From contig QHUB01000012.1 in assembly GCA_003221035.1 (NCBI GenBank), positions 1-64,000 on the forward strand: a stretch of DNA of 64,000 bases, read 5' to 3'. Below, piece after piece: positions 1 through 64,000 of the stretch (its first letter is position 1; each line of letters opens with the position of its first letter). A model generated the notes under the pieces. The model did not search any database and was not told the DNA's origin. It was given only the letters and a program-made list of their open reading frames with translations. Made by a program: the position numbers and the translations under genes. This stretch comes from Gemmatimonadota bacterium (GTDB lineage: Bacteria > Gemmatimonadota > Gemmatimonadetes > Gemmatimonadales > GWC2-71-9).

Positions 1-23
1 AGAAGGCGTGGAGGCGTTGCTCC

Positions 24-659
24 GTGACTGACGCGCTCCTGGCAAGCGGCGTCATCGCCGTCGTGCGTCTGCGTGACGCGACCCCAGGTCGGTTGCGCGA
101 CATCGCCAGAGCGCTGGCCGCCGGCGGCGTCGGAGCGGTCGAGATCACTCTCACGACACCGGGCGCCGCGGCGGCGATCGGCCAGCTGGCCGGCGATGGC
201 GTCACGGACTGCGTCATTGGAGCCGGCACGGTGCTCGACGAGCAGGCGGCGCGCGACGTCATCGCGCGCGGGGCGCGCTTCGTGGTGAGCCCAACGCTCG
301 ATCGAGCCGTCGTCCGATATTGCCGCGACCACAATGTTCCCTGCATACCCGGAGCGTTCACCCCGGCCGAGCTGCTGGAGGCGTGGCGGGCGGGCGCGAC
401 CTGCGTGAAGCTGTTTCCCGCATCCGCCGTCGGGCCCCGTTACCTCCGCGAGGTGCTGGCCCCGCTGCCCTTCCTTCGTGTTGTGCCGTCGGGCGGTGTC
501 TCGCCCGAAAACGCCGCCGAATGGGTGCGCGCCGGGGCCGTTGCCGTGAGCATCGGCAGCGCATTGATCATCGAGACGCTGGTTCGCGAAGAATTGTGGC
601 CGGAGTTGACGGCACGAGCGCGCGCGCTGGTTCACACCGTGGCAGGAGCGCGGGAATGA
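24..659 (+). CDS. eda: 2-keto-3-deoxy-6-phosphogluconate aldolase
   Basis: Cytoplasmic class I aldolase that splits KDPG into pyruvate and glyceraldehyde-3-phosphate, the last step of hexuronate breakdown; the family often also acts on 4-hydroxy-2-oxoglutarate. 211 aa, normal length. Visible family motifs are VEITL with Glu40, GAGTVLD (65-71), the Schiff-base Lys128 in KLFPAS, and PSGGV. The GTG start has a GGAGG about 9 bases upstream. Its stop overlaps the kdgK start by 4 bases, so it heads or lies within the hexuronate operon; only 23 bases lie upstream, so an earlier operon gene could be outside the window. Confidence 0.95.
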   Translation: MTDALLASGVIAVVRLRDATPGRLRDIARALAAGGVGAVEITLTTPGAAAAIGQLAGDGVTDCVIGAGTVLDEQAARDVIARGARFVVSPTLDRAVVRYCRDHNVPCIPGAFTPAELLEAWRAGATCVKLFPASAVGPRYLREVLAPLPFLRVVPSGGVSPENAAEWVRAGAVAVSIGSALIIETLVREELWPELTARARALVHTVAGARE

Positions 660-1636
660 GCACCACGCCGCGCGCCGTGACGTTCGGCGAGATGCTGCTG
701 CGGCTGAGCCCGCCGGGAGACGAGAAGCTGTTCGAGTCGCCCGCGCTGCGCACATTCTTCGGTGGCGCCGAGGCGAACGTCGCGGTCGCGCTCAACCATC
801 TCGGCGTCCAGGCCGACTATGTGACCCGTCTGCCGGAAAGCCCGCTCGGCGACGCGGCGCTCGACGCGCTGCGACGGGAGAAGGTCGGCACGGACTGGAT
901 CGCGCGGGGCGGGAGCAGGCTGGGACTCTACTTTGTGGAGCCCACCGGCGACCTGCGCGACATGCGCGTCGTCTATGACCGCGCGGAGTCTGCGTTCGCG
1001 CGGATCGAGCCCGCGGACTTCGACTGGCCGCGGATCCTGGCTGGGGCAGCGTGGTTTCATTCGACCGGGATAACGCCCGCGCTGGGCGACGGGCCTGTCG
1101 CGGCTCTGGCGCGCGCCGTCGCATGCGCGCGCGCCGCGCACCTGCCGGTCAGTCTCGATCTGAACTATCGGGCGGCTCTGTGGCATGGACGAACTCCGCG
1201 CCCGGTGCTGGAGCCGCTCGCCCGCCAGGCCGACGTGCTGATCGGAAATCGTGACGCGGTTCGGGCGCTGCTCGGCGTCGACGGCGACGGTGATGCGCTC
1301 GCGCCCCGGCTGGCCGAGCAATATGGCTGCGGGCTCGTCGCGATTACCCAGCGAGAGATTCTGGGCCCGCGCGAGCAGGCCTGGAGCGCAACGCTCTACG
1401 ATGCCGCGACCAAAACGCATGCACGCAGCCGGAGACATGTGGTGAAAGTGCTGGACCGCGTGGGGGGCGGCGATTGCTTTGCCGCCGGGCTGATCGCCGC
1501 GCTGCTGCATGACCAGCCGGCTGCACACGCACTGGAGTTCGGGGCCGCAGCCGGTGCCTTGAAGCTCGCGGTCGCCGGAGATTTCGGCCGCGCCACGCGG
1601 GCGGAGGTCGAAGACGCGGTGCGCCAATGTACCTGA
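656..1636 (+). CDS. kdgK: 2-keto-3-deoxygluconate kinase (PfkB family)
   Basis: Phosphorylates 2-keto-3-deoxygluconate with ATP to give KDPG, the substrate of the preceding aldolase. About 326 aa. PfkB/ribokinase features are the N-terminal FFGGAEANVA substrate-binding segment and the C-terminal GGGDCFAAG anion-hole signature carrying the catalytic Asp. The open frame extends upstream to 320, but that part overlaps eda and reads as out-of-frame Arg-rich sequence. I therefore chose the ATG at 656, which has GGAG 7 bases upstream and overlaps the eda stop as ATGA. Its end overlaps uxuA by 10 bases. Confidence 0.93.
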   Translation: MSTTPRAVTFGEMLLRLSPPGDEKLFESPALRTFFGGAEANVAVALNHLGVQADYVTRLPESPLGDAALDALRREKVGTDWIARGGSRLGLYFVEPTGDLRDMRVVYDRAESAFARIEPADFDWPRILAGAAWFHSTGITPALGDGPVAALARAVACARAAHLPVSLDLNYRAALWHGRTPRPVLEPLARQADVLIGNRDAVRALLGVDGDGDALAPRLAEQYGCGLVAITQREILGPREQAWSATLYDAATKTHARSRRHVVKVLDRVGGGDCFAAGLIAALLHDQPAAHALEFGAAAGALKLAVAGDFGRATRAEVEDAVRQCT

Positions 1637-2676
1637 CCTTCCGCTGGTTCGGCGCCACCGATCCGATTCCACTGAGCAATATCCGGCAGATTCCGGGCGT
1701 GCGCGGCGTGGTCAGCGCGTTGTACGATCTGCCGGTCGGCGCCGCCTGGCCGCGCGGGCGGCTCGAGCGACTCGCGACGGACATCGAGGCGGCGGGCCTC
1801 ACGTTCGCGGTCGTCGAGAGCATCCCGGTGCATGAAGACATCAAGCTCGGCCGCCCCACGCGGGATCGCCTGATCGCGAATTATTGCGACAGCGTGCGCG
1901 CGATGGGCGAGCTCGGGATCACCGTGCTGTGCTACAACTTCATGCCCGTGTTCGACTGGATGCGCACCGATCTCGAGATGCCGCTTCCCGACGGCTCGAC
2001 CGCGCTCGCCTACGACGATCGCGCCCTGTCGGCGGTCGATCTCTCGCGCGGCACCGGCGATCTGCCGGGCTGGGCGGCGGCCTATGATGCCCGCGCGCTC
2101 CAGGCGTTGCTCGCGGCCTACCGCGAGGTCGACGCCGAGCGGTTGTGGGACCATCTCGCCTACTTCCTCGAGCGCGTTGTGCCCGTGGCGGCAGAAGCCG
2201 GCGTGCGCATGGCGCTCCATCCCGACGATCCGCCGTGGCCGATCTTTGGACTGCCCCGCATCATCTGCCGCGGAACCGATCTCGAGCGGCTCGTGAGGCT
2301 CGTCGACAGTCCGGCGAACGGCGTGACCTTCTGCACGGGGTCGTTGGGCGCGCTGCCAGACAACGATCTTCCGGCCATGGCGCGCCGGCTTGGTAGTCAG
2401 GGCCGCATCCACTTTGCGCATTGTCGCAACGTGCGCGTCACCGGTCAGCGCCAGTTTCACGAAACCCCGCATCCTTCCGCGTCCGGCGGCGTCGATCTCG
2501 GCGCAGTATTGCGTGCGCTGCAGGATACGGGCTTCGCCGGTCCCATGCGTCCCGATCACGGCCGCATGATCTGGGGCGAGCGGGCTCGGCCCGGTTATGG
2601 GCTGTATGATCGCGCGCTCGGCGCGATGTATCTGCAGGGACTCTGGGAAGGCCTCGAGAAGGGTTCACACGCGTGA
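1627..2676 (+). CDS. uxuA: D-mannonate dehydratase
   Basis: Converts D-mannonate to 2-keto-3-deoxygluconate in the glucuronate branch of hexuronate catabolism, feeding kdgK and eda just upstream. 349 aa, close to the family length. The N-terminus (TFRWFGATDPIPL, then IPGVRGVVSALYDLPVG) and the C-terminal HFAHCRNVR and PDHGRM segments, which supply metal-binding His/Cys/Asp residues in the family, are typical UxuA. It overlaps kdgK by 10 bases and the transporter gene by 4 (GTGA), so it is translationally coupled on both sides. Confidence 0.95.
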   Translation: MYLTFRWFGATDPIPLSNIRQIPGVRGVVSALYDLPVGAAWPRGRLERLATDIEAAGLTFAVVESIPVHEDIKLGRPTRDRLIANYCDSVRAMGELGITVLCYNFMPVFDWMRTDLEMPLPDGSTALAYDDRALSAVDLSRGTGDLPGWAAAYDARALQALLAAYREVDAERLWDHLAYFLERVVPVAAEAGVRMALHPDDPPWPIFGLPRIICRGTDLERLVRLVDSPANGVTFCTGSLGALPDNDLPAMARRLGSQGRIHFAHCRNVRVTGQRQFHETPHPSASGGVDLGAVLRALQDTGFAGPMRPDHGRMIWGERARPGYGLYDRALGAMYLQGLWEGLEKGSHA

Positions 2677-3926
2677 CGGATGCAACACTGCCGCCTGCCC
2701 GGCATTCCTATCGCTGGACGATTTGCGCGCTGCTCTTTCTCGTCACGACCGTCAATTACGTGGATCGCCAGGTCCTCGGCATTCTCGCGCCCACGCTGCA
2801 GAGCGAGCTGCACTGGTCAGAGTCTCAGTATGGCGATGTCGTCTCCGCGTTCACCTTTGTTTACGCGTTCGGTTTTCTCTTCGCGGGATGGTGGCTCGAC
2901 CGCGTGGGCGTGAGACGGGGCTTCGCGACCGCCGTGGTCGTGTGGAGCCTGGCGGCAATGGGTCAGGCCCTCGCGCGCACGACGGCGGCATTCTACGCGG
3001 CGCGCGCCATGCTCGGTCTCGGCGAGTCCGCGAATTTCCCTGGCGCGATCAAGACGGTTGCCGAGTGGTTTCCGAAAGAGGAACGAGCGCTCGCGACCGG
3101 GCTCTTCAACGCGGGCACGAACACCGGCGCGATCGTGACACCGCTCATCGTCCCGTGGATCGCCCTGACCTGGGGATGGCGCTGGGCGTTCGTCGTGACT
3201 GGCTCGCTCGGCTTTCTGTGGCTGGCCCTCTGGCTCGCGCTGTATCGCAATCCTCCGGCGGCGGCGGCGGCGGCCCGCGAGCCAGACGACGCGTCGCGCC
3301 CGCCATGGATTCGCTTCCTCGGGTTCAGGCAAACCTGGGCGATCATCGCCGGTAAGCTGCTCGCGGATCCGATCTGGTGGTTCTATCTGTACTGGCTGCC
3401 CAAGTTTCTCGACGCCAAATACGGGGTCAATCTCGCGCACGTCGCGTTGCCGCTCATCGTCGTGTACGTCGTGGCTGACGTCGGCTCCATCACCGGTGGC
3501 TGGTTGTCCGGCAGCCTCATTCATCGCGGCTGGACGGCTAATCGCGCTCGCAAGACGGCGATGCTGTTGATGGCACTGGTGATCGTCCCGACGGCGTTCG
3601 CGCCGCGCGCCGGAAGCATGTGGACGGCGGTGCTGATCGTCAGCGTCGCGGCGGCGGCGCATCAGGGCTGGTCGGCGAACGTCTATACGCTTGCGAGCGA
3701 CATGTTTCCCCGCTCGGCGGTGGCGTCGATTTCCGGCATTGGCGGGTTTGCGGGCGCCGTGGGCGGCGTCCTGTTCCAGCGCGCCACGGGCCGCATCCTC
3801 GATGCCAATGGCCACGACTACACGCCGATCTTTCTGGTATGCGGGGTCGCCTACGTCACGGCGTGGGGTATTATCCAGCTGCTCGCCCCCACACTCGAGC
3901 CTGTTCGCGTGAAGGAGCTGCCATGA
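2673..3926 (+). CDS. exuT: MFS hexuronate transporter (ExuT/anion:cation symporter type)
   Basis: Twelve-helix inner-membrane major facilitator of the anion:cation symporter group, most likely importing galacturonate/glucuronate for the surrounding enzymes. 417 aa. The N-terminal helix ends in the family sequence VNYVDRQVLGILAPTLQ. The loop motif GWWLDRVGVRRG follows helix 2, and GLGESANFPGAIKTVAEWFP is characteristic of ExuT/galactonate permeases. The GTG start overlaps the uxuA stop (GTGA), and its own stop overlaps the next ATG. The exact substrate is inferred from context; a related aldonate or sugar acid is possible. Confidence 0.88.
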   Translation: MTDATLPPARHSYRWTICALLFLVTTVNYVDRQVLGILAPTLQSELHWSESQYGDVVSAFTFVYAFGFLFAGWWLDRVGVRRGFATAVVVWSLAAMGQALARTTAAFYAARAMLGLGESANFPGAIKTVAEWFPKEERALATGLFNAGTNTGAIVTPLIVPWIALTWGWRWAFVVTGSLGFLWLALWLALYRNPPAAAAAAREPDDASRPPWIRFLGFRQTWAIIAGKLLADPIWWFYLYWLPKFLDAKYGVNLAHVALPLIVVYVVADVGSITGGWLSGSLIHRGWTANRARKTAMLLMALVIVPTAFAPRAGSMWTAVLIVSVAAAAHQGWSANVYTLASDMFPRSAVASISGIGGFAGAVGGVLFQRATGRILDANGHDYTPIFLVCGVAYVTAWGIIQLLAPTLEPVRVKELP

Positions 3927-4690
3927 TCGCGCCGGTGTTGCTGCTTCTGCTGCAAACCACTGCTGCCCACCCTTCATCCTCACCACCCAATCAGCTGACG
4001 GGCGCCGAGCGTGCGGCCGGATGGCGGCTGCTGTTCGACGGGCAGAGTCTGACGGGGTGGCGCGGCATCGGGTACGACAGCGTGCCCACGGCTCACTGGA
4101 TCGTACAGAACGGCACCATCAAGAAGATCGCTTCGGGTGACGTGCCGCGCGTGGCCGACGGGCGCCCGCTCGTCGGCGGCGACCTCATGACCGTGGATTC
4201 GTTCGCCAATTTCGAATTGAGCTTTGAGTGGAAGGTCACGCCGGGCGCCAACAGCGGGGTCAAATACAACGTGTCCGAGGCGATGTCGATGGCACAAGGC
4301 GGCGCCGGCACCAACGGCGGCCCCACTCACTCAGCCCTCGGCTTCGAGTACCAGATCCTCGACGATGACCGGCACGAAGACGGTAAGCTGCCGAGTCACC
4401 GCGCCGGCGCGCTCTACGATCTCATCGCGCCGAATGCGGCCAAGCGGCTCCATCCCGTGGGTGAGTGGAACGAGTCACGCGTGATCTTCCGCGGCAAGCA
4501 CGGCGAGCATTGGCTGAACGGCCTGAAAGTCGTCGAATTCGAGCTCGGTACGGCACAAATGGATTCGTTGCTGGCGAAGAGCAAATATCACTCGATCGCG
4601 GGATTCGGAGACCGGCGCAACGGACACATCGTTTTGCAGGATCACGGTGACGAGGTGTACTTCCGTAGCATCAAAGTGAGGGAGCTATGA
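3923..4690 (+). CDS. Secreted DUF1080 (3-keto-glycoside lyase/hydratase-like) protein
   Basis: About 255 aa with a short N-terminal signal-like hydrophobic stretch (IAPVLLLLLQTTAA), then a concanavalin-like DUF1080 domain: GWRLLFDGQSLTGWRG, the NSGVKYN segment near the middle, and a C-terminal HIVLQDHGDEVYFRSIKVREL. The family (PF06439) is now associated with 3-keto-glycoside cleavage or hydration in the periplasm. Start chosen at the ATG at 3923 with AAGGAG 6 bases upstream; longer in-frame sequence back to 3620 only shadows the transporter. Being inside a hexuronate operon suggests release or trimming of uronate-containing glycosides, which is inference. A second copy of the family lies at 61711-62517. 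Confidence 0.85.
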   Translation: MIAPVLLLLLQTTAAHPSSSPPNQLTGAERAAGWRLLFDGQSLTGWRGIGYDSVPTAHWIVQNGTIKKIASGDVPRVADGRPLVGGDLMTVDSFANFELSFEWKVTPGANSGVKYNVSEAMSMAQGGAGTNGGPTHSALGFEYQILDDDRHEDGKLPSHRAGALYDLIAPNAAKRLHPVGEWNESRVIFRGKHGEHWLNGLKVVEFELGTAQMDSLLAKSKYHSIAGFGDRRNGHIVLQDHGDEVYFRSIKVREL

Positions 4691-6000
4691 AACGCCGGGA
4701 GTTCGTCAAAACCGTTTCGGCCGTGGGCCTCGGAATCGTCGGCCGGCGCTCGCCGCTGCTCCGGTTCCGCGGCTCGCCGAACGAGAAGGTTGTCGTGGCG
4801 ATCATGGGACTGAACGGCCGCGGCACGGTGCTCGGCAAAACGTTCGCGAAGACGCCGAACGCGACTGTGGCGTATGTGTGCGACGTCGATTCACAGGTGC
4901 TCGCCAAAGCGGTCACCGCGATCGGCGACGCTCAAGGCACCGCGGCGAAACCTCTGGGCGATTTTCGCCGAGCACTCGAGGACAAGTCCGTCGACGCGCT
5001 GGTCGTCGCGGCGCCTGATCACTGGCACACGCCCGCTGCGATTCTCGCAATGTCGGCCGGCAAGCATGTGTATGTCGAGAAACCGTGCGGTCATAATCCG
5101 CGCGAAGGTGAGCTGGTGGTCAACGCACAGAAAAAGACCGGGCGCGTCGTACAGATGGGCACGCAGCAGCGCTCGGAGCCCACCTCCATCGAGGTGATCC
5201 AGGCGATTCGCGGAGGCTTGATCGGGCGCGCGTATCAGGCGCGGGCCTGGTATGCCAACACGCGCGGGACGATCGGCCATGGCAAGACGGCGCCCGTTCC
5301 CGCGAATCTGGACTACGAGCTCTGGCAGGGACCCGCGCCGCGCACGGCCTACCGCGACAACGTCATTCATTACAACTGGCATTGGTTCAAGCGTTGGGGG
5401 ACCGGGGAGATTTGCAACAACGGGACCCACGAGATCGACGTCGCGCGCTGGGCGCTGGGCGTGGACTACCCCATCCGCGCCACGTCGGCCGGCGGCCGTT
5501 ACCAGTTCAACGACGACTGGGAGTTCACGGACACGCAGGAAGCAACGTTCGAGTTCTCCGGCGGCGAGACGATCATCTGGCAGGGGCAGAGCTGCAACGG
5601 CCTGCCGACATTCGGCCGGGGGCGTGGGACCGCAATTCTCGGAACGCAGGGGAGCGTCGTGCTGGACCGCGATGGCTACGTCGTGTACGACCTCAAGAAT
5701 CAGGTGGTGAAACAGGTCGCGGCAGCGAAGCCCGGTGACGGCTTGAACCTCGCCGCCGATGACGCCGCGACCGGCATGCACATCGCGAACTTCGTCGAGG
5801 CGATTCGGAGCGGGCAACCCTTGCACCAGCCGATCGACCAGGGAGCGAAGAGCGTGCTGCTCTGCCACCTCGGCAACATCGCGCAGTGGACTGGCCGCGC
5901 GCTTCGCATCGACGCGGGCAACGGCCACATCCTCGGTGACGGCGAGGCGATGGGATTCTGGCAGCGGGAGTACGCGCCGGGCTGGACGCCCGTCGTCTAG
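4687..6000 (+). CDS. Tat-exported Gfo/Idh/MocA family oxidoreductase
   Basis: 437 aa NAD(P)-dependent sugar oxidoreductase fold. The N-terminus carries a twin-arginine signal (KRREFVK followed by a short hydrophobic run), so the enzyme probably works in the periplasm with tightly bound cofactor. A Rossmann segment (VVVAIMGLNGRG) and the family EKP motif (VYVEKPCGHN, about residue 133) are visible, followed by the C-terminal GFO/IDH domain. GGGAG sits just before the ATG, which overlaps the DUF1080 stop (ATGA). The pairing with DUF1080 fits periplasmic oxidation of a sugar or glycoside. It is unlikely to replace the missing cytosolic UxuB/UxaB reductase if it is really exported. Confidence 0.88.
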   Translation: MKRREFVKTVSAVGLGIVGRRSPLLRFRGSPNEKVVVAIMGLNGRGTVLGKTFAKTPNATVAYVCDVDSQVLAKAVTAIGDAQGTAAKPLGDFRRALEDKSVDALVVAAPDHWHTPAAILAMSAGKHVYVEKPCGHNPREGELVVNAQKKTGRVVQMGTQQRSEPTSIEVIQAIRGGLIGRAYQARAWYANTRGTIGHGKTAPVPANLDYELWQGPAPRTAYRDNVIHYNWHWFKRWGTGEICNNGTHEIDVARWALGVDYPIRATSAGGRYQFNDDWEFTDTQEATFEFSGGETIIWQGQSCNGLPTFGRGRGTAILGTQGSVVLDRDGYVVYDLKNQVVKQVAAAKPGDGLNLAADDAATGMHIANFVEAIRSGQPLHQPIDQGAKSVLLCHLGNIAQWTGRALRIDAGNGHILGDGEAMGFWQREYAPGWTPVV

Positions 6001-6003
6001 CGG

Positions 6004-7392
<1,389 letters not shown>

Positions 7393-7396
7393 GGAA

Positions 7397-7469
7397 CTGG
7401 GGCGGGAGGACTCGAACCTCCAACTTCCCGGTTAACAGCCGGGCGGTCTGCCAGTTGACCTACACCCCA
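7397..7469 (-). tRNA. tRNA-Asn (GTT)
   Basis: Read on the minus strand the 73 bases fold into a full cloverleaf. The 7-bp acceptor stem has one G-T pair (TGGGGTG/CGCCCCA), the D arm is GGTC/GACC, and the anticodon stem CCCGG/CCGGG closes loop CTGTTAA with anticodon GTT. The T arm is GGAGG/CCTCC with loop TTCGAGT, and the discriminator base is G. CCA is not encoded, so it must be added by the nucleotidyltransferase. The gene sits 4 bases beyond the uxaC stop on the opposite strand. Confidence 0.97.
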
Positions 7470-7571
7470 CTAAATACTGGACGCACAGACGCCGCAGGTA
7501 GACTCACGTCAAGGCGACAAGAAAAACAAACAAAACACGCGGAGTCGACCCGCGCAAGCTAGCTTGGTGTC

Positions 7572-8582
7572 GTGAGACAAGTCGTTATTCCGCGACACGG
7601 ACCGCCCGAAGTGTTAGCGGTGCGCGAAGCTCCCGATCCCGTGGCGCAACCGGGATCGGTCCGCGTTCGCGTGCACGCCGCTGGAATCAACTTTTCCGAT
7701 TTGCTCGCGCGTCAGGGACTCTACCCCGACGCGCCCAAGCCGCCCTGCACCGTTGGCTACGAAGTCGCCGGCGTCGTCGATGCCGTCGGAGCGGGCGTCA
7801 CCACGCCGCGCGTGGGCGAGCGCGTCATTGCGAATACGCAGTTCGGCGGCCAAAGCGAGCTCGTCGTCGCGGCCGCCAGAGCCGTTTTTCCGCTGCCCGA
7901 GCCCTGGACATTCGAACAAGGAGCCGCATTCCCGGTTGTCTACCTCACGGCGCATCACATGCTGGTTCGTGTCGCCGCCGCGCGGCGTGGAGAGTCGGTC
8001 CTGGTGCACGCGGCGGCCGGGGGCGTCGGGCTCGCGGTCGCGGAGCTCGGCCGCATCCTCGGCTTGCGTGTCATCGGCCTTTCCTCTCCCGGAAAACATC
8101 AGGTTCTGCGCGAGTATGGTGTCGAGCCGCTCGACAGCCGCGATCCGCGCTGGTTCGAGGGCGCGCGTCGGCTCGCCCCTGCCGGCATCGACATCGTGCT
8201 CGACGCCGCGGGCGGCGACTCCTGGCGCCACGGCTACCGCCTGCTCGCGCCTGCCGGCAGGCTGGTCTGTTACGGAGCTCAGCGGTTAGTGGAAGGTCCA
8301 ACCAGAAATCTGGTCAAGGTCGTGTGGCGGGTGCTGCGTTTTCCACGCTTTGGACCACTGGCCTTGATGAACGACAACAAATCCGTCGCCGGCGTGAACC
8401 TCGGACACATCTGGAATGAGCAGGCAATGCTGGCGCCACAGATGGAAGCGCTGCTGCGGTATGCGCGCGAGGGACAAATCACGCCGCGCGTGGATCGCTC
8501 GTTTCCGTTTGCGGAGGCGGCGGCCGCGCACCAGTACATCCATGACCGCCGCAACATCGGGAAGGTGCTGCTCACACCGTAA
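7572..8582 (+). CDS. NADPH:quinone oxidoreductase, MDR/zinc-independent alcohol dehydrogenase family
   Basis: 336 aa medium-chain reductase; family members reduce quinones or enones with NADPH in the cytoplasm. It has the GroES-like N-terminal half (GINFSDLLARQGLYP, YEVAGVVDAVGAGV) and a Rossmann half with the nucleotide motif VHAAAGGVGLAVAELGRILG. The catalytic zinc ligands of alcohol dehydrogenases are absent, as in quinone reductases and VAT-1-like proteins. It ends with the conserved NIGKVLLTP. The start is a GTG at 7572. It stands alone, convergent with dnaJ two bases downstream. Confidence 0.9.
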   Translation: MRQVVIPRHGPPEVLAVREAPDPVAQPGSVRVRVHAAGINFSDLLARQGLYPDAPKPPCTVGYEVAGVVDAVGAGVTTPRVGERVIANTQFGGQSELVVAAARAVFPLPEPWTFEQGAAFPVVYLTAHHMLVRVAAARRGESVLVHAAAGGVGLAVAELGRILGLRVIGLSSPGKHQVLREYGVEPLDSRDPRWFEGARRLAPAGIDIVLDAAGGDSWRHGYRLLAPAGRLVCYGAQRLVEGPTRNLVKVVWRVLRFPRFGPLALMNDNKSVAGVNLGHIWNEQAMLAPQMEALLRYAREGQITPRVDRSFPFAEAAAAHQYIHDRRNIGKVLLTP

Positions 8583-8584
8583 CG

Positions 8585-9688
8585 CTAGTACTTCAGGCCC
8601 GCTTTCTCCGCAAAATTCTTCACGGCTTCCTGTTCATCCGCACTCAGCTTCTCGGGCAGCGTCACGTGCGTTTCGACATACATGTCGCCGCGGCGGCCGT
8701 TCTTTTCGATGCCGTGACCCGGAATGCGAAACTTCTGGCCGTGCTGCGTCCCGGCCGGGATCCGCAGCACCACGCGCTTATCGTCCAGCGTCTTCACCTT
8801 GATCCGCGAGCCCAGCATCGCCTGCGCCAGATTGATGGGCACGACGCCGACGAGGTCGAGTCCTTCGCGGCGGAAGAAGCGATCCGGCGCGACGTGGATC
8901 TCGACGATGAGATCGCCACGGTTCTTGGGGCCCTGATTCTTCAGCCGCAGCCGAGCGCCTTCTTCGACTCCCGCCGGAACCTCGACGTTGATGCGCTTCT
9001 CGACGCGCACTTCGCCACTGCCCTGACAGGCGGGACAGCGCTGAGAAGGCACCGTCCCCTTCCCGCGACACACCGGGCAGGGCCGGTTCACCGCAAACCC
9101 GCCCTGGCCGAACGACACGACGCCACGGCCTTTGCATTCCGGGCAGGTGTTGATCGTCGCGCCTTTCGCACCGCCTGACCCCCCGCAGGTCGGGCAGACC
9201 TGGGGCATGCCGAGCGTGATCGGTACCGATCCGCCGAGCGCGGCCACGCGGAACGGAATCGTGACCTCGGTTTCGACTTCCTCCGGCTCGGCTTCGCGAC
9301 CGGCGGCGCCGCGCCGGCCGAAGATGGACGAGAAGATGTCGCCCAGGCCGCCGAGGTCAGAGATGTCGAAATCACCGCCGGCGCCGCCGGCGCCGCCGCT
9401 TTCCTGCGTGCGTCCGCGGCGTGTACCACCGCCGCCAAACCCACCACCACCGCCGCCGGTAAACGCACCGTAGCGCCGGAGCTGATCGTACTTCTTCCGC
9501 TTGTCGGCGTCACTCAAGACGTCGTGCGCCTCGTTGATTTCCTTGAAGCGATCGGCGGCCTGCGGGTTGTTGGGGTTGCGGTCGGGATGGTACTGCTTGG
9601 CCAGGCGCCGGAATGCCTTCTTGATCTCGTCCGTCGTGGCTGTTTCGGCGACTCCCAACACCTGATAGTAGTCGCGCTGTGCTGCCAT
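8585..9688 (-). CDS. dnaJ: Chaperone protein DnaJ
   Basis: Hsp40 co-chaperone that delivers unfolded proteins to DnaK and stimulates its ATPase. 367 aa with all domains: the J domain with HPD in QYHPDRNP (about residues 34-41), a Gly/Phe-rich linker, four CxxCxGxG-type zinc motifs (CPTCGGSGG, CPECKGRG, CPVCRGKG, CPACQGSG), and C-terminal substrate-binding domains. It overlaps the grpE stop by one base (TAATG), forming a grpE-dnaJ pair. No dnaK and no CIRCE element are visible here. Confidence 0.97.
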   Translation of the reverse strand: MAAQRDYYQVLGVAETATTDEIKKAFRRLAKQYHPDRNPNNPQAADRFKEINEAHDVLSDADKRKKYDQLRRYGAFTGGGGGGFGGGGTRRGRTQESGGAGGAGGDFDISDLGGLGDIFSSIFGRRGAAGREAEPEEVETEVTIPFRVAALGGSVPITLGMPQVCPTCGGSGGAKGATINTCPECKGRGVVSFGQGGFAVNRPCPVCRGKGTVPSQRCPACQGSGEVRVEKRINVEVPAGVEEGARLRLKNQGPKNRGDLIVEIHVAPDRFFRREGLDLVGVVPINLAQAMLGSRIKVKTLDDKRVVLRIPAGTQHGQKFRIPGHGIEKNGRRGDMYVETHVTLPEKLSADEQEAVKNFAEKAGLKY

Positions 9689-10293
9689 TACTGTCCCTGC
9701 CAGGTCAGCACGATGACTCGCGCCGGCCGCAGCAACGTGTCGCGCATCTTATAGCCCGGTTGCACCACCTGGCCTACGGTGTGGTCCTGCTCCGGTTTCG
9801 CGGCCGGCTGCATCGTCACCGCCTCGTGCACGTGAGGATCGAACGGCACGCCGGCCTGATCGATGCGAGTTACCCCCGCCGCCTCCAGCTCCTTCCAGAA
9901 CTTGCGCTCGACCAGATCCACGCCATCGTGCAGCGTCTTCGAGTCGATCTCGGCCGGATCGATATGGGCAAAGCGCGACAAGTCATCGAGCGCGTCCGCC
10001 AATCGCGCGACGAGATCCGCCTGCGCGCGAGACCACACCTCGGCCCGTTCCTTCGTGGTGCGCTTGCGGAAATTGTCATATTCGGCGGCCAGGCGAAGAT
10101 GGCGGTCCTTCAACACATCCAACTCGCTTGGCCCGCCCGTCGGCGGCGGTGGCGCAGTTGGCGCGGCAGACGCAGCGTCTCCAGACTCGCCCTGTTGCAC
10201 CGGCTGGCCCGTATCGGGATCGAGCGACGGAGCGCGAGGAGTTTGGGATTGATGCGGGTGCGGCGGCGCGTGCGGATGGCGTTTATTGGTCAT
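9688..10293 (-). CDS. grpE: Nucleotide exchange factor GrpE
   Basis: Releases ADP from DnaK, completing the chaperone cycle with the downstream DnaJ. 201 aa. An unstructured N-terminal 55 residues rich in His, Pro and Gln is followed by the long helix with AAEYDNFRKRT and the C-terminal beta domain with VPFDPHVHEAV and GYKMRDTLLRPARVIV, all GrpE signatures. Transcribed ahead of dnaJ with a TAATG overlap. The 100 bases before it hold a hairpin that probably ends the upstream membrane-protein transcript, but no clear heat-shock operator. Confidence 0.95.
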   Translation of the reverse strand: MTNKRHPHAPPHPHQSQTPRAPSLDPDTGQPVQQGESGDAASAAPTAPPPPTGGPSELDVLKDRHLRLAAEYDNFRKRTTKERAEVWSRAQADLVARLADALDDLSRFAHIDPAEIDSKTLHDGVDLVERKFWKELEAAGVTRIDQAGVPFDPHVHEAVTMQPAAKPEQDHTVGQVVQPGYKMRDTLLRPARVIVLTWQGQ

Positions 10294-10323
10294 GAATTGG
10301 GAACGTTCGGTCCGACAACAAGA

Positions 10324-10365
10324 TACCCCAGGGCGGTGTGTCTGGAAAGCTCCTGCCCCGGGGTA
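10324..10365 (-). terminator. Stem-loop downstream of the barrel protein gene
   Basis: Arms 10324-10334 and 10355-10365 pair at 10 of 11 positions (TACCCCAGGGC against GCCCCGGGGTA) around a 20-base loop. It lies about 29 bases after the stop of the minus-strand gene 10394-10933 and before grpE. There is no strong T run after it, so it may be a weak terminator or an RNA-stabilising hairpin. Confidence 0.45.
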
Positions 10366-10393
10366 GGTCCTGATTCCTGTATTGCCGGCCGGC

Positions 10394-10933
10394 TTAGTAA
10401 CCGAACATCAGACCCACTGTCAACGGCACAAACGTCGTGGATGACCCACTCGTCTGGACGCTGGTCCATCGTGCTTCGGCGAACGCATTGAGTCCACCAA
10501 CCCCGAACGTGACGCCGCCGCCGAATGCGTACCCTAACTTGGTCTGGGAGTCAGCGCCGGGATCGACATTGTAGATGCCGAGTCCGCCCAGGATATAGGG
10601 ACGAGCCTGCGCGTTCGGCGCGCTGAAGTGATACAGCACGCTGGCATTAGCGCCGAGAATACCGGTGCTCCCGTTCGTACCGTCGTGCGCCGTCGAGGAA
10701 TAGAGACCGTCGAGACGCAGGTACAGCGGACTATTGGAGAACGGCGTTTCGAACACGCCGAGAAGATTCAAACCCGTTTTGTCGAGACTGGCGTAATCGC
10801 CCAACGGCATGGTGGCGCCAACGCCGAGGCCGAACCGGAATCCTTCCGATGGCTGTACGACTTGGGCGCGAAGGGGCATAGCTGCGCACAGCGCGAACGC
10901 GACGGCTAGCGCGCTCAAAGACATCCGTTTCAT
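10394..10933 (-). CDS. Small outer-membrane beta-barrel protein
   Basis: 179 aa. A cleavable signal peptide (MKRMSLSALAVAFALCAAMPLRA) is followed by alternating polar/apolar strands with the Gly-rich openings FRFGLGVGATMPLGDY, YILGGLGIYNV and YAFGGGVTFGVGG, and ends in an aromatic residue (GLMFGY). This fits an 8-stranded outer-membrane barrel of the OmpA/OmpW or porin-family type; its function is unknown. Start chosen at the ATG at 10933 because AAGGAG lies 6 bases upstream and the signal peptide begins there. The open frame continues to 12001 only as a shadow of cinA and the hydrolase. A TATAGT box lies about 40 bases upstream. Confidence 0.82.
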   Translation of the reverse strand: MKRMSLSALAVAFALCAAMPLRAQVVQPSEGFRFGLGVGATMPLGDYASLDKTGLNLLGVFETPFSNSPLYLRLDGLYSSTAHDGTNGSTGILGANASVLYHFSAPNAQARPYILGGLGIYNVDPGADSQTKLGYAFGGGVTFGVGGLNAFAEARWTSVQTSGSSTTFVPLTVGLMFGY

Positions 10934-11022
10934 CTGCGGCTCCTTGTTGTGGACTTCGCGGTATCGTCGGGGACTATAAGGGGGCGGGCATGGCAAGCGG
11001 GAGAGGACAGAGGGTGCAGTGG

Positions 11023-11799
11023 CTACTCGTACTTTCGATCCCGATCCCAGGAACGATACTCCGCGACGAAGCTGCTCAGCTCCAGGCGGACTTGCGGCGC
11101 GCTGAATAGATCGTGGCCGAGCCCCGGGTACTCGAGCAACGTGGCCCGCGTTCCGAGATCCTGGGCGAAGCGATGCACTGCCCCCCGATCGATCACCGCA
11201 TCCGTCTCTCCCAATAGCAGGAGGAGCGGCCGCTCGATGCGCTGGCAGTCGGCAAGCACCGCGCGTTGCGCCCACTGGAGCTCGGCGCGGGCTCCGGCCG
11301 TCATATACGCCGCGCCACTTCCCGTGGGGAACGTTGGCCAGAGATCCGCCAGCGTGGCCGCCAGGCGCTTCCAGACCGCCGGCCGCGAACGCGATGCGAG
11401 CCACGGGCTCGCAACCACTGCGGCGGCAGGGGGCTCGCCCGGCTGGGTCTCGAGATAGCGCAGGACAATGAGCCCCCCAAAGCCGTGGCCGAGGAGAATC
11501 TGGGGCACATTGTGCCGGCGCCGGACCGCGCGGCGCAGCGTCTGGAGATCGCCGAGGAGCTGGCTGAAGCGAGACAGATGGCCGCGACGGCCACCGGAAC
11601 GGCCATGACCACGCTGCTCGAGAAAGTAGGCCGCGAAGCCGCCATCGCGGAGCTCTACACCGAGCTCCGCGAAGCGCTCGGCTAGCCCCGTCCGTTCGGG
11701 ATGCCAGTCGTGGAGGAAGAGCACCGCCAGGGCTGGTTGGGCCGGCTCGTAGGCATCGAAGACGAGCGGCGTTCCATCCGGCGCGTTGACGTGATTCAC
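11023..11799 (-). CDS. Alpha/beta hydrolase (lysophospholipase-like) with Ser-to-Gly nucleophile
   Basis: 258 aa alpha/beta-hydrolase fold resembling monoacylglycerol lipases/lysophospholipases: VLFLHDWHPE (oxyanion strand), YFLEQRGHGRSGG, the nucleophile-elbow region LLGHGFGGLIVLRY, the acid turn LLGETDAVID and the His turn PGLGHDLF. The elbow reads GHGFGG where the family has GHSxGG, so the serine nucleophile is a glycine while the Asp and His remain. Start chosen at the GTG at 11799, with GGAG 6 bases upstream and a GTGA overlap with the cinA stop. Last gene of the dnaX operon. Function uncertain; possibly non-catalytic. Confidence 0.8.
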   Translation of the reverse strand: MNHVNAPDGTPLVFDAYEPAQPALAVLFLHDWHPERTGLAERFAELGVELRDGGFAAYFLEQRGHGRSGGRRGHLSRFSQLLGDLQTLRRAVRRRHNVPQILLGHGFGGLIVLRYLETQPGEPPAAAVVASPWLASRSRPAVWKRLAATLADLWPTFPTGSGAAYMTAGARAELQWAQRAVLADCQRIERPLLLLLGETDAVIDRGAVHRFAQDLGTRATLLEYPGLGHDLFSAPQVRLELSSFVAEYRSWDRDRKYE

Positions 11800-13037
11800 G
11801 TGTGCTCCGCGAGCAACCGCCGCAGCAGATCGAGCGCGGCCTGCGCGGCTCGCGCCCGAATCTCGCCGCGATCGCCCGGAAAGATCCGACGCAGCGTCCG
11901 GAGCTGGTCGCCAAAGCGGACCGCATGCCACACCGTACCGACCGGCTTTTCCGGCGTCCCACCGGTCGGTCCCGCAATCCCGGTGATTGCCAGCGCGGCA
12001 TCGACGGCGAACTGGCGCTGGACGCCCTCCGCCATCGCCGTCACGACCTGCTCCGACACGGCACCGTACTGCTCGAGCAGCTCGGGCGGCACGTCGAGCG
12101 TCCCGCTCTTCACGACGTTGTCGTAGGCGATGACGCCACCGATAAAGACATCCGACGCGCCGGGGATTGACGTGATCCGAGCGCCCAGCAGCCCTCCCGT
12201 GCACGATTCGGCGATGACGAGCCGGGCACGCCGCGCCCGCAGCTGCTGCAGGACGACGGCGGCGAGATCGACGCCGTCACCGCCGTAGGAGTGGTCGCCC
12301 GCGCGCGCCCGCAGCGCAGCGACTGCAGCGTCGAGCCTGCGATTCGCGTCGTCCTCACGCAGGCTCCAGGCCGTGACGCGCAGCTCCACGCCGTCCGTCG
12401 AAGGCAGATACGCGAGGGTCAGCGGTGCGATTTCGTCTTCGATCGCACCCACGCGCTCGGCGAGCGCGGATTCCGCGATGCCGGTCGTACGCACGGTGCG
12501 CGAGCGAACCACGGATCCGGCGGCGCGCCGGGCGAGCCGCGGCAGCACCTCCTCCGCCAGGAGCCCGCGCATTTCGGAGGGGACGCCGGGAAGCATCACC
12601 ACGACGCGCCCCTGCTCTTCGAGCCACAATCCCGGGGCCGTGCCACGAGGGTTCGGGAGCACCGTTGCGCCCGCGGGCACTTCGGCCTGGGTGCGATTTA
12701 TCGGCGGCATGGTCCGACCCAGTCGCTGAAACCGCTCTTCCAGCGAGCGCAGCACGCCCTCATCGATCTCCAGAGCTTTGCCGAACAGCGCGGCGACTTC
12801 GCGCTTCGTCATGTCGTCGCGCGTCGGGCCCAGACCGCCGGTCGTGATCACAAAGCCGGTGCGCTCGAGCGCCTCGGCGACGGCGGCGCGAATCGCGTCG
12901 GGCCGGTCGGCCACGGACAGATGCCGCACGACTTCCGCGCCGGCGCCCGCCAGCGCGCGCCCCAGTTCCGCCGCATTCGTGTCGACGATCTGGCCCAGCA
13001 GCAGCTCGGTACCGATGGTGAGGACTTCGACCTTCAC
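11796..13037 (-). CDS. cinA: CinA: nicotinamide-nucleotide amidase / competence-damage protein
   Basis: 413 aa, full-length two-domain CinA. The N-terminal MoaB-like domain (EVLTIGTELLLGQIVDTNA, TTGGLGPTRDDMT) hydrolyses ADP-ribose in studied members. The C-terminal PncC-type domain, with the deamidase signature VIAESCTGGLLG and VFIGGVIAYDNVVK, deamidates NMN. It therefore serves pyridine nucleotide recycling in the cytoplasm, with a historical link to RecA and competence. GTG start overlapping the pgsA stop by 4 bases; stop overlaps the hydrolase start. Confidence 0.95.
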   Translation of the reverse strand: MKVEVLTIGTELLLGQIVDTNAAELGRALAGAGAEVVRHLSVADRPDAIRAAVAEALERTGFVITTGGLGPTRDDMTKREVAALFGKALEIDEGVLRSLEERFQRLGRTMPPINRTQAEVPAGATVLPNPRGTAPGLWLEEQGRVVVMLPGVPSEMRGLLAEEVLPRLARRAAGSVVRSRTVRTTGIAESALAERVGAIEDEIAPLTLAYLPSTDGVELRVTAWSLREDDANRRLDAAVAALRARAGDHSYGGDGVDLAAVVLQQLRARRARLVIAESCTGGLLGARITSIPGASDVFIGGVIAYDNVVKSGTLDVPPELLEQYGAVSEQVVTAMAEGVQRQFAVDAALAITGIAGPTGGTPEKPVGTVWHAVRFGDQLRTLRRIFPGDRGEIRARAAQAALDLLRRLLAEHT

Positions 13038-13687
13038 TTGCCGACTTTGAGGAGCGCCCGGTAGCGGTAGAGGTACACGAGCAGCGAGTAGATGGTGAGC
13101 ACGATGGCGCCGGCCAGCGTCACGGCGACGAACCAGCCGTGGAACTCATCCCAGAAATTCCGGAAGTCGCCCACCAGGTGCATCTCGGCGATCGCATCCT
13201 TCCAGGCGAACCACGCGATCGTCGCGCCGATGAAGACGTTCTGGACCACCGCCTTCAACTTGCCGGCACCGGCCGCGGGAATCACGATGCCGCGACGCTT
13301 TGCAAAGAAGCGAAACATGGTGATCAACACCTCGCGGCCCACGAGCAGCAGCGCCACCCAGAGCGGCAGGCTGCCCCACCACGGAATCGCGTAATCGACC
13401 TTGTCGCGCGCGAGAATGACGGGATGGCGGGTGATCCAGAAAATCGGAATGAGCGTGGCGAAGAGCAGCAGCTTGTCGGCGATCGGGTCGAGCAGGATGC
13501 CGAGCTCGCTGGTCGTGCCGTAGCGGCGCGCCAGGTAGCCATCGAGCAGATCGGAGAATGCGGCGATGAGGAACACGACGAAGGCGATGACTTTGGGCCA
13601 GTAGCCGGAAATGAAGGGAAGCAGCGCGATGACGGGCGTGAGAGAGATGCGCGCCAGTGTGATGATGTTCGGCAGGGTCCACCGCAT
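13034..13687 (-). CDS. pgsA: CDP-diacylglycerol-glycerol-3-phosphate phosphatidyltransferase
   Basis: Inner-membrane enzyme making phosphatidylglycerol phosphate, the committed step to phosphatidylglycerol and cardiolipin. 217 aa with four or more membrane helices. It contains the complete CDP-alcohol phosphatidyltransferase signature DGx2ARx8Gx3Dx3D, starting SDLLDGYLARRYG and ending LLDPIADK (about residues 45-72). The N-terminus MRWTLPNIITLARISLTPVI is typical of PgsA. A loop of about 30 residues around AIPWWGSLPLW is longer than usual. Located between mglA (11 bases) and cinA (4-base overlap) in the dnaX operon. Confidence 0.93.
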   Translation of the reverse strand: MRWTLPNIITLARISLTPVIALLPFISGYWPKVIAFVVFLIAAFSDLLDGYLARRYGTTSELGILLDPIADKLLLFATLIPIFWITRHPVILARDKVDYAIPWWGSLPLWVALLLVGREVLITMFRFFAKRRGIVIPAAGAGKLKAVVQNVFIGATIAWFAWKDAIAEMHLVGDFRNFWDEFHGWFVAVTLAGAIVLTIYSLLVYLYRYRALLKVGK

Positions 13688-13698
13688 CGAGCTGGCTT

Positions 13699-14373
13699 TC
13701 AGCTTAGCGTCTTGAGAACGAGTTTGCTCACCGCTTTCAGGGTGTCGAATACGCCGTCGCCGCGGACCGCCACGGCCTCATGGTAAGCAGCCTTCCCCAT
13801 CCAATCAGCGCCGACCTTCTCGATGAGGTTTTCCCCCGGGTGGGCGGGATCGGGCGTCTGCTTGTGGCGTGCAGCGTCCTCGATCGGCCAGCCGGGATTC
13901 AACGACGCCTGAAGGTCCTTGATCGGCGCGGCGTTGGGAAGGTCGCGCTTGTTGTATTGAATCACGAACGGAATCTTCGTGAGATCGTAGCCGTACTCCG
14001 CCATATTGTCGTACAGGTTCTGCATCGACTCGACGTTCGCCTCCATCCGCTCGATCTGGCTGTCGGCGACGAAGACGAGCCCATCCACGCCTTTCAGAAT
14101 GAGCTTGCGGCTGGCGTTGTAGTACACCTGGCCCGGCACGGTGTAGAGATGGAACCGCGTCTTGAAGCCGCGAATCGTGCCGAGATCGACGGGCAGGAAG
14201 TCGAAGAACAGCGTCCGCTCTGTTTCGGTCGCGAGCGAAATCATCTTGCCGCGCGTGTTGGGCGAGACCTTCCCATAGATGTGTTCCAGGTTGGTCGTCT
14301 TCCCGCCGAGGCCCGGTCCGTAATAGACGAGCTTGCAGTTGATTTCGCGGGACGCGTAGTTGATCATCGACAT
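13699..14373 (-). CDS. mglA: MglA-type small Ras-like GTPase
   Basis: 224 aa bacterial Ras-like GTPase. The P-loop is [16 protein letters not shown] (about 18-33), followed by the switch region [15 protein letters not shown], the MglA-specific [19 protein letters not shown] in place of DxxG, and the base-recognition NKRDLP. In myxobacteria MglA sets cell polarity and motility with its GAP MglB. A Roadblock protein, the MglB fold, is encoded 12 bases upstream in the same transcript. Here the pair sits in a replication/repair/lipid operon, which points to a general polarity or envelope role rather than a dedicated motility locus. Confidence 0.93.
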
Positions 14374-14385
14374 GGGCGCGTCCCC

Positions 14386-14871
14386 TTACCCGAAGAGTTT
14401 GTCAATTTCGTCTTCCGCCCCTTCGAGCAGGCCCTTTTGCTGCGTCTGGCCTGACCCGACTCGATTGAACATCTCTTCGAAGACCTTGTTGAGCTCAGCG
14501 ACCACGTTCTTGGCCTTCAGCTTCACCAGGCCCAGCGTGGCGCGCTGATCGAACAGCACGACGAGGATCACACGCTTGGCGATGTCGGCGAGATACATCG
14601 ATTCGCGCTCGCCCTGGTGCACGAGCGACGCGAACTCCGCTTCGCCGATCATCTTCGCGAGCTGATCGTTGGCGCTGAAGTCGGCAGCGGTGAGCGAGGC
14701 AAACGCGGTGGGGTCGAACTGCGGGGTCTCGCCGACGGTCGCGACGAGCTGGCCGTTGCGATCAACGAGCAGCGCACAGCGGGCGTTCGAATCGCGCAAG
14801 AACGCCTGCAGGTGCGTCTGGATTTGCTTGAAATCGTTCTCGCTGAAAGACCAGCTCGCGGCCCCGGCCAT
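14386..14871 (-). CDS. Roadblock/LC7 domain protein (MglB-like GAP partner of MglA)
   Basis: 161 aa with a single Roadblock/LC7 domain: CALLVDRNGQLVATVGE, the LTAADFSANDQLAKMIGE helix, YLADIAKRVILVVLFD and GLVKLKAKNVVAELNKVFEEM. MglB proteins of this fold dimerise and stimulate GTP hydrolysis by MglA. The C-terminal 25 residues are acidic/Gln-rich and probably disordered. Placed 15 bases after recR and 12 before mglA, so it is co-transcribed with its likely GTPase partner. Confidence 0.9.
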   Translation of the reverse strand: MAGAASWSFSENDFKQIQTHLQAFLRDSNARCALLVDRNGQLVATVGETPQFDPTAFASLTAADFSANDQLAKMIGEAEFASLVHQGERESMYLADIAKRVILVVLFDQRATLGLVKLKAKNVVAELNKVFEEMFNRVGSGQTQQKGLLEGAEDEIDKLFG

Positions 14872-14886
14872 GCTCCTCCTAGAGAG

Positions 14887-15489
14887 TCAGTCGGTCTCCG
14901 ACATCTCGCGCCGTGCCGCCAGCGCTTGCGCGATCGTCACCGCATCGGCGTACTCGAGGTCGCCCCCCACCGGCAGTCCCCGCGCGATCCGCGTGACACG
15001 CACGCCCGTCGGCTGGAGGATCTGTTGCAGGTACGTGGCGGTCGCCTCACCCTCCATCGACGGATTTGTGGCGACGATAACCTCACGCACTTCCGAGCCG
15101 TTCGTCAACCGCGCCACCAGCCGATCCAGGTGCAGCTCGTCCGGTCCCACACCGTCGAGGGGTGAAATCCGGCCGCCCAGCACATGGTAGCGCCCACGAT
15201 AGCGGCCGGCACGCTCGATGGCGCCGAGGTCGCCCGACTCCTCGACCACGCACAACAGGGCACCATCCCGGCGCGGGTCGCGGCAGATCGAGCACGGATC
15301 CTCTTCGGAGAGGTTGCCGCACGCACCGCAGGCCGTGACCTGCCCGCGGACCCGGCGAATGGCATCCGCCAGGCGCTCCGCGGTCTCCGCGGGCTGCTTC
15401 AGCAAGTGGAACGTGAGCCGTTGAGCGGTCTTACGCCCGATGCCGGGGAGCTTCGCGAGCTCCGCCACGAGCTCCTCGATGGCGGACAC
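14887..15489 (-). CDS. recR: Recombination protein RecR
   Basis: 200 aa, standard length. RecR forms a ring-shaped clamp that, with RecO and RecF, loads RecA at gapped DNA. It shows the N-terminal helix-hairpin-helix (LAKLPGIGRKTAQRL), the C4 zinc finger CGACGNLSEEDPCSICRD (about 56-73), and a Toprim domain starting LLCVVEESGDLGAIERAG with YHVLGG. GTG start. The order dnaX-ybaB-recR is a classic bacterial arrangement and is preserved here. Confidence 0.97.
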   Translation of the reverse strand: MSAIEELVAELAKLPGIGRKTAQRLTFHLLKQPAETAERLADAIRRVRGQVTACGACGNLSEEDPCSICRDPRRDGALLCVVEESGDLGAIERAGRYRGRYHVLGGRISPLDGVGPDELHLDRLVARLTNGSEVREVIVATNPSMEGEATATYLQQILQPTGVRVTRIARGLPVGGDLEYADAVTIAQALAARREMSETD

Positions 15490-15509
15490 GGGAGGCCGGG
15501 CCGGGACGC

Positions 15510-15827
15510 CTAGAGCGGGAGCTGGAATGGGAACGGCAGACCCGACGCCAGCTTCCGCACCTCGGCCTGGTACAGCTCGGCCGCGCGCTTCTGCGCCTCC
15601 GCCACCGCGGCCAGCACGAGATCTTCGAGCATTTCGACGTCCCCCTGGCTCACCGCCTGAGGGTCGATCTTGATGCCGCGAATATGCCCGCGCCCGTCGA
15701 CCGTGGCCTGGACCATCCCGCCACCGGCCGACACCGTCAATGTCTGCTGCGCCAGCTGTGTCTGGATCTCCGTAAGCCGCCCCTGCATCTGCTGCGAGAG
15801 CTGGAGCAGGCTAGATAAATCCGCCAT
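15510..15827 (-). CDS. ybaB: YbaB/EbfC nucleoid-associated protein
   Basis: 105 aa DNA-binding dimer of the YbaB/EbfC family that coats the nucleoid and affects expression. It has a long N-terminal helix (LLQLSQQMQGRLTEIQTQLAQ), the central strands VSAGGGMVQATVDGRG and IRGIKIDPQAV, and the C-terminal helix with DLVLAAVAEAQKRAAEL. Lies between dnaX and recR as in most bacteria. The helix is typical in length and there is nothing unusual about it. Confidence 0.95.
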   Translation of the reverse strand: MADLSSLLQLSQQMQGRLTEIQTQLAQQTLTVSAGGGMVQATVDGRGHIRGIKIDPQAVSQGDVEMLEDLVLAAVAEAQKRAAELYQAEVRKLASGLPFPFQLPL

Positions 15828-15863
15828 ACGTAAAAAGTTACCCCGCTTTGAAGCGTTTGCAAG

Positions 15864-17507
15864 CTATTCGAGGAGTTCCAAATCTAATGCGTCCACGGCC
15901 GCGCTCAGGGTGGGATCCTTGGAGCGCAGACTCTTGAGACGCTCGGCTGCGGCACGTTCGGGTGTGAGCCGTTCGGAATTGGAAGTAGATCCTCCGCTGA
16001 CACCGCCACCGGGACCCGACGCGGTCCCAGTCACGAACTTCACGCGCGGCGCTTCGCTGATGTAGACGCCAAGCGATTGCGCGATAGTCTCGCGCTGCCG
16101 TTCCAGTCCCTCGGCATGCACGGCATTGCCGGGGCGGAGCGTTACCGTCCGTCCCTCCACAGCCATCACTTCGACATCAGCGACGATGCTCCCGAGCAGG
16201 GGCGTCTTGGCGCGCGTGTCTTGGACGACTTGGGGCCACACGGAGCGAACGTTCTCGAGCGTGGGCTCTAACTTCTTGCCAACAGGCGGCGATTGAAGCG
16301 GCGCCGATTGAAGCGGCGGCGAAGGGGGGGCGGCGCGAGGGACCGGCGGCGCGACAGGTGCCGGAGTCCCGCGCTTCAACGCCTCGAGGACTTCCGAAAG
16401 CTCCACCGTCCGATCCAGCATTGCCCACCTGAGAAGCAAGACCTCGACAAGGAGCCGCTGGTTGGCACTTCGGCTCAGGCGCTCCTCTGAGTCAGCCAGA
16501 ATGGTCAACAGGCGGACGATGTCGGCTGGCGGCAACTGCGGTGCGTACTCGCGCACCACCGTGCCGAGCCCCTCCGTGAGGCCCTCGGGCTGCCCGCCGA
16601 CGCCAACCTGGAGCAGGGCGCGGAGCGTTTCCCCCGCACCGTTCACGAATTCGCCGAGATCGGCGCCCGCCTCGAGCAGCCGCTCGACGAGCGGGAAAAC
16701 CGCGCCGGCATCATGCTCGACAATGACCCGGAGCATTTCGCCGTACAGCTCGTCGGGAATGAGGCCGAGGACTTCGCGCACGCGCGCCGTCGTCACAGGC
16801 CCTTCGCCAAAGGAAAGCACCTGATCGAGCAGGGAGAGCGCGTCGCGCATGCCGCCATTCGCGCTGCGCGCGATCAAGTGCAGCGCGTCATCTTCGACCT
16901 TGAGCTGTTCGGCTCCGGCTACCGCTTTGAGCCGCTCGACGATCGCGTGCGGACCGATGCGACGGAAGTCGAACCGCTGCAGCCGGGACAAAATGGGCGC
17001 GGCGGTGTTGGCGATCTTCTGGGGCTCGGTCGTGGCGAACACGAACACCACACGCGGCGGCGGCTCCTCGAGGATCTTGAGGAGCGCATTCCATGCTTCG
17101 CGGGTGAGCATGTGTGCTTCGTCCACGATGTAGACCTTGGAGCCGGCTTCCGTGCTCGCCGCGTACATCGCGCGCTCGCGCAGGTCACGCGCGTCATCCA
17201 CACCACGGTTCGAGGCGGCGTCGAGCTCGACGACGTCGAGATTGGCGGCGCCGGTCCAGATCCGCCGGCAGCCGCCACACTCCCCGCAGGGGTCGCCGGC
17301 GTCTCCCGGCTTGCGGCGCTCGCAATTGAGCGCCATCGCGAGAATGCGGGCCGCCGTGGTCTTGCCGACGCCCCGGGGTCCGGCAAAGAGGTAGCCGTGG
17401 GCGACGCGGCCCTGAGCCACGGCGCCACGCAGGGCGGCGGCGACGTGCTCCTGCGCGATGAGATCGGAGAACTGTTTGGGACGGTATTTGCGGGCGAGGG
17501 CAATCAT
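15864..17507 (-). CDS. dnaX: DNA polymerase III subunit gamma/tau
   Basis: Clamp-loader ATPase of the replisome, 547 aa. Visible are the N-terminal LARKYRPKQFSDLIAQEHV, Walker A GPRGVGKTTAARI (about 43-55), the zinc module CGECGGCRRI, Walker B with DEAH in VYIVDEAHML, and the sensor/arginine-finger region ATTEPQKI. Domain III follows, then a Pro-rich linker and a short tau-like C-terminal domain. It is the first gene of the eight-gene minus-strand operon ending at 11023. The SRP RNA gene lies divergently just upstream. Confidence 0.96.
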   Translation of the reverse strand: MIALARKYRPKQFSDLIAQEHVAAALRGAVAQGRVAHGYLFAGPRGVGKTTAARILAMALNCERRKPGDAGDPCGECGGCRRIWTGAANLDVVELDAASNRGVDDARDLRERAMYAASTEAGSKVYIVDEAHMLTREAWNALLKILEEPPPRVVFVFATTEPQKIANTAAPILSRLQRFDFRRIGPHAIVERLKAVAGAEQLKVEDDALHLIARSANGGMRDALSLLDQVLSFGEGPVTTARVREVLGLIPDELYGEMLRVIVEHDAGAVFPLVERLLEAGADLGEFVNGAGETLRALLQVGVGGQPEGLTEGLGTVVREYAPQLPPADIVRLLTILADSEERLSRSANQRLLVEVLLLRWAMLDRTVELSEVLEALKRGTPAPVAPPVPRAAPPSPPLQSAPLQSPPVGKKLEPTLENVRSVWPQVVQDTRAKTPLLGSIVADVEVMAVEGRTVTLRPGNAVHAEGLERQRETIAQSLGVYISEAPRVKFVTGTASGPGGGVSGGSTSNSERLTPERAAAERLKSLRSKDPTLSAAVDALDLELLE

Positions 17508-17540
17508 TGAGAACGAAATCTAACCTAGGTAGCTTTCGGC

Positions 17541-17639
17541 TGCCCCAGGTCCGCAGGCTTTCCGCTCGTGAACCGCGTCAGGCCCCCGCAGGGAGCAGCG
17601 CTAAACGATGCCGGGATTCGTTGCGGGGTGCCTGGGGCA
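17541..17639 (+). ncRNA. ffs: Signal recognition particle RNA (bacterial small SRP RNA)
   Basis: About 99 bases between dnaX and the JAMM gene that match the bacterial 4.5S-type SRP RNA. The Ffh-binding domain GTCAGG...AGCAGCG (17577-17600) is present, followed by the conserved GCCGGGATTCGT-like 3' strand. Perfect terminal pairing GCCCCAGG (17542-17549)/CCTGGGGC (17631-17638) closes the hairpin, with further pairing CCGCA/TGCGG inside. The apical loop reads CCCCCGCAGGG, so the usual GGAA tetraloop is replaced. The partner is Ffh and the role is co-translational membrane targeting. The 96 bases after it, up to 17735, show nothing I recognise. Confidence 0.82.
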
Positions 17640-17735
17640 ATTCCTTTACCGACAGTCCACCGTTCCGGGCGCGGCTTTCGGCGGCACGGTCACCGTCAAA
17701 TACTGCCGCTCCGAGGAGACCGCCGAGCAGCACAC

Positions 17736-19457
17736 TTAGGGCCGCGGGCATCCGGAGCTTTCGAAGCGGCTCTCGACCGAATCCCTGACAGTGGCGTACA
17801 TCGATTGGTCTTGGGTCGCGCGCTGCTGATCGAACGCGGCCATACGCGCGCGTCGCTCGGCGTAATAAGACATCCAGAGGTTTTCGATCGCCACGAGGCC
17901 GCTCGCGAGGCCATTGCAGTCCATGCGGCCACTCGCAAACAAGGCCGCGCGGTCCTGGAAAATGCGGACGGCGTGCGCGAGTGAGTCGGACAACCGGTCG
18001 AACCGCGCGAACGGTGACGGCGGCGCCCCCGGTTGTGGCACAGGTTGCGGCATCGCCACGGACTGGGGCGCGGGCGGAGGCACCGGTTGCGGACTCACCG
18101 TCCGGCGCCGCGATCCGCTGGACGGCGCAGCGGGCGGCGGCGACTTCTTGCTCGTCACGCGCGAGACCAACTGCTTCGCGCTCGCGAATAGTCCCGGCAG
18201 CGCGCGCGGGTTCTTGATCCCAAAGTACCAGTAGCCGGCCGCTCCAACGCCCGCGATCAGCAGAAGCACCGCCACGCGTTTGAGCCACTGTCCTCCCGCG
18301 CCGCGCCGCCGCGGGCGGCGTTTGGGTTTCGGAGCGGGCGCGGGTTTCCGCGCCGCTTCCTCGTCCAGAAGCCGAAACTTCGGAGCCGACGAGCGCCGCG
18401 GCGGTGGCGCAGGTGGAGCGGACGGCTCCGGAAACGGCGGTTGCGCCGAAATCGGCATCAACGGAATTGGCGTCGCCGTGATCTCCTGTGGCGATACCGA
18501 CCACGGAATCTCCTTGGTCTTCTCCGGTGGCGGCGGCGGTGGCGGCGGCTCCTTTTTCGCCTCCTTGCGCGGTGGCGGCGGTGGCGGAGGAGGCGGCGTC
18601 GGCGTTGGAATCGGCGCCGGTTCGTCGTCGGCGCTGCCCTTGACGACCGGAATGTCGTCGGCGCTCGAACGCATGATCCGGAAACCGCGGTCGGATGCCG
18701 CGGGCCGTTGCTGCGGCTCCTCTTTGTCCTCCGGCTCTTCGTCCTCGGGCGGCGGCGGCGGCGGCGGCGGTTTGGGCGGCTCAGGAGGCTTGGGTTTCGG
18801 ACCCGTCAACGTCGGCCCGTACGGCTTGTAGTTGCGCCAGGTGATGAACGAGCGCTTCTTGCCGTCCGGCTTGATGGACTCGGGCTGCAGCAGCTCATGG
18901 AATGGCAGCGGCGTCTTGTGCCAGTCGGCGGAATTCTGCGTCAGGCGGAAGAACCTTCCGGTCAGACCGCCCGCTTCCGCCGCCACCAGCACCGCGACGT
19001 GCCATGGGTCGGTGAAGAACTTTTCGTGCGTCTCGACGTCGTGCGCGGTCAGGAAACCACCCTGCCCTGGATGACTGTGATACCAGCCGAGCAGGCCTGC
19101 CGACGCCTTCGCGAGCTGCTCCTGCATGCGGTCCCACAGTCGCGACACCACGACTTCCGTTTTGTCTCCGTAAATCGGCTGGCTGAGCTTCAGCGTCTTG
19201 TCGATGATCGTGTACAGCACCCCGGCGTCCGGATCGCGGTAGAGATCGCCGATCAGGAATCCGAAGATCGCCTGCGTCGGCGAGCTCTTGATATGGTCCT
19301 GCAGCGCGATGACCGCTTCCTGCTGGAAGAAAATGGGGTAGGGCGTGCGCGTGGACGACTTGCCCGGAGACGTCGACCCGGGCGCGGCGGGGGGATTCCA
19401 CAGAATCGCGCGCTCGAGCGGCATCGGCTGCGTCTTCGGCTCGGGCCGATGGCTCAT
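17736..19457 (-). CDS. Membrane-anchored Rpn11-like JAMM/MPN domain protein
   Basis: 573 aa. Residues ~30-210 form an MPN/JAB domain very like eukaryotic Rpn11/CSN5: [19 protein letters not shown] carries both zinc His and the Asp, with Thr for the usual Ser. The strand that normally holds the catalytic Glu reads [10 protein letters not shown], where the aligned position is Ala. A proline/glutamate-rich linker of about 220 residues follows, then a basic stretch, one membrane helix ([18 protein letters not shown], ~420) and a C-terminal domain with two Cys, probably outside. The start at 19457 has GGAG 8 bases upstream and overlaps ltaE by 4 bases. No ubiquitin-like, E1 or E2 gene is near. Substrate and activity unknown. 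Confidence 0.85.
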
Positions 19458-20476
19458 CGGATCGTCTCCAGCACGATGCGCGCGGCGCGCTCCACGTCGG
19501 CTCGACTCACGTCGAGGTGCGTGACGGCGCGCAGCCGCTGCGGCCCGTACGCCGACATCCGTACGCCCGCGCGCGCGAGCTGGGCCGAAGCCATGTGCGC
19601 GTCGATCTGGAGATCCACCATGACGATGTTCGAGTCGGGCTGGGACGGTCGGACGGCCGGACGGTCGGACAGCAGCTCCGCGAAGCGCTTCGCGTTGGCA
19701 TGATCGTCCGCGATGCGGTCCATATTGTGATCGAGTGCGTACAGGCCTGCGGCCGCCAGAATCCCCGACTGGCGCATCCCGCCGCCCAGTCGTTTGCGAA
19801 TCTCCCACACGCGCGCGCGCCGGTCCTTGCGAAAGCCCAAACACGACCCGACGGGGCAGCCAAGGCACTTCGAGATACTCACCATGACGGTGTCGACGCC
19901 CCTGGTGAGTCGAGCGGGTTTCACGCCGGCCGCGACCGCGGCGTTCCAGAGCCGCGCGCCATCGAGATGGACGGCGAGCCCTGCGTCGCGCGCGGCGCCG
20001 ATCACGCCGTCGAACGCCGCGGCGCCCAGCACGCGCCCGCCGGCCAGGTTGTGGGTGTTCTCGATGGCCAGCGCGGTCATGCGAGGAACGTGCGGCGATG
20101 ATGCCCGCAGCGCGCCGCGCACGAGCGCCGGCGTCAGCAGCCCGTCAATCGTCGCAAGCGGACGGATCTGCGCACCCGACAACGCCGCGGTGCCGGCCAT
20201 CTCGTAATGGATGAGGTGCGCATTGGCCTCGATCAGCAGCTCGGTGCCCGGCTCCGTGACCATCCAGATGCCGGTCTGGTTCGCCTGGCTGCCCGACGGA
20301 AAGAACAACGCGTCCTCGGTACCCAGGAGCTCGGCGATGCGTTCTTCGAGTTTGCGCGTCGTGGGATCGCCGTCGAGCACGTCGTCGCCGACCTCGGCCT
20401 CCGCCATGGCCCGGCGCATCCCCGCCGACGGCTTCGTGACCGTGTCGGAGCGAAGATCGATCGGCGCGGCGGTCAT
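19454..20476 (-). CDS. ltaE: Low-specificity L-threonine aldolase
   Basis: PLP enzyme cleaving L-threonine/allo-threonine to glycine and acetaldehyde, 340 aa. Typical segments are [78 protein letters not shown]-type (here [12 protein letters not shown]), and the PLP-lysine segment [12 protein letters not shown]. Start chosen at the ATG at 20476, overlapping the YihY stop by 4 bases; the open frame further upstream is a shadow. Part of the pyk-to-JAMM operon. Confidence 0.93.
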
Positions 20477-21306
20477 CCGAGACGCACGCGTTGCAGGCGA
20501 CGCATGCGCATCAAGTCGTACGTCTCGGCCACTTCGCCGCCCAGCAGGAAGACGAACGCGGTGTAGTAGATCCACAGCAGGAGCAGGATCACGGCGATCA
20601 GGTTGGCGTTCGTCGCCGCGCGTTCGAAGGTGACGAAGTGCGCGACGTACAGCGTGTAGAGGCGCTTGGCGACCTCGAACCCGACGGCGCAAAACAGCGA
20701 CGCGACCAGCCCGGTGCGCCAGTAGATCCGGCGGCTGGGCAGGAACTTGAAGATCACGAAGAACAGCAGCGTGCTGAACAGCAACGTGCCGAGCTGCGCG
20801 TCGACGCCCTTCCCCGTCGAGGCGAACGCGTTCGCGAGGAACAGCGCGCCGCCGACGAAGACCATGGCGAGATCGGTGAGCTTGGCAACGGGCCAGGGGC
20901 GATTCTCCTCCGTGTCGAAGACTTCGTTCAGGGCCGCGCGCAGTCCCCCGAACATACGAGTCGAGAACCACAGGAACAAAGGCGCGGCCAGCAGCGTGAG
21001 CCCGCCGCGCTTGGCGACCAGGTCGCCGAGGGCACGTTCGATGAAGCCGAAGGTATCGGTATTGGCTTCGGACTCCGGCAGGAAGCGCTGCAACAGCTCA
21101 TGGACGTTCAGTTGGTGAATAGCAACCTGGTACTGCACCAGGTACCCGACGACGGCGAGGCCGAGCGCGACGAACGGGATGGCCGTGAGCAGGATGTCGA
21201 ACGAAACGGCGCTGGCCAGGAAGGGGATATTGTCTTCGTAGGCGGCCTCGAGGGTGCGCCGGACAATGCCGGGGACCGTGCGGTGCCAGCCGCCTTCACC
21301 ATTCAC
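20473..21306 (-). CDS. YihY/BrkB family inner-membrane protein
   Basis: 277 aa polytopic membrane protein of the YihY/virulence factor BrkB family, with about six helices. Recognisable by the N-terminal [21 protein letters not shown], the central [24 protein letters not shown] and the C-terminal [20 protein letters not shown]. The old RNase BN label for this family is not supported; its function is not established. GTG start overlapping the YtxH gene by 4 bases; stop overlaps ltaE. Confidence 0.92.
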
Positions 21307-21665
21307 GCGAGCGGCTCGTCCTCCTCTTCTGCGGCAGGAGGCACCGGCGGCCGGGCGCGCGCGCGACGGCGGCGGGCGGCCTCGAGCCGGCGGCGCAGCT
21401 GTTCGCGCGTCGCGATCTCCGGCTCCTCCTCTTCATCGTCGTCCTCGTCGACTTCGGGCTCCTCGGCATCCTCTTCTGCTTCCTTCAGGAGACCCCGGAC
21501 CTCACCGACTTTTTCTTCGGCCAGCTCCTTGAGGTTGCGCAGGCCTTTGCCGACTTTGCGCCGCGCGTTCTCGGCACCCTCGGTGGGCGCGAACACGAAT
21601 CCCGCGACCGCGCCGAGTACGATGCCGAACAGGAACGCCCCGAATCCACCGCCACGCTCGCTCAT
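21303..21665 (-). CDS. YtxH-like membrane protein
   Basis: 120 aa. One N-terminal membrane helix (GAFLFGIVLGAVAGFVFAP) is followed by TEGAENARRKVGKGLRNL, the pattern of the YtxH domain found in stress-related small membrane proteins. A strongly acidic stretch (about 68-82) and an Arg/Pro-rich tail come after. It probably faces the cytoplasm from the inner membrane; function unknown. GGAGG lies 7 bases before the ATG, which overlaps the aldolase stop by 4 bases. Confidence 0.85.
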   Translation of the reverse strand: MSERGGGFGAFLFGIVLGAVAGFVFAPTEGAENARRKVGKGLRNLKELAEEKVGEVRGLLKEAEEDAEEPEVDEDDDEEEEPEIATREQLRRRLEAARRRRARARPPVPPAAEEEDEPLA

Positions 21666-22993
21666 TCGCCGGCCTCCGCGTCATCGGGCGCGGACACGAG
21701 CGCCGCCCGTGGCGCCGCATGGGAATCGAGCTTGGGCTTCACGTACTTGTCGGTCATGGCGCGCGTGCCCTTCACTCGCAGCTGCTCGAACAGGAACGTG
21801 AACGTTTTCTCGAGATCGGCGCCGACCCGGGCGCGGATATCTTCCGGCAAATCCCAGAATTGGCGCTTGAACGGTCCAATCGCCTTCTTGCGGCTCTTGT
21901 AGAGGAATTGCTCCTCGCTGTCGCCCTTCTTCCACTCTTCCTTGGCTTCCGTCTTGACCCACTCATTCACCTCACGCCGCAGGTCCTGGGGCAGCGCGGG
22001 ATGATCCATGACGATCGTCTGGAAGTTCGTGGCGAGGTGAATCTCGACGGCCTCGCACGCCGGGAACTGCGAGAATGCTTCCTGTGGCAGCGTGGAGGCG
22101 CCGTGCTGCACCGCGCCGCCGAGCCCGTACTTGCTCCGCGCATCCTGCGACAGCGCTTTGAGGGCCTCGAGGTCGAGCTGGACCTTCGCGATCGACCCGT
22201 CGGGCAGCACGACGCCGCCGTGACTCGTCCCCGTCTGGACCGAAATCTTCGAGATGCCGGGCTTCGCACCGATGCGCTGGATCGTTCGGTTGTAGCCATC
22301 CATGAACGCCTTCAGCTCGTGCACGTCGCTGTTCTTGCCGCCGACTTCGCCGATTTCCGCGCCCACCGACACCGTCACGTGGTCCGGCTCGCGCTCGCGA
22401 ATGAACTGGGTCAGCTCCGCGGCGCGCTCGTAGTTGCTGCGCTGCTGCTCGTCCAGATTCGGTTTGGAGAGATCGACCAGCGTCGAGGTGTCGACGTCGA
22501 TGTTGTAGAAGCCGGCGTGCAGCTCCTCTTCGATCAGCGCACGCAGCGCGCTCAGCTCGGCGTTCGGGTCCGCGGCGTATTTCTTGGCATTCACCTGAAC
22601 GTGATCGCCCTGGATGAAAAGCGGTCCCACGAACCCCTCGCGTAGCGCCGCGGCCGTCATCACCGCGACATACTCGGCAGGACGCTGATCGGTGTAGGCG
22701 ATCTCGCTGCGCGCGATCTCGCAGATGATCGCGCCGGCGTCGAGCCGCCTGGCGGCGCGGAAGATCGCGCGGCCGGTGTCGTAGGACAGGATCCGCACGT
22801 TCATCGCGGGCGTCGTGAATGCCGGCGTTTCGCCGCGGCCGCGCGCCATGTACAGCTCGTGAATCGAGGCGGGCCGCACCCCGGCCTGTTGCCCCATCTC
22901 CCAAATCATCCACCGCGCATGCGCCTTCTCGTCTTCGCTGCCGAATACAGCCTTGCGCACGAGCGCATCGATCTTGGCACTATCCTGGACCAT
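21662..22993 (-). CDS. Class II aldolase (fructose-bisphosphate aldolase-like)
   Basis: 443 aa zinc-dependent class II aldolase fold, about 100 residues longer than classic FbaA. Metal and active-site segments are visible: FIQGDHVQVN (His), GAEIGEVGGKNSDVH (Glu), VQTGTSHGGVVL (His) and VQHGAST. It keeps long N- and C-terminal extensions, including a lysine-rich RKKAIGPFKRQFWDLP. A glycolytic fructose-1,6-bisphosphate aldolase role fits its position after pyk, but a tagatose- or other ketose-bisphosphate aldolase cannot be excluded. Begins 29 bases after the MBL gene; stop overlaps the YtxH start. Confidence 0.85.
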   Translation of the reverse strand: MVQDSAKIDALVRKAVFGSEDEKAHARWMIWEMGQQAGVRPASIHELYMARGRGETPAFTTPAMNVRILSYDTGRAIFRAARRLDAGAIICEIARSEIAYTDQRPAEYVAVMTAAALREGFVGPLFIQGDHVQVNAKKYAADPNAELSALRALIEEELHAGFYNIDVDTSTLVDLSKPNLDEQQRSNYERAAELTQFIREREPDHVTVSVGAEIGEVGGKNSDVHELKAFMDGYNRTIQRIGAKPGISKISVQTGTSHGGVVLPDGSIAKVQLDLEALKALSQDARSKYGLGGAVQHGASTLPQEAFSQFPACEAVEIHLATNFQTIVMDHPALPQDLRREVNEWVKTEAKEEWKKGDSEEQFLYKSRKKAIGPFKRQFWDLPEDIRARVGADLEKTFTFLFEQLRVKGTRAMTDKYVKPKLDSHAAPRAALVSAPDDAEAGE

Positions 22994-23022
22994 GAGCGTC
23001 GATGTCCTCCTCGCGGCGGAAT

Positions 23023-23805
23023 TTACGGCCCGGCCAGGTCGATAACCAGCCCGTCGTATGCCGGCGTGATGCCGGGCGGGAGCATCGCCTCCAGCGCCGC
23101 GTGGGTGTTTTCGTGCGTCAGATGCGTGAAAAAGGTGCGGCGCGCCCCGACGCGCTGAGCCGCGGCGATCGCTTCTGGAACGGACAGATGCAGCGGATGC
23201 GGCCGCGAGAGCAGCGCGTTCAGCACCAGAACCTCGAGATCCTTCAGATCCGCGATCGCACTCTCGGGGATCGCTTTCACATCGGTGAGATAGGCCATCG
23301 CCCCGATCCGATACCCGAACACCAGCTGATCGCCGTGCGGCAATGGGAGTGCGAGCACCGAGACGCCCGCAATCGCGGTCCTGCTGCCGGGCTCGAGCAC
23401 GTACGCCTTCAGCTCCGGTTTGCTGGTCCCGACCGGCACGACGATAGACGGGTCGAAGATGTACGGAAATTTGCCGATCAGTTCCATCATCGTGGCGCGC
23501 GAGCCGTAGGCCGCCAGCGCGGTTCCCTGACGCAACGACAACGCGCGCAGGTCGTCGATGCCGTGCACATGGTCGGCATGCGCATGTGTGAACAACACCG
23601 CGTCCACATGATCGACGCCGGCGGCGACGAGCTGCAATCGCAGCTCGGGCGGCGTGTCGATCAAGAGTCGTTTGCCGTGCGTCTCGATGATGGCGGCGGT
23701 GCGGGTCCGACGGTCGCGCGGGTCAGGAGATGTACAGGTAGGACAGCGGCAGCCGATCTGCGGCACGCCGAACGACGTGCCGGTGCCGAGCAAGATCAAC
23801 CGCAC
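23023..23805 (-). CDS. PhnP-type metallo-beta-lactamase-fold phosphodiesterase
   Basis: 260 aa MBL-fold hydrolase with LILLGTGTSFGVPQIGC, a C-x-C-x2-C structural zinc cluster (GCRCPTC) as in PhnP, and the metal motif FTHAHADHVHGIDDLR, with further ligands in LPLPHGD and HLTHENTHAAL. PhnP proteins hydrolyse cyclic phosphodiesters. No phn genes are nearby, so a general phosphodiesterase or repair role is more likely. GTG start one base after the pyk stop, so it is probably co-translated. Confidence 0.88.
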   Translation of the reverse strand: MRLILLGTGTSFGVPQIGCRCPTCTSPDPRDRRTRTAAIIETHGKRLLIDTPPELRLQLVAAGVDHVDAVLFTHAHADHVHGIDDLRALSLRQGTALAAYGSRATMMELIGKFPYIFDPSIVVPVGTSKPELKAYVLEPGSRTAIAGVSVLALPLPHGDQLVFGYRIGAMAYLTDVKAIPESAIADLKDLEVLVLNALLSRPHPLHLSVPEAIAAAQRVGARRTFFTHLTHENTHAALEAMLPPGITPAYDGLVIDLAGP

Positions 23806-23806
23806 G

Positions 23807-25234
23807 TCACACTACCTCGACCTTGATGAGGTTGGTGCTGCCGGACACACCCCAGGGGACACCCGCCGTCATCACGATGCAATCCCCGGGCTTCGCGTAT
23901 TGGCGCTTGAGGATGAGATCGCGCACGACCGTCAGCATTGCATCGTACCCCGGGACCTGACTCACGAGCACCGGCATGACGCCCCACACCAGCGCCAGCT
24001 GACGATACGTCGTCTGCTCGGTGGTCACCGCCAGGATCGGGACGGGGGGTCGCAGCGCGGCCACCTTCCGCGCCGTGAACCCACCTTGGGTGAGCGTCAC
24101 GATGAGCGGCGTCTTGAGCATGCGCGCGACTGCGTAGGTTCCCCACGCGATCGCGTCCTCGGTGTGCACGGCCACGCCGGCGCTGCGACGTTCCTCGCGC
24201 TGGCGCAGCGGATGACGCTCCATCTCGCGGATGATGCGATCCATGGCGCGGACGGAGTCGACCGGATACTGCCCCACCGCGGTCTCCGCGGAGAGCATCA
24301 CGGCGTCGGTGCCGTCCAGAATCGCGTTCGCGACGTCGGACGCTTCGGCCCTCGTGGGGCGGGGGTTGTGAACCATCGACTCGAGCATCTGCGTCGCCGT
24401 AATCACGGGTCGGCCCTGGTGATTGGCTTCGCTGATCAGCCGCTTCTGAACGAGCGGCACCTGTTCGAACGGCATTTCGACGCCGAGGTCACCGCGCGCC
24501 ACCATCACGGCGTCGGACACGGAAACGATCTTGTCGAGGTTGTCCAGCGCGGTTGCCTTCTCGATCTTTGCGACGAGCTTGATCTGCGTGTTGCGGACCA
24601 GTCCACGCAGCTCCTCGATGTCCTCCGGCCGGCGCACGAACGACAGCGCCAGGTAGTCGACCCCCCCCTTCACGGCGTCCTGCACATCCTCCCGATCTTT
24701 TTCCGTGAGCGCGGGGGCCGAGACCTGCACGCCGGGCAGGTTCATTCCCTTGTGCGCAGTCAGAATACCGCCGTCCACCACGCGGCCGCGCACGCGCGGG
24801 CCGTCCACACCCGTGACCTCGACCGAGAGGAGCCCGTCGTTCAGCAGGATGCGGGAACCGGCGCGGGCATCGGTGGCGAGACCGTCATAGGTCGTCGGCA
24901 GCTCGTCGCCGCGAGCCTCATCCTCCGGTGCGAAAACCACCTGCTGACCGGCCGTGAGCTCACGCGGAGCGGCGAGGTTCCCCACCCGGATCCGCGGCCC
25001 CTGGAGGTCAAGGAGCACCGCGACGGGCATGTCCGCGCTCTTCGCCACGCGCCGCGTGGCGGCGATCCACTCGGCCCGCATCTCCGCCGTACCATGGGAT
25101 GCATTGATGCGGATGACGTTGGCCCCGGCCTGAAGCAAGGCGCCGATCGCGGACTCATTGCCGGTGGCGGGGCCGAGGGTCGCGACGATTTTCGTGCGCC
25201 GGATGCCTGGCACGCCGTTGGTGCCGTTATCCAC
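23807..25234 (-). CDS. pyk: Pyruvate kinase
   Basis: Final glycolytic step, phosphoenolpyruvate plus ADP to pyruvate plus ATP, cytoplasmic. 475 aa. Family signatures are RRTKIVATLGPATG, VIRINASHGT, the catalytic-lysine segment LVAKIEKATALDNLD, and MVARGDLGVEMPFEQVPLVQK. The C-terminal allosteric-type domain is complete. The GTG start has no strong Shine-Dalgarno sequence. The 130 bases upstream hold a 12-base direct repeat (25300-25327) but no clear consensus promoter. First gene of the operon running to the JAMM gene. Confidence 0.97.
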   Translation of the reverse strand: MDNGTNGVPGIRRTKIVATLGPATGNESAIGALLQAGANVIRINASHGTAEMRAEWIAATRRVAKSADMPVAVLLDLQGPRIRVGNLAAPRELTAGQQVVFAPEDEARGDELPTTYDGLATDARAGSRILLNDGLLSVEVTGVDGPRVRGRVVDGGILTAHKGMNLPGVQVSAPALTEKDREDVQDAVKGGVDYLALSFVRRPEDIEELRGLVRNTQIKLVAKIEKATALDNLDKIVSVSDAVMVARGDLGVEMPFEQVPLVQKRLISEANHQGRPVITATQMLESMVHNPRPTRAEASDVANAILDGTDAVMLSAETAVGQYPVDSVRAMDRIIREMERHPLRQREERRSAGVAVHTEDAIAWGTYAVARMLKTPLIVTLTQGGFTARKVAALRPPVPILAVTTEQTTYRQLALVWGVMPVLVSQVPGYDAMLTVVRDLILKRQYAKPGDCIVMTAGVPWGVSGSTNLIKVEVV

Positions 25235-25299
25235 AAAAACCGGCCGTGCCTGAGATGTGGAAAACTCGCCAGGTTGGAATTATGGGCCTATCCTCTAGC

Positions 25300-25327
25300 A
25301 ATGGTGACAATTAGGAATGGTGACGAT
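25300..25327. repeat. Short direct repeat upstream of pyk
   Basis: AATGGTGACAAT (25300-25311) and AATGGTGACGAT (25316-25327) match at 11 of 12 positions with a 16-base period. They lie 66-93 bases upstream of the pyk start and could be paired operator half-sites or chance. Confidence 0.35.
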
Positions 25328-25366
25328 GCGATGCTGCTGCAAAGATTCGCACATCTGGATACCCAG

Positions 25367-25828
25367 TCAGCGCACGACCTCGAGTGACTTCTGCTCCAGC
25401 CTCGCTTTGAGCTCCTGCAGTACGTGAATCGTCCGCGCCATTGCCGAGGCGGGCATCCCTTCGATGGTGCGAGCGGCGAGTCGGCGCTCCAGCTGCCCTA
25501 CGCGCAACAGGACCTCCAGGCCATGACGAGTGAGTGTCACACGTACCCCACGATCGTCATCCGGGTCGGTGCTGGTTTCCAGGAAGCCCTTGGCCTCGAG
25601 TCGCTGGATGAACGTTGTGGCGGCGGCACGTGACACCCGCAGCTCGCTTGCGACATCGCTCGGCCGGGCGCCGTCGGGACCCGCGAGATCGACGGCCGCC
25701 ATGACTGCGTGGGCCCGCTGGGACAGCCCGAAGGTCTTGTAGGCGCGATTGCCGGCGCGCTCGATGGCTTGGCGGGCCGCGATCACGGCATCGGTCAGCT
25801 GCAGGGCAAGCTCAGAGCGGTCGCTCAC
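25367..25828 (-). CDS. MarR family transcriptional regulator
   Basis: 153 aa winged-helix repressor-type protein. The recognition-helix segment is ARPSDVASELRVSRAAATTFIQRLEAKGF, split here as ARPSDVASELRVSRAA and TTFIQRLEAKGF (about 53-81). The wing is STDPDDDRGVRVTLT with the family DxRxxxVxLT pattern. GTG start. An AT-rich inverted repeat lies 32-46 bases upstream and is a likely autoregulatory operator. The effector and target genes are not evident; the pyk operon starts 132 bases downstream on the same strand. Confidence 0.93.
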   Translation of the reverse strand: MSDRSELALQLTDAVIAARQAIERAGNRAYKTFGLSQRAHAVMAAVDLAGPDGARPSDVASELRVSRAAATTFIQRLEAKGFLETSTDPDDDRGVRVTLTRHGLEVLLRVGQLERRLAARTIEGMPASAMARTIHVLQELKARLEQKSLEVVR

Positions 25829-25859
25829 CGAGCCGTCGGTGTGGGGGAAGTGGTTAACA

Positions 25860-25874
25860 TGTTGATAATTAACA
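25860..25874. promoter_or_regulatory. Candidate MarR operator (inverted repeat)
   Basis: TGTTGATAATTAACA is an imperfect palindrome (6 of 7 arm bases match) in an AT-rich island of an otherwise GC-rich region. It is flanked by more TTAAC/GTTAA half-sites (25853-25858) and lies just upstream of the MarR gene, the usual place for a MarR autoregulatory site. Confidence 0.5.
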
Positions 25875-25911
25875 TACTAATCTTTTTCATGCCCGCAATG
25901 CATGGCGCCAA

Positions 25912-26304
25912 TCAGCAGGTCTCGGACCAGTCGACCTTCGCTTCCTTCTTGCACCGCAGACATTTCAGCGAGTTCGGCTTGCCGGTGAAATCCTGCCGCT
26001 CCTGACATTGCGGACAGACCGCGTAGGTCGTCGTGACCTCCTCCCCTTCCCTGCCGCCGAGGGTAGGGCGGAGCAGACCGGTGCGGACGACGATGCTCCA
26101 CTGGTCGGGAGCCATGTCGCGGACGGCCACGTCGATCCGGCTGACCCGGACGGGACGCTTGCGGACTTCGAGGACGACTTTGCCGTCGTCCGTTTCGCCG
26201 ACGATCGGGTACCACGCTCCCCGGCGCAGCACATCAGCGACGTTGTCGAGGCAGCGCGCCCAACCGCGGGGGGACGAGGGGGACGAAGAGGAGGGCGTCG
26301 GCAT
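25912..26304 (-). CDS. Small zinc-ribbon protein, paralogue of 27005-27394
   Basis: 130 aa from the ATG at 26304 (an in-frame GTG at 26322 would add 6 residues). Not a family I recognise. An N-terminal Ser/Pro stretch is followed by a beta-rich part, LRRGAWYPIVGETDDGKVVL and WSIVVRTGLLRPT. It ends in TTYAVCPQCQERQDF and LKCLRCKKEAKVDWSE, a four-cysteine zinc ribbon (CxxC-x17-CxxC). The gene at 27005 shares the same blocks in the same order. It is divergent from the MOSC gene with only 36 bases between them. Confidence 0.75.
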   Translation of the reverse strand: MPTPSSSSPSSPRGWARCLDNVADVLRRGAWYPIVGETDDGKVVLEVRKRPVRVSRIDVAVRDMAPDQWSIVVRTGLLRPTLGGREGEEVTTTYAVCPQCQERQDFTGKPNSLKCLRCKKEAKVDWSETC

Positions 26305-26340
26305 GCGCGGCCAATTTAGCACATCCTGCTAGATTGCGTT

Positions 26341-26919
26341 ATGCGCACAATCGGTACCATCACCCGACTCCAGATCCAGCGTGGCTCTCTGAAGCGGGGC
26401 GAGAAGCCCACCCGCATTTACGATCCCACGCCGCTGCTGTCAGTTCCCGCGCTGAATGTCACGCCTGACGGCGCGCTCGGCGGCACGGGAGATGGCACGT
26501 GGATCGTGGACGTGCACCACCGGGATCATCCGCACACGAAGAACGAGGACGGACTCCACGGAATCTCGCTTGGTTTCACGTCACACTACGATGCCATGCG
26601 GGAGCACTTCGGCGAAAAAATCGCGGTCGGCTGCGCGGGCGAGAACATCATCGCGACGAGCGACCGGCGATTCCGCTACGAGGACCTCGAGCAGGGCGTC
26701 TCGATCTTATCGCCGCAGGGACAGGAGAGGGTCCGGCTCAAGATCCTCGAGGTCGCGCATCCATGCCGGCCGTTTACGGGATGGGCACTTGGAAAACAAG
26801 TCGAGCCGGAGGAGCTGAAAAGACACTTGCAGTTTTTGGATAATGGGATGCGCGGCTTTTATTGCGTCGGCGAGGGGGTCGGCACGGTGGTTCTGGGCGA
26901 TTCGGTCGCTGTGCTTTAG
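26341..26919 (+). CDS. MOSC domain protein
   Basis: 192 aa stand-alone MOSC domain, the fold of molybdenum-cofactor sulfurase C-termini and YiiM-type proteins that handle molybdopterin or sulfur transfer. Matching segments are the conserved opening VHHRDHPHTK, VGCAGENIIAT, the candidate sulfur-carrying Cys in AHPCRPFTGWAL, and LDNGMRGFYC. No other molybdenum cofactor gene is in the window. It is flanked by two paralogous zinc-ribbon genes on the opposite strand and followed by a strong terminator hairpin. Confidence 0.87.
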   Translation: MRTIGTITRLQIQRGSLKRGEKPTRIYDPTPLLSVPALNVTPDGALGGTGDGTWIVDVHHRDHPHTKNEDGLHGISLGFTSHYDAMREHFGEKIAVGCAGENIIATSDRRFRYEDLEQGVSILSPQGQERVRLKILEVAHPCRPFTGWALGKQVEPEELKRHLQFLDNGMRGFYCVGEGVGTVVLGDSVAVL

Positions 26920-26936
26920 GCGTTGAGCCATCGAGA

Positions 26937-26965
26937 AGGGGTCAGGACGCGTTCTCCTGACCCCT
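26937..26965. terminator. Bidirectional terminator hairpin
   Basis: Perfect 11-bp stem AGGGGTCAGGA (26937-26947)/TCCTGACCCCT (26955-26965) with 7-base loop CGCGTTC. It lies between the convergent MOSC gene and the zinc-ribbon gene at 27005-27394. No long T run on either side, but position and strength fit a shared terminator. Confidence 0.75.
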
Positions 26966-27004
26966 CGCTCCTCATGGCCCCTCAGCCGCTCAGCCTCTCG
27001 GCCT

Positions 27005-27394
27005 CTAGGATAGCTCGTCCCACGCCATCCCCGCGCTCTTGTGACAGCGATCGCACATCATCTCGTTTGTCCGCGCTTCAATACCCTGACGATGTCTGCA
27101 CGATGGGCAGACGGCGTAGGTCAGCGGGAAAATTCGTCCGAGCCGTTCGATCACGCGCGGCTCACAGCGCACGATCGTCCACCGCTCGGGCGGATGATAG
27201 CGAATCTCGAGGAAGCGACGGTCGACCGGCACGTTGTGCCGGTTGACGTCGAGGACGACGATGTTGCTGGAGGAGATGCGAACGACGGGATACCATGCGC
27301 CGCGCCGCAGCGTGTGGGCGCCGGCGGGACCGACACGCGCCCAACCCTTCACCTGCAGACGCGTTGGCGTGACCATCCGGTTGCTGCTTTCCAT
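27005..27394 (-). CDS. Small zinc-ribbon protein, paralogue of 25912-26304
   Basis: 129 aa, unrecognised family. It shares with its neighbour paralogue the blocks LRRGAWYPVV, WTIVRCEPRVIERL, LTYAVCPSCRHRQ and a second CxxC (MCDRCHK), in the same order and spacing. The beta-rich N-terminal part plus C-terminal zinc ribbon suggests a nucleic-acid or protein-binding adaptor; this is inference only. Lies 75 bases downstream of nrdJ on the same strand and convergent with the MOSC gene. Confidence 0.78.
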   Translation of the reverse strand: MESSNRMVTPTRLQVKGWARVGPAGAHTLRRGAWYPVVRISSSNIVVLDVNRHNVPVDRRFLEIRYHPPERWTIVRCEPRVIERLGRIFPLTYAVCPSCRHRQGIEARTNEMMCDRCHKSAGMAWDELS

Positions 27395-27469
27395 GCCTTT
27401 AGACTAGCCTGCCGCGCAAGACCCTGTCGTGACTAGGGTCACGGGGCATACGGTCGCTTCTGTGTGCGC

Positions 27470-29935
27470 TCACCCACACTCGGAGAAGCCGCAGACGTGA
27501 CATTTGGCACATCCCTCGATGAATGCGAGCTGTGAGCCGCAGTCGGGGCAGGCGCCGATGAAGTCCTGATCGGGCCCGCGTGCCCTCAACGCAGCATCGC
27601 CGGTGACGCCGCGCACAACCTCGGTCGGCGCCGGAGCCTCTGATCTGGTGGAATCCAGCAGATCCTGCTGCACCCCCTGCTTCTCCTGCATCCATTTCTC
27701 GATGGCAATTCCGATCGCATCCGGGACCGACAGCACCTTGTGGGGTCCCAGGCCCACCGCACGGTCGGAGGAGATGCCGCGGAGCTGCCGATAGATCTCC
27801 GGCAGCGGCACGCCGGACCGGAGCGACAATGAGATGAGCCGGCCGATGGCCTCGACGTCTGCCATCAGCGCGCCACCCGCCTTGCCGAGCGACATGAAGA
27901 CTTCGAACGGCTGGCCCTTGTCGTCTTCGGTGATGGTCACGTACATGGTGCCGAGCGGCGACTCGACACGGCGGGTCGAGCCCTTGAGCAAATCGGGCCG
28001 CGAGCGTTTGGCGCGGCGCTGCAGGTTCTCGGCCTCGACATCATGCAGGCGGTCGCGCGTGCGCGCGAGCTCCGTCTCCACCTCGGCGATGCGGCTGAGC
28101 GCCTCGGCCAACGCGTCCTTCCCTGCCCCCGTCGCCGCCCCCGCGTTCTCCTGCACCTTCTTGGCGGTCGTGCCGGTCGACAGGACCTGGTTCTCGCGCG
28201 CCCCGTCGCGATACACCGTTACGCCTTTGCAGCCGAGCTGGTAGGCGTAGCGGTAGATCTGCTCGACGTACTCCTCGGTGGCGTCGTTCGCGAAGTTGCA
28301 GGTCTTGGAGATCGCCGAGTCGGTGAAGTCCTGGAAGGCGGCCTGCATCTGGATGTGCCACTCGGGCCTCACGTCGTGCGCCGTCACGAACACCTTCTGC
28401 CACTTCTCCGGCACGGCGTCGAAGTGGATGTGCCCGGCTTCGGCGATCTGCTGCATGAGCTCTTCGGAGTACCAGCCCTCCCGCTTGGCGATCGCGACAA
28501 AGTCTTCGTTCACATCGGGCATCAGCACGCCGGCCTGATTGCGCATGAATGCGACGGCGAACAGCGGCTCGATCCCCGAGGAGCAGCCGGCGATGATCGA
28601 GATGGTGCCGGTCGGTGCGACCGTCGTCAGATTGCAATTGCGCAGGCGGCGCATCGGGCGGATGCGCTCGCCCCGGGAATTTCGGGCGCACGTCGCATCG
28701 GGTCCCCAGATCGAGCGCTCCCACTCCGCGAACGTGCCGCGCTGCTCTGCGAGCTTCTCAGAGGCGACTTTCGACTCCTCGTCGATGAACTGCATCAGCT
28801 TCCGGCCGAGGGCGACCCCTTGGTCGGAGTTGTACGCGATCCCGAGGCGCACGAGCAGGTCGGCCCAACCCATGATGCCGAGACCGACCCGCCGGATCCG
28901 CTTGGCCAGGTCGTCGATCTCATCGAGCGGGTACCTGTTCGCGTCGATGACGTTGTCGAGGAAGTGCGTGCAGACGTGCACCGCCGTCCTCAACGCTTCC
29001 CAGTCCACGTCCCCGTTCTTCACGAACAGGCCGACGTTGATCGAGCCGAGGTTGCAGACGTCGTAGGGAAGCAGCGGCTGCTCGCCGCAGGGATTCGTCG
29101 CCTCGTAGCTGCCGAGATGGGGCACGGGATTGTAGTGGTTCGCGCGGTCGATGTAGAAAACTCCCGGCTCACCCGTCTTCCAGGCGCCGTGCACGACCTG
29201 CTTGAAGACGTCGCGCGCTTCGAGCTGCCCCACCACCTTGCCGGTCCGGGGGTGGATCAGGTCGTACGCCTTCCCCGCCTCGAGCGCGAGCATGAAGGCG
29301 TCGGTCACGGCGACCGAGATGTTGAAATTCGTGATCTGAGTGAGGTCGTCCTTGCAGTGGATAAAATCCATGATGTCCGGATGATCCACACGCAGGATGC
29401 CCATGTTGGCGCCGCGGCGGGTGCCCCCCTGCTTCACCACGTCGGTCGAGGCGTCGTACAGCTTCATGAACGACACGGGCCCGGAGGCGACCCCCATGGT
29501 GGAACGCACGACGTCGTTCTTGGGGCGCAGGCGTGAGAAGGAGAACCCTGTGCCGCCGCCCGACTGGTGGACCAGGGCCATCGCCCGCAGGGTGTCGTAG
29601 ATGCCCGACCGACCATTCGAGAGCGCGTCTTCTACCGGCAGCACAAAGCAGGCAGACAGCTGTCCGAGGGGGCGGCCGGCGTTCATCAGAGTGGGAGAAT
29701 TCGGCATCCACACGCGGCTGGCCATGAGCTCAAAGAAGGTCTCGCCCAGGCTTTCCAGCGCGCGATCCGAGGCACCGTAGGTTCGATCCGGCGCCGCAAT
29801 GGTGCGCGCCACCCGCCAGAACAGATCCTGGGGACGCTCCACCGGCTTTCCCTGGTCATCCTTGACCAGGTAGCGGCGCTCGAGGACGGTCAGCGCATTG
29901 GCGCTCAGATCGAGACGGGGCTCAGATGCGGTCAT
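27470..29935 (-). CDS. nrdJ: Adenosylcobalamin-dependent (class II) ribonucleotide reductase
   Basis: 821 aa enzyme reducing ribonucleotides to deoxyribonucleotides with a B12-generated thiyl radical, active with or without oxygen. Signatures include MASRVWMPNSPTLMNAG, LSACFVLPVEDAL, the active-site segment NPCGEQPLLPYDVCNLGS and NLTTVAPTGTISIIAGCSSG. A C-terminal zinc/redox tail CPDCGSQLAFIEGCAKC-HVCGF follows the catalytic part. No class I nrdA/nrdB is in the window. I saw no cobalamin riboswitch or NrdR box upstream; a weak TTGCTC-N17-TACCTT promoter (30020 to 29992) is possible. Confidence 0.96.
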   Translation of the reverse strand: MTASEPRLDLSANALTVLERRYLVKDDQGKPVERPQDLFWRVARTIAAPDRTYGASDRALESLGETFFELMASRVWMPNSPTLMNAGRPLGQLSACFVLPVEDALSNGRSGIYDTLRAMALVHQSGGGTGFSFSRLRPKNDVVRSTMGVASGPVSFMKLYDASTDVVKQGGTRRGANMGILRVDHPDIMDFIHCKDDLTQITNFNISVAVTDAFMLALEAGKAYDLIHPRTGKVVGQLEARDVFKQVVHGAWKTGEPGVFYIDRANHYNPVPHLGSYEATNPCGEQPLLPYDVCNLGSINVGLFVKNGDVDWEALRTAVHVCTHFLDNVIDANRYPLDEIDDLAKRIRRVGLGIMGWADLLVRLGIAYNSDQGVALGRKLMQFIDEESKVASEKLAEQRGTFAEWERSIWGPDATCARNSRGERIRPMRRLRNCNLTTVAPTGTISIIAGCSSGIEPLFAVAFMRNQAGVLMPDVNEDFVAIAKREGWYSEELMQQIAEAGHIHFDAVPEKWQKVFVTAHDVRPEWHIQMQAAFQDFTDSAISKTCNFANDATEEYVEQIYRYAYQLGCKGVTVYRDGARENQVLSTGTTAKKVQENAGAATGAGKDALAEALSRIAEVETELARTRDRLHDVEAENLQRRAKRSRPDLLKGSTRRVESPLGTMYVTITEDDKGQPFEVFMSLGKAGGALMADVEAIGRLISLSLRSGVPLPEIYRQLRGISSDRAVGLGPHKVLSVPDAIGIAIEKWMQEKQGVQQDLLDSTRSEAPAPTEVVRGVTGDAALRARGPDQDFIGACPDCGSQLAFIEGCAKCHVCGFSECG

Positions 29936-30065
29936 GCGAATCTCGCGGCGAGTCGTGGTGAATTTTGGAAGTTAACGGGACGTGAGGGCCCAAGGTAGAC
30001 ATCTGTTCCGAGCCGAGCAAGACTCGCATTCGGTCGCGCCACTCCGCGGACTCCGAGTATTAACA

Positions 30066-30629
30066 TCACAAACTTGCTCGCTCGACCGGAAATGTCCCGC
30101 GCCGGTGCCGCGCGGCTTCCGCGACGTAGTGCTCCCACGTTCCGCGAATGCGCGCGCGGAGACCGTCGTCGACGTGACGGGTGACCCGAGCAGGGACACC
30201 CATGACGAGCGAGTGGGGCGGCACGCGCAGGCCCTCGGGCACGACGGCGCCCGCAGCGATCACACTGCCGGTGCCCACATGCACGTCATTAAGAAGGATA
30301 GAGCCCATCCCGATCAGGCATTCGTCCTCTACGGTGCAGGCGTGGAGGATCACGCGGTGCCCGACCCCCACGCGCGCACCGATCACGGCGGGCTTTCCCT
30401 CATCCACGTGGATAATCGTGGCGTCCTGGATGTTGGTCGCTTCGCCAATCACGATCGGCGCCATGTCGCCGCGCAGCACCGCCTGATACCACACGCTCGA
30501 GCGCGGTCCCAGCGTCACGTCGCCGAGCACGACGGCGCTCGGCGCGATGAACGCGGTTGGATCCATTTTGGGGTGCTGGGTGGCCGGCGGAATTACTGGC
30601 GTACCGGCTGGAAGGGCCATTGCACCCAC
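30066..30629 (-). CDS. Gamma-carbonic-anhydrase-like hexapeptide-repeat protein
   Basis: Up to 187 aa left-handed beta-helix protein of the gamma-CA/PaaY/YrdA group. Visible are APSAVVLGDVTLGPRSSVWY, VLRGDMAPIVIGEATNIQD, and the metal-His positions in ATIIHVDEG and VGHRVILHACTVED, then IGMGSILLNDVHVGTGSVIA. Activity may be carbonic anhydrase or an acyl-CoA-related function; many members are untested. The start is uncertain: GTG 30629 and ATG 30620 overlap the kinase gene by up to 37 bases, while ATG 30566 (M-D-P-T-A-F) would not overlap but lacks a Shine-Dalgarno sequence. Confidence 0.85.
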   Translation of the reverse strand: MGAMALPAGTPVIPPATQHPKMDPTAFIAPSAVVLGDVTLGPRSSVWYQAVLRGDMAPIVIGEATNIQDATIIHVDEGKPAVIGARVGVGHRVILHACTVEDECLIGMGSILLNDVHVGTGSVIAAGAVVPEGLRVPPHSLVMGVPARVTRHVDDGLRARIRGTWEHYVAEAARHRRGTFPVERASL

Positions 30630-32452
30630 GCTTCGATCGGCTCGCCGTTCTTCTGAGCCGGATTCCAGCGGAGGCGCTTTGCCATCTCGAGCGCGTCGTT
30701 ATTGAAGGTTTCCACATTCGACGGCACGAACACGCGCGCCTCGACGGTGGTGCCGTCACGGGACACCTTGATCAGCAGGATCGCCTGCCGCGGAAAGATC
30801 GGCGCGTCTTCGGGCACCGGAATGCGCGTGGCGGATAAGGGTGCCGGCCGCGAGTCGAAACAGATGTTGTCCTGGTTATAGGCGGGGCCGAATGTGTCGC
30901 AGGGCCCGCTACCCTCAGCGCTTGTTTCCATATTCACGCGCATCGTGTACGTCTCGCCCGGCTGGATGATCACCGACCGCTCATAATTCTGAAAGCCGGC
31001 GGCGCGGATCATGAGATGTCGCACGCCGGAAGGCAGATCGACCTGGCCGGCGCGGACCTGCTGCCCATCGATGGACACCTGCGCGCCCGTGGGCAGGTTT
31101 TGCAGAACCAGCCGTCCAGGCGCGCCGGGCAGAGGTCCGGGAGGTTGAGGCGTCACCGTCCCCGTCGAATCGCCGTGCTGCGTCGAATCGATACCGGCGG
31201 CCAGCCGCGAAGTATCGCGGGGCGTCGAGTCGCTCACCGCAGGATTCGCCGGCTTCGCAAAAATCAAACCCTGCTTGTATGCGTAGAACCCGCCGCCGCC
31301 GAACACCGCGCTGACGATGATCAGCCACAGCAGGATTCCCGCCGTGGTCGAACGGTGTGCTTTCTCGATGACGACCGGCCCGGCCGCTGCTCCCTCGGCG
31401 CCGACGGGCGGCCGGGTGCCCGTCGCGCGCGGGAGCGGCGTCGTCGGCGCCGAGGTGATCCGCGCGCCCGGAATGGACGGCATCGCCATCGTCGCATCGG
31501 TCGTGAACGAGACGGAGCGGCCACCCTCGAGGACGGAGATCAGCTCGTCGCCGTTCTGGAAGCGTTGTGCCGGCGTCTTGGCCATCATTTTGCGAATGAT
31601 CTCGAACAGCTGGCGCTTCTCGGGGTTGTCGAGCGGCGGCGTCGGGATCTCCTCCATGATGTGCTTGTAGCCAATGGAGAACGAATCCTCGCCGTCGAAC
31701 GGCACGGCTCCCGTGAGGCATTGATAGGCGACGACGCCCAGCGAGTAGATGTCGCTCCGTCCGTCGAGCGACCCCGCCTTGGCCTGCTCCGGGCTCATAT
31801 AGTGCGGCGTGCCGATCGACATGCCGGTGCCCGTGAGCTTGCCGCCGGACGCCGCCTTCGCGATCCCGAAGTCGGTGACGACCGCGTGCCCGTGCTCGTC
31901 GAACATGATGTTGTCGGGCTTAATGTCGCGATGAACGATTTCCTTCTTGTGCGCGTAGGCGAGCGCGCGCGCGACGTCGATCAGGATGCGCCGGATCTCG
32001 ATCGGGGGCAGGCTGCCGCGCGAGCCCAGGATGGTGGAGAGCGGCTTGCCCCGCAGAAACTTCATGACGAAGTAAATGATGCGACCCGATTTGCCGACCC
32101 GATAAATCGGGATGATGTTCGGGTGCTCGAGCCTCGCGGAGGTGCGGGCCTCGCGCTGGAACCGCTCGACGAATTCCTTGTCGAATGCGAGGGAGAACGG
32201 CAGGACTTTGATGGCGACTTCGCGGTCGAGCTGCTTTTCTTTCGCCTTGAAGACGATCGCCATGCCGCCGCGACCGAGCTCCTCGAGAATCTCGTACTCG
32301 ACGTCGAGCTCCTGCCGCACCAGATCGATTTCGGCGATGTCCTGCGCCTCGGGACGGACACCCGTGGGTGTCGTGGCGGTCAGATCGAGGCCGCACGAAT
32401 CGCAGAACTTCGCGGTGTCCTTATTCTGGGTGCCGCAGCGAGAGCAGTACAT
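30593..32452 (-). CDS. Ser/Thr protein kinase with zinc ribbon, TM helix, PEGA and TonB C-terminal domains
   Basis: 619 aa. Order: N-terminal C4 zinc ribbon (CSRCG...CDSCG, 3-20) and a full Hanks-type kinase (~52-310) with LGRGGMAIVFKAKE, AIKVLPF, the catalytic loop IVHRDIKPDNIMFD, DFGIAKA and GTPHYMSPEQ. Then come a single membrane helix (AGILLWLIIVSAVFGGGGFY), a PEGA repeat domain (LVLQNLPTGAQVSIDGQQV) and a C-terminal TonB-type domain (VSRDGTTVEARVFVP, MAKRLRWNPAQKNGEP). The kinase should be cytoplasmic and PEGA/TonB periplasmic, so it could sense or contact the outer membrane. The gene follows the protease-barrel and amidase genes on the same strand. Confidence 0.93.
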   Translation of the reverse strand: MYCSRCGTQNKDTAKFCDSCGLDLTATTPTGVRPEAQDIAEIDLVRQELDVEYEILEELGRGGMAIVFKAKEKQLDREVAIKVLPFSLAFDKEFVERFQREARTSARLEHPNIIPIYRVGKSGRIIYFVMKFLRGKPLSTILGSRGSLPPIEIRRILIDVARALAYAHKKEIVHRDIKPDNIMFDEHGHAVVTDFGIAKAASGGKLTGTGMSIGTPHYMSPEQAKAGSLDGRSDIYSLGVVAYQCLTGAVPFDGEDSFSIGYKHIMEEIPTPPLDNPEKRQLFEIIRKMMAKTPAQRFQNGDELISVLEGGRSVSFTTDATMAMPSIPGARITSAPTTPLPRATGTRPPVGAEGAAAGPVVIEKAHRSTTAGILLWLIIVSAVFGGGGFYAYKQGLIFAKPANPAVSDSTPRDTSRLAAGIDSTQHGDSTGTVTPQPPGPLPGAPGRLVLQNLPTGAQVSIDGQQVRAGQVDLPSGVRHLMIRAAGFQNYERSVIIQPGETYTMRVNMETSAEGSGPCDTFGPAYNQDNICFDSRPAPLSATRIPVPEDAPIFPRQAILLIKVSRDGTTVEARVFVPSNVETFNNDALEMAKRLRWNPAQKNGEPIEAWVQWPFQPVRQ

Positions 32453-32455
32453 CCG

Positions 32456-32498
32456 GTCTCCGAGGGGACCGGGCTAACTTAGGGTTCGCCCCGGAGAC
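32456..32498 (-). promoter_or_regulatory. Hairpin covering the kinase ribosome-binding site
   Basis: GTCTCCGAGGGG (32456-32467) pairs with CCCCGGAGAC (32489-32498), leaving one A bulged. Read on the minus strand, the GGAG in the arm next to the gene lies 5 bases before the kinase ATG at 32452. The stem could therefore act as a terminator for the upstream barrel gene or hide the ribosome-binding site. Confidence 0.4.
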
Positions 32499-32522
32499 GG
32501 TCAACAGATTGGCCGACTCGTT

Positions 32523-35375
32523 TCAGAAATCCGCAGCGAATGCGGCGTACATCTGCGCGTTTCCAGTCGCGGGTTGCGCGACGCCGACCCGGACGCGCAA
32601 CGGCAAATCGTAGTTCACCGTCAAGTCCCCGACGAGCTCCGCGCCGAACGACCGCAGCCGGTGCAGTCGCGGCTGGTCTCCCGCGTCCCACGCGTCACCC
32701 AGATCGCCGAAGACGGAGAACGCCAGTTTGTCGGCGCCGACCGGCAGGTGTCCGAGCAGTCGCCCGATCACCGTCAGCGGCACACGATACTCGGCGGTGA
32801 GTGTTGCCGCGCGGCGACCATGCAGCGCGCCCGGGTCGTAGCCGCGGACGGGAAAGGTGCGGAGCGTGCCGATCTGCTGTGAGAACCCCAGCACGCCGGA
32901 CGAAATGCCACCCACCGAAAAGAGATCCGGGATCGTCCCGTCGAGCGCGCCGAACGCGCCGCGGATGGCGAGCACCGGATACCCGAATCCGATCGGCGGT
33001 CCGAGGCGGACGTACGTGTTGCTGCGAACGCGGACTTCGTTGAGCCAGCGGCTGGTGCCCTGCTCTTCCTTGCGGCGATAGAGCAACGCGAGGACGGCGC
33101 CGTCCTGGAGCGAGACGGTGAGCGGTGCGGCAACGACGGATCCGAACGACAATGTCGCCGAGCCGCCGACGCGGTCGCGGTTGGTGCACCCCTTGCAGAT
33201 ATCGTTGAGATTGGTATCGGGGTCGGAGACGTATCTCCTTCCTTCATATTCACCGGCGAGGCGCACCGAGACGAAGCTGCGCCAGCGATGCGCGAGCACC
33301 GTCGCGCCGAGCGCCGCCTCGCGGTGTTCGGAGGAGACGACGTGGCCGGTGCTGTCGGTGCCGACCAGGGACCAATCGTTGGAGATGGAGAAGTCGAAAG
33401 TCGGATCGCCCGGCGCCTGGTCGAGAAACACGAATGACCCCTGCGCCCGCGCCGGTGAAGCCGACACCATCGCGCTCGCGACGTACGTGTACCGCTCGAG
33501 CGCGTCCGTCCCGGCCGTAGCCGCGCCGAAAAACCGGCCTGCCGCCCCCGCATTGACGCCGATGGGAATCCAGAAGTGCGGTCGCAGTGAGCCCCAGGAC
33601 GAGTAGCCCGTCTCGCGCACCGGCACGGCGGGGGCCGAGTCGAACGCGGGCGGCGCGGATGGCGCGGGCAGCGCAGCCTCGGCGTGCGTCGCTGGAGTCG
33701 GCGCGACGGCACGCAACTCCCATCCGTCATCCCCGAGCGTGGTGAATGCGATGCGGCCGTCCGGGAGCGGCGCGGGCGTCCGGGCACCGCGCGCCTCTGC
33801 GGTCACCTGTGTCACACCATCGGACTCGCGCCAGCGATGGACCTGTGGAAAGCCGCCGGGGGGGGCCTCGGTGACGAACAGGATGCTCGTGCCGTCGGGC
33901 GTCCACACGGGATCGGCGATCGAGCCATCCGCGCCTGCCTGCGCGAGCACGTCGATGGCCTGTGGAGCGTCGGCGTGCCAGCGCACGAGCTGCCAGCCGC
34001 CGTTCAGATGCCGCGCGGCGACGACCCAGCGATTCTTGCTCGCGGGAGCCGGCACCACCGGACCCCAGGTCGCGTTGGACGGCGCTACCGGGATCGTCGG
34101 CGCGTCCGTGCCGCCCGCGAGCTTGAGCGCCGACAGCGTTCCGTCCGTGCCGGTGCGCGGCTCCATCAGGCGCGCATCGGTCGTCATCCGCGTCCACGAT
34201 CCAGCGGGTGACCAGCGCCAGAGGTCGCTGCGGATCGTCCAGCGGCCGCTGTACTCGAGCTGCGCGACGATGAGGGTGTCGCCGGCCCAGTCGAAGCTCA
34301 CCTGACCGTTCACGCGATGGGACCGCAGCAGCGCGCCGGTTCGCGTGTCGATCACCCGCACGCGTCGCGCACCCCGCCAGTCGTCGTACAGATACGCGAG
34401 CTCCTTGCCGTCGGGCGACACGCGTGGCACGGGCTGAATGCGGAGCCGCCCGGCAATGAGCGTGCTCTGCGTGGCGGACTGCTGCGGTGCGGCTTCGGCG
34501 ACCGCGCTGCTCCACTCGGTCGTCAGGGCGTTCGGGAGCCCGACGTGCCGCAGCGGGCGGCCGACGCGAAACGGAATCAATTGCCCGGCCGTTTTTTCTA
34601 CGAACTGCGGGATCACCGAATCGCCGGCGCGCTCCGACAGATGCTCCCAGAAGCGGCTGCCGTAGGCATACGGCGCGATGCCATCGGGCCAGCGCGTGAA
34701 CAGCAACGCATCCCACGGCGTGCGCGCATGGCCGTACGCGGCATCGGCCGCGACCACTTCCCGGTGATAGCTGGCGTCGGCCCGACCACCCGCCGTGAAC
34801 CGGGACTCGTAATAGGTCGCCAGCCCTTCCGTCACCCAGGTCGGCTGGTACTGATTCGGAAACAGGCCGGGGGCGCGACCGAACACCGACTGCAACGTCT
34901 TCCAGATGCCCCGGGAGCGGTCGAGGTGGAAGACGTGCGTCAACTCGTGCACGATCACCAACCGCTCCCAGCTGTCGTAGGTCTGCAGCGCCGGATCGGT
35001 CACCGGAGGAACGAGCAGGATGGTGAAACGATTGGACGGGTAGACGGTGGTGAAGCCGTTCGGCGTGTCGACGTCGTCGGACAGCGTCAGGTCGATGATG
35101 CCGCGCGGCGAATGCAGCTCGCTCGACAGGAGCCCGTAGGCGCGTTCGGCTTCGTTGGCCGCGGCGATCGCGCGCGCCCGGAGCGCGGGACGGAAGTGGA
35201 CGCGGAAGTGTTGCGTGTGCAGGGTGCGCCAGGAACCTGACGGGTCTACCTGAGCGGCGGCTGGAGTGGCGAGAACGAGGGCGAGGAATAAAATGCGGAA
35301 TGCCAAATGCGGAATGCGGAATTGCAGACCGATGGTGACGACGTCATTCCGCATTCCGAATTCCGCGTTCCGCAT
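32523..35375 (-). CDS. Outer-membrane gluzincin protease / beta-propeller / Omp85-like barrel fusion
   Basis: 950 aa. A signal peptide ends ALVLATPAAAQ (~42). A peptidase domain follows, with zinc motif VHELTHVFHLD and, 35 residues after the second His, the third ligand in WVTEGLATYYES. Next are TolB/WD40-like propeller repeats (~300-570: PRVSPDGKELAYLYDDWRG, DPVWTPDGTSILFVTE, PAPLPDGRIAFTTLG). A C-terminal barrel of about 350 residues ends like BamA/TamA/FplA proteins (FSVFGDLGDAWD, NYDLPLRVRVGVAQP, FAADF). The start codon lies inside a hairpin repeat that also codes the signal peptide n-region. It overlaps the amidase stop by one base (TAATG). Substrate unknown; a surface or periplasmic protease tethered to the outer membrane is inferred. 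Confidence 0.85.
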   Translation of the reverse strand: MRNAEFGMRNDVVTIGLQFRIPHLAFRILFLALVLATPAAAQVDPSGSWRTLHTQHFRVHFRPALRARAIAAANEAERAYGLLSSELHSPRGIIDLTLSDDVDTPNGFTTVYPSNRFTILLVPPVTDPALQTYDSWERLVIVHELTHVFHLDRSRGIWKTLQSVFGRAPGLFPNQYQPTWVTEGLATYYESRFTAGGRADASYHREVVAADAAYGHARTPWDALLFTRWPDGIAPYAYGSRFWEHLSERAGDSVIPQFVEKTAGQLIPFRVGRPLRHVGLPNALTTEWSSAVAEAAPQQSATQSTLIAGRLRIQPVPRVSPDGKELAYLYDDWRGARRVRVIDTRTGALLRSHRVNGQVSFDWAGDTLIVAQLEYSGRWTIRSDLWRWSPAGSWTRMTTDARLMEPRTGTDGTLSALKLAGGTDAPTIPVAPSNATWGPVVPAPASKNRWVVAARHLNGGWQLVRWHADAPQAIDVLAQAGADGSIADPVWTPDGTSILFVTEAPPGGFPQVHRWRESDGVTQVTAEARGARTPAPLPDGRIAFTTLGDDGWELRAVAPTPATHAEAALPAPSAPPAFDSAPAVPVRETGYSSWGSLRPHFWIPIGVNAGAAGRFFGAATAGTDALERYTYVASAMVSASPARAQGSFVFLDQAPGDPTFDFSISNDWSLVGTDSTGHVVSSEHREAALGATVLAHRWRSFVSVRLAGEYEGRRYVSDPDTNLNDICKGCTNRDRVGGSATLSFGSVVAAPLTVSLQDGAVLALLYRRKEEQGTSRWLNEVRVRSNTYVRLGPPIGFGYPVLAIRGAFGALDGTIPDLFSVGGISSGVLGFSQQIGTLRTFPVRGYDPGALHGRRAATLTAEYRVPLTVIGRLLGHLPVGADKLAFSVFGDLGDAWDAGDQPRLHRLRSFGAELVGDLTVNYDLPLRVRVGVAQPATGNAQMYAAFAADF

Positions 35376-35376
35376 T
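35292..35376. repeat. Imperfect inverted repeat with GCGGAAT units
   Basis: 32-base arms 35292-35323 and 35345-35376 pair at 27 of 32 positions around a 21-base loop. Both arms are built from TGCGGAAT/ATTCCGCA units. The repeat covers the first 28 or so codons of the protease-barrel gene, including its ATG, and encodes peptide of the type FRIPHLAFRI. A similar hairpin with the same loop length is at 61724-61798. Confidence 0.8.
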
Positions 35377-37228
35377 AGTGTGCCATCTCGCGCAAGAAAT
35401 CCTGAATGCCCTTCGCAATCCCACGCGCGTACCGGAGCTGGCCCTCAGGGCTCGCCAGCATCGCTTCCTGCTCCGGAATCATCATGAACAGTCCTTCGGT
35501 CAACGCCGAGGGAAACCACGGATCGCGGGCCAGCGCGTAGTCCCCGCGTCCCATCCCCAGATCGCGAACCCTGAGCTCGGCGACGAGCGCGCGATCCAAC
35601 GCGCGCGCGAGCGCGGCGCTGCGTGGATGGAAGTAGTAGACGCTCGTGCCGTTGTTGACGAAGGGATTGATGCCGTCCGGCAACGCATTCGCATGAATCG
35701 ACACGAGCAGGTCGGCGTCGTGGTGCTCGGCAAAGTTCGTGCGCGGGAAGAGATCGATCGGGAGCGAGTCGGTGCGCGTCAGCAACACCGTCGCGCCCTC
35801 ATGCTCGAGCAAGGCCTTCACCTGCTTCGACACCGCGAGCGTCGCGACCGGCTCCCACAGGCCCGATGGTCCGTGCGCGCCGACGGGTGGATGGCCGGGA
35901 TCGATGACGATCGTGCGCCCGGCAAGCGGGTGCTGCGAATCGATCGCCGGCGGCCGGCGAAGCTCGAGTACCAGATCGCGGCCGCTCCAATGCGTGCGGT
36001 AGCCCCACACGCGACCGGACAGCGCGAGCGTAATCGTGACTTCGTCTGCGGTGGGCTGCGCGTAGCTCATGCGCGTGACGTACGGATCGGTGCCGCCGTG
36101 CTGCATCCAGTTGACGTCCGACTGGGCGCCGTACAGCCGCAGCGTGAGACTCCGTTCCTCTTCTTCTACTTTGAATGGCACGCGAGCGGGAAGCGGCACG
36201 CGCAAGACGAGTGATTTGGAATTCGCGGTTAGGCGGACAGAACCGACGATGCCGCCGGGTGGTGGGGTATTGGGTGCGAGTGGAATCACATCGGCGCTAT
36301 TTACCCAGGCGACGGCGCCGCGCGACAACTGCAGCCGCGTCTGACTGCCGTAGCGGGCCGTCGCGACCGACGTCGTGCCCAGCGGGAAGAACCAGTTGTA
36401 CGTGCCGTACGGCACGGCCTTCCCGACCGTCAGGCTGTCGCTCTTCCCGGTGTGCGCGGTGTCGTCGTTCAACATGACGACGAGTGGATGCGAACGGTCC
36501 AGCGTGTCCAGCACCAGCGGCCAGACGGCGCGCGCCGTATCGGTCCCGACGATTGCTTCGACGATGGCGTCGCACAGCGGTACGGCGGGCAGCCATGCGA
36601 CATAGCGGTCGGCGGCGGGAGGGAGGCGGTAGGCGGCGGTATCGGTGCCGAACGCGCGCACGCCCCAGGCCGGCTCCTCGGGCAGCGTGTCGGGCACGAA
36701 CCAGACCGGCGTGCGCACTCCTTCCATGCGCAGTCGCACCTGTGCGCCGGGTGTGGCGCGCACGGACAGCCGAATCCCCTCCCCCGCCGGGAAGGCGAGC
36801 GAATCGGTCGGCGTGAAGCTCGTCGTGTCGATCCACGCCATGGCACCGGTGGGCGGCCGGTACGGTTGCGCGATGCGCGCGACGAAGGTCGTCTCCTGCT
36901 GCTCCGCGCCGGTGCCGGCGCGGGCCACGATGTCGAACCGCGCCAGGGAATCGGGCGGCAGCGGCAGCCACGCGAGCCATGTGCCGCGGGGCGAGACCGG
37001 CACTGCCACGCCATTGATCGTCAGCGTGACATCGCCGCGTCCCGCGCCGACGCTGCCGAACAGGAATGAAGAATCCTGCGCCTGAATCGGGTCGGCCGTA
37101 TCGGGATAGACAACGGTGATGTGAAGAGGCGCGGAGGAAGGAGACGGGAGACGCGCGATGGGCGATGGGCTGCGTGCCGCGCAGCCCAACGTTGCCGCGA
37201 CAAAAACCGCGGCCCACAGGAGTCGCAT
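35375..37228 (-). CDS. Lipoprotein N-acetylmuramoyl-L-alanine amidase (Amidase_3)
   Basis: 617 aa. Lipoprotein signal with lipobox ending LGC (MRLLWAAVFVAATLGC). About 370 residues of beta-rich domains follow, including repeated Ig-like openings such as VTLTINGVAVPVSPRGTWLAWLP-type sequence. The C-terminal Amidase_3 domain has zinc ligands in IVIDPGHPP, the Glu in GLWEPVATLA and LLVSIHANALP, and the catalytic-type Glu in MMIPEQEAML. It cleaves the lactyl-amide bond between MurNAc and the stem peptide and is probably anchored to a membrane in the periplasm. The start at 37228 was chosen for the signal peptide; the frame further upstream runs through the divergent FHA gene. Confidence 0.87.
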   Translation of the reverse strand: MRLLWAAVFVAATLGCAARSPSPIARLPSPSSAPLHITVVYPDTADPIQAQDSSFLFGSVGAGRGDVTLTINGVAVPVSPRGTWLAWLPLPPDSLARFDIVARAGTGAEQQETTFVARIAQPYRPPTGAMAWIDTTSFTPTDSLAFPAGEGIRLSVRATPGAQVRLRMEGVRTPVWFVPDTLPEEPAWGVRAFGTDTAAYRLPPAADRYVAWLPAVPLCDAIVEAIVGTDTARAVWPLVLDTLDRSHPLVVMLNDDTAHTGKSDSLTVGKAVPYGTYNWFFPLGTTSVATARYGSQTRLQLSRGAVAWVNSADVIPLAPNTPPPGGIVGSVRLTANSKSLVLRVPLPARVPFKVEEEERSLTLRLYGAQSDVNWMQHGGTDPYVTRMSYAQPTADEVTITLALSGRVWGYRTHWSGRDLVLELRRPPAIDSQHPLAGRTIVIDPGHPPVGAHGPSGLWEPVATLAVSKQVKALLEHEGATVLLTRTDSLPIDLFPRTNFAEHHDADLLVSIHANALPDGINPFVNNGTSVYYFHPRSAALARALDRALVAELRVRDLGMGRGDYALARDPWFPSALTEGLFMMIPEQEAMLASPEGQLRYARGIAKGIQDFLREMAH

Positions 37229-37273
37229 GTGGCGCAAGCTAGCGTGGAGCAATAGATTGGGCCACCTAACTTT

Positions 37274-38248
37274 ATGACCTCTCCCTCCGGCGCGTGCCAA
37301 TATTGCGGCCGGCAGAACGACGCCGGCGCGCAATACTGCAGTGACTGCGGCAAGCCGTTGACCAAGGCGGCAGCTGCGCGCGCCGCTGTCGCCGCCGGCG
37401 GCGGCGGTGGACTGGTCTCCCGCACGAGCGGCCCGGAGTCGGCGGGGGAAGGCGGCGGCGCACACGGGGCCGGCGGGGCCGGGGCCGCGGGCGACGCGCC
37501 TTGTCCGCTGTGCGGATCGGTGGTCGCAGCTGCGCGTGGCTCGGGAGGCGACCGTCGTCTCACAGCCGATCGCCGCTCCGATTACTCCCTCACATTGATT
37601 CTGGTTTCCGAGATGGCCACCGAGGTGGCGCGGTTCGATCGCAAACAGGCCACGACGACCATCGGCCGTACCGAAGGGGACATCCGCTTTCCCGAAGATC
37701 AATTTCTGTCTCCGCTGCATACCAAGCTGTCGTGGGAGGAGAACCGCCTCGAGGTTCGCGACCTCGGCAGTCGCAACGGCACCTGGGTCTTCCTGGAAAG
37801 ACCCCACCGGCTGACCGATGGTGACTTGATCCTCATCGGGTCGCAGGTGCTCCGGTTCAAGCGCCTGGGCTATCCCGGTCCCCACACCGCCGAGGCGGAC
37901 GCCACGAAGCGCATGGGCAGCATGGTGCCCAGCGCGGACATCGCCAGTCTGACGCAGCTGCGCCCCGACGGCAGCTCGCGCGACGTCATCCAGTTGTCGC
38001 CGGGCCGCGACATTCACGTCGGGCGCGAGCGCGGTGACTGGATCTTCCCATACGATCCCTCGATGAGCGCGCAGCATGCGACCGTGCGTTCCGAGGACGC
38101 GGACTTCGTGCTGGTGGACGACCACAGCCGCAACGGCGTCGCGATCGCGGTCCGCGGAGTGACGACCCTGCAGCACGGCTCGCGAGTGATGGTCGGTGAC
38201 AAGCTGCTGCGCGTCGAGCTGCCGGGAGCACCGGGTCAGCCGGCATGA
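37274..38248 (+). CDS. Zinc-ribbon protein with two FHA domains
   Basis: 324 aa, no membrane helix. N-terminal C4 zinc ribbon (CQYCGRQNDAGAQYCSDCG), a Gly/Ala-rich linker and another CxxC (CPLCGS, ~77). Two FHA phosphothreonine-binding domains follow: the first with TIGRTEGDIRFPED, SPLHTKLSW and DLGSRNGTWV, the second with VGRERGDWIFP, SAQHATVR and DDHSRNGVAI. It probably binds phosphorylated partners of the kinase encoded immediately after it, as its stop overlaps the kinase ATG (ATGA). Divergent from the amidase gene with 45 bases between. Confidence 0.92.
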   Translation: MTSPSGACQYCGRQNDAGAQYCSDCGKPLTKAAAARAAVAAGGGGGLVSRTSGPESAGEGGGAHGAGGAGAAGDAPCPLCGSVVAAARGSGGDRRLTADRRSDYSLTLILVSEMATEVARFDRKQATTTIGRTEGDIRFPEDQFLSPLHTKLSWEENRLEVRDLGSRNGTWVFLERPHRLTDGDLILIGSQVLRFKRLGYPGPHTAEADATKRMGSMVPSADIASLTQLRPDGSSRDVIQLSPGRDIHVGRERGDWIFPYDPSMSAQHATVRSEDADFVLVDDHSRNGVAIAVRGVTTLQHGSRVMVGDKLLRVELPGAPGQPA

Positions 38249-39864
38249 AGATCTGTCCTGTCTGCTCCACCGAGTATGCCGACGACGTAAAGTTCTGCCC
38301 GAATGACGGGCAGACGCTACGCTCGGCGGCGCCGGCGAACAATCTCGTGGGCCAGGTGATCGCCGATCGCTATCACGTCGTGAAAAAGCTCGGCGAAGGC
38401 GGCATGGGTCAGGTCTATCTCGCCGAGCACGTGAAGATGGGCCGTCGCAGCGCCATCAAGGTGATGAATCCGTCGATGGTGCACGATCCGGACGCGGTCG
38501 CACGCTTCAACCGCGAGGCGTCGAACGCGAGCCGCATCACTCACCCCAACGTCTGCGCGATCTACGATTTCGGGGAAACGCCCGAGGGGCTGATTTACCT
38601 CGCGATGGAGTTCATTGAAGGCGAGCCGTTGACCGACCTGCTCGAGCGGGAGGGCGCGCTCTCGGTCTCACGGGCGAGCGCCATCTTCTTGCAGACCGCC
38701 GAGGCGCTCCAGGCCGCGCACGACCTCGGTATCGTGCATCGCGACTTGAAGCCCGATAACATCATGCTGACCCGGCGCAAGGACGGCGCCGACACCGTGA
38801 AGGTCGTGGACTTCGGCATCGCCAAAGCGGTGGGCGGCGATGAAGCCGGCCAGAAGGTCACGAAGACGGGCCTCGTCGTCGGCACGCCCGAGTTCATGAG
38901 TCCCGAGCAGCTGTCCGGCGATACGCTCGATGGGCGGAGCGACCTCTACTCGCTGGCGCTCGTCTTCTACCGGACGTTGAGCGGCAAGCTGCCGTTCGAA
39001 GCGACCACGGTGCAGGAAACGATGATCAAGCGTCTGACCGACGAGCCGACGCCGCTTGCCCAGGCGCGGCCCGATCTCGCGTTTCCCGCCACGCTGCAGC
39101 CGGTGCTCGACACCGCGCTCGCGCGGACGCCGTCCGATCGGTATCAGACCGTCGCCAAGTTCGCGGCCGACATTGCCGCGGTCACCGGACGGCCGGCAGC
39201 GGGTGGAGCCCCGCATACCCGCTCGATCGGCGATATCGCAGGAAAGACACAGCTGCTCGAGACGCATCCGGATGGCGTCACGGTCAGGATGTCGGCCCAG
39301 CAGCCGCCGCCGACCGCACCGTCGCCGCCGGTCACGAAGCGCTCGCTCATCCCCGCGGCGATTGGCGTCGTCGTGATTCTTGGCGCCGGGGGCGCGTGGA
39401 TGGTTTTGAAAGTCGGCGCGAAGACCGCCGGCAATCCTGTGGACTCGAGGCGAATCGGTAACGTGGCGCACGACACAGCGAGCAACGGGGTGAATCGACA
39501 GACTGGAGGCGTGACGACCCTCGCCGTTCACGACACGGCACGCCATCCCGTTCGATCCAACGCGCCACTGCCCCCCCCGCTCCCGCCCCCGCCGCCGACG
39601 TCGGGAATCGATCCGGCGAAGGCCGATCAGCTGCTGACGGCCCTGATTGAAGCTCCGCCGGCCGTCATCCGGGATTCCGCGACGAGGATCTACGACACAC
39701 CCGGAGTGAGCCGTGGTGACCGGGCGTTCGCGGCCTGCATGATTGCGAGGGCCGAAGAAGATCTCGGCAATCACGCGAATGCCGTGCAGTGGGCGAACCG
39801 CGGACTGGCGATCAATTCACAGTTGTCGTCGTGCCGGACGGTGATTCAACCGGGAGGGTCGTAG
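38245..39864 (+). CDS. Membrane Ser/Thr protein kinase with zinc ribbon
   Basis: 539 aa. N-terminal zinc ribbon (CPVCSTEYADDVKFCPNDG) and a Hanks-type kinase (~40-310): LGEGGMGQVYLAEH, AIKVMNP, IVHRDLKPDNIML, DFGIAKAVGG and GTPEFMSPEQ, all key residues present. A Pro-rich linker, one membrane helix (SLIPAAIGVVVILGAGGAWMV, ~370-390) and a Pro-rich periplasmic region follow. The tail of about 90 residues (ADQLLTALIEAPPAVIRD and onward) looks helical, perhaps TPR-like. It is followed 6 bases later by its likely opposing phosphatase. The kinase-phosphatase-FHA order suggests one signalling unit. Confidence 0.94.
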   Translation: MKICPVCSTEYADDVKFCPNDGQTLRSAAPANNLVGQVIADRYHVVKKLGEGGMGQVYLAEHVKMGRRSAIKVMNPSMVHDPDAVARFNREASNASRITHPNVCAIYDFGETPEGLIYLAMEFIEGEPLTDLLEREGALSVSRASAIFLQTAEALQAAHDLGIVHRDLKPDNIMLTRRKDGADTVKVVDFGIAKAVGGDEAGQKVTKTGLVVGTPEFMSPEQLSGDTLDGRSDLYSLALVFYRTLSGKLPFEATTVQETMIKRLTDEPTPLAQARPDLAFPATLQPVLDTALARTPSDRYQTVAKFAADIAAVTGRPAAGGAPHTRSIGDIAGKTQLLETHPDGVTVRMSAQQPPPTAPSPPVTKRSLIPAAIGVVVILGAGGAWMVLKVGAKTAGNPVDSRRIGNVAHDTASNGVNRQTGGVTTLAVHDTARHPVRSNAPLPPPLPPPPPTSGIDPAKADQLLTALIEAPPAVIRDSATRIYDTPGVSRGDRAFAACMIARAEEDLGNHANAVQWANRGLAINSQLSSCRTVIQPGGS

Positions 39865-39870
39865 CGCCGC

Positions 39871-40908
39871 ATGTTCGGACGCAACAAGGCCGTGCGCGTC
39901 GAGGTCTTCGCCAAGACCGATCTGGGTCGCACGCGCGATCACAACGAGGACCGCTTCCTCGTCGCGGATCTTTCGCGCAAATCGGCGTCGCTGCTGCCCG
40001 AAGTGCGCCAGCACGACATCGGCCCGCGCGGCACCCTGCTCGTCGTGGCGGACGGCATGGGCGGCGCGGCGGCCGGCGAGGTCGCCAGCGAGATGGCGAC
40101 CGATACGATTTACGCACATCTCGTGAAGACGTGGAACGCCGAGGACGAAGTCACGCCGCAGCGCTTCGCCTATCGGCTGAAAGAGGCGGTGGAAGTGGCG
40201 AACGCGAGCATCCACGCGCATGCGAAGGCGCATCCCGAAGTGCGCGGGATGGGCACCACCACAACGGCCGCCGGCGTCCTCAACGATCACCTCTATCTCA
40301 CGCAGGTCGGTGACAGCCGCGCCTACCTGATTCGCAACGGGCAGGCGCATCAGATCACGAAGGATCAGTCGCTGATGCAGCGGCTGGTCGAGGCCGGGGA
40401 GCTCACCGAAGAAGAGGCGGCACAGAGCGAGCGGCGCAACATCATTCTCCAGGCGCTCGGTCCCGATCCCAAGGTCAAAGTCGATCTCACGCATCAGGAG
40501 GTGCGGCGCCGCGACGTCCTGGTGCTCTGCTCCGACGGGCTGTCCGGACAGGTAAAGAAGGAAGAGATCGCCCAGGTCGTGAGCACGACACCGGACCTGA
40601 GCGCGGCGTGCGACAAGCTCATCGCGATGGCCAACGAGCGCGGCGGCCCCGACAACATCACGGTCGTGATCGCGCGCTTCGACGGCGATGGCCTGCGTTT
40701 CTCCGACGGCGGCCCGCAGGACGACGTGGGACATCAGGTCTACCCGCTCATCGACACTGAGACGAGCACGGAGCCGGTGCCGGTGTACAAGGGCAGCCGG
40801 CCGCCGGTGCCCAACCGGGAGAAGAACAGCTCGGGCACGCGGGTCATCGTGCTCGCCGCGCTTGCCGTCGCCGCCATCGTCGTCTGGTACCTCACGCGGA
40901 ATCAGTGA
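39871..40908 (+). CDS. PP2C-type Ser/Thr protein phosphatase, membrane anchored
   Basis: 345 aa metal-dependent phosphatase. PP2C motifs are DLGRTRDHNEDRFLVAD (metal Asp), VVADGMGGAAAGE, VGDSRAYLIRNG, VLCSDGLSG and GGPDNITVVIARF. It ends in a basic stretch and a C-terminal helix (VIVLAALAVAAIVVWYL), so the catalytic part faces the cytoplasm. Expected to dephosphorylate the kinase and FHA-bound proteins encoded beside it. Its stop overlaps the GTG start of the FHA-protease gene by 4 bases. Confidence 0.95.
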   Translation: MFGRNKAVRVEVFAKTDLGRTRDHNEDRFLVADLSRKSASLLPEVRQHDIGPRGTLLVVADGMGGAAAGEVASEMATDTIYAHLVKTWNAEDEVTPQRFAYRLKEAVEVANASIHAHAKAHPEVRGMGTTTTAAGVLNDHLYLTQVGDSRAYLIRNGQAHQITKDQSLMQRLVEAGELTEEEAAQSERRNIILQALGPDPKVKVDLTHQEVRRRDVLVLCSDGLSGQVKKEEIAQVVSTTPDLSAACDKLIAMANERGGPDNITVVIARFDGDGLRFSDGGPQDDVGHQVYPLIDTETSTEPVPVYKGSRPPVPNREKNSSGTRVIVLAALAVAAIVVWYLTRNQ

Positions 40909-42344
40909 AAGCCCAATTCAAATTCTTGTCGGGCGCCCGCGCGGGACAGAGCGAAACCTTCCGCAAGGGCTACATCGGGCTTGGCCGTCATCCGCTCTCG
41001 GATGTGCGGTTTGATGCGGAGCGCGATCTCGACGTCTCCTCGCGCCATGCCGCGGTCGTGCGCAAGGCGGAAGGCTTTGTGCTGCAGGATCTGGTGAGCC
41101 GCAACGGCACGTTCGTCAACGGCACGCGCATCAGCGGCGATACGGTCCTGAAACGCGGCGACGTCATCGGTTTCGGTTCGAATGGTCCCGCGCTGGAATT
41201 CCAGGTTGTCGAGAGCGACGAGGACACGACCGCGTCCGCGGAAGCGCTGGCGGAGCGTGTGTCCTCGCCGCGGGACGTGATGCCTGCCGCGCGCGCGTCC
41301 GCCGCGCCGCGCGCCACCGGGCCACGCCAGAGCACCGGCGTGCGCATTGCGGCCGAAGTAGCGCGCCAGACGGCGCACCTCCGACGCGCGACCAAGATCC
41401 TGATCGTGCTGCTGCTCTTCGTCGGCACGGGCTTCACCTGGATGCAATGGGACGGGCGCCGGCGCACGAACGAGCTCCTGCAGCTGCAGCAGCGCGCCGA
41501 CAGCCTCAGCGCCGCATCGCACGCGTTGACGGCACAATTCCAGACCGAGCTGCAGGGCGTGCGTGTGGCGCTGCATGCCTCGCAGGACGAGACGGCGCGG
41601 CTGCGTCGCGAGCTGGCCGGTTCCAGCGGCGACGCGTCATCGGTCGCCCGGCTCCGCCGGGAGCTGGATGCGGCGGAGCGACGGCAACGCGCGCTGGCCG
41701 GCGCCGTGGGCGGCGTCGATTACCGCGCGATCTCGCACAAGAATCAGGATGCGGTCGCGATGGTGCTGGTCGAGTACGCCGACGGCGAGCGGTACAGCGG
41801 CACCGCGTTCGCCGTAGACTCGCAAGGCACGATGGTTACGAACAAACACATCCTCGTCGGTGAGGACGGCACCAAGACGCCGCGCCGGCTCGGCGTGATC
41901 TTCTCGGGTAGTACGCAGTTTTGGCGCGCCGACGTGATCGGCGTGTCGACGGAGACCGATGTCGGTGTGTTCCGTGTAACGATCAAGGGCGGCACTCCCC
42001 GTGTGGCGGGCCTGGCCCGGACACGCGAAGGGCTCGAGCGCGGCGACCCGGTCGCCATTCTGGGCTATCCGCTGGGGTTCGATCTCCCGATGGAGGCGCA
42101 GGGAGGCCAGCCGATCGCCGAGCCGACGCTGACCGTGGGGACCGTGAGCAAGTCGCTGTCCTCGGTCGTGCAGGTTGACGCGTACGGCGCCCCGGGGTCG
42201 TCGGGGAGTCCGATCTTCGATCGTGACGGCAAGGTCATCGCGGTGCTGTACGGCGGAGAACGCGAATCGAACGGCAAGATCATCTTCGGCGTGCCGGCAT
42301 ATCAAGTAGCGGATTATCTCAAGACCCTCAACCTGGCGCGCTAA
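40905..42344 (+). CDS. FHA domain-TM-coiled coil-trypsin-like serine protease
   Basis: 479 aa. Cytoplasmic FHA domain (YIGLGRHPLSDVRFD, SSRHAAVV, DLVSRNGTFVNGTRI; ~20-80), a linker, and one membrane helix (TKILIVLLLFVGTGFTWMQW, ~162-181). An Ala/Arg/Leu coiled coil (~185-260) follows, then a chymotrypsin-fold protease (~275-470). The triad is visible: His in MVTNKHILVG, Asp in TETDVGVFRV, Ser in APGSSGSPIF. There is no PDZ domain, unlike HtrA. The layout suggests that phosphorylated cytoplasmic partners recruited by FHA control a periplasmic protease. GTG start overlaps the phosphatase stop; the hydrolase gene follows one base after the stop. Confidence 0.92.
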   Translation: MKAQFKFLSGARAGQSETFRKGYIGLGRHPLSDVRFDAERDLDVSSRHAAVVRKAEGFVLQDLVSRNGTFVNGTRISGDTVLKRGDVIGFGSNGPALEFQVVESDEDTTASAEALAERVSSPRDVMPAARASAAPRATGPRQSTGVRIAAEVARQTAHLRRATKILIVLLLFVGTGFTWMQWDGRRRTNELLQLQQRADSLSAASHALTAQFQTELQGVRVALHASQDETARLRRELAGSSGDASSVARLRRELDAAERRQRALAGAVGGVDYRAISHKNQDAVAMVLVEYADGERYSGTAFAVDSQGTMVTNKHILVGEDGTKTPRRLGVIFSGSTQFWRADVIGVSTETDVGVFRVTIKGGTPRVAGLARTREGLERGDPVAILGYPLGFDLPMEAQGGQPIAEPTLTVGTVSKSLSSVVQVDAYGAPGSSGSPIFDRDGKVIAVLYGGERESNGKIIFGVPAYQVADYLKTLNLAR

Positions 42345-42345
42345 C

Positions 42346-44157
42346 ATGCACACGATTGCCCTGCTGTTCGTCATCGCATTCCAGGACACGAGTTCGTTTG
42401 AAAAGCACGAGGCGATGGTCCCGATGCGCGACGGCGTGAAGCTTCACACCGCGTGGTACGCGCCGCGCAATCCAAACGGCCCGCTCCCCATCATCTTCTC
42501 GCGCACGCCCTACGGCATCGAGCACGCGGACCGCGCGTTCGGCAGCTACTTCGAGGCGCTCGTCCGCGACGGCTACATCTTTGCCTTCCAGGACATCCGC
42601 GGCCGGTTCGGCTCCGAGGGGAAGTTCGTGATGCAGCGCAAGCCGGACCACCGGGCGACGCGCGCCGGCGACGAAAGCACCGACGCCTACGACACGATCG
42701 AGTGGATGGTGCACAACATCCCCAACAACAATGGGCGCGTCGGGATGCTGGGGATTTCGTATGATGGATGGACGACGGGCGAGGCGCTGATCGATCCCCA
42801 TCCCGCGCTGCGCGCCGCGTCGCCGCAGGCCTCGCCGGACGACATGTTCCTGAACGACGACTTCCACCATCAGGGGGCGTTCCGGCTCAGCTACGGCTTC
42901 GAGTATGCCGTGCTCACCGAGGCCGCCGATACCAACAGCGCGTTCGACTTCGGCCGCTACGACACATACGACTGGTACCTCGAGCTGGGGCCACTCAGCA
43001 ACGTCAATGGCCGGTACGTCCACGGCAAGCTGCCCAGCTGGAATAATTTCGCGGCGCATCCCAACCACGACGACTTCTGGAAAGCGCAGGCGCTCTCGAC
43101 GTATCTCCACAGCACGACCGTGCCGACGCTCAACGTCGCGGGATGGTGGGACCAGGAGGATTTCGTCGGGCCGATTCAGATCTACGAAGCGATGGAGCCG
43201 AGCGACTCGGCGCACAAGAACTTCCTCGTCGTGGGCCCGTGGAATCACGGCGGCTGGGCCGGCGGGACCGGGCGGCAGCTCGGCAACATCGACTTCGCGA
43301 GCAACACCGGCGAGTACTTCCGCGACAGCGTGCAGGCGCCGTTCTTCGCGTACTACCTCAAAGACAAGGGTTCGCTGAATCTGCCGGAAGCCCTCACGTT
43401 CGAGGCGGGCGGCAACACCTGGGTTCGCAACGATGCCTGGCCCGCCCAGGCCGGGGTGACGCACCGCAAGCTGTACTTCCGCGAGAATCGCGGCCTCGGC
43501 TTCGACGCGCCCGTGAGTCAGACGTCCGCGTTCGACAGTTACGTCTCCGATCCCGCCAACCCGGTCCCGTATCGCAATCGCCCGGTTCAGCCGACCTACT
43601 ACGCCAAGGGCAGCGGGTGGTACACGTGGCTGCTCCAGGACCAGCGCTTCGTGGATCACCGGCCCGACGTGCTGAGCTGGGAAACGCCGCCGCTCGAGAG
43701 CGACGTCGTCATCCGCGGCGCGATCAGCGCGCATCTGTTCGCGAGCACCACGGGCAGCGATGCCGATTGGGTCGTCAAGCTGATCGACGTATTTCCGGAG
43801 AATTACGAAAATGCCTCAGCGCCGCGCGTGACCGGCGGATATGAGCTCATGGTCGCCAACGACGTGTTGCGGGGGAGATTCCGCGCCGGGTTCGAGCAGC
43901 CGCAGGCGATCGTGCCCAATCGCGTGCTCGAGTACACGGTCGATCTGCACACGCAGGATTATCGGTTCGTAAAGGGACACCGCATCATGGTCCAGGTGCA
44001 GAGCACCTGGTTCCCCATCATCGACCGCAATCCCCAGACGTTCGTGCCGAATATCTTCGAAGCGACGGTGGCGGACTTCAAGACGGCGACGCAGCGGATC
44101 TATCGCTCGAAAACGCAGAGCTCGTACATCGAGCTGCCGGTGTACGAGGGGCACTGA
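42346..44157 (+). CDS. CocE/NonD family X-Pro dipeptidyl-peptidase-type hydrolase
   Basis: 603 aa. A short hydrophobic N-terminus (MHTIALLFVIAFQ) may export it. An alpha/beta-hydrolase follows, with nucleophile motif GISYDGWTTGE, PWNHGGW carrying the His, and a C-terminal jelly-roll domain (SDVVIRGAISAHLFASTTGS, HRIMVQVQSTWFP). Family members hydrolyse X-Pro peptides, cocaine-like esters or glutaryl-antibiotics; a secreted Pro-specific peptidase or amidase is most likely. It begins one base after the FHA-protease stop, so it may be the last gene of the signalling operon. Convergent with the next gene, 10 bases apart. Confidence 0.88.
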   Translation: MHTIALLFVIAFQDTSSFEKHEAMVPMRDGVKLHTAWYAPRNPNGPLPIIFSRTPYGIEHADRAFGSYFEALVRDGYIFAFQDIRGRFGSEGKFVMQRKPDHRATRAGDESTDAYDTIEWMVHNIPNNNGRVGMLGISYDGWTTGEALIDPHPALRAASPQASPDDMFLNDDFHHQGAFRLSYGFEYAVLTEAADTNSAFDFGRYDTYDWYLELGPLSNVNGRYVHGKLPSWNNFAAHPNHDDFWKAQALSTYLHSTTVPTLNVAGWWDQEDFVGPIQIYEAMEPSDSAHKNFLVVGPWNHGGWAGGTGRQLGNIDFASNTGEYFRDSVQAPFFAYYLKDKGSLNLPEALTFEAGGNTWVRNDAWPAQAGVTHRKLYFRENRGLGFDAPVSQTSAFDSYVSDPANPVPYRNRPVQPTYYAKGSGWYTWLLQDQRFVDHRPDVLSWETPPLESDVVIRGAISAHLFASTTGSDADWVVKLIDVFPENYENASAPRVTGGYELMVANDVLRGRFRAGFEQPQAIVPNRVLEYTVDLHTQDYRFVKGHRIMVQVQSTWFPIIDRNPQTFVPNIFEATVADFKTATQRIYRSKTQSSYIELPVYEGH

Positions 44158-44167
44158 TTGTGACGTT

Positions 44168-45424
44168 TTACTGCTTCAACCGCTCCATAAATCGATCCGC
44201 CACATCCTGCGACGCCACCCGCGCCAACACGTTGACGAGCGTGTCCGTGTCTTTGACACGGGCCGCAATGACCGCCTGGAGAAACCGCATGAAGACCGAC
44301 TCGCCCAGCTCGGTCTCGAGCTGGTGGAGCACGACCGGACCCTTACGGTAGAACATTCCCGGCGCCAAACGCGGCGCGGCTGCACGATCGAATCCATAGA
44401 TGGGCGGAAGGCCCTGACTTTGCTGCTCCTTTTCCCGCATCAACGCGTCGAACACCATCGGCCCACTCAAGCTTCTGATAGCCATCATTGCGGTGTACTC
44501 GGCGAAGCTTTCGTTGAGCCAGGCCTCGCGGCGACCTGCCTGTAACCACCAGTGGTGCGACAGCTCGTGCGCGACGTAGTGCAGATCGTCGCCGGTGTTC
44601 CGCCCCTTGGTCATCACGAAATAGCCGTTGCGCGCGTACCCACCCTGCCCTTCGACCGAATACGGCCGAACCACCGCCGTGACGCGCCGCAACGGATCCG
44701 CCGCGCCGAGGAGCCGATTGAGGAAGTCGAGTGAATGGCGGATGTGAGCGAGGAGCGCTGGTGCGTCGTCTTCGGCCGGATTGGTGGACGCGATCCGCAA
44801 GTCGTAACCACCCGCGGTGTCGGCCACGATCTTGATATTTGGACTGAACACGAGATCGATGTCGATGTCCGGTGTCGTGGAGGTGACCAGCCAATCGTCT
44901 TCAGTCTTCCGCACCGAGCCGTTGCTCACGAGCTCTGACGTACGCAAGTCGCTGCGCACGATCATGTGATAGGTGAAACGGCGTGACGTAACGTTCGGAG
45001 GCACGGGAAACCAGAGGTTGTCGAGTCCCAGCTCCACATAGGCGTGCGCGCTGTCCCAAGCTTCTTCCAGCGGGGCACGATAGACAAAGCGCAGATCGAT
45101 GCGCTCATGGGACGCGAGTGGGCGCGCGAGCGCGATCGACAGCGTGGGATCCCGGGACTGCCGATCGAAATCGAACGACGTGCAGGTTGCGCACGCGACG
45201 GTGTCGAGCTGCGCGCCGCTTGCAAGGTTGAGCCGAACCACCGGCTCGGCGCTATCGCCGGCGACGTAGCTGTAGGTGAGTCGTGCGCTGAACGTCCCCG
45301 TCCTCGTAGTGACATTGACTTCACCATCGATACGAGACGGGGACTGCGGGATCGGTCGCGGCGCCGCCGATCGCTGGGAAGTACAGCCGACGAGCAAGCC
45401 GGCGACGCATGCAATCAATTTCAC
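44168..45424 (-). CDS. Lipoprotein M1-like gluzincin metallopeptidase
   Basis: 418 aa. Lipoprotein signal (MKLIACVAGLLVGC). An N-terminal beta domain of M1 aminopeptidase type and the zinc motif VAHELSHHWW follow, with the third ligand 18 residues later (ESFAEY), the exact M1 HExxH-x18-E pattern. The substrate-binding GAMEN motif is not obvious (VEGQGGYARNGYFV stands in the region), so the specificity may differ from true aminopeptidases. Probably anchored in the periplasm. Monocistronic or followed by nothing on its strand; 27 bases from the PspB-like gene upstream. Confidence 0.87.
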   Translation of the reverse strand: MKLIACVAGLLVGCTSQRSAAPRPIPQSPSRIDGEVNVTTRTGTFSARLTYSYVAGDSAEPVVRLNLASGAQLDTVACATCTSFDFDRQSRDPTLSIALARPLASHERIDLRFVYRAPLEEAWDSAHAYVELGLDNLWFPVPPNVTSRRFTYHMIVRSDLRTSELVSNGSVRKTEDDWLVTSTTPDIDIDLVFSPNIKIVADTAGGYDLRIASTNPAEDDAPALLAHIRHSLDFLNRLLGAADPLRRVTAVVRPYSVEGQGGYARNGYFVMTKGRNTGDDLHYVAHELSHHWWLQAGRREAWLNESFAEYTAMMAIRSLSGPMVFDALMREKEQQSQGLPPIYGFDRAAAPRLAPGMFYRKGPVVLHQLETELGESVFMRFLQAVIAARVKDTDTLVNVLARVASQDVADRFMERLKQ

Positions 45425-45451
45425 TGGAAGATCCTATTGCACGCCAACTCT

Positions 45452-45694
45452 TCAGGCGCCAAGCCGATCGGTGTCCCGCTGCTTGGCGAGCAGCCGTTCC
45501 GTGAAATCCACCCGCTCCTCGAGCTCGGCCACCCGGCTCTGCATCGCTTCGAGATGTTGACGGAGCTCGCCGACTTCCGCCTCGTGTTCCGGTGCTGTGC
45601 CACGCCGCGGCCTTCCACCGAAGATCGCCTTGCTGACCTGCGCCGCGATGATGATGATGGCGACCCCGATGGCCCAGCTGGGGATCATGAACAT
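45452..45694 (-). CDS. PspB-like small membrane protein
   Basis: 80 aa. One N-terminal membrane helix (MIPSWAIGVAIIIIAAQV), a short basic region, and a C-terminal coiled coil ending RVAELEERVDFTERLLAKQ. This matches the layout and the closing ALE-type helix of phage shock protein B, which binds PspC to sense envelope stress. No pspA or pspC is in the window, so the assignment is by resemblance only. Lies between lepB and the M1-like gene on the same strand. Confidence 0.7.
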   Translation of the reverse strand: MFMIPSWAIGVAIIIIAAQVSKAIFGGRPRRGTAPEHEAEVGELRQHLEAMQSRVAELEERVDFTERLLAKQRDTDRLGA

Positions 45695-45723
45695 GGTGTG
45701 CTAATCTAACGGATTGGCTCGCA

Positions 45724-46644
45724 CTAGAATCGCCGCCCAATGCGGCTCCAGCGAACCCCACCGCTGTGTCTGTCCCTACTGAAATAAATGACCAGCGGTC
45801 TGCCGCGGAGTTGGTTCAAGCCGAGCGCGCCCCAGAAGCGGCTGTCGGCGGACCTGTCGCGGTTATCACCCAACACGAATACCGAGTCCCGCGGGACCAC
45901 GAGGGGACCCCAGTTGCGCATATCGGGTCTGTATTCCGTTTCGCGCGCCGGCGGGGTAACGAGATGTCTCACCTGCCAGACAACCCCGCTGCCGAGATCC
46001 TCGCGCGCACTCGCCGCTGGGTCTATGAGCTGAATGAAGGGTTCGGCGACAGCTATCCCATTGCGCATGAGCACGCCATCGCGCATCGCCAATGTGTCAC
46101 CGGGAAGCCCGACGACACGCTTGATGTTCACCAAGTCCGGCCTTGTAGGAAACTCGTGAACGACCACCTCGTTTTCACGAGGGACTTTTCCACGTAACCG
46201 CTTTGACGCAAGCACAAAGTCCCCGGAGAGCATCGTGGGTTCCATGGCGTCCGACGGTATTTTATACGCGTCGAGCCAATGCCGTTTGATCTCGTTCTTA
46301 ACCGCTCCCTGCCAAAAGAACGCGCTCGCGAGAATGATCGCAGCATACCAGTACCAGCGATTGTAGGCCCGCAGCAGGAAAGGTTGGGGCGCGCGAGCCG
46401 CCGTTCGGCCGGCGCGTACTAATACGATCACCCACGCGAGAATGGCGATTAATGGCGCAATGAACAGGGCGATGATCGGTGACATATAGAAGAGCGCGAT
46501 GTTCACGGCCAACAGGGCGTAGAAAATCACGAAGCTTACAAGCCCTACTTCGGGGCGTCCGGCGTACAACTCACCGAGACCAGGCAGAAACAGCGAAAGC
46601 ACCACCGCCTTCCAGCGAGCGCGCGGACGAGGTGCGATACCCAC
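45724..46644 (-). CDS. lepB: Signal peptidase I homologue lacking the usual nucleophile serine
   Basis: 306 aa S26 family protein. Several N-terminal membrane helices (~12-110) precede the peptidase domain. Box B reads YKIPSDAMEPTM where LepB has PSGSMxPT, so the catalytic Ser position is Ala while the preceding Ser remains. The general-base Lys is present (NIKRVVGLPGD), as is box E (VLGDNRDRSADSRFWG). It could be an inactive or altered peptidase, or use the other serine. The GTG start at 46644 lies one base after the previous stop; a longer frame to 46698 would overlap that gene by 53 bases. Confidence 0.85.
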   Translation of the reverse strand: MGIAPRPRARWKAVVLSLFLPGLGELYAGRPEVGLVSFVIFYALLAVNIALFYMSPIIALFIAPLIAILAWVIVLVRAGRTAARAPQPFLLRAYNRWYWYAAIILASAFFWQGAVKNEIKRHWLDAYKIPSDAMEPTMLSGDFVLASKRLRGKVPRENEVVVHEFPTRPDLVNIKRVVGLPGDTLAMRDGVLMRNGIAVAEPFIQLIDPAASAREDLGSGVVWQVRHLVTPPARETEYRPDMRNWGPLVVPRDSVFVLGDNRDRSADSRFWGALGLNQLRGRPLVIYFSRDRHSGGVRWSRIGRRF

Positions 46645-46645
46645 G

Positions 46646-47893
46646 CTACTTATTCTTGCTGCAGCTGCCCGGTGCCCCGACGGTCTGGGACCTGACACCG
46701 CCCATCTGCAACCAGCCGGTCTGCCCGGTCGCAGGATCCGTCATGTGCACCCACCACCGTTGCAGCGGTTCACGCATCATCCGCAACGCACCCCAGCCAA
46801 CGTCGGACTCCTGACCACCCTGCGACCGCACGCGAGCAACCTTCGCCCCCGTATACGTGATGACATCGACTGTGTCGCCGACGGCAAGGCCAGCAGGTTT
46901 GCTGGTGTCCGGAACGACTACTGCGATGCCCGGCGGGTGCAGCACCATCGCGCCCTCGTCGGTCTGGACTGCCGCCCCTGAGGCGACCTGGCCAACGCTA
47001 TCGGCGTCGGGGTTGGGCTCCGAGCGCAGAACGCCGCCGTCGAGCAACGTCCAGTTACCGTACTTGCAGCATTCGTACGGACAGACACCGCGCACGACGT
47101 ATTCGGCGACGGGCGTCTCGGGCTCCTGAGCCGGATTGGCCGCAAGGGGCGGGGCTGCAGGAGGGGCACCGGAATCGACCGTCTCGGTATCAGCCGGCGG
47201 CTGGGATTTCTGGGCGGTTTGGCCACCACAAGCGGCCAGCGCTGCGCCGAGCAGGCTCACGAGCAGGCATGAAACGGCGGTGGGACGCAGTTGCGGCAGC
47301 AGCGCCTCCACGCGCTGTCGCAGGATCACCCACTCGGCGACGACCAGGTTCGGCACCCAGCAGAGCCAGGAGATCGTCTGATAGGCGGGCTCGAACGGAA
47401 TGCCGGCCACCTGACTGAGCGGGAGATAGATGCGCAACGTGACGGCGGCGAACGTGAGTGCGTAGCTCCGGATCATCCAGCGGCGGTGCATCGCTTGATT
47501 GCCCGTGCGGATGTAGCGGTATGCCATCCCCGTGCTGAACAGCCACAACGTCGCGAGCAGACCGAACCCCACATGGGTCGGGAGACCGTATTGCGAAATC
47601 GTCGCGAGCGCGAGCGCTCCCACGCCGCCGAGCAGCACGCCAACAACATACGTCCTGCCCATCCAGCGATGGAGGTCAATACGCCTGGAGCGCAGCCGGG
47701 AATTATGCTGGAACGCCCCCATGGCGAGCGCGATCCCGGAGCCTCCGAGGTGCAGGTATGCGGCGAGCGGCACAATCAGGAAGCGCTGCTGCAGAAAGGG
47801 TGGCCGCATTACCGGCATGAACAATACGCCCATGGCGTACGCCGCAATGAGCAGCGCAAGCACGGTCATCACCCACCAGCCGAATCTCGACAT
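46646..47893 (-). CDS. DUF2306 membrane protein fused to a lipoprotein/SH3-like domain
   Basis: 415 aa. Residues ~1-215 form a polytopic DUF2306-type membrane protein with six or so helices (HLGGSGIALAMGAFQ, DLHRWMGRTYVVGVLLGG, MHRRWMIRSYALTFAAVTL). Then comes TAVSCLLVSLLGAALAACGG, which looks exactly like a lipoprotein signal with lipobox LAAC. A Pro/Ala linker and a Cys-rich C-terminal part (CPYECCKYGNWTLLDG) of SH3b-like character end the protein. Either a true fusion or two genes, the second starting at an internal GTG near 47308. Start chosen at 47893, with GGAG 5 bases upstream. Confidence 0.75.
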   Translation of the reverse strand: MSRFGWWVMTVLALLIAAYAMGVLFMPVMRPPFLQQRFLIVPLAAYLHLGGSGIALAMGAFQHNSRLRSRRIDLHRWMGRTYVVGVLLGGVGALALATISQYGLPTHVGFGLLATLWLFSTGMAYRYIRTGNQAMHRRWMIRSYALTFAAVTLRIYLPLSQVAGIPFEPAYQTISWLCWVPNLVVAEWVILRQRVEALLPQLRPTAVSCLLVSLLGAALAACGGQTAQKSQPPADTETVDSGAPPAAPPLAANPAQEPETPVAEYVVRGVCPYECCKYGNWTLLDGGVLRSEPNPDADSVGQVASGAAVQTDEGAMVLHPPGIAVVVPDTSKPAGLAVGDTVDVITYTGAKVARVRSQGGQESDVGWGALRMMREPLQRWWVHMTDPATGQTGWLQMGGVRSQTVGAPGSCSKNK

Positions 47894-48756
47894 CAGGACT
47901 CCTCGCTCCAGCGCTTGATCGACTCCAGGTAGCGGCGCGCGATCGCGCCGGATTCCTTGGGCGTCTCGGCGGGATCGGTAACGCTGTCGAGCTCGACCAT
48001 GCCCCATCCATCGTAGCGGACGTCATCCAGCGCGGCGAACAATGCCTTGAGATCGACGCGGCCTCGCCCGAGCTCCACGAACCGATCACCCGCGAGATCC
48101 TTGATGTGGAGAAAAAGTAACCGTCCCGCGTGTTGTCGCACGGCTTGGGCGGGATCGCCGCCCGCCTGCTGGTAATGCGCGACGTCGAGCAGCAGACGCA
48201 CGTAGCGCGGATCCGCCGCGTCGAGCACGCGCGTGACCTCTTCGGGCGACTGGCCGAGCGCGCCCATGTGGTTGTGATAGCCAAGCGGGATGCCGAGGTC
48301 GGCCGTGCGGCGGCCGATGTCGGTGAGCAGCTGTCCCATCCGGCGATAGTCCTCCGCCGTGGGCGCCCGGCCCTGCGGGCGATCATCGATGATTTGCAAG
48401 TACCGGCCGCCGGCGTCGCGCAGAAACTGCGCGTGTCGCACGTGCAGCGCGATGGTCTCGGCATCGCGGGCGGGATCGAGCGGCGCGTTGCCACTCGACA
48501 ACGCGACGAAGACGAGATGCTTCCGGGCCAGCAGGTCTTTGAGCTCCGCGGGACGTTCGCCCCACATATCGAACGCCGGCTGTCGGAGCTGAATCCCGCG
48601 ATAACCCAGCGCGGCGATGTCGTCGATCGCCTGCCGGTCATTGCCGTTCCAGGTGATGGCCGCGTAGCCGAAACGGACGCGGGCGGCGGCGCGAGGTCGC
48701 CACGCGACGACGCCCGCGGCCGCGGTCAAGGAGGCGAGAAAGTCGCGGCGCTTCAT
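47893..48756 (-). CDS. Tat-exported sugar phosphate isomerase/epimerase-type TIM barrel
   Basis: 287 aa. Twin-arginine signal (MKRRDFLASLTAAAGVVAW), then a xylose-isomerase-like TIM barrel: IDDIAALGYRGIQLRQPAF, LGYHNHMGALG (metal His), VRLLLDVAHYQQAG, LFLHIKDLAG and GWGMVELDSV (metal Glu). Exported members of this family accompany periplasmic sugar oxidoreductases and DUF1080 proteins, so it may rearrange or cleave a 3-keto sugar; substrate not determinable. It overlaps the esterase gene upstream by 4 bases and the DUF2306 gene by one. Confidence 0.87.
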   Translation of the reverse strand: MKRRDFLASLTAAAGVVAWRPRAAARVRFGYAAITWNGNDRQAIDDIAALGYRGIQLRQPAFDMWGERPAELKDLLARKHLVFVALSSGNAPLDPARDAETIALHVRHAQFLRDAGGRYLQIIDDRPQGRAPTAEDYRRMGQLLTDIGRRTADLGIPLGYHNHMGALGQSPEEVTRVLDAADPRYVRLLLDVAHYQQAGGDPAQAVRQHAGRLLFLHIKDLAGDRFVELGRGRVDLKALFAALDDVRYDGWGMVELDSVTDPAETPKESGAIARRYLESIKRWSEES

Positions 48757-49583
48757 TTCTTGGTCAGCCCTTGCGCATCCAACCAGTTGTAGAAGTCGTC
48801 GATCCAGTGATCGCTGCTGGTGCCCTGCTGCTTGAGCCCGAAACCGTGCCCTCCGGCGCTATACATGTGCGCCTCGGGGCGCTGGCCGGACTTGACGAGC
48901 GCATCGTAGAAGCGCGCCGCGAAATCGCGCGCAATCGCATCGTCCTGGGCCCACGCGAGAAACAGCGGCGGCAGGTGATGGGGGATCGCGGGCATCACCC
49001 CGAACGGCGCTCCGTAGATCAGGCCCGCGAAATTCGGGCGTCCCGCCGAGTCCTGCTGGAGCACCGTGCCGCTCGTCACCATCGCGCCGGCCGAGAAGCC
49101 CATGAACCCGACGCGCGCGGGCGATATCCCCCACTCGGCGGCGTGCTGGCGGACGACTTTGATCGCCTGGATTCCGTCGGCGATGCCGTAGCGGCCGGCG
49201 GTGTCCATGTCCATCTGGGGGACGCCCTCGCCGCGCTTTTCGACGATCCGATACTTCAGCACGAATGCAGCGATGCCGTGCTGCTGCAGCGAGCGGGCGA
49301 GCGTGTTCGCCTCGAGATCGATCGCGAGCGCAACGAAGGCGCCGCCGGGCGCGAGAATGATCCCCGTGCCGGTCGCCTTGCTCTTGTCCGGCAGGTACGC
49401 GGTCAGCGTCGGCGTGACGACGTTGAATATCACGGTCCCGAGGGGCGTGTTCTCGATGACGCGTTCCTGCTGCGTCCAATGCTCCGAGCCGGGAGCGACG
49501 CCCGGCCAGACGTTGACTGTCTGCGCCCGCGCCGTGGACACCATGATTGCAACGCCGAACACTCCAGCCCAGAGAGTCCGCAT
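48753..49583 (-). CDS. Secreted alpha/beta hydrolase (acetyl-xylan esterase-like)
   Basis: 276 aa. Signal peptide MRTLWAGVFGVAIMVSTARA, then an esterase fold: oxyanion segment IILAPGGAFVALA, nucleophile VGFMGFSAGAMVTSG, acid turn FLAWAQDDAI and His in YSAGGHGFGL. This is the BD-FAE/acetyl-xylan-esterase-like pattern, suggesting removal of acetyl or feruloyl groups from plant polysaccharide. An in-frame GTG at 49601 would add six residues, but the ATG at 49583 has GAGG 6 bases upstream and begins the signal peptide. Coupled to the isomerase gene (ATGA). Confidence 0.88.
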   Translation of the reverse strand: MRTLWAGVFGVAIMVSTARAQTVNVWPGVAPGSEHWTQQERVIENTPLGTVIFNVVTPTLTAYLPDKSKATGTGIILAPGGAFVALAIDLEANTLARSLQQHGIAAFVLKYRIVEKRGEGVPQMDMDTAGRYGIADGIQAIKVVRQHAAEWGISPARVGFMGFSAGAMVTSGTVLQQDSAGRPNFAGLIYGAPFGVMPAIPHHLPPLFLAWAQDDAIARDFAARFYDALVKSGQRPEAHMYSAGGHGFGLKQQGTSSDHWIDDFYNWLDAQGLTKK

Positions 49584-49591
49584 CGTCTCCC

Positions 49592-49720
49592 TCAATGGCA
49601 CTGCACCGCGGGATCACCCGTGCCGAAGGTGCAGGCCTGGGAGGTCCGCGTGTGGACCAGGCCGAGCAGTGCAACAAAGATCGCGGTGATGCCGACGGTG
49701 CGGCGGGCGTATTCATCCAT
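49592..49720 (-). CDS. Small membrane/secreted peptide of 42 residues
   Basis: Too short for most gene callers. The ATG at 49720 lies four bases after the stop of the 49725-50162 gene, and the frame ends 8 bases before the esterase start, so it fills the gap exactly. The peptide has a basic start (MDEYARRTVG), a hydrophobic stretch (ITAIFVALLGLVHT) and a short tail with two cysteines (SQACTFGTGDPAVQCH). It looks like a signal-anchor or secreted disulfide peptide. No known family recognised. Confidence 0.5.
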   Translation of the reverse strand: MDEYARRTVGITAIFVALLGLVHTRTSQACTFGTGDPAVQCH

Positions 49721-49724
49721 CTTG

Positions 49725-50162
49725 TCAGTTTCCCGCGTCCCCCTCGAGGCGCGACGGGCGCACCAGCATCAGCGCCGCAATCGCCAGTACGCCGACCCCG
49801 GCCGGTACGGGCGTTCCGGTGAGGAGATAACCGACCCAGGCGACCAAACCCCCGCCCTCGATTATGGCCCACGTCACGAGCGCGATCCGAACCTCGTTGC
49901 TGGTCCAATAGTCGTCCGGGGTCTGGTCGACGGAACGCTGGGGAATCTTGGAACGAAACAGCACAAGCGCGGCAGCGAGGTTTCCAAGGCCGAGTCCCGC
50001 CGTCACAAAGCTCAGGATGGACGCTCGGGGGAAGGACGGAGGGATTGTCCGGACCACAAAGAAGAAGACCACACCAACCAGCGCCACGCCCAGCACGAGT
50101 GCGGAGTGCAGGATCCGCGCATGGCGTGCCGAAGCAATCGGAGAGGCGGGGGGCTGGCTCAT
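49725..50162 (-). CDS. Hypothetical four-helix membrane protein
   Basis: 145 aa, unrecognised. Four predicted membrane helices: ARILHSALVLGVALVGVVFFFVV, a second with FVTAGLGLGNLAAALVLF, a third IALVTWAIIEGGGLVAWVGYLL, and a fourth VPAGVGVLAIAALMLV. A short loop (DQTPDDYWTSNEV) lies between helices 2 and 3. The ATG at 50162 has AAGGTG 5 bases upstream and overlaps the previous stop by one base. Function unknown; it belongs to the string of small envelope genes ending at the esterase. Confidence 0.75.
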   Translation of the reverse strand: MSQPPASPIASARHARILHSALVLGVALVGVVFFFVVRTIPPSFPRASILSFVTAGLGLGNLAAALVLFRSKIPQRSVDQTPDDYWTSNEVRIALVTWAIIEGGGLVAWVGYLLTGTPVPAGVGVLAIAALMLVRPSRLEGDAGN

Positions 50163-50629
50163 CAATTCACCTTGAGGACGGCTTCGATAAAGCTCAGGCT
50201 CTTTGTCTCGACCCAGGCACCAGACACCGCCGTGATGCCAATCGTGCCGAGCCGATCGCCGCCGCCGGTTGGCGGCCGGCCTTTCCAAGGCGCCTGCTTG
50301 ACCTCGCGGTGCACGACGATGCCGTAGCGGGGGTCGTAGCGGAAAATGAGGGCCGAAGCGAGCCCACCGCGCGGTGTGAAAGACAGCGCGACACTGGGGT
50401 ACGCGTCGTCACGTTCGATGTGCTCGCGCACCGACGCCTGATGTCCCGCCGTCTGCATTTCGGCCATGATGATGTCGAGCACGGGGCGCACCACGGAGTG
50501 CAGGCGCTCACCGCACATGCGGCGGTCGGATTGATCCCGCGGCGTCTTGTCCGCCGGATTCTCCTTCGCGGCACGCTCAGAGTGCTGCTGCAGCAGCTTT
50601 TGCAGCTTGGCTTTGAATTCGTCTGACAT
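50162..50629 (-). CDS. Hypothetical soluble protein
   Basis: 155 aa, no family recognised. An N-terminal helical, charged part (FKAKLQKLLQQHSERAAKE, VVRPVLDIIMAEMQTAG) is followed by a beta-rich part (YPSVALSFTPRGGLASALIF, RYDPRYGIVVHREVKQ) and a helix at the end (SLSFIEAVLKVN). There is no signal peptide or membrane helix. Coupled to the membrane protein gene by a TGATG overlap, so it may act with it at the membrane. Confidence 0.72.
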   Translation of the reverse strand: MSDEFKAKLQKLLQQHSERAAKENPADKTPRDQSDRRMCGERLHSVVRPVLDIIMAEMQTAGHQASVREHIERDDAYPSVALSFTPRGGLASALIFRYDPRYGIVVHREVKQAPWKGRPPTGGGDRLGTIGITAVSGAWVETKSLSFIEAVLKVN

Positions 50630-50673
50630 GGAACATCGAATATATCACTCTGAAGAGTGGGAACCCGGCTGCC

Positions 50674-51321
50674 TTAGATGGTGACAACCAGACCATCTGA
50701 TGCGACACGCACCTGAATACTCCGCAGATCGGGGATGGTGGCGTCCGCCTCGGCGAGATGGATGGGATCGTAGTTGGTCATGAGCGCGATCACCGTCGCG
50801 CCCGCCGCCTTGCCCGCGGCGACACCCGCCGGCGCGTCCTCGAACACGATGCAGTCCGCGGGCGCGACACCAAGCCGCTCGGCGCCGAGGAGATAGGCAT
50901 CCGGCGCGGGCTTGCCGCGCTTCGAGTCTTCGGCCACGACCATCACGTCCGGCGCGGGGACACCCGCGGCGCTCAGGCGCCGTCGAGCGAGCTCTCGCCC
51001 GCAAGACGTCACGATCGCCCAGCGATCCCGCGGTAGCGACGTGACGAGCTCGCGCGCGCCCGGGATGACCCGCAGTCCTTCGACGTCGACCAGCTCGGTC
51101 GCATCGAGCCACGCGACTTCTTCGTCTGTGGCGAGATGGGGCGCCAGCATGAGCAGCGTGTCACGCGCGCGACGCCCATGCGCGATGTGCAACACCTTGG
51201 CGACGTCGATCGGGTGGCGTTCCGCGGCCCAGCGCTGCCACGTGCGCTCGACGACGGCGCGCGAGTCCACGAGTACGCCGTCGAGGTCGAAGAGGAAGGC
51301 TTTCGCGCGAAGTGCGGGCAA
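50674..51321 (-). CDS. HAD-IA family phosphatase (phosphoglycolate/beta-phosphoglucomutase-like)
   Basis: 215 aa haloacid-dehalogenase hydrolase: motif I FLFDLDGVLVDSRAVV with nucleophile and acid Asp, motif II AIVTSC, motif III Lys in SKRGKPAPDAYLLGA, and motif IV VFEDAPAGVAAG. The helical cap between motifs I and II marks subfamily IA. It probably dephosphorylates a small sugar phosphate. With the amino-sugar recycling genes just upstream, a hexosamine or MurNAc-derived phosphate is possible but unproven. The start appears to be TTG, one base after the previous stop. Confidence 0.87.
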   Translation of the reverse strand: MPALRAKAFLFDLDGVLVDSRAVVERTWQRWAAERHPIDVAKVLHIAHGRRARDTLLMLAPHLATDEEVAWLDATELVDVEGLRVIPGARELVTSLPRDRWAIVTSCGRELARRRLSAAGVPAPDVMVVAEDSKRGKPAPDAYLLGAERLGVAPADCIVFEDAPAGVAAGKAAGATVIALMTNYDPIHLAEADATIPDLRSIQVRVASDGLVVTI

Positions 51322-51322
51322 G

Positions 51323-52000
51323 CTATTTGGGAGGAAGGGCCTCGACCTGGGCGGCGAGCGCCTCCATCTGTCTCTGGCGCAGCCGCGCCCAGCGAGGCAA
51401 GCGCAACGCGCCGCTCGCGATCATCCCCGCGCCGCTCAAGGTCAGGAATGCGATGCCGGGAATCGCATCGCCGAGGTGGCCGCCGAGCGCACTCACGAGC
51501 GCGACCGTAGCGCCAATACCGAGGGCGGCGAAGCCAGCCCCCATTGCGGCGCGCGCCGCGCCGTGGACTGTTCCGAACCGGAGCCGATGGCCGGTGGCGG
51601 TCGGCTCGAGCAAGACCTGCAGATTGCCGTTGGTCCACTGCCGCAGTGAACCATCGACGCGCGTGCGACCGCGCGCGTTGAAGACCTCGCGCAGCTGAAC
51701 GACGAGCCGCTCCCACTCCTCGTCCGTGAGCCGGCGATGGAGGTTCACAGTTCGGGAAACGCCCAGCCGCAGACCGAGGAAAGTGCGCGACGCCGCGCCG
51801 GCGCGCGTATCGAGCGCGCGCGCGGCCTGCGCCACCGACTCCGGCGTAATGCCGACTTCGCGGCCGATCGCCTGGAGATCGGTGAGCGTCAGCCCTTCAT
51901 CGGCCGGCACGTCCTGCCCAGACTGCTCTGGGGACGGCGTCTCAGTCGCCGCCCGAAAGATCGCGGCGATCTCTTTGTCGCTGTAGCGGCGCTCGGCCAT
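51323..52000 (-). CDS. Hypothetical protein with two C-terminal membrane helices
   Basis: 225 aa. The N-terminal block (RRYSDKEIAAIFRAATE, GLTLTDLQAIGREVGITPESVAQAARAL) is a helical motif I associate with conserved uncharacterised proteins of this kind of bacterium. A beta-rich middle (NLHRRLTDEEWERLVVQLRE, LRQWTNGNLQVLLEPT) follows, then two membrane helices (AAMGAGFAALGIGATVALVS and GIAFLTLSGAGMIASGAL). The start at 52000 begins the conserved block; the open frame before it is Arg/Gly-rich shadow. Function unknown. Confidence 0.75.
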   Translation of the reverse strand: MAERRYSDKEIAAIFRAATETPSPEQSGQDVPADEGLTLTDLQAIGREVGITPESVAQAARALDTRAGAASRTFLGLRLGVSRTVNLHRRLTDEEWERLVVQLREVFNARGRTRVDGSLRQWTNGNLQVLLEPTATGHRLRFGTVHGAARAAMGAGFAALGIGATVALVSALGGHLGDAIPGIAFLTLSGAGMIASGALRLPRWARLRQRQMEALAAQVEALPPK

Positions 52001-52075
52001 GCCGTAAGATGGTTGAAGCGAATGCCCAACACCACGGCCCCCACGACGGCAGCGTGCCTCGAGGGCCAAAGCGAA

Positions 52076-53500
52076 TTATGCTGGACTTCGCTCCAGCGCC
52101 CATTTCGCCGCCGCGCGCTGCATCAGTGCCTGCCCATGCCATGCGCACAGCACGGGCAGTTCTCCGGGAATCTGATTCGCGAGACGCGGATGGGCAAAGA
52201 GGATCACGAGCGTCGTGTGTGGGGCAAGCTGCTCGAGTTGCGCAATCGATCGTGCTCCCAAATCCGCCCGGCCCTTCCATGACCGCGGCTCAGCATAGAC
52301 GAGAATCAGGTGCCTGGTGTCGGGTGTCGCGGAAAGCTGGAAACCGTGCGCGGCTAGAGTCTTCGCAAACACGTCGCGCGGCGGAATCGAATACGGGCCG
52401 CCGACATCGTCGTCGACAATCGTGACGCTGATGGTCTTGCCGAGTCGCGGCGCTTCACCCCGCACCATGTGCAGCGCCCGATCCGCCAATCCATCGGCGA
52501 ACTTCCGGTGCTCAGCGAGCTCGGATTCCTCCACAGGGGACCCCAGATCCCGACTCCAGTCTCCTAACGTCCGGTCGTACCGCGCGATCGCCTGCTCTAT
52601 CCGCGCCGCGTCCACGCGCTCGAGTGCCCGGACCACGCCAGCCCAATCGGTCGGATAGAGCAGCATGTCACAGCCCGCTGTCACCGCGGCGACCGCGGCG
52701 TCACCCTCGGGCGCCGCCGCCGTCGCGCCCCCCATGATGAAGGCGTCGGTCACGGTGAGCCCCCGAAAGCCCAGCGTGTCGCGAAGATAGCCGAGGATGA
52801 TGGGCGACAGTCCCGCGGCGGCGCCGCTCGCGTCCCAGCGCGGAAACGACACGAACGCCGGCATCACGCTGCCGACGCCGGCATCCACCGCCGCCCTGAA
52901 CGGCGCCACATCGACGCGCTGGACCTCGTCGCCGAGAGCCTCGACGACCGGCAATCCCTCATGCGAGTCGGTGGTCGTGCGCCCATGTCCGGGGAAATGC
53001 TTCGCGCACGCCATCACGCCGTGCTCCTGGCACCCCTTGACCCAGGCCGCCGCGTGCGCGCCGACCGCCTGCGGGTCTGCGCCGAACGAGCGCGTCTGGA
53101 CGATCGGATTCCGCGGCTCGATGTCGAGATCGCACACCGGGGCGAATACCCAGTTGAGCCCCACCGATTGCGCCTCGGCGCCGGTGATCTGGCCGCATGC
53201 ATGGGTGGCGTCGAGATCGTTGAGGTAGCCGAGCGCGGCGGGCGGCGGAAGCTCGGTGAGACCCTTTACCTGCTGGCCGGGACCACGCTCGAAGTCCGAG
53301 CCGAGGAGAAGCGGCCTGCCGGCGGTGTCCCGCAAGGCGCTCGTGAGCGCGGCGACTGCGGCGCGGGTGCCGCCGAAGAGAATGAACCCGCCGACACCGG
53401 CGGTGAGGGCCTGCTCGATCTTGGCGCGCTCAGATCGGAATGAGCCGCGCCGCCAACGGAGCGCTGGGCACACGAGACGAGCCTGCGAGACAGTCCCCAT
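52076..53500 (-). CDS. nagZ: Glycoside hydrolase family 3 beta-N-acetylglucosaminidase (NagZ-like)
   Basis: 474 aa. GH3 catalytic barrel with LLLGSDFERGPGQQV, the NagZ-type general-acid loop ACAKHFPGHGRTTTDSHEG (KHFPGHG and Asp/His), and the nucleophile Asp in GLTVTDAFIMGG. A C-terminal domain of about 130 residues follows, as in two-domain NagZ proteins of Bacteroidetes/Bacillus type. It releases GlcNAc from 1,6-anhydro-MurNAc muropeptides. No signal peptide is seen, so it is probably cytoplasmic. The ATG at 53500 overlaps the anmK stop by one base (TGATG). Part of the murQ-anmK-nagZ recycling operon. Confidence 0.9.
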   Translation of the reverse strand: MGTVSQARLVCPALRWRRGSFRSERAKIEQALTAGVGGFILFGGTRAAVAALTSALRDTAGRPLLLGSDFERGPGQQVKGLTELPPPAALGYLNDLDATHACGQITGAEAQSVGLNWVFAPVCDLDIEPRNPIVQTRSFGADPQAVGAHAAAWVKGCQEHGVMACAKHFPGHGRTTTDSHEGLPVVEALGDEVQRVDVAPFRAAVDAGVGSVMPAFVSFPRWDASGAAAGLSPIILGYLRDTLGFRGLTVTDAFIMGGATAAAPEGDAAVAAVTAGCDMLLYPTDWAGVVRALERVDAARIEQAIARYDRTLGDWSRDLGSPVEESELAEHRKFADGLADRALHMVRGEAPRLGKTISVTIVDDDVGGPYSIPPRDVFAKTLAAHGFQLSATPDTRHLILVYAEPRSWKGRADLGARSIAQLEQLAPHTTLVILFAHPRLANQIPGELPVLCAWHGQALMQRAAAKWALERSPA

Positions 53501-54612
53501 CAAGCCGGCGTGATGTGCCCCAGCACCCTCGGCCCCCGCGCCCCCGTCGCCGCCGGCAAATTTCCCGCCTTCCCGGAGACCGTCTGAAGCCCCAGGAATG
53601 CGAATGCCACCGCCTCCTTGGCTTCGCCGTTGAAGAACAGCTGATCGAACAATACGACGGGGCGCGGCTGAATCTTCGCCGCCAACCGCTCGACCAGCGC
53701 GGGATTCTTTGCTCCGCCGCCCGAGATCACGACCTCGGCCGTACTGTCCTTCCCCCACGTCGCGATGGCGCGGCCGATCGTCTCGGCCGTCAGCGCCGTG
53801 GCGGTCGCGACCGCGTCGTTATCGGAGCCGCCGGCTTTTTTGACACGCGCAAGCAGCTTGTCCGCGTATTCGACCCCGTACCGTTCCCGGCCCGTGCTTT
53901 TCGGCGGCTGCTGCGCGAAGTACGGATCGGCCAGCAACTCATCGAGAACCTTTGTCATGGCGCGGCCACGTCGCGCCCGCTCACCACCGACGTCGTAGGT
54001 CGCCTCGGGATCGACACGACGCGTGACCGAGTCGATGACCCCCACGCCCGGTCCCGTATCGAACGCGAACGCTCCCTCCGCCACGCCCCGCTTCGGCACC
54101 CACGTGACGTTTGCAATTCCGCCAATGTTGAGCAGCCAGCGCCCGCGCTGCTCGTGCCCAAACAGCATGACGTCGGCGAGCGGCACGAGCGGCGCCCCCT
54201 GCCCTCCGGCCGCGACATCGCGCGCGCGGAAATCGCTCACCACCCGGACCCCGACGCGCTCAGCCAGCACCGCCGCGTCGCCGAGCTGGAAGGTGGCGTG
54301 GCCCGGCTCGTGCCAGATGGTTTGGCCATGCGATGCGACGAATGAGAGATCGCGCGGCGAGACGCGCGCCTGCGCGAGCAGCGCCAGCACGGCGCCGGCA
54401 AATCGCTCACCCAGGGCCACGTGCAGAAACGCCACGTCCTTCGGCGTTCCACGGGCTATCGCATCGATGATCGCGCCGCGTTCGGCGGTCGAGTATGGCT
54501 CCTGCCGGAAGGAAACGAGCTCGACCTTGCCATCACCGAGCCGCACCAGGGCCGTCGAAATGCCGTCGAGCGAGGTGCCCGACATGACGCCGACCGCGAG
54601 CGTGGCGCTCAC
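53500..54612 (-). CDS. anmK: 1,6-anhydro-N-acetylmuramic acid kinase
   Basis: Converts anhydro-MurNAc and ATP to MurNAc-6-phosphate, which the adjacent MurQ then uses. 370 aa, normal length. Signatures are VGVMSGTSLDGISTALV (phosphate loop), SFVASHGQTIWHEPG, the RWLLNIGGIANVT segment, and FDTGPGVGVID with the catalytic Asp region, then VISGGGAKNPALVERL. GTG start overlapping the murQ stop by 4 bases. Confidence 0.97.
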   Translation of the reverse strand: MSATLAVGVMSGTSLDGISTALVRLGDGKVELVSFRQEPYSTAERGAIIDAIARGTPKDVAFLHVALGERFAGAVLALLAQARVSPRDLSFVASHGQTIWHEPGHATFQLGDAAVLAERVGVRVVSDFRARDVAAGGQGAPLVPLADVMLFGHEQRGRWLLNIGGIANVTWVPKRGVAEGAFAFDTGPGVGVIDSVTRRVDPEATYDVGGERARRGRAMTKVLDELLADPYFAQQPPKSTGRERYGVEYADKLLARVKKAGGSDNDAVATATALTAETIGRAIATWGKDSTAEVVISGGGAKNPALVERLAAKIQPRPVVLFDQLFFNGEAKEAVAFAFLGLQTVSGKAGNLPAATGARGPRVLGHITPA

Positions 54613-55550
54613 GCGCGCGTGACGGCCGGAGGGTCGCCCACGACAGGACGGACAAAACCGCCGGCCTCGTTCAACAGCTTGCGGGCGGCATCGGCGCCGA
54701 TTTTGCGGCGAACCATCACGATCGCGACCTTCACGCTGCCACCGGCCTGGCCGATGGCCCCACGTGCCTCGTCGCGCGACACGCCACCCACCTCCATCAC
54801 GATCCGCTCGCCGCGGTCATGCAGCTTGGAGCTCAACGCCATCAAGTCCACCATCAGATTCCCGTAGACCTTGCCGAGCCGGATCATGGCGCCGGTGCTG
54901 AGCGAGTTGAGCACGAGCTTGGTTGCGGTGCCGGCCTTGAGACGCGTCGACCCGGTGATCACCTCGGGTCCGGTAACGGGATTGATGATGACATCGCACG
55001 TATCGGCGAGAACCTTGGGAGGCGCCGAGCACGTGACGAGGACCGTCCTGGCACCGATGGTCTGTGCGCGACCCAACGCAGCCCGCACATACGGCGTGGT
55101 CCCGCTCGCGGCGATCCCGACGACGACGTCCAATTTCGTGACTCCGGCGGTATCCACCGCGGCCATCCCGGCGTTGATGTCGTCTTCAGCGCCCTCGGCG
55201 CTCTTCACGAGTGCGCCATATCCACCCGCGATCACCCCAACCACCATCGTAGGCGGTACGCTGAACGTCGGCGGGCATTCGGAGGCATCGAGGACGCCGA
55301 GGCGGCCGGATGTGCCGGCGCCGACGTATACGAGGCGGCCCCCCCCCTTGAAGGCCGCGACGACGAGATCGATCGCGCGGGCGATGTGCTCCCGTTCCCC
55401 GCGCACCACGCCGGCGATAGCGGCGTCCTCGGCATTCATGATGTCCACGATTTCCAGGCTCGACGCGACGTCGACCCGTTCCGAGCGCGGGTTGCGCTGC
55501 TCGGTGGCACGGGGGTCGTGGAAGTCCGGAGGGCTGGGGCGGTTTGTCAT
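54609..55550 (-). CDS. murQ: N-acetylmuramic acid 6-phosphate etherase
   Basis: Cleaves the lactyl ether of MurNAc-6-phosphate, giving GlcNAc-6-phosphate and lactate. 313 aa with a SIS domain: RLVYVGAGTSGRLGVLDASE, the catalytic-Glu segment KSAEGAEDD, VVGIAASGTTPYV, and ITGSTRLKAGTATKLVLNSL. Complete and typical. It is the first gene of the recycling operon and divergent from the gamma-glutamyltransferase gene, with only 28 bases between the two start codons. Confidence 0.97.
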   Translation of the reverse strand: MTNRPSPPDFHDPRATEQRNPRSERVDVASSLEIVDIMNAEDAAIAGVVRGEREHIARAIDLVVAAFKGGGRLVYVGAGTSGRLGVLDASECPPTFSVPPTMVVGVIAGGYGALVKSAEGAEDDINAGMAAVDTAGVTKLDVVVGIAASGTTPYVRAALGRAQTIGARTVLVTCSAPPKVLADTCDVIINPVTGPEVITGSTRLKAGTATKLVLNSLSTGAMIRLGKVYGNLMVDLMALSSKLHDRGERIVMEVGGVSRDEARGAIGQAGGSVKVAIVMVRRKIGADAARKLLNEAGGFVRPVVGDPPAVTRA

Positions 55551-55578
55551 GGGTGAGAATTAGACGATAAGATTACGA

Positions 55579-57300
55579 ATGCGAAAGATCCTCGCTCTCG
55601 TCATCGTCTCGCTGTTTGTGGCTTGCGCTCCGCCCAAGCCGACCGGGCCCGCGCCGATCAGCGGGAGAGCCGTCATCCCCGCGACCTGGACGCTGCGGTC
55701 ACGCCCGGTCACCGGGCGCCACGCGATGGTGGTCTCCGCGCACCCGCTCGCCACGCAGGCCGGCGTCGAAATCCTCAAGAAGGGCGGCAACGCCATCGAC
55801 GCCGCCGTCGCCGTGGGCTTCGCGCTCGAGGTGGTGCTGCCCGATGCCGGCAATATCGGGGGCGGCGGGTTTATCGTGCATCGCACAGCTGGTGGCGAGG
55901 TCACCGCGCTCGACTATCGCGAGACCGCGCCCGCGGCGGCGACGCACAACATGTTTCTCGACGCCGGCGGCAATCCGACCGACAAGAGCGAGATCGGCCA
56001 CCTGGCCTCCGGAGTACCGGGCTCCGTCGCGGGGATGTACGAAGCGTGGAAGAAATACGGCAGTCTGCCGTGGGCGTCGCTGATCGCACCGGCAATTCGC
56101 CTCGCGCAGGGGCACGTGGTCGATTCGGCGCGCAGCCGGGACATTCGCTCCGACCGGGAGCTGCTCGCGCGGTTTCCGGCCAGCCGGGTGCAGTTCCTCG
56201 TGAGCGACAGCGCGCCTCCGCCGGGAGCGACGTGGCGCCAGCCCGACCTCGTGCGCACGCTGCAGCTGATCAGCGACTCAGGGCCGGAGGTGTTCTACAA
56301 GGGACAGATCGCCGACATGATCGTCGCGGAAATGCAGCGCGGCGGCGGCCTGATCACCAAGGACGATCTCCGCCGCTATCGCGCCAAATGGCGCACCCCG
56401 ATCAAACTCACGTACCGCGGCCACACGATCTACTCGATGCCGCCCGCCAGCTCGGGTGGCGTCACGATGGGCGAGATCCTCAACATCCTCGAGGGCTACG
56501 ATACGCTGCCCGCGTTCGGCACACCGGCCTACGTGCACATCGTCACCGAAGCGATGCGCCGGGCGTTCATCGACCGCAACCGCTGGCTTGGCGATCCCGA
56601 TTTTGTGGACATGCCGCTCGAGCGGCTGCTCTCCAAGTCCTATGCGGCGACGTTACGTGCCCAGATCGATCCCACGCACGCGACGCCCACGCCTCCGCAA
56701 CCGGCAGCCGGCGAGGCCACGCACACGACGCACTACTCGATCGTGGACTCGATGGGCAATGCGGCATCTGTGACCACGACCTTGAACGGCGGCTTCGGCA
56801 GCGGGGTGACGGTCACGGGCGCCGGGTTCCTCCTCAACAACGAAATGGACGACTTCGCGACGGCGCCGGGCAAGCCGAACATGTATGGGCTCGTGCAGGG
56901 CGAGGCGAACGCCGTCGCCGGTGGAAAACGGATGCTCTCGGCGATGGCGCCGTCGATCGTGCTCGACAGCGCCGGCAATCTTCAGATGGTCGTGGGCACG
57001 CCGGGCGGCCCGACGATCATCACGAGCGTCACGCAGGTGATTCTCAACGTGCTCGACCAGCACATGAGCCTGCCCGACGCTGTCGCGGCGCCCCGGATCC
57101 ATCACCAGGCGCTCCCGGACCAGACCTACTACGAGCGCGGCGGCTTGAGCGACGCGACCGTGCGCGCGCTCGAGGCGATGGGGCATAAAATGGAACAGCG
57201 GCGTGGGACGAGCGGGATCATTGCGGCGATAGCAAAAACCGCCGGCGGCTGGGTCGGTGTTGCGGACCCACGCTACGCCGGCGGTGCTTTAGGCTTTTAA
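55579..57300 (+). CDS. ggt: Gamma-glutamyltransferase, lipoprotein form
   Basis: 573 aa. Lipoprotein signal MRKILALVIVSLFVAC, then the large-subunit part (HPLATQAGVEILKKGGNAIDAAVA, LPDAGNIGGGGFIVHR). The autoprocessing site and nucleophile Thr lie in EATHTTHYSIVDS, followed by small-subunit GSGVTVTGAGFLLNNEMDDF and MLSAMAPSIVLD. It hydrolyses or transfers gamma-glutamyl groups of glutathione and related peptides in the periplasm, supplying cysteinyl-glycine. Stands alone; convergent with the next gene, 8 bases apart. Confidence 0.95.
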   Translation: MRKILALVIVSLFVACAPPKPTGPAPISGRAVIPATWTLRSRPVTGRHAMVVSAHPLATQAGVEILKKGGNAIDAAVAVGFALEVVLPDAGNIGGGGFIVHRTAGGEVTALDYRETAPAAATHNMFLDAGGNPTDKSEIGHLASGVPGSVAGMYEAWKKYGSLPWASLIAPAIRLAQGHVVDSARSRDIRSDRELLARFPASRVQFLVSDSAPPPGATWRQPDLVRTLQLISDSGPEVFYKGQIADMIVAEMQRGGGLITKDDLRRYRAKWRTPIKLTYRGHTIYSMPPASSGGVTMGEILNILEGYDTLPAFGTPAYVHIVTEAMRRAFIDRNRWLGDPDFVDMPLERLLSKSYAATLRAQIDPTHATPTPPQPAAGEATHTTHYSIVDSMGNAASVTTTLNGGFGSGVTVTGAGFLLNNEMDDFATAPGKPNMYGLVQGEANAVAGGKRMLSAMAPSIVLDSAGNLQMVVGTPGGPTIITSVTQVILNVLDQHMSLPDAVAAPRIHHQALPDQTYYERGGLSDATVRALEAMGHKMEQRRGTSGIIAAIAKTAGGWVGVADPRYAGGALGF

Positions 57301-57308
57301 CAGCTAGC

Positions 57309-58073
57309 TTATTGCGACTTCTGGTTGAGATCGCCGCGGTCAACGGCAACCTTCATCGGCTCGGTAACGGTCGCGATGATATGCGAGCCATCCGGCAGCA
57401 CGACATCCATGTCCTTGGTCTCGACGGCCACACCCGCGCCGGCGATGCCACCCACCACGGCGCCGATCACGGTGCCCTTGGTGTTCTTGGACAGGATCTG
57501 ACCGACCACCGCGCCTGCGGCGGCGCCGACGCCAACCTTCGCGGCGTCCCCACCGTTGATGGCCTGTTTGCGATACTCCTTGCCCTGCACGGAGTCGATG
57601 GTGGCGCGAATCGGGAACGTCTTGCCGCTCGACTCGACCGTCGTCAACGCCAACGTCAAAGTGCCCGGGGTACGGCGGTTCGGAGCGGGCTTCACCGCCA
57701 CCACGCTGCCGTTCACCGTCGCGCCCTGCGGCACCACCACGGTGCCCGAGGCGTCCCGCACGTCCGTCGCGACCTTCGCCGTGAAGGTGTCGCCGGGCTT
57801 GTTTTTCCGGGAGCTGAGCTCCTGGTTGATCGTCAGATCGAGATGCGTGCCTGCCGGGACGGTCAGGGACACTGGCAGGTCGGACTGATCGCGCGCAGTG
57901 TTATCGCGATTATTGGCCGTACCCCGATCGTTGTTGTAGTTCTGATCCGAAGCCTGATTCCGCTGGTCCACGGGTCGATCGGGCTGGCCAGCTTGCCCTC
58001 CTTTTGGCGAACAGGCGCCGAACGTGGCGACGCTCGTCAAAACGGCCAGGGCGATCCAGTTATTCCGGGTCAT
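57309..58073 (-). CDS. Glycine-zipper lipoprotein
   Basis: 254 aa. Lipoprotein signal (MTRNNWIALAVLTSVATFGAC) and a low-complexity Asn/Gln/Asp/Arg stretch (~25-65). A beta domain with the repeated theme LPVSLTVPAGTHLDLTINQ, DTFTAKVATDV and VVPQGATVNGSVV follows. A glycine-zipper segment (VGVGAAAGAVVGQILSKN, VIGAVVGGIAGAGVAVETK) typical of outer-membrane lipoproteins of SlyB/17-kDa type comes near the C-terminus. GAGAGGAA precedes the ATG. Likely an envelope structural protein. Confidence 0.82.
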   Translation of the reverse strand: MTRNNWIALAVLTSVATFGACSPKGGQAGQPDRPVDQRNQASDQNYNNDRGTANNRDNTARDQSDLPVSLTVPAGTHLDLTINQELSSRKNKPGDTFTAKVATDVRDASGTVVVPQGATVNGSVVAVKPAPNRRTPGTLTLALTTVESSGKTFPIRATIDSVQGKEYRKQAINGGDAAKVGVGAAAGAVVGQILSKNTKGTVIGAVVGGIAGAGVAVETKDMDVVLPDGSHIIATVTEPMKVAVDRGDLNQKSQ

Positions 58074-58205
58074 GGGTTCCTCTCGGTTCTTGAGTTAGCT
58101 GCATGACGCCAAAAAAAGCGAACTCGCCCTCGACCCGGTATTACTCGCAGGTTTCCATTCATTGGATGTAGTGGCTCAACCCTTGGAATGACACGGGAGC
58201 TCTGA

Positions 58206-59897
58206 ATGCGCCTCGCGACCCAAAGTTCACCCGCAGACGTCGTGATCGTCGGCTCAGGAGCCGGCGGCGGTATGGCGGCGTACGTCCTGACGCGCGCCGG
58301 CGTGAACGTGACCGTGCTCGAGGCCGGCGGTCCGTGGGACAACACGAAAGACTCCGCGATGTTCACGTGGCCCTACCAATCGCCGCGCCGCGGAGCCTCG
58401 ACGAAAGAGCGGCCGTTCGGGGAGTTCGACGGCTGCATCGGTGGCTGGGAGATCGCGGGCGAGCCCTACACCGTCGCCAAAGGCGACAAGTTCCGCTGGT
58501 GGCGCGCCCGGATGGTCGGCGGCAGGACCAATCACTGGGGTCGCATCTCGCTGCGCTTCGGGCCCCGCGACTTCAAGGCGAAGTCGTTCGACGGCCTGGG
58601 CGACGACTGGCCGATCAGCTACGACGACATCAAACCGTACTACGAGAAGCTCGAAAGGCTGGTCGGCGTGTTCGGCAGCATTGAAAACGTGCCCAACGCT
58701 CCCGACAGCATCTTCCTGCCGCCGCCGAAGCCGCGCTGCTACGAGCTCCTGGTGCAGCAGGCGGCCAAGCGTCTCAATGTGACGTGCGTGCCGTCGCGCC
58801 TTTCGATCCTGACGAAGCCGCTCAATGGTCGAGCGGCCTGTCACTACTGCGGCCAGTGCAATCGGGGCTGCAAGACGAACTCGAACTTCACGTCGACCAA
58901 TGTCCTTATCGCCCCCGCCCTTCAGACCGGCAAGCTCACGCTCAAAACGAACGCGATGGCGCGCGAGATCACGCTCGACCGGAGCGGGAAGGCGAACGGC
59001 GTCATCTACATCGATACGAAGGATGGGAGCGAGCATCGCATCGACGCGCGCGTGGTCGTCGTCGCGGCGAGCGCCTGCGAGACATCGCGCCTCCTGCTCA
59101 ACTCCAAGTCGGCGTCGTTCCCGAACGGCCTGGCGAACGGCAGTGGCACGGTCGGGAAATACCTCACGGACACGACCGGCACCGATGCGGGCGGGTTTGT
59201 TCCCAAGATGATGGATCCCGTCATGCACAACCACGACGGCGTGGGCGGCATGCACGTCTACATGCCGTGGTGGCTCGACAACAAAAAGCTCGACTTCCCG
59301 CGCGGCTATCACATCGAGGTCTGGGGCGGAACCGACTTGCCGTCGGCCGGGTTCGGCGGCGGCATCCAGGACCAGCAGGGCGGCGGCTACGGCAAGCAGC
59401 TCAAGAACGACTACCGTCGCTATTATGGCGCCTACATCGGGTTCTCGGGTCGCGGCGAGATGATTCCGAACGAGGGCAGCTACTGCGAGATCGACCCCGA
59501 TGTCATGGACAAGTGGGGGATCCCCGTGTTGCGCTTCCACTGGAAGTTCACCGATCACGAGTACCTGCAGGTCAAGCACATGCAGGAAACCTTCCGGTCG
59601 CTGATCACGGAGATGGGCGGCACCCCGTGGGGCGACATGCCGAGCAAGGAGGACGGCTACGGCATCGCCGCCGGCGGGGTCATCATCCACGAGCTCGGCG
59701 GGGCGCGCATGGGAGCCGATCCCAAGAGCTCGGTCGTGAACGCCAACTGCCAGACGCACGACGTCCCGAACCTCTTCGTGGCGGACGGAGGTCCGTTCAC
59801 CTCGCAGGCGGACAAGAACCCCACGTGGACGATCATGGCTCTCTCGTGGCGGACGTCGGAGTACATCGCTGACCAATTGAAAAAGAGGGCGCTATGA
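58206..59897 (+). CDS. GMC-family FAD sugar dehydrogenase large subunit
   Basis: 563 aa flavoprotein. N-terminal FAD motif VIVGSGAGGGMAAYVLTRAG, RMVGGRTNHWGRIS, a cysteine cluster CHYCGQCNRGC (~211-221) that could hold an Fe-S centre or disulfides, and C-terminal HELGGARMGADP with LFVADGGPFTS. It lacks a signal peptide, but the next gene encodes a Tat-carrying small subunit, so it is probably exported as a complex. Related complexes oxidise sugar C1 or C3 hydroxyls and pass electrons to the respiratory chain. GGGAG lies 7 bases before the ATG. Confidence 0.92.
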   Translation: MRLATQSSPADVVIVGSGAGGGMAAYVLTRAGVNVTVLEAGGPWDNTKDSAMFTWPYQSPRRGASTKERPFGEFDGCIGGWEIAGEPYTVAKGDKFRWWRARMVGGRTNHWGRISLRFGPRDFKAKSFDGLGDDWPISYDDIKPYYEKLERLVGVFGSIENVPNAPDSIFLPPPKPRCYELLVQQAAKRLNVTCVPSRLSILTKPLNGRAACHYCGQCNRGCKTNSNFTSTNVLIAPALQTGKLTLKTNAMAREITLDRSGKANGVIYIDTKDGSEHRIDARVVVVAASACETSRLLLNSKSASFPNGLANGSGTVGKYLTDTTGTDAGGFVPKMMDPVMHNHDGVGGMHVYMPWWLDNKKLDFPRGYHIEVWGGTDLPSAGFGGGIQDQQGGGYGKQLKNDYRRYYGAYIGFSGRGEMIPNEGSYCEIDPDVMDKWGIPVLRFHWKFTDHEYLQVKHMQETFRSLITEMGGTPWGDMPSKEDGYGIAAGGVIIHELGGARMGADPKSSVVNANCQTHDVPNLFVADGGPFTSQADKNPTWTIMALSWRTSEYIADQLKKRAL

Positions 59898-60475
59898 AAA
59901 GGCGTGAAGCGGTAGGGGCAATGGCGCTGGCCGCCCTCGGGGCGGCATTCAAGTGGACGCCGGCTGAAGCGCGGCGAGTGGCGGGGCTCGTCAGGGAAGC
60001 TGCGACGCCGTTTGCCCCGTCGTTCTTCACGCCGCACGAGTGGGAGACGGTGCGCCTGCTCGTGGACCTCATCATCCCGCGCGACGAGCGTTCCGGGAGC
60101 GCCACCGAGGCCGGCGTGCCGGAATTCATGGACTTCATGATGACCGACCGGCCGGATGGCCAGACCGCGATGCGCGGGGGGCTCGCCTGGCTCGACAACG
60201 AATGCATCGAGCGTTTCGGAAAGAGCTTCGTCACCTGCTCGGATGGTGAACGGACGACGGTTCTCGACGAGATCGCGTATCCCAAGAAGGCCAAACCCGA
60301 GATGAGCCAGGGCGTCGCCTTCTTCAACATGTTCCGCGATTTGACGGCGTCGGGATTCTGGTCCAGCAAGATGGGCGTCGACGATCTCGGCTATCAGGGC
60401 AACACCTTCGTGGCGGAATGGAAGGGATGTCCGCCGGAAGCGCTGCAAAAACTCGGCGTCCGCTATGAGGGTTGA
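59894..60475 (+). CDS. Gluconate 2-dehydrogenase subunit 3-type small subunit, Tat signal
   Basis: 193 aa. Twin-arginine start (MKRREAVGAMALAALGAAF) and the family core FTPHEWETVRLLVDLIIPRDE, GVPEFMDFMMTD, then GVAFFNMFRDLTASGFWSS. In known GMC dehydrogenase complexes this subunit is needed for folding and carries the catalytic subunit through the Tat pathway. It overlaps the GMC gene by 4 bases (ATGA) and is followed directly by the Gfo/Idh gene. Confidence 0.92.
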   Translation: MKRREAVGAMALAALGAAFKWTPAEARRVAGLVREAATPFAPSFFTPHEWETVRLLVDLIIPRDERSGSATEAGVPEFMDFMMTDRPDGQTAMRGGLAWLDNECIERFGKSFVTCSDGERTTVLDEIAYPKKAKPEMSQGVAFFNMFRDLTASGFWSSKMGVDDLGYQGNTFVAEWKGCPPEALQKLGVRYEG

Positions 60476-61714
60476 ATGACGAAGCGACTGGGAATCGGCA
60501 TGGTGGGGAGCGGTTTCAACGCCAAATTCCACCTCCTGGGCTTCCAGGGCGTGCGCAACGCCGACGTGCTGGGAGTCTGGAGTCCCAACCACACCAACGC
60601 CGCCGACACTGCCGCGATGTCGACGCAATTAGGCGTCGGCGATGCCAAGCCGTATCCGTCGATCGCCGCCATGGTCGAAGATCCCGCGATCGATGCGATC
60701 TGGGTGTCGGGACCGAACCACGCGCGGATCGAGAACGTCGAGGAAGTCGTCAGCACGCTCGAGCGCGGCAAGGGCGCACTCCTGGGCATCGCGTGTGAGA
60801 AGCCCTTGGCGAGGAACGTGAGTGAGGCCAAACAGGTGCTGGATTTGGTCAGTAAGGTCGGGCTGCCGCACGGGTATCTCGAGAATCAGGTGTTCGCGCC
60901 GCCGGTCGAGGTGGGGCGGAATCTCTTGTGGGCGCGCGGCGCCAAAACGACCGGTCGGCCGTATCTCGCGCGTGCCGCCGAAGAGCACAGTGGGCCGCAC
61001 GCGCCCTGGTTCTGGCAGGGCAAGCTCCAGGGCGGCGGCGTGCTCAATGACATGATGTGCCACTCGTCGTTGCTCGTGCAGCACCTGCTCACCGATCCGG
61101 CCAAGCCGGTCTCATCGCTTCGACCGACGCGCGTGACCGGGCACATCGCCAGCCTGAAGTGGAGCCGTCCGGCCTACAGCAAAAGGCTCACGGCCACGAT
61201 GGGCAAGGACGTCAATTACGACAAAACGCCGTCGGAAGATTTTGCCAGCGTGATTATTGAATTCCAGACCGACGACGGCCAGAAGGTCCTCGGCGAAGCG
61301 ACGACGTCGTGGAGCTTCGTCGGCGCCGGCCTCCGTCTCTCCGCCGAGCTGCTCGGCCCTGAGTACTCGCTGCAGTGGAATTCGCTCGACTCGGGACTGA
61401 AGCTGTTCTTCAGTCGTGAGGTCATGGGCAAGACAGGAGAGGACCTCGTCGAAAAGCAAAACGCCGAGATGGGACAGATGCCCGTCGTCGCCGGAGAGGC
61501 GTGGGTCTACGGGTATGAGGCCGAGGATCGCTATTTCGTGGACTGCTTCCTCAACAAGAGAAAACCGTGGCTGACATTCGATGACGGCTTGCAGGTCGTG
61601 AAGGTCTTGATGACGGCCTACATGAGCGCCGAGCAGGGAAAGACGCTCGATTTCCCGGGGCCGGGCGTCGACACGTTCGTCCCCGCGGTCGCGAAAGGGA
61701 CCTGGAAACCATGA
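60476..61714 (+). CDS. Cytosolic Gfo/Idh/MocA family oxidoreductase
   Basis: 412 aa NAD(P)-dependent oxidoreductase fold: Rossmann opening LGIGMVGSGFNAKFHLLGFQG, IWVSGPNHARIENV, and the EKP motif in ACEKPLARNVSEA. The C-terminal domain has GGGVLNDMMCHSSLLVQHLL. No signal peptide, unlike the paralogue at 4687-6000, so it acts in the cytoplasm, for example reducing an imported keto-sugar. Starts immediately after the small-subunit stop and overlaps the DUF1080 gene by 4 bases. Confidence 0.92.
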   Translation: MTKRLGIGMVGSGFNAKFHLLGFQGVRNADVLGVWSPNHTNAADTAAMSTQLGVGDAKPYPSIAAMVEDPAIDAIWVSGPNHARIENVEEVVSTLERGKGALLGIACEKPLARNVSEAKQVLDLVSKVGLPHGYLENQVFAPPVEVGRNLLWARGAKTTGRPYLARAAEEHSGPHAPWFWQGKLQGGGVLNDMMCHSSLLVQHLLTDPAKPVSSLRPTRVTGHIASLKWSRPAYSKRLTATMGKDVNYDKTPSEDFASVIIEFQTDDGQKVLGEATTSWSFVGAGLRLSAELLGPEYSLQWNSLDSGLKLFFSREVMGKTGEDLVEKQNAEMGQMPVVAGEAWVYGYEAEDRYFVDCFLNKRKPWLTFDDGLQVVKVLMTAYMSAEQGKTLDFPGPGVDTFVPAVAKGTWKP

Positions 61715-62517
61715 ATCCATTGCAGATTGTTAATTGCGGATTGCGGATTGAAACTTCAAACATCAAATCCGCAATCCTCAATCCGAAATTCGCAATCTTT
61801 ATCATCGGGGCTATGCTCCCCACTACGATGCCCGCACAACAGTGGCCGCAGCATTCGATGGACCGTCCTCGTCCACCCGTCGTGGACCCAGGACCCGAGC
61901 GTCCCTCGGCACCCGCGCCAAAGGATGCGGTCGTGTTGTTCGACGGCTCGAACTTGTCGCAGTGGCGAGCCGAAGACAGCAGCGCGGCCAAGTGGACCGT
62001 CCGGGACGGCCATGTCGAAGTGAAGGCGGGCACCGGCATGCTGGTGTCCGCGCGCGGCTTCGGCGACGTCCAATTGCATATCGAGTGGGCCACGCCCGCC
62101 GTCGTGCAGGGTGAAAGTCAGGAGCGCGGAAACAGCGGCATCTTCCTGATGGGGATCTACGAGCTACAGGTTCTCGACTCTTACCAGAACGACACATATC
62201 CCGACGGCCAGGCCGGTGCGATCTACGGCGAGAATCCGCCGCTCGTGAACGCAACGCGCGGGCCGGGCAAATGGCAGGAGTACGACATCGTATTCCATCG
62301 GCCGCGGTTCAAGGCGGACGGCACACTCGACAAGCCGGCGCGGATGACGGTGCTTCTCAACGGCGTGCTGATTCAGGACAACTTCGAGCTGGTCGGACCC
62401 ACCGCCAACCGGGCGCGGCCGCCGTACAAGGCTCATCCGGACAGGTTGCCGCTCAAGCTTCAGGATCACGGAAACCCGGTGCGATACCGGAACATTTGGG
62501 TCCGCGAATTGGAATAA
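61711..62517 (+). CDS. Secreted DUF1080 (3-keto-glycoside lyase/hydratase-like) protein
   Basis: 268 aa. The first ~30 residues are coded by a hairpin repeat (MNPLQIVNCGLRIETSNI and onward) and run into a hydrophobic stretch FAIFIIGAMLPTTMPA, which together form an unusual signal peptide. The DUF1080 domain follows: VVLFDGSNLSQWRAED, ERGNSGIFLMGIYELQVLDS, ARPPYKAHPDRLPLKLQDHG and YRNIWVRELE. It is a paralogue of 3923-4690 and ends the GMC/Gfo operon. Role in cleaving or hydrating 3-keto-glycosides inferred from family and context. Confidence 0.88.
   Translation: MNPLQIVNCGLRIETSNIKSAILNPKFAIFIIGAMLPTTMPAQQWPQHSMDRPRPPVVDPGPERPSAPAPKDAVVLFDGSNLSQWRAEDSSAAKWTVRDGHVEVKAGTGMLVSARGFGDVQLHIEWATPAVVQGESQERGNSGIFLMGIYELQVLDSYQNDTYPDGQAGAIYGENPPLVNATRGPGKWQEYDIVFHRPRFKADGTLDKPARMTVLLNGVLIQDNFELVGPTANRARPPYKAHPDRLPLKLQDHGNPVRYRNIWVRELE
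61724..61798. repeat. Imperfect inverted repeat with GCGGATTG units
   Basis: 27-base arms 61724-61750 and 61772-61798 pair at 23 of 27 positions around a 21-base loop. Both are built from GCGGATTG/CAATCCGC units. It lies 13 bases inside the DUF1080 reading frame and codes the n-region of its signal peptide. Same design and loop length as the repeat at 35292-35376. Confidence 0.78.
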
Positions 62518-62562
62518 CGGCTGGCACCCATCGGGTGCTGGTCGACTCGATGGGAGCGTGAT

Positions 62563-63516
62563 CTGAAGGTTGGTGTCCGGGCTGGTCTGATTTCGGGCGT
62601 GCTGCTGCTGGCGGTCGTCGTGGCCGTCGCGGCGCACTTTGGGAAACCGGAAGAGTACGCGAGGCTGCTCGCGCACGCGAAGCCGGCCTGGCTCGCCGTC
62701 GCCCTGGTGCTGCAAGTCGCGACCTATGTCTGCGCGGGCGGCGTGTGGCAGCGCGCCCTCGTGCGCCAGGGCCACTCGCGCTCGCTCGTTGAAATGGTTC
62801 GCCTGGGCGTCGTGAAGCTGTTCATGGACCAGGCAGTGCCCTCGGCGGGGATCTCCGGCAATGTGCTGGTCGCGCGCGCGCTGGGGCATCGCGGTTTGTC
62901 GCACCAGAGCGCGACTGCGACGGTGATCGCGGGTCTCATCTCGTTCTACATCGCGTATGCGCTTGCTGTCGCGGGCGCGCTCGTCATCCTGTGGCTCACG
63001 GCCCACGCCAGTCAATTCATCATGATCCTCGTCACGGTTTTCGCGCTGGTGTTGGCGCTTTTTCTGACGGCGCTGCTATGGGTGACGCGCGGCAATCGCG
63101 ATCGCGTACCACGCTGGCTCAGGAAGATCAAACCGGTAGAGAAGTTTCTCGCCGGGATCGGTGATCGCCCGCCTCACGTGCTCCGCGATCTCGTCTTTTT
63201 CGTCGAAGCAACGGGGCTGCAGCTTCTGCTGATTGCGCTCGACGCGGCCACGCTCTGGGCCGTCCTCGAAGCAGTCGGCACCACGGCGCCGCCGGCGGGC
63301 GTGTTCGCCGCGTTCACGATGGCGTCGGTGGTTGCGATGATATCGCTGCTGCCGGCGGGACTTGGGACGTTCGATGGGACGGCGATTGCGTTACTGAGCG
63401 CCTTCCGGGTGCCACTGGAGGCGGCCGTCGCCGGGACGGTCCTCCTACGCGGCCTGACATTCATCCTGCCGCTCATCCCCGGCTTCTGGCTCGCCCGGGC
63501 GGAGGCGGTCAAGTAA
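62563..63516 (+). CDS. UPF0104/lysylphosphatidylglycerol-synthase-type membrane protein
   Basis: 317 aa from a probable CTG start at 62563, with about eight membrane helices. It resembles the flippase-like membrane domain of MprF/AglD (UPF0104): KPAWLAVALVLQVATYVCAGGVWQ, DQAVPSAGISGNVLVARAL, VAMISLLPAGLGTFDGTAIALL and the closing LPLIPGFWLAR. GGGAG lies 6 bases before the CTG. The first GTG, at 62599, would begin inside the first helix and has no ribosome-binding site. A lipid or glycolipid transport role is possible. Ends 4 bases from the convergent MFS gene. Confidence 0.8.
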   Translation: MKVGVRAGLISGVLLLAVVVAVAAHFGKPEEYARLLAHAKPAWLAVALVLQVATYVCAGGVWQRALVRQGHSRSLVEMVRLGVVKLFMDQAVPSAGISGNVLVARALGHRGLSHQSATATVIAGLISFYIAYALAVAGALVILWLTAHASQFIMILVTVFALVLALFLTALLWVTRGNRDRVPRWLRKIKPVEKFLAGIGDRPPHVLRDLVFFVEATGLQLLLIALDAATLWAVLEAVGTTAPPAGVFAAFTMASVVAMISLLPAGLGTFDGTAIALLSAFRVPLEAAVAGTVLLRGLTFILPLIPGFWLARAEAVK

Positions 63517-63520
63517 CGAG

Positions 63521-64000
63521 CTACCTGACCGGCTGCTGGCCGACCTCGGTTGCTGTGGGGGCCGGCGCCTTAAAGAGAGCCCCGAAGAAGACGAGCACCG
63601 CTGCGGCAAACGCGGCGGGGAGTATCCAGAAGCTCCGCCACTGTTCCAGCGTCAACGCTGTCCCACCCGCCAGGAATCGATCATAGACATTGCCCGCGAT
63701 CTGTGCCCCGATCAGCATCCCGACCCCATACGTCACGAGCACCAGAAAGCCTTGCGCCTGGCCGCGAATGGCCGGCGTCGATTTCTTGTCGACGTAGATC
63801 TGGCCCGTCACAAAGAAGAAGTCGTAGCAGGGCCCGTGCAGGGCGATGCCGATCAGAATCATCCAGAAGATGGCATGGGGAGCGCCGAGCGCGAATAACG
63901 CATAGCGCAGCGTCCACGCGGCCATCCCCATCATCAGCATCTTCTTCACGCCAAGCCGCAGGAACAGCATCGGCATGATGAGCATGAAAAACGTTTCGGA
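63521..64000 (-). CDS. MFS nucleoside permease (NupG-type), C-terminal part
   Basis: Only the last 160 codons lie in the window; the frame is open at 64000 and the 5' end is outside. Four to five membrane helices are seen: VKKMLMMGMAAWTLRYALF, FWMILIGIALHGPCYDFFFV, TGQIYVDKKSTPAIRGQAQG, YGVGMLIGAQIAGNVYD and FWILPAAFAAAVLVFFGALF. This matches the C-terminal half of NupG/XapB nucleoside:proton symporters, including the conserved GPCYDFFFVTGQIYVDK. The in-window ATG at 63985 is internal, not the start. Substrate could also be a sugar in this context. Confidence 0.85.
   Translation of the reverse strand, partial: SETFFMLIMPMLFLRLGVKKMLMMGMAAWTLRYALFALGAPHAIFWMILIGIALHGPCYDFFFVTGQIYVDKKSTPAIRGQAQGFLVLVTYGVGMLIGAQIAGNVYDRFLAGGTALTLEQWRSFWILPAAFAAAVLVFFGALFKAPAPTATEVGQQPVR

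Follow-up and report, generated by a model that had tools for sequence, protein, structure and literature searches.

A WD40-Omp85-type protein with a putative zinc metalloprotease domain, conserved in Gemmatimonadota and usually encoded after a peptidoglycan amidase gene

The locus described here belongs to a Gemmatimonadota soil bacterium, whose assembly (3.36 Mb) is 98.7% complete, and was analysed within a stretch of 64,000 nucleotides, hereafter the window. Translation of positions 32523-35375 on the minus strand yields a protein of 950 residues, while the plus frame of the same interval is interrupted by stops; the initial annotation had thus placed the gene at the correct coordinates, and its strand is minus. 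The protein begins with a signal-like N-terminus and continues with a gluzincin-type domain, a TolB-like propeller and an Omp85-type barrel. Its upstream neighbour encodes an amidase. The features are as follows.

32523-35375, minus strand: whole gene, coding for a signal-like N-terminus, gluzincin-type domain, six-blade-like propeller and Omp85-type barrel (translation; 26-sequence ortholog alignment A1)
35253-35375, minus strand: signal-peptide-like N-terminus, residues 1-41 (inspection shows a hydrophobic core and AxA|Q)
34476-35252, minus strand: gluzincin-type domain, probably of clan MA, residues 42-300
34935-34949, minus strand: HELTH, residues 143-147, with two proposed zinc ligands (H143, H147) and the proposed catalytic Glu (E144)
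34827-34829, minus strand: Glu183 in WVTEGLA, proposed third zinc ligand
33621-34475, minus strand: TolB-like (PD40) propeller, residues ~301-585
32526-33620, minus strand: Omp85-type outer-membrane barrel, residues ~586-950, with a C-terminal Phe
32838-32849, minus strand: loop-6 signature VRGY, residues 843-846
32697-32711, minus strand: strand-13 signature FGDLG, residues 889-893, holding the expected salt-bridge partner of R844
35375-37228, minus strand: Amidase_3 (N-acetylmuramoyl-L-alanine amidase), 617 aa, upstream neighbour

Full-length alignment was obtained with 25 orthologs of 30-77% identity, which together with the query make up the set of 26 sequences used throughout. Conservation down to 30% identity in this set rules out a chance open reading frame. 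In a phylum-wide profile search (E<=1e-30), the family was present in 265 of 395 sampled Gemmatimonadota genomes, mostly as full-length matches and one per genome, and all named records with full-length relatives are from Gemmatimonadota. The single sequence is much less informative. Pfam detected neither its protease nor its barrel, phmmer returned no match in the PDB, and AlphaFold models, with a mean pLDDT of 34.5 from the single sequence and 35.5 with five sequences, were too unreliable to show barrel closure or metal-site geometry. Motifs, profiles and ortholog conservation nevertheless support the proposal that one chain joins three parts.

Three further proteins of the same layout are encoded in the host genome (G000 C38, C64 and C113; L062, L063 and L064, respectively), and this recurrence within one genome indicates that the design is common within Gemmatimonadota. 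Each carries a signal-like N-terminus, an HExxH...EG motif, a PD40 propeller and an Omp85-type barrel. They share this layout with the 950-residue protein but are distant from it in sequence (31% over the protease domain for C38). L062 and L063 lie above the Pfam cut-off for Omp85 (PF01103). L063 also matches PF04450 at 25.1 bits, just above the cut-off of 23.8, and L064 matches PF13485 at 26 bits, below the cut-off of 32.4. Each of the 46 genomes searched contains C38-type matches.

Gluzincins are recognized by an HExxH motif followed by a downstream Glu. The HELTH motif with a third Glu 35 residues later, as first proposed for this protein, is borne out by the alignment: H147 and E183 are separated by 35 residues, and none of the 26 sequences departs from H143, E144, H147 or E183. 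The HExxH...EGxA pattern is also retained in 18 of 18 members drawn mostly from deeper branches. In a profile comparison with hhalign, the N-terminal domains of the C38-type paralogs match the protease domain at P 1.2e-19. The domain probably belongs to clan MA and is probably a zinc protease; this assignment rests on the motif, its conservation and the paralogs because the protein itself, searched as a single sequence, matches no curated peptidase family in Pfam (DUF1570, E 0.18). PF00149, the calcineurin-like phosphoesterase of Pfam, had no match in a domain search of the 26 members, the 950-residue protein included.

The propeller is the only part that a single-sequence search detects, with one PD40 blade scoring at E 2.4e-7 in Pfam. 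PD40 scored in all 26 members, and the 26-sequence profile matched TolB structures at 3.4e-24, upholding the earlier description of TolB-like propeller repeats. Blade-like motifs occur near residues 320, 362, 404, 442, 491 and 537, with a spacing of ~45 residues. This gives six blades by eye, the same number as in TolB, although a count by eye is not proof.

The C-terminal region bears the hallmarks of an Omp85 lid-lock, in which the loop-6 Arg of a (V/I)RG(F/Y) motif bridges the Asp of a strand-13 (F/G)xDxG motif (PMC7644211); in CdiB, the lid-lock adds a strand-12 Glu (PMC7644211). The Omp85 loop-6 motif, put forward at the outset as a check, was found as VRGY at 843-846. R844 and G845 are invariant in 26 of 26 sequences, position 846 is Y or F in 25 of 26, and position 843 is V or I in 20 of 26 and L or A in the rest. 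Glu862 is likewise invariant (26/26). In the strand-13 motif, all 26 sequences have F889; at position 891, 22 have D and 4 have E, and at the last position 22 have G and 4 have A. The barrel also matches the barrels of the C38-type paralogs at P 8.4e-8 over 296 columns in hhalign, against 0.09 for a reversed control. Direct comparison with the BamA-type profile of the same genome is weak (P 0.0045, 37 columns), and the NCBIfam model of Deinococcus-type BamA matches 13 of the 26 members, also weakly. The tie to accepted Omp85 members therefore runs via the paralogs, which pass PF01103.

Taken together, the lid-lock motifs and the paralog profile match support assignment of this region to the Omp85/BamA superfamily of barrels, in line with the proposed resemblance to BamA and TamA. 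The term "pore" used in the initial annotation fits less well, as the lid-lock motifs predict that loop 6, like that of other Omp85 proteins, is folded into the barrel lumen (PMC7644211). A strand count based on amphipathicity, aimed at the 16 strands expected of a closed barrel, failed to separate the barrel region from a POTRA control. The domain search found no POTRA match in any of the 26 members, consistent with the suggested absence of this domain. A classical autotransporter was considered and rejected, Omp85 motifs being present instead.

The upstream gene encodes an Amidase_3 protein (PF01520, E 8.1e-30) with a lipoprotein-like N-terminus, and its TAA stop shares one base with the ATG of the protease gene (TAATG). 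In 34 of 42 assessable genomes, spanning several families, such an amidase gene immediately precedes the protease gene in the same orientation, and in 8 of 42 it does not; four further loci, left unresolved, lie outside the 42. In the eight unlinked protease genomes, a search at E<=1e-10 found no amidase of this type adjacent or elsewhere. Conversely, nine genomes with no detected protease of this family retain this amidase type. The host genome contains one other Amidase_3 gene, and in the genomes whose synteny was examined no Amidase_3 gene was found beside the C38-type paralog.

In one draft genome, amidase and protease-propeller-barrel occupy a single frame of 1804 aa (L150, G001:C15, 573-5984). 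Compared with the window, the two parts are joined by the loss of 245 bases, which removed the amidase end, and TEGLF reads TDGLC. The amidase half of the fusion may be decaying, and as this is also a single draft genome, the fusion was not accepted as strong evidence.

A signalling cluster flanks the locus at 37274-42344 (plus strand) and 30593-32452 (minus strand). Two of its genes encode zinc-ribbon Ser/Thr kinases, and one of these kinases has PEGA and TonB_C-like parts; a PP2C-like phosphatase and an FHA-like protein were recognized by inspection. The gene order of the cluster is the same in the close relatives L035 and L036. A downstream zinc-ribbon Ser/Thr kinase gene is present in the four close relatives with sufficient flank.

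Ten Omp85/TpsB subfamilies were defined by Heinz & Lithgow in 2014, and according to the main text of that paper the WD40-Omp85 subfamily has an N-terminal TolB-like propeller and an Omp85 barrel without POTRA (PMC4104836). The 950-residue protein displays all of these traits, so it is best regarded as a variant of this published architecture and not as categorically new. The original proposal that a propeller replacing POTRA would set the protein apart does not hold, since WD40-Omp85 proteins already have this arrangement. What the protein adds is a gluzincin domain before the propeller and, at the gene level, an amidase neighbourhood. Neither appears in the main text of PMC4104836, and the gluzincin domain may already be present in the sequences of that study.

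Several enzyme-barrel systems offer points of comparison. The "Metallo" Omp85 subfamily, defined by PF00149 according to the main text of PMC4104836, likewise unites an enzyme with an Omp85 barrel, but its defining domain is missing from the 950-residue protein. PlpD (type Vd) is the best-studied enzyme-Omp85 fusion, and experiments have placed its N-terminal enzyme domain in the periplasm (PMC11116518). The present protein also fuses an enzyme domain to an Omp85 barrel; PlpD, however, has a patatin lipase and POTRA, whereas here a gluzincin and a propeller occur without POTRA. BepA of E. coli, an M48 protease (PMC8423444), is a zinc metalloprotease of the periplasm that works with BAM, an Omp85 barrel machine, and a comparable setting is proposed here. 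Since BepA is a separate protein, unfused to the barrel, this likeness is a functional analogy only.

The architecture, the metal-site and lid-lock residues, the phylum-wide conservation and the usual place after an amidase gene can be stated plainly because they are read from the sequences themselves. From these, we arrive with roughly even confidence at an outer-membrane WD40-Omp85-type protein whose putative zinc metalloprotease and propeller face the periplasm and act on envelope substrates. The protein would be exported by the Sec pathway and inserted by BAM, with protease and propeller remaining on the periplasmic side. This topology is suggested by analogy, because the enzyme domain of PlpD is periplasmic (PMC11116518) and the gene neighbour is an amidase. 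The propeller may serve as a platform recruiting or gating substrates or partners, while the protease would work at the outer membrane's inner face, cutting envelope proteins there. The outcome would be envelope processing or quality control following a BepA-like logic, alongside the amidase in cell-wall remodelling.

Were the barrel instead to export protease and propeller through the outer membrane, the protein would be a surface enzyme acting outside the cell in a type V-like manner. Protein translocation is a function of some Omp85/TpsB barrels, and it was also the first interpretation of PlpD (PMC4104836). Yet the PlpD enzyme domain has since been shown to be periplasmic (PMC11116518), the usual neighbour gene here codes for a peptidoglycan amidase, and the propeller would itself need to traverse the barrel, all of which make a surface location unlikely. 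A closer tie to the neighbour is conceivable, with the protease maturing, activating or removing the Amidase_3 protein encoded upstream. Such a dedicated partnership would agree with the adjacency in 34 of 42 genomes from several families, the TAATG overlap in the window and the single G001 frame. Many genomes, however, have one gene without the other, and the G001 fusion, with its deleted amidase end and TDGLC for TEGLF, may be in decay. The two genes come apart in evolution, which favours a general role in envelope processing or quality control; maturation of the amidase as a dedicated task is considered improbable.

It is hardly likely that the protease fold is a scaffold only, within a BamA-BamB-like fusion that aids insertion of outer-membrane proteins. 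Heinz & Lithgow do liken WD40-Omp85 to a BamA-BamB fusion (PMC4104836, main text), but the host genome already has a distinct BamA-type gene, and H143, E144, H147 and E183 would be unnecessary in a scaffold; their invariance therefore disfavours this reading.

A periplasm-facing protease acting on envelope substrates is thus the preferred reading, and it has a more specific extension that we regard as doubtful. The family could form a phylum-wide Omp85 class in which a tethered periplasmic zinc protease couples the state of the outer membrane to peptidoglycan cutting by the neighbouring amidase. If true, this would amount to a protease-based link between outer membrane and peptidoglycan in Gemmatimonadota. 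Such coupling is not obligate, as amidase and protease each occur without the other. The family is likely to represent a substantial part of Gemmatimonadota envelope biology, because 265 of 395 genomes carry it and its design recurs in paralogs. It brings a putative active protease and a conserved gene neighbour to the WD40 type, which makes function testable.

The signal-like N-terminus is probably cleaved at ATPAAA|Q42, judged by inspection, and part of its coding sequence is a repeat. A dispersed palindromic repeat of GAATKCSG-like heptads lies at the amidase-protease junction (35292-35376), with inverted arms at 35292-35322 and 35346-35376. It codes for the first ~30 residues of the protease-propeller-barrel protein, supplying the apparent start codon and the N-region of the signal peptide (MRNAEFGMRN...QFRIPHLAFRI). 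In its 20-mer form, the repeat has 188 strand matches genome-wide at <=3 mismatches, as compared with 1 for a reversed-pattern control. Repeat-like sequence occurs at the same site in two relatives (L006 and L010) and is absent there in others. Further matches to the N-terminus encoded by the repeat occur in other Gemmatimonadota and in two contigs of Gemmataceae (Planctomycetota) (L039-L045).
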